Source: Myxococcales bacterium
GTDB lineage: Bacteria > Myxococcota > Polyangia > Fen-1088
Direction: 5' to 3'
DNA: 10,839 nt
Assembly: GCA_003153875.1 (NCBI GenBank)
Contig: PMBY01000304.1
Coordinates: 2,381 to 13,219 of the forward strand
Part shown: piece after piece, positions 1 to 10,839 of the stretch
Layout of the letters: each line of letters opens with the position of its first letter
Position numbering within the stretch: the first letter of the stretch is position 1
The notes under the pieces: model-generated
The model's input: the letters and a program-made list of their open reading frames with translations, nothing else
Told to the model about the DNA's origin: nothing
Database searches by the model: none
Program-made: the position numbers and the translations under genes

Positions 1-151
1 AGAGTTGCGCTCGATCGTCACAGTGTGTGCCTCAGCTGATGATACACGTGCCCTGCCACACACGGCCAGAAACTCGTGGATCGGTCGCTGCGGCGGGCTT
101 GACAGCTGCAACGGGTTCGGCGGCGCTCCTGTCGTCGGTCAGGACTCTGCG
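1..151. other. Short gene-less left edge
   Basis: I see no convincing gene here. The open frames crossing it on the plus strand are mirrors of the membrane-protein gene that ends at 152. A 7-bp inverted repeat (GTGTGTG at 23-29, CACACAC at 57-63) could form a stem, but its loop is 27 nt and no T-run follows, so it is not a good terminator for the minus-strand gene. Confidence 0.5.
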
Positions 152-835
152 CTACCGGACGGCTTGGGCGCCCAGCCGCTTGAAAAGAATGGCCGAGAAG
201 ATGGCCAGTGCGATTACCGACAACGTGAAGCCCAGTATGTAGATGGCAGTGAGAGGAACGCTGCCAAGGAAGCTCCCCACCACGCCGAAGAGCGCGAAGC
301 CGCCCGCGGCCGCGAACGAGTTCCTCAGGCTACGAGCCAACCGGTCACCCGAAAAGATGGGTGCCACGACCAGAAAGGCCAGTCCGATGAAAAAGGTCCA
401 GCCGAGCGCGCCGCTCGAGACCAGTGGCGAATCGAAATTCCAATGCAGAAAGTCCTCCATCCCAGGCGTGATTCCCTTGCTGAAGATCCGCCGCATGACT
501 CCGAAGTGCACCCAGACGAGCTGATCGCCAAGCACCATCAGCGCCACCATGAAGCACAGCCCGAGCCTGGTGAGGATCCTCTTGTCCTCGGGCGCATATT
601 CGTGCAGACAACAAAACAGGGCGACGTAGACTGGCGCGATCAGGAATTCGTTCAGCTGGATGCAGGAGAATGCGAGCAGGCTGATGGGGCTGGCACCGTC
701 GACGAAGGCTGCCAGGTTCGTCCACACCGGTGGGGGGCGCATGGCCATCAGGATCGCCGAGGCCAGGTAGCCCAGGCTGAAGAGCAGCGCCAGCACGGAT
801 GACCAGTAGCCGATCTTGATGACTGTCTGTTTCAT
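152..835 (-). CDS. Six-helix integral membrane protein, function unknown
   Basis: A 227-residue hydrophobic protein that I do not recognise. Hydrophobic stretches lie at about residues 7-32, 52-74, 87-108, 138-160, 170-190 and 195-218, which suggests six membrane helices and an inner-membrane location. Helix 2 leads into a Cys-Cys-Leu-His-Glu segment, and there is a Trp-Val-His motif near the end of helix 3, but no catalytic signature is evident. The frame stays open upstream to 976, giving a 274-residue version. I chose the ATG at 835 because the extra 47 residues are hydrophilic and unlike a membrane-protein N-terminus, and because a weak purine-rich tract (GTGGAAAAG) precedes it. It is transcribed away from glk, with about 300 bp between them. 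The gene could belong to one of the small DUF membrane families; its role cannot be told from sequence alone. Confidence 0.72.
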   Translation of the reverse strand: MKQTVIKIGYWSSVLALLFSLGYLASAILMAMRPPPVWTNLAAFVDGASPISLLAFSCIQLNEFLIAPVYVALFCCLHEYAPEDKRILTRLGLCFMVALMVLGDQLVWVHFGVMRRIFSKGITPGMEDFLHWNFDSPLVSSGALGWTFFIGLAFLVVAPIFSGDRLARSLRNSFAAAGGFALFGVVGSFLGSVPLTAIYILGFTLSVIALAIFSAILFKRLGAQAVR

Positions 836-1028
836 GGACTTTTCCACAAGGGCAGGCGTCGAGCCAACATTCCCTAGACAACCGACTGGCCGTTCAGGTT
901 CCAGGTTCTTGCGCCGGCGCTGGCCCTGCTTGATTCCATCCTCGCCGTCCTTTGGCGACTGACCCATCCCTGACACCGCCTGGGCTCGGGCCTGGGCGAC
1001 CGCACATACCGGCCGACGGCCCTGTGCC

Positions 1029-1081
1029 CACCGACACCGTCCCTGTCACCGCCACCGTCACCGTCACCGTCACCGTCACCG
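1029..1081. repeat. In-register tandem CACCGT hexamer array upstream of glk
   Basis: Nearly nine consecutive hexamers share one phase. The first (CACCGA) and third and fourth (CCCTGT, CACCGC) are degenerate, the second is exact, and four exact CACCGT copies run from 1053 to 1076 with a five-base partial copy after them. The array ends 57 bp before the glk start. It is a simple-sequence repeat and could change length by replication slippage. An effect on glk expression is possible but is inference. Confidence 0.85.
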
Positions 1082-1125
1082 CCCCCTGCCACCGTTACGG
1101 CTACCCACACCTACTCCGACAGTGC

Positions 1126-1131
1126 TACCTT
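1126..1131 (+). promoter_or_regulatory. Candidate -10 element for a leaderless glk transcript
   Basis: The hexamer TACCTT lies seven bases before the glk ATG, and no Shine-Dalgarno-like purine tract is found in the 30 bases upstream. A TAnnnT-type -10 placed this close would start transcription at or next to the ATG. A related sequence sits in the same place before eno. No good -35 hexamer is seen at 17 bp, so the call is tentative. Confidence 0.3.
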
Positions 1132-1138
1132 GTTGCCC

Positions 1139-3510
<2,372 letters not shown>

Positions 3511-4521
3511 TTACGGCAGGTGAATTCGGGTGCCGGCTACGTGACATCCGTTGCAGTCGGGGTTAGTTGGAGTGGTCGACATGGTCTTGTCGGCGTTGGG
3601 GCACATGCTCACGGTCGGGGGACTCAAGGTGACCGCTTTGGTTGAATAGAAGGTGCCGCCTTTGTCGGTGATCATGGTCACGCTGCCAATCTTGACCGTG
3701 GCACCGGCGACAGCCGCGCCGCCAGAAGCGGTGGCGTAGACAGTTCCGGCCGCGTAGATCCTAGGGGAGTCACCTCCGGCGTTGTGGCAGTTTATACAGA
3801 TCTTCCCGGCATAGTGTTTCGCGCCGATGATGTTGGTCGCGACCGGAGTGCAGTTCGTGCTACCCCCTGCCGTGTCTGGGGGCCCGGCGTCTGGGCGACT
3901 GGTCGAACCACCGGCGCTAGTGGAGCCACCGGAGCTGGTTGCGCCAGCGGAACTGGTGGTGCCACCGGAGCGGGTCGAGCCGCCGGAGCTGGTTGCGCCA
4001 GCGGAGCTGGTGGCACCGCCGGAGGTGGTTGCGCCAGCGGAGTTGGTTGTGCCGCCGGAGGTGGTTGCGCCAGTGGAGTTGGTTGTGCCACCGGGGTTGG
4101 CTACGCCACCGGAGCTGAGTGCGCCAGCGGAGCTGGTGGCTCCACCGGAACGGATCGAGCCGCCGGAACTGGGTGCGCCAGCGGAGCTGGGTGCGCCAGC
4201 GGAGCTGGTGGCTCCACCGGAACGGATCGAGCCGCCGGAACTGGGTACGCCAGCGGAGCTGGGTGCGCCAGCGGAGTTGGGTGCGCCGCCAGAGCCAACC
4301 GAGCCACCCGCGTGGCTGGAACCGCCGGAGCTGATCGGACCAGCGGAACCAACCGAGTCCGCAGAAGCTGTCGAACCCCCCGAGCCAGCAGAGCTGCCTG
4401 AGCTACTCTTGCCGCCGAACACAGTCGGGCCAAAATCAGTCCCGGAAGGATCCCCCACGCACCCGCAGCCCAGCAACGCAAGCAAAAGACAGAGGCTCGA
4501 ATTGCAAAGGATTGGCTTCAT
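3511..4521 (-). CDS. Diheme c-type lipoprotein with long Gly/Ser-rich stalk
   Basis: The 336-residue protein has three parts. The N-terminus (about 1-21) is a lipoprotein signal ending LLALLGCGC, so Cys19 or Cys21 is the likely lipidated residue. Residues about 38-222 are a low-complexity Gly/Ser/Ala/Thr stalk built of SSGG and SSAGA units. The C-terminal 110 residues form a compact module with two heme c sites, CINCH (242-246) and CNGCH (323-327). Between them is a beta-rich segment starting GTVYATASGGAAVAGATVKI that looks like a small carboxypeptidase-regulatory-like or Ig-like fold; that fold is my inference. The stalk would hold the hemes away from the membrane, on the periplasmic or outer face. 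The ATG at 4521 has AGGTGAG eight bases upstream. It lies 136 bp after the cytochrome b fusion gene on the same strand, so it may be the end of that operon or have its own promoter; I saw no clear one. Its TAA touches the eno stop codon. Confidence 0.85.
   Translation of the reverse strand: MKPILCNSSLCLLLALLGCGCVGDPSGTDFGPTVFGGKSSSGSSAGSGGSTASADSVGSAGPISSGGSSHAGGSVGSGGAPNSAGAPSSAGVPSSGGSIRSGGATSSAGAPSSAGAPSSGGSIRSGGATSSAGALSSGGVANPGGTTNSTGATTSGGTTNSAGATTSGGATSSAGATSSGGSTRSGGTTSSAGATSSGGSTSAGGSTSRPDAGPPDTAGGSTNCTPVATNIIGAKHYAGKICINCHNAGGDSPRIYAAGTVYATASGGAAVAGATVKIGSVTMITDKGGTFYSTKAVTLSPPTVSMCPNADKTMSTTPTNPDCNGCHVAGTRIHLP
3856..4404 (-). repeat. Low-complexity Gly/Ser/Ala/Thr-coding repeat region
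   Basis: This is the DNA for the lipoprotein stalk. It is made of degenerate 12- and 15-base units that encode SSAGA, SSGG, SIRSGGAT and TTSGGTTN variants. The regularity creates long open frames in other phases on both strands, rich in Pro-Pro-Glu or Ala-Pro repeats, which are by-products. The length of this region is likely to vary between related strains. Confidence 0.85.
4121..4264. repeat. Two 72-bp tandem copies differing at one base
   Basis: Copy one is 4121-4192 and copy two is 4193-4264. Comparing them base by base I find one difference (G at 4175, A at 4247). Each copy codes for 24 residues of the lipoprotein stalk, so the reading frame is kept. The near identity, compared with the more diverged units around it, indicates a recent duplication by slippage or unequal crossing-over. 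Confidence 0.9.
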
Positions 4522-4657
4522 CGAGGAAACTCACCTGTGTCGAAACGCGAGGGAACCAGAGCTAGCCATTGCTGTTGCGTGAGTATGTACCTTTGGGACG
4601 CCAATGGCAGGCACACAACAGCGCATATTGGCGGGTCAACTTTGCTGTGACGCGTGC

Positions 4658-6550
4658 TCACACCGCCTTGTACATGAACCCGTAGGCGATGTGCACGCCA
4701 GCCAGGGCGAACATGATGATGGTTAGTATGATGTGAACCCAGTTCCAGTGGCGCAGCATCTTCTCGGCGCTTTCCAGGTAGCAGCGAGTGCGTCGCTGCG
4801 CGGCCCGGTCGGAGAGAAACTGCAGGACCTGTCGACGGGTCTTGCGATCGGGAATGTCGCCCAAGCCCGCGGCGCGCAGCCAGAGCAGTACGGCGAAATC
4901 GCGTACCTCGTGCCACAACATGACCGCGAGCAGCCCGTGCGATTTGGCCGCCCCCTCGTGCTCAGGGGTCAGAATGCGCATGGCGCGCGAGGGCCTGCGG
5001 CGACCGACCATTGAGGCGACACTGCGCGACAGAGATTCCATCTCGAAGTTCGCCAGGCCGATGCCCGAGTGGACCTGCCCGTAGAGGTAACGGCCGATTG
5101 CTCCAGATGCGACGACGATCCACATCGAGATGCACGACAGTCCCACCCAACGGTCCAGCTTGAAGGCTGCGTGATACGTGACAAGCGTGGCGCCGATGAA
5201 CCCTACCCACAGGTGGACAGTGAGCCAGGTGGATTGAGCGCCGAGGTTCTTCAGCAGGCCTAGCCGTGTATGCAGCGGGTACAGGAAGGTCAGCAGCATG
5301 AACGACGTGCCGATGTACCCAAGCCAGTGGCCGAATCCCTTGCCCGAGCTGTACGAAATCGGTTCGACGCTGCCTAGCCATTGCAGAAGGGCGGCCTGGA
5401 AGCTGTGCTCGGGCAGGGTCCGGCGCAAGAAGCACTCGAGGCCGATGGCCGCCAGGGCGAGAAACAGAAGGGTGGTCACCACTGCGCGGGCTGTGCGGTG
5501 GGTTTGCCGGGCACGGTGTTCGGCGACGCCTTCGAGGAATGCGACACCCGAGAAGGTTCGGCCGCTCCCGTTGGATCCCGGCCTTGATTCCGTGAACAGT
5601 TCCCGGGGCGAAAGTTCCAGCAGGGCGCCGGTTGGGCAGGCACGGAAACAGGCTCGATCGGCGAAGCCCGCGCAGTGATCGCATTTCACCGCCCGCTGGC
5701 GGTTCCGGCCCTCAGTTGTGTAGCGTACCGTGAAGATGGCGCCGTGGGGACACTCGCGCATGCAGGCGCCGCACCCTGTGCAGCGTTCGCTGATACGAAT
5801 TTCACCGTGCTCGTCGAGAGCCAAGGCTTGGGGCTTGCAGGACACCAAGCACGGCCTGTCCACGCACTGCCGGCACACTTGGTGGATGGCCAGGCGTCCG
5901 AGGCGCAGATCGGCGCGAATTCCTCGAGCGGAACCATGGCGTTTGGCACATGCGTCTTGGCATTTGCTGCAGTCGAGACAGCGATCGAGCTGGCTCACCC
6001 GCACCAGCGAGCTGGAGGCAAACCCACGGCGCAGGAAGAAGTCCTGCACCAGGCGCCGGGTGGGTTCCTGCTGGCTGAGAAAGTAGTTTCGCGAAGCCGC
6101 GATCTGTTGTCTGAGCCGCGAGGACCAGGCCGCGTGCCGGGCCATGAGTGCCGCCAAGGCTGGGCGGCTAGTGGCCAACAAAGTGGCCGACGTGGAGGCC
6201 ATGCAGTCGAGCACCGGCTCTCCCACGCCGGACGGGCAATCGAGAAAGCCGTCGGAGAAGAAGTCGCCCGGTGCAAAGAAGCCAATGTGTTCAAACGAGC
6301 GATCCTCGCACGAGCGCGCGGGGACAGTCGTGCCGTCCCGGTCGAGCGCGATGGAAACGACGCCTGAGAGCACGAAACAGTAGTTTTCGCCTTGGCCCCG
6401 TTGCAACAATGATAGGCGCTGCCGCTGGTTGAGATGGTGCACCTGGCTTCCGGACAAGAGCTCAGCGAGCGCTGGGCCGGGCAGGTCGGAAAAAACCGCC
6501 AAAGAGCGAAGGGAGTCAACTGTGACCGCGTGGCTTGCTTCTTGTGCCAT
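4658..6550 (-). CDS. Fusion of cNMP-binding-like domain, 4x[4Fe-4S] ferredoxin and membrane cytochrome b
   Basis: The 630-residue protein has three modules. Residues about 13-150 look like a Crp-type cyclic-nucleotide-binding fold (FSDLPGPALAELL; YCFVLSGVVSIALDRDG; FFAPGDFFSDGF). Residues about 187-310 are a dicluster-type ferredoxin doubled to 16 cysteines: C191/194/197/201, C226/229/234/238, C257/260/263/267 and C290/293/301/305, enough for four [4Fe-4S] clusters as in HycB/DmsB-type subunits. The rest has about five membrane helices (354-374, 408-427, 441-462, 468-490, 602-626). Helix 3 holds His446 and His460 and helix 5 holds His606 and His620, each pair 14 residues apart, the pattern for two stacked b hemes in ferric-reductase/NOX-like membrane domains. 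No flavin or NAD domain is present. With no export signal, the N-terminal modules should be cytoplasmic, so the protein can carry electrons across the inner membrane. The ATG at 6550 has TAGGAGA eight bases upstream, and the gene lies 36 bp after the 27-heme cytochrome gene. The exact family and electron direction are unknown. Confidence 0.85.
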   Translation of the reverse strand: MAQEASHAVTVDSLRSLAVFSDLPGPALAELLSGSQVHHLNQRQRLSLLQRGQGENYCFVLSGVVSIALDRDGTTVPARSCEDRSFEHIGFFAPGDFFSDGFLDCPSGVGEPVLDCMASTSATLLATSRPALAALMARHAAWSSRLRQQIAASRNYFLSQQEPTRRLVQDFFLRRGFASSSLVRVSQLDRCLDCSKCQDACAKRHGSARGIRADLRLGRLAIHQVCRQCVDRPCLVSCKPQALALDEHGEIRISERCTGCGACMRECPHGAIFTVRYTTEGRNRQRAVKCDHCAGFADRACFRACPTGALLELSPRELFTESRPGSNGSGRTFSGVAFLEGVAEHRARQTHRTARAVVTTLLFLALAAIGLECFLRRTLPEHSFQAALLQWLGSVEPISYSSGKGFGHWLGYIGTSFMLLTFLYPLHTRLGLLKNLGAQSTWLTVHLWVGFIGATLVTYHAAFKLDRWVGLSCISMWIVVASGAIGRYLYGQVHSGIGLANFEMESLSRSVASMVGRRRPSRAMRILTPEHEGAAKSHGLLAVMLWHEVRDFAVLLWLRAAGLGDIPDRKTRRQVLQFLSDRAAQRRTRCYLESAEKMLRHWNWVHIILTIIMFALAGVHIAYGFMYKAV

Positions 6551-6586
6551 GGTCGGTGTCTCCTAGTATGACATGCTCCATCTCAG

Positions 6587-8671
6587 CTATTGGGGCGCGT
6601 GGTGGCATGCTCGGCAATCGACACGCCGGTGACAGACGTAGCAGTTCTCGTTGGCAAAACTGCCCGCCGCAAACCCATGCAGCTTGCCCCAGGCCCCGCG
6701 GTGGTTGAGCGGCGCCGTGGTTCTGTGACACTGAATGCACGCACCAGGCTGGTGACACACGCGGCAGGGCTCGGGATCGAAAGCCGAGGCTGGTCCGTGC
6801 CCGCGCAGCCGCCAGAGCGCCGTGTGGCTCTTGGGCGGATGGCTGCGATGGCAGTTGCTGCAGACGGGCGAGGAGTGGCAGCGGGCGCACGCGCGCCCTT
6901 CGGCACCGGCCTCGTCTTCGTCCCAGGGCAGATTGGCGTGAGAGCGCAACCAGAGTTGGTCGTGGTCGCGCGGCTTCAGGGTTCGGCCTCCTGCCATGAG
7001 GCTGCGGAAATCGGTAGTGCTGTGACAGTCGGCGCACTTGGGCCCGGCTGACCCGCGATGCGGATCCGCGTGGCAGTCCACGCAGGTTTTCCCCATGAGC
7101 GGGAACCGGCGATCCAGCGGCGGCGCTGTTTCTTTCTTCGTCCAGCCGACGGCCGGCGGAGCGTCGGGCCGCGGCCGATGGCAGAAGGAACAGGCGAGAT
7201 CGCGATGGGCGCCGTCGCGCACGAAATGGGTCATCTGGTCGTGGTTGAACTTGGGCGCTCCCTTTTCCGGCCGGTGGCACTTGCCACAGTCCCGGCCCAG
7301 CTGGCCGCGATGCGGATCAGTCTGCTCGTGGCAGTTCACGCAGGTGACGTCGCCCAGTTTGTAGCGCCCGTTGACGTGGCACCCCTCGCACTTGGCGGTC
7401 TTGTGCAAGCCTTCCAGCGGGAATCGTTTGCTGTGTTTCCAGACCAGGCGCAGGTCTTTGAAATGCTGGGTCGGCGCGTGACACTTGGAACAGTCGTTGC
7501 CGAGCTGTCCGTTGTGCTTGTCTTTGTTTTTGTGACAGTCGACACAGGCAAGCTTGTTGGTGCGGTAGATCTCGTTCTGGTGACAGTTGGCGCACTTGCT
7601 GCGCACCTTGGGTTCAGCGTGGAAGCCGACGAGCGGGAAGCGCGTATCTTTGTTGTGGGTGAAGGCCCGCGTGCGCGTGCCGCCCTCCACGTGGCAACCA
7701 GAGCATGGCTTGTCCGCGAACTGCCCCTTGTGTACGCCCCGGTGCTGGTGACAGGTCACGCAGCCACCTTGGCTGTACGTCAGCTGCGTGCCCTTGCCGT
7801 GGCATTTCTTACAGTCCAGCGTCTGATGCTTGCCCAGAAGGGCAAAGCCGAAACGACGGTGGTCGACTTTGGCCTCTTTCCAAGGACGCCCGGCGAAGTG
7901 GCAGGACGCGCACTTGGCGGTGTCGACGGTCACGGGGTGGAAGGGACGGTGGCAGTCGGCGCACTTGCGCGGCGGCGTGCGGCCCGCCATCTGAGCATTG
8001 GGGTGGCACTTGGTGCAAGGCTGTTCCAGGTGCTTGCCGTCAAAGGCGATCCCCGAATATCGGCCGTGCGGATCCAGCCAGGCCGAGAGAAGCATGCCCT
8101 TCAGGACGTGACCCGGAGGATGGCAAGTGTCGCACTTCTGTGCCAGTTGGGTCTCGGTGAACCCGTGAACGGCTTTGTGGCAGCTGCGGCAATCCTTGGA
8201 AAGGCCGAGATAGGTGATACGGCCCGACTTCATACGCCGGGTGTGGCAGGAGGCGCAGGCGAGCTTGGCGTGGTCGTTGAGAAGCGAGAACCCGGTCTGG
8301 TTGTGGTTGAAGGTCTCGTGCCCGCCCGCGTGTTTCCAGTCGATGATGTTGAACTCTCGCCCCTTGTGCTGAGGATGGCAGTGCAGGCACGTCCCGGTGA
8401 AGGTCGCGTGCAGCCCTCGCCGTTTGGCCAGCTCATCTCTGAGCGGCTTGTGGCAGTCGAGGCACTTGGCGTCGGTGACGCCGTGATTGGCCTCGTGGCA
8501 CTTGGGACAGCCTTCCGAGTTGTCATTGGCCGCGTGACTCTCGTTGAGCGGCCCGGGCGCCACCCGGAAGAAAGACTGCTGCGCGACCACCAGGGGAATG
8601 GCGACCAGACTCGCCAGCAGCCAGCAGGCAAGGCCAATGAGGCGCGTTCTTCTGGTGGACTGAGGCCTCAT
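6587..8671 (-). CDS. 27-heme periplasmic c-type cytochrome
   Basis: The 694-residue exported protein has 27 CXXCH sites, about one per 25 residues. The N-terminus (RRTR, then a hydrophobic stretch at 11-29) is a Sec signal, with likely cleavage after VVA (28-30). Three parts follow. The first has three hemes (Cys55, 70, 95). The second has six triheme units starting near His123, 202, 271, 339, 413 and 477; most carry an F-x-L-x-G-x-H motif before the first heme, and two share an H-x-GQLG-x-DC-x-KCH ending. The third has three diheme units with exact 41-residue spacing (Cys595/604, 636/645, 677/686). Such tandem hemes form a long electron wire, here probably linking the inner-membrane cytochrome b to outer lipoproteins. 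The ATG overlaps the TPR gene's stop (ATGA, 8668-8671). The only purine tract (AGGAA) touches the ATG, so translation is probably coupled. No substrate-reducing domain is visible; an electron-transfer role is inferred. Confidence 0.93.
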   Translation of the reverse strand: MRPQSTRRTRLIGLACWLLASLVAIPLVVAQQSFFRVAPGPLNESHAANDNSEGCPKCHEANHGVTDAKCLDCHKPLRDELAKRRGLHATFTGTCLHCHPQHKGREFNIIDWKHAGGHETFNHNQTGFSLLNDHAKLACASCHTRRMKSGRITYLGLSKDCRSCHKAVHGFTETQLAQKCDTCHPPGHVLKGMLLSAWLDPHGRYSGIAFDGKHLEQPCTKCHPNAQMAGRTPPRKCADCHRPFHPVTVDTAKCASCHFAGRPWKEAKVDHRRFGFALLGKHQTLDCKKCHGKGTQLTYSQGGCVTCHQHRGVHKGQFADKPCSGCHVEGGTRTRAFTHNKDTRFPLVGFHAEPKVRSKCANCHQNEIYRTNKLACVDCHKNKDKHNGQLGNDCSKCHAPTQHFKDLRLVWKHSKRFPLEGLHKTAKCEGCHVNGRYKLGDVTCVNCHEQTDPHRGQLGRDCGKCHRPEKGAPKFNHDQMTHFVRDGAHRDLACSFCHRPRPDAPPAVGWTKKETAPPLDRRFPLMGKTCVDCHADPHRGSAGPKCADCHSTTDFRSLMAGGRTLKPRDHDQLWLRSHANLPWDEDEAGAEGRACARCHSSPVCSNCHRSHPPKSHTALWRLRGHGPASAFDPEPCRVCHQPGACIQCHRTTAPLNHRGAWGKLHGFAAGSFANENCYVCHRRVDCRACHHAPQ

Positions 8672-10014
8672 TTCCTACGTCGCGCCTTTGTCTTGGCCTT
8701 CGCCTTGGCCCGGCTGGGCTTCTTGACCTGCTGCTTGGGCGTGGCCTGTGATTGCGATGCGGCTGGCGGGCTCTCGGCCGGGCGATGCTCGGGCTCGGCA
8801 AGTCGGGCGAGTCGCGCGTCGGCCAGCTCGGAATGTCGCGGCCAGGCCTCGAACGCCGTCAGGTCGCGCGCCAGCCCCATGGCCTTGGCCTCGACCAGCC
8901 AGTCGAACGCATCGAACACGAAGGGTGCTTGGCCATTCACCGCCGCAATCGCCTGGCCGAGACTGCGCCGGCCCGCGATGGGATCGCCGGCGCGCACCTG
9001 GGCCTGGGCCAGGGCGAGATTCTGATGATAGAGCGCGACCGCCGGGGTTGGGTGCGCCGACGAAGCCGCCGAGGAGAGATCAGGCTTGGCAACCCGTGCG
9101 CCGGCGAACTGTTCCGATGCCAAACGGGTCCAGGCCGACTCGGGCGCGACGAGCGTGAGCCGGCCGACCAGTTTGCTGACAGCTTCCTGTTTGCCCTGGC
9201 GAGCCTCGAACCAGGCTTGTTCGTAGCGGTGGGCGAGCCACATGGGCCCGAGTTCCAAACTCCGATCCCAGGCCTGGCGAGCCGCCTTCACGTCGCCCTG
9301 GTATTCGAGGGCGGTGGCCAGCAGATAGTGGAACTCGGGATCTCGATCGAAAGCGGCGCGCAGCGAGTGCAGCTCAGCCAAGCGCGCGGCCCGCTCTTGC
9401 CGTGACGCCACGGCCAGGCTGGCCAGGGTTCGCTCGCCGGATGCGGGCGTGGTCGCCGCAGACGACAGATAGGGCTTGATGCGGCCGAGGCGCTCGGGGT
9501 CAGCATCCTGGTACCGGTAGAGAGCCGCCTCGCCGCGGATCATGAGATCGAGGTGAGCATCGTGCGGGTCGAGGGGGGCGTTCGCGCCACGCAGAAGCGT
9601 GAGGAATTGCGCTGCCCGATCCATCTCACCCTCCTTGAGGAAGCTGGCCAGATTGCGCGCGACATGTTCGCGGTCTTCGCCTCCCCGGCGCAGCAGGCCG
9701 GCGCGCACGATCCAGCCAGCCGCAGCGCCTACGCCGAGGACAAGAGTCAGCAGGGCTAGTCGCCTGAAGGGAGCGCCATGCCGTCGGGTCGTGCGGGTCG
9801 CGCCCAGGTACTGTCCCGGATCGAGCCAGGGCCCGAACACGCTCTCGCCGAACAGGCTGGCCAGTTGGCGATCGAAGCCCGAATCCCCGCGGTCGGCCGC
9901 GACCGCGGGTCGGTGAGCACTGTCCGCTCGACCCGCAGCCGGCGCGAAGGGGAGAGGGGGACGGCCATGGCCACCCGGGGGCGGCAGCGGCGGAGGTTTG
10001 TGCGGGGTCACCAT
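8668..10014 (-). CDS. Single-pass membrane TPR protein with basic C-terminal tail
   Basis: The 448-residue protein begins with a Pro-rich stretch (about 1-25) and a hydrophilic region, then one membrane helix at about 85-105 flanked by RR on both sides. Helical repeats follow. The clearest TPR is at about 224-258 (DPEFHYLLATALEYQGDVKAARQAWDRSLELGP region), and less regular helices span 115-175 and 325-405. The last 20 residues are a Lys/Arg/Ala tail (KAKAKTKARRRK). TPR proteins act as scaffolds, so this one may assemble the cytochromes around it; that is inference. The start is either the ATG at 10014, with GGGAG six bases upstream, or the GTG at 10011, which would overlap the previous stop as GTGA. 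I chose the ATG. It overlaps the upstream heme lipoprotein gene by 7 bp and the downstream cytochrome gene by 4 bp, so it is firmly part of the operon. It has no heme motif. Confidence 0.8.
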   Translation of the reverse strand: MVTPHKPPPLPPPGGHGRPPLPFAPAAGRADSAHRPAVAADRGDSGFDRQLASLFGESVFGPWLDPGQYLGATRTTRRHGAPFRRLALLTLVLGVGAAAGWIVRAGLLRRGGEDREHVARNLASFLKEGEMDRAAQFLTLLRGANAPLDPHDAHLDLMIRGEAALYRYQDADPERLGRIKPYLSSAATTPASGERTLASLAVASRQERAARLAELHSLRAAFDRDPEFHYLLATALEYQGDVKAARQAWDRSLELGPMWLAHRYEQAWFEARQGKQEAVSKLVGRLTLVAPESAWTRLASEQFAGARVAKPDLSSAASSAHPTPAVALYHQNLALAQAQVRAGDPIAGRRSLGQAIAAVNGQAPFVFDAFDWLVEAKAMGLARDLTAFEAWPRHSELADARLARLAEPEHRPAESPPAASQSQATPKQQVKKPSRAKAKAKTKARRRK

Positions 10015-10730
10015 GGATTGCTCCCATGACAGCCGCTGGCGGTGTCGGTGTCCGCGCAGGTCCTGGTCACCGGATCCCAGGTACCGGCTGCCATGCTGAC
10101 GTCGACTTCACCGTCCACGTGAAGGTCTCGGTGGGTGATGGTCAAGTCGGCAGAAGTCACCCTGCTGTGGCAGGTGTCGCAAGTGTATGCGGTATGCAAC
10201 GGGTGCGAACCGCCCAGATCCGTCGGCAAGACGCCGTGGCACGAATTGCACTTGGTTTGCGAGCCGTCGACCTTGGTCCAGCGAGGGGGCGCTGGCTTGA
10301 ACGTACCGGGCAGGGTGGCGCCATGACAGTAGGTGTTCGTGCAGGTTCCCCTCGCGCGGTTCCAGACTGGAGTCGTCCCTCCAGTCTGCGCCAGCGGGTC
10401 AAGGAATTGCGTCACCGTCCCACGCGCCAGTGGATCCGGATGGGCGTCACCGTTCATCAAGGTGGGCACCGGGTGGCATTCTTCACAGGCGACTGGGGCG
10501 GAAATGGATCCCCCTGTCATGTGGGATTGGTGGGCGCCCACGCCGTTGTCACTCGTGCTGGTCGATCCGTTGAGCGCCAGCGGAGGAGCCGCATTGTCCT
10601 TGTTGCCATGACATGAGGAACAGTCCAGCTTGGCCGGGAGACCATCGCGAAGTGGGCTGCGCTGACAGCCCAGCCCGCCAGACAGCAGAATCCCGGCCAG
10701 GGGCAGGAGTTGGCGGAGAAGGCTCCTCAC
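10008..10730 (-). CDS. CxxxxCH/CxxCH multiheme lipoprotein
   Basis: The 240-residue protein has a lipoprotein signal ending LSGGLGC, with Cys22 the likely lipidated residue. It carries heme c sites CSSCH (37-41), CEECH (82-86), CNSCH (161-165) and CDTCH (184-188), and a CX4CH site, CTNTYCH (130-136). A sixth possible site is Cys225-X8-Cys234-His235. The CX4CH followed by CXXCH arrangement is the one described for the Geobacter-type family GSu_C4xC__C2xCH, whose members are secreted heme proteins. So there are probably five hemes and possibly six. It would sit on a membrane surface and pass electrons to or from the 27-heme protein two genes away. The start is a GTG at 10730 with GGAGG four bases upstream, overlapping the stop of the gene before it as GTGA. 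Whether it faces the periplasm or the cell exterior cannot be told from the sequence. Confidence 0.87.
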   Translation of the reverse strand: MRSLLRQLLPLAGILLSGGLGCQRSPLRDGLPAKLDCSSCHGNKDNAAPPLALNGSTSTSDNGVGAHQSHMTGGSISAPVACEECHPVPTLMNGDAHPDPLARGTVTQFLDPLAQTGGTTPVWNRARGTCTNTYCHGATLPGTFKPAPPRWTKVDGSQTKCNSCHGVLPTDLGGSHPLHTAYTCDTCHSRVTSADLTITHRDLHVDGEVDVSMAAGTWDPVTRTCADTDTASGCHGSNPW

Positions 10731-10839
10731 AGATCCTCCCGAATCGAGAAGAACGCCGACTGAATGGTCCGGTCGACGATCTCCAGGGTGTAGCGCGCGC
10801 GCAGCTCCAGCCAGGGCAGGGCGCGAACCCCGGCACTTG
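10727..10839 (-). CDS. C-terminal end of a probable beta-strand-rich (outer-membrane barrel?) protein, cut by window edge
   Basis: One minus-strand frame is open from the window edge to a TGA at 10727-10729 that overlaps the next gene's GTG start by four bases (GTGA). It gives about 37 residues ending in FFSIREDL. The stretch WLELRARYTLEI alternates hydrophobic and polar or charged residues strictly, as in an amphipathic membrane beta-strand. Together with the heme genes downstream this suggests a porin such as those of porin-cytochrome conduits, but the fragment is too short to name, and the last residue is Leu rather than the usual Phe. That the frame is coding rests mainly on the overlap and the lack of stops. 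Confidence 0.55.
   Translation of the reverse strand, partial: SAGVRALPWLELRARYTLEIVDRTIQSAFFSIREDL

What the first reader, a model, noticed from the sequence alone, without database searches (positions are those of the whole stretch)
4658..10839. Compact operon that looks like a transmembrane electron-transfer conduit of unusual make-up
Five minus-strand genes are packed with 4-7 bp overlaps or a 36-bp gap: a partial beta-strand-rich protein, a CX4CH/CXXCH lipoprotein, a TPR membrane protein, a 27-heme cytochrome, and an Fe-S/cytochrome b fusion. Known porin-cytochrome systems (MtrCAB, the Geobacter OmbB/OmaB/OmcB type) combine a porin with multiheme cytochromes, and their usual inner-membrane partners are CymA- or Cbc/ImcH-type quinol oxidases. 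Here the inner-membrane partner seems to be a cNMP-domain/ferredoxin/cytochrome b protein. That it is one electron pathway is inference.
Basis: partly seen in the sequence, partly recalled or inferred. Interest (0 to 1): 0.85.

Follow-up and report, generated by a model that had tools for sequence, protein, structure and literature searches.

The report
Envelope-spanning multiheme electron conduit operon
This bacterial gene cluster encodes what looks like a complete electron wire from inside the cell, across both membranes, to the outside; its inner end appears built to take electrons from soluble carriers such as NADPH or ferredoxin rather than from membrane quinones, which can be tested.

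Summary
Five minus-strand genes overlap by 4, 7 and 4 bp or lie 36 bp apart; their order is conserved in 7 of 10 close loci, and 42 contigs carry at least two of three key genes. The gene cut by the window edge is, in a close relative, a 470-aa protein predicted as a 22-strand outer-membrane barrel.

By its features the system is a new variant of the published PCC3/PCC4 type of porin-cytochrome conduit (PMC5566968): its inner-membrane protein has five helices, SGxxG and two WX3HX13H di-haem motifs, and its cytochrome has 27 haem motifs.

The new part is the cytoplasmic side: a CRP/FNR-fold domain and a four-cluster ferredoxin fused to the cytochrome b. In 33 of 106 family members a complete YpdA-like NADPH/FAD module is inserted in that ferredoxin; the tree implies repeated loss or truncation, and the window protein lacks it. 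On plasmids of other groups a related cytochrome b adjoins a separate NAD(P)H-type flavoprotein in 8 of 8 contexts opened, of 14 records.

Best reading: a conduit fed by NADPH or ferredoxin instead of quinol. Anatomy is shown; donor, direction and substrate are inferred.

The parts
10727..10839 (-). C-terminal end (36 aa) of the outer-membrane beta-barrel gene; complete relative is L001:4409-5821, 470 aa
10008..10730 (-). 5-haem putative outer-membrane lipoprotein (4 CxxCH + 1 CxxxxCH), 240 aa; two tandem copies of the module in L006 and L014
8668..10014 (-). membrane-anchored TPR-like protein, 448 aa, one TM (85-108); role unknown, perhaps scaffold or assembly
   Evidence: a relative is present in 10 of 10 close loci
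6587..8671 (-). 27-haem c-type cytochrome, 694 aa: seven triplets of CxxCH (c7-like) then three close pairs; N-terminal hydrophobic segment 9-37
   Evidence: CxxCH number a multiple of 3 in 113 of 120 listed relatives
4658..6550 (-). CRP/FNR-fold + four-cluster ferredoxin + di-haem cytochrome b fusion, 630 aa
6071..6532 (-). residues 7-160 of the fusion: CRP/FNR-type beta-roll
5636..5980 (-). residues 191-305: 16 Cys in four [4Fe-4S] motifs
   Evidence: invariant Cys columns in 35 rows; full-pattern match in 111 of 120 relatives, 105 of the 106 tree rows; profile match to HycB4 E 1.4e-23
5684..5749 (-). residues 268-289: site at which relatives carry a ~350-aa YpdA-like NADPH/FAD module; absent here
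4667..5500 (-). residues 351-628: five TM helices; W442/H446/H460 and W602/H606/H620 (two WX3HX13H) and SGAIG at 482-486
   Evidence: two WX3HX13H in 118 of 120 listed relatives
3511..4521 (-). possible accessory: lipoprotein-like protein with Ser/Gly repeats and 2 CxxCH, 136 bp downstream
   Evidence: related gene in the same place in L001-L004 (the L005 contig ends there)

Best explanation
The operon encodes a complete trans-envelope electron conduit of the porin-cytochrome kind. The inner-membrane fusion protein collects electrons in the cytoplasm through four [4Fe-4S] clusters and moves them across the inner membrane through two b haems. It hands them to the 27-haem cytochrome, a modular wire long enough in principle to cross the periplasm, which passes them to a 5-haem lipoprotein at or in a 22-strand outer-membrane barrel and so to an extracellular acceptor (Fe(III) or humic matter would fit the fen habitat of the nearest MAGs). 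The electron source is a soluble low-potential carrier, not quinol: NADPH through a built-in YpdA-like flavoprotein module in relatives, and in this clade, where the module is absent, probably ferredoxin or a separate reductase. The CRP/FNR-like domain probably regulates it. Shown: gene order, domains, motifs, the barrel prediction, linkage, and distribution of the flavin module. Inferred: one pathway, the carrier, outward direction, the acceptor, and the roles of the TPR and sensor domains.
For: Order and linkage. Barrel. Five TM helices and two WX3HX13H. Four-cluster ferredoxin. Complete flavin module with FAD and NADPH motifs in 33 of 106 tree rows, inserted between Fe-S motifs III and IV; all 33 keep GGGxSA followed by SYRxxxFxRxK. 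On the Emticicia plasmid a cytochrome b with two WX3HX13H, a YpdA-like protein with Fe-S motifs (34% over 371 aa to the fused module, E 2e-72 for the single comparison) and 23- and 37-haem cytochromes are adjacent separate genes. In the other 7 of 8 opened plasmid contexts (14 records matched) the gene just before the cytochrome b matches NADH oxidoreductase PRK10684 at E 8e-54 or better, under that model's curated cut-off, and the gene after it has 7 CxxCH.
Against: No biochemical datum exists. The window protein itself has no flavin module, and genomes with the short form show only distant YpdA relatives (best E 2.4e-17 against 9e-47 to 3e-46 in long-form genomes), so its donor is unknown. 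He et al. proposed a quinone-active role for this cytochrome b type. The module has been lost or truncated repeatedly, so NADPH is not essential to the core. The seven Proteobacterial plasmid cytochromes b carry at most one full WX3HX13H and two lack SGxxG, so they are cousins whose partners may not carry over. Three of seven distant-class contexts with a called cytochrome b had no large cytochrome within 7.5 kb. The fit of cytochrome to barrel was not modelled. pLDDT in the Fe-S region is low.
Confidence: 0.5

Rival explanations
1. An ordinary PCC3/PCC4-like conduit: the di-haem cytochrome b exchanges electrons with the quinone pool and the Fe-S, flavin and CRP-like parts are regulatory or side inputs.
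For: He et al. 2017 put this model forward for the same motifs; two b haems in an H-x13-H bundle resemble quinone-active cytochromes b; the flavin module is dispensable.
Against: Four conserved Fe-S clusters on the cytoplasmic side are not needed for simple quinol oxidation (inference); NAD(P)H-type flavoproteins recur next to related cytochromes b elsewhere.
Confidence: 0.27
2. The conduit runs inward: extracellular electrons (Fe(II), humics, a partner cell) are taken up and reduce ferredoxin or NADP+.
For: PCC3/PCC4 were proposed from iron oxidisers; FAD/Fe-S chains are reversible; inward flow of electrons would be the energy-conserving direction (inference).
Against: Fe(II) is too positive to reduce NADP+ or ferredoxin without extra energy (general knowledge); carbon fixation genes were not looked for.
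Confidence: 0.2
3. Not extracellular respiration: the barrel admits a soluble substrate and the cytochromes reduce it in the periplasm or at the surface (as proposed for ExtI and selenite/tellurite), or the system only discards excess reductant.
For: The barrel's best fold matches are uptake receptors; ExtI of Geobacter is a porin in a cytochrome cluster with such a proposed role; no large extracellular cytochrome as in PCC3.
Against: 27 to 36 haems linked to a barrel and a lipoprotein cytochrome fit long-distance transfer better than one periplasmic reduction (inference).
Confidence: 0.13

Closest known systems
PCC3 (He et al. 2017, PMC5566968; Gallionellaceae survey PMC10734462)
   Same: Porin gene, large periplasmic cytochrome (27 CxxCH here; 21, 24 and 27 reported in Gallionellaceae), inner-membrane protein with 5 TM, SGxxG on TM4 and WX3HX13H on TM3 and TM5.
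   Different: No large extracellular cytochrome but a 5-haem lipoprotein; a TPR-like protein; cytochrome b fused to a four-cluster ferredoxin, a CRP/FNR fold and, in relatives, an NADPH/FAD module; nearest relatives are Myxococcales MAGs.
PCC4 subgroup II (He et al. 2017)
   Same: Inner-membrane protein with a neighbouring Fe-S (pfam13247) gene, the two annotated as one gene in one Oceanospirillum record; porin; periplasmic cytochromes.
   Different: PCC4 has cytochromes with 4, 5 and 10 haems; FAD, NADPH module or cyclic-nucleotide terms are not used for it in the main text I searched; its supplementary domain figure was not seen.
Emticicia oligotrophica plasmid pEMTOL02 cluster (L087)
   Same: Homologous cytochrome b (E 1e-11, single comparison), homologous YpdA-like flavoprotein (E 2e-72 to the fused module), large multihaem cytochromes side by side.
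   Different: Separate genes; 23 and 37 CxxCH; no CRP-like domain seen; a barrel gene is annotated nearby on the other strand, its homology not tested.
NOX / ferric reductases (PF01794)
   Same: NAD(P)H-flavin feeding two b haems held by H-x13-H pairs; He et al. drew the motif parallel.
   Different: Pfam match only E 0.0089, below cut-off; different flavin domain; here the electrons would go to cytochromes c.
MtrCAB / PioAB and Geobacter OmbB-OmaB-OmcB
   Same: Porin plus multihaem cytochromes across the outer membrane.
   Different: Barrel not MtrB_PioB and cytochrome not matched by the DmsE/MtrA decahaem model; no CymA, Cbc or ImcH partner recognised among the window proteins scanned. The Geobacter proteins were not compared.

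Membership tests
PCC3/PCC4-type conduit (He et al. 2017) | Inner-membrane protein with five TM helices | tested here: met
   AF2 helices 351-378, 406-430, 439-464, 467-515 and 569-628; count of five is my reading
PCC3/PCC4-type conduit (He et al. 2017) | Two WX3HX13H motifs (TM3, TM5) and SGxxG on TM4 | tested here: met
   W442/H446/H460, W602/H606/H620, SGAIG 482-486; both WX3HX13H in 118 of 120 relatives; SGxxGR in 78 and [SAT]GxxGR in 116 of 120
PCC3/PCC4-type conduit (He et al. 2017) | Porin gene in the cluster | tested here: met
   22-strand barrel predicted for the complete relative; only 36 aa of it lie in the window
PCC3 | Separate large extracellular multihaem cytochrome | tested here: not met
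   only a 5-haem lipoprotein and a downstream 2-CxxCH protein in the window
PCC3/PCC4-type conduit (He et al. 2017) | Sequence homology to a named PCC3 or PCC4 protein | not tested
   no named PCC3/PCC4 sequence was fetched
MtrAB/PioAB | MtrB_PioB barrel (PF11854) and DmsE/MtrA decahaem cytochrome | tested here: not met
   PF11854 in 1 of 46 barrels at E 0.0083, not in L001's; no TIGR03508 hit for the cytochrome at E 0.01
Geobacter OmbB-OmaB-OmcB | Homology to OmbB/OmaB/OmcB | not tested
   no such sequence was compared
Four-cluster ferredoxin (HycB/DmsB kind) | Sixteen Cys in four [4Fe-4S] motifs | tested here: met
Ferric reductase transmembrane domain / NOX | PF01794 above cut-off | tested here: not met
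   16.5 bits against a cut-off of 28
CRP/FNR-like sensor fold | Beta-roll fold | tested here: met
CRP/FNR-like sensor fold | Cyclic-nucleotide phosphate-binding Arg | tested here: inconclusive
   no Arg at the expected stretch in the window protein and not constant in the family, by eye; the cassette is recalled, not computed

The most novel reading that the evidence does not exclude
This cytochrome b family is in general an NAD(P)H- or ferredoxin-to-multihaem-cytochrome transmembrane oxidoreductase, a bacterial NOX-like device wired to an outer-membrane conduit, so a whole class of extracellular electron transfer systems bypasses the quinone pool; in one Myxococcota-centred lineage the NADPH module was inserted into the ferredoxin and then shed many times as the electron source changed.
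Probability: 0.4. Interest if true: 0.82.

Novelty: new variant of a known kind. Interest (0 to 1): 0.62.

Why it matters
A conduit whose inner-membrane unit is built to draw on NADPH or ferredoxin would change the energetics (no quinone loop; outward flow favoured by membrane potential, by general reasoning) and puts an open question in testable form: what does the PCC3/PCC4-type inner-membrane protein, for which He et al. hypothesised a quinone-active role from sequence, react with? The fused and split versions give ready proteins for assay, one in a named strain (Emticicia oligotrophica DSM 17448).

Tried and rejected
Plain MtrCAB membership was rejected. A sequence search of the cytochrome and a profile search of the barrel against solved structures gave nothing useful. 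MtrB-type chains do not appear in the listed Foldseek/VIA rows, which excludes nothing. No Rfam family was found. That short-form genomes keep a free-standing copy of the flavin module was tested and not supported (only distant hits; the 14 control genomes also ring). The ~850-aa VIT/vWA gene upstream in L001 and L003-L005 was left out of the system because it is not found in the held stretches of L002, L006-L009 and L014. Distant-class contexts were read only by a crude gene caller; 13 of 20 gave no cytochrome b call. In one search collapsing weak branches had no effect, so the forced minimum of 7 changes comes. A first NADPH-motif count gave 0 of 33 because my pattern's spacing was wrong; corrected to 33 of 33. 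The one insert of 33 with a CxxC (P0026) looks like a boundary artefact of its Fe-S motif, by eye.
Full report
What is in the window. The five-gene array is as described. On the minus strand, reading from the window's right edge: the last 36 aa of a frame that starts outside, the 240-aa 5-haem lipoprotein-like protein, the 448-aa TPR-like membrane protein, the 694-aa cytochrome with exactly 27 CxxCH and the 630-aa Fe-S/cytochrome b protein; overlaps 4, 7 and 4 bp, then a 36-bp gap. The TPR label rests on sub-threshold Pfam scores. Purifying selection is clear against L001 and L004 (dN/dS 0.10-0.34 for the four complete genes).

Relatives. A scan of the public genome contigs with an alignment of the cytochrome b protein gave 20 loci. 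L001-L005 are Myxococcales MAGs named 'fen' with 83-90% identical proteins; L006 and L014 are Polyangiaceae MAGs. The window order barrel-lipoprotein-TPR-cytochrome-cytochrome b is present in L001-L006 and L009, 7 of the 10 close loci (L001-L009, L014); L014 has the first four in order and the cytochrome b gene inverted beside them; L007 and L008 have part of the set and no related barrel in the held stretch. Among the 120 best listed relatives of each of three proteins, 42 longest-contig lengths are shared by at least two families and 10 by all three; shifting lengths gives a mean of 0.4-0.6 per pair. So the close type is rare in held genomes and the distant class wider. Distant-class L018, L019 and L069 show the cytochrome b next to a 27-30-haem cytochrome and a likely outer-membrane protein; of seven distant contexts with a called cytochrome b, three had no large cytochrome within 7.5 kb.

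The cytochrome. The 27 motifs fall into seven triplets followed by three close pairs. Across the 120 listed relatives, some of them partial, the motif number is a multiple of three in 113: most often 27 (25), 30 (34), 33 (25) and 36 (10). The wire seems to grow or shrink in triheme units. Gallionellaceae PCC3 periplasmic cytochromes are reported with 21, 24 and 27 haems and as possibly long enough to cross the periplasm (PMC10734462, passages).

The hidden module. Relatives of 800-980 aa carry an insertion between Fe-S motifs III and IV. In P0023 and P0065 it is a YpdA-like NADPH/FAD oxidoreductase (TIGR04018 E 3.8e-45 and 4.2e-46, under that model's curated cut-off; Pyr_redox_3 above its own). 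All 33 complete modules keep GGGxSA and SYRxxxFxRxK, which resembles the NADPH site of thioredoxin reductases (motif recalled); 32 of 33 lack a CxxC. In P0029 (810 aa) most of the NADPH half is missing and in P0063 (751 aa) the FAD half; other 750-820-aa rows are similar by length and motif, 13 of them keeping neither motif. Of 106 full-length rows (14 of 120 dropped), 33 are complete, 29 truncated or unclear, and 44 have none, 15 of those being the distant class. On a quick ML tree of the shared core the distant class falls outside; if the module was gained once, the best tree needs 10 losses or truncations, and starred branches alone force at least 7 changes. The window's clade of 18 'none' rows lies among complete forms, and P0021 (none) is sister to P0023 (complete) at SH-aLRT 99. 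Repeated gain by recombination at one site is less likely but not excluded.

Independent evidence for an NAD(P)H link. tblastn of the membrane part against 72,556 plasmids matched 14 records, none over 80% of the query. In Emticicia oligotrophica pEMTOL02 a 281-aa protein with two WX3HX13H (E 1e-11 to the window's membrane part, single comparison) is followed by a 440-aa YpdA-like protein with Fe-S motifs, 34% identical over 371 aa to the fused module (E 2e-72), and then by 23- and 37-haem cytochromes. In the other seven contexts opened (Alteromonas, Variovorax twice, Methylophaga, Acetobacter, Glaciecola, Salinimonas) the gene before the cytochrome b matches NADH oxidoreductase PRK10684 at E 8e-54 or better, below its curated cut-off, and the gene after it has 7 CxxCH. 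That is 8 of 8 contexts opened, of 14 records (six Alteromonas records not opened). These seven cytochromes b have two HX13H pairs but at most one full WX3HX13H, and the two Variovorax ones lack SGxxG, so they are cousins, not proven members.

Mechanism. The simplest chain is: soluble donor, four Fe-S clusters, two b haems, the triheme wire, the 5-haem lipoprotein at the barrel, the outside. Long forms would take NADPH; the window's short form must take another donor, and genomes with it show no close free copy of the module. Outward flow is favoured by redox and membrane potential (general reasoning); inward flow is the main directional rival, and a quinone link as in He et al. the main rival for the donor.

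Literature. Besides the papers above I saw passages on ExtI (PMC5877670), an in-paper term search without hits in PMC6295460, and search listings. In those listings no title or abstract start described an NADPH- or ferredoxin-linked porin-cytochrome conduit or this operon; the library is partial and He et al.'s supplement was not seen, so priority is not claimed.

Noticed in passing
L001:1307-3865 (also L003-L005): An ~850-aa protein close to TIGR03788 'marine proteobacterial sortase target' (below its cut-off) lies upstream of the barrel gene, preceded by a small protein sharing similarity with it.
   Followed up: partly
window 3511-4521: Ser/Gly-rich repeat protein with a signal-like N-terminus and 2 CxxCH, conserved just downstream in fen relatives L001-L004; the aligned part is ~127 aa.
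   Followed up: partly
window 1130-3510, + strand: Frames that read like glucokinase (MIIAGDIGGTKT) and enolase (MKTAIIKKVVAREILDSRGNPTVE), names recalled, with a short PWPW-type repeat between them.
   Followed up: no
L085, L094, L095 (plasmids): NADH-type 2Fe-2S flavoprotein, cytochrome b and a 7-CxxCH cytochrome sit next to NiFe hydrogenase or hydrogenase-maturation genes on Alteromonadaceae plasmids; similar sets lie near copper-resistance genes in L086 and L093.
   Followed up: no
L020:9458-10654: Oscillochloris MAG protein matching the Fe-S part of the fusion (31% over ~200 aa) without a cytochrome b part.
   Followed up: no
L006, L014: The lipoprotein is doubled: two tandem 5-haem modules in one open frame with 10 CxxCH.
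   Followed up: partly
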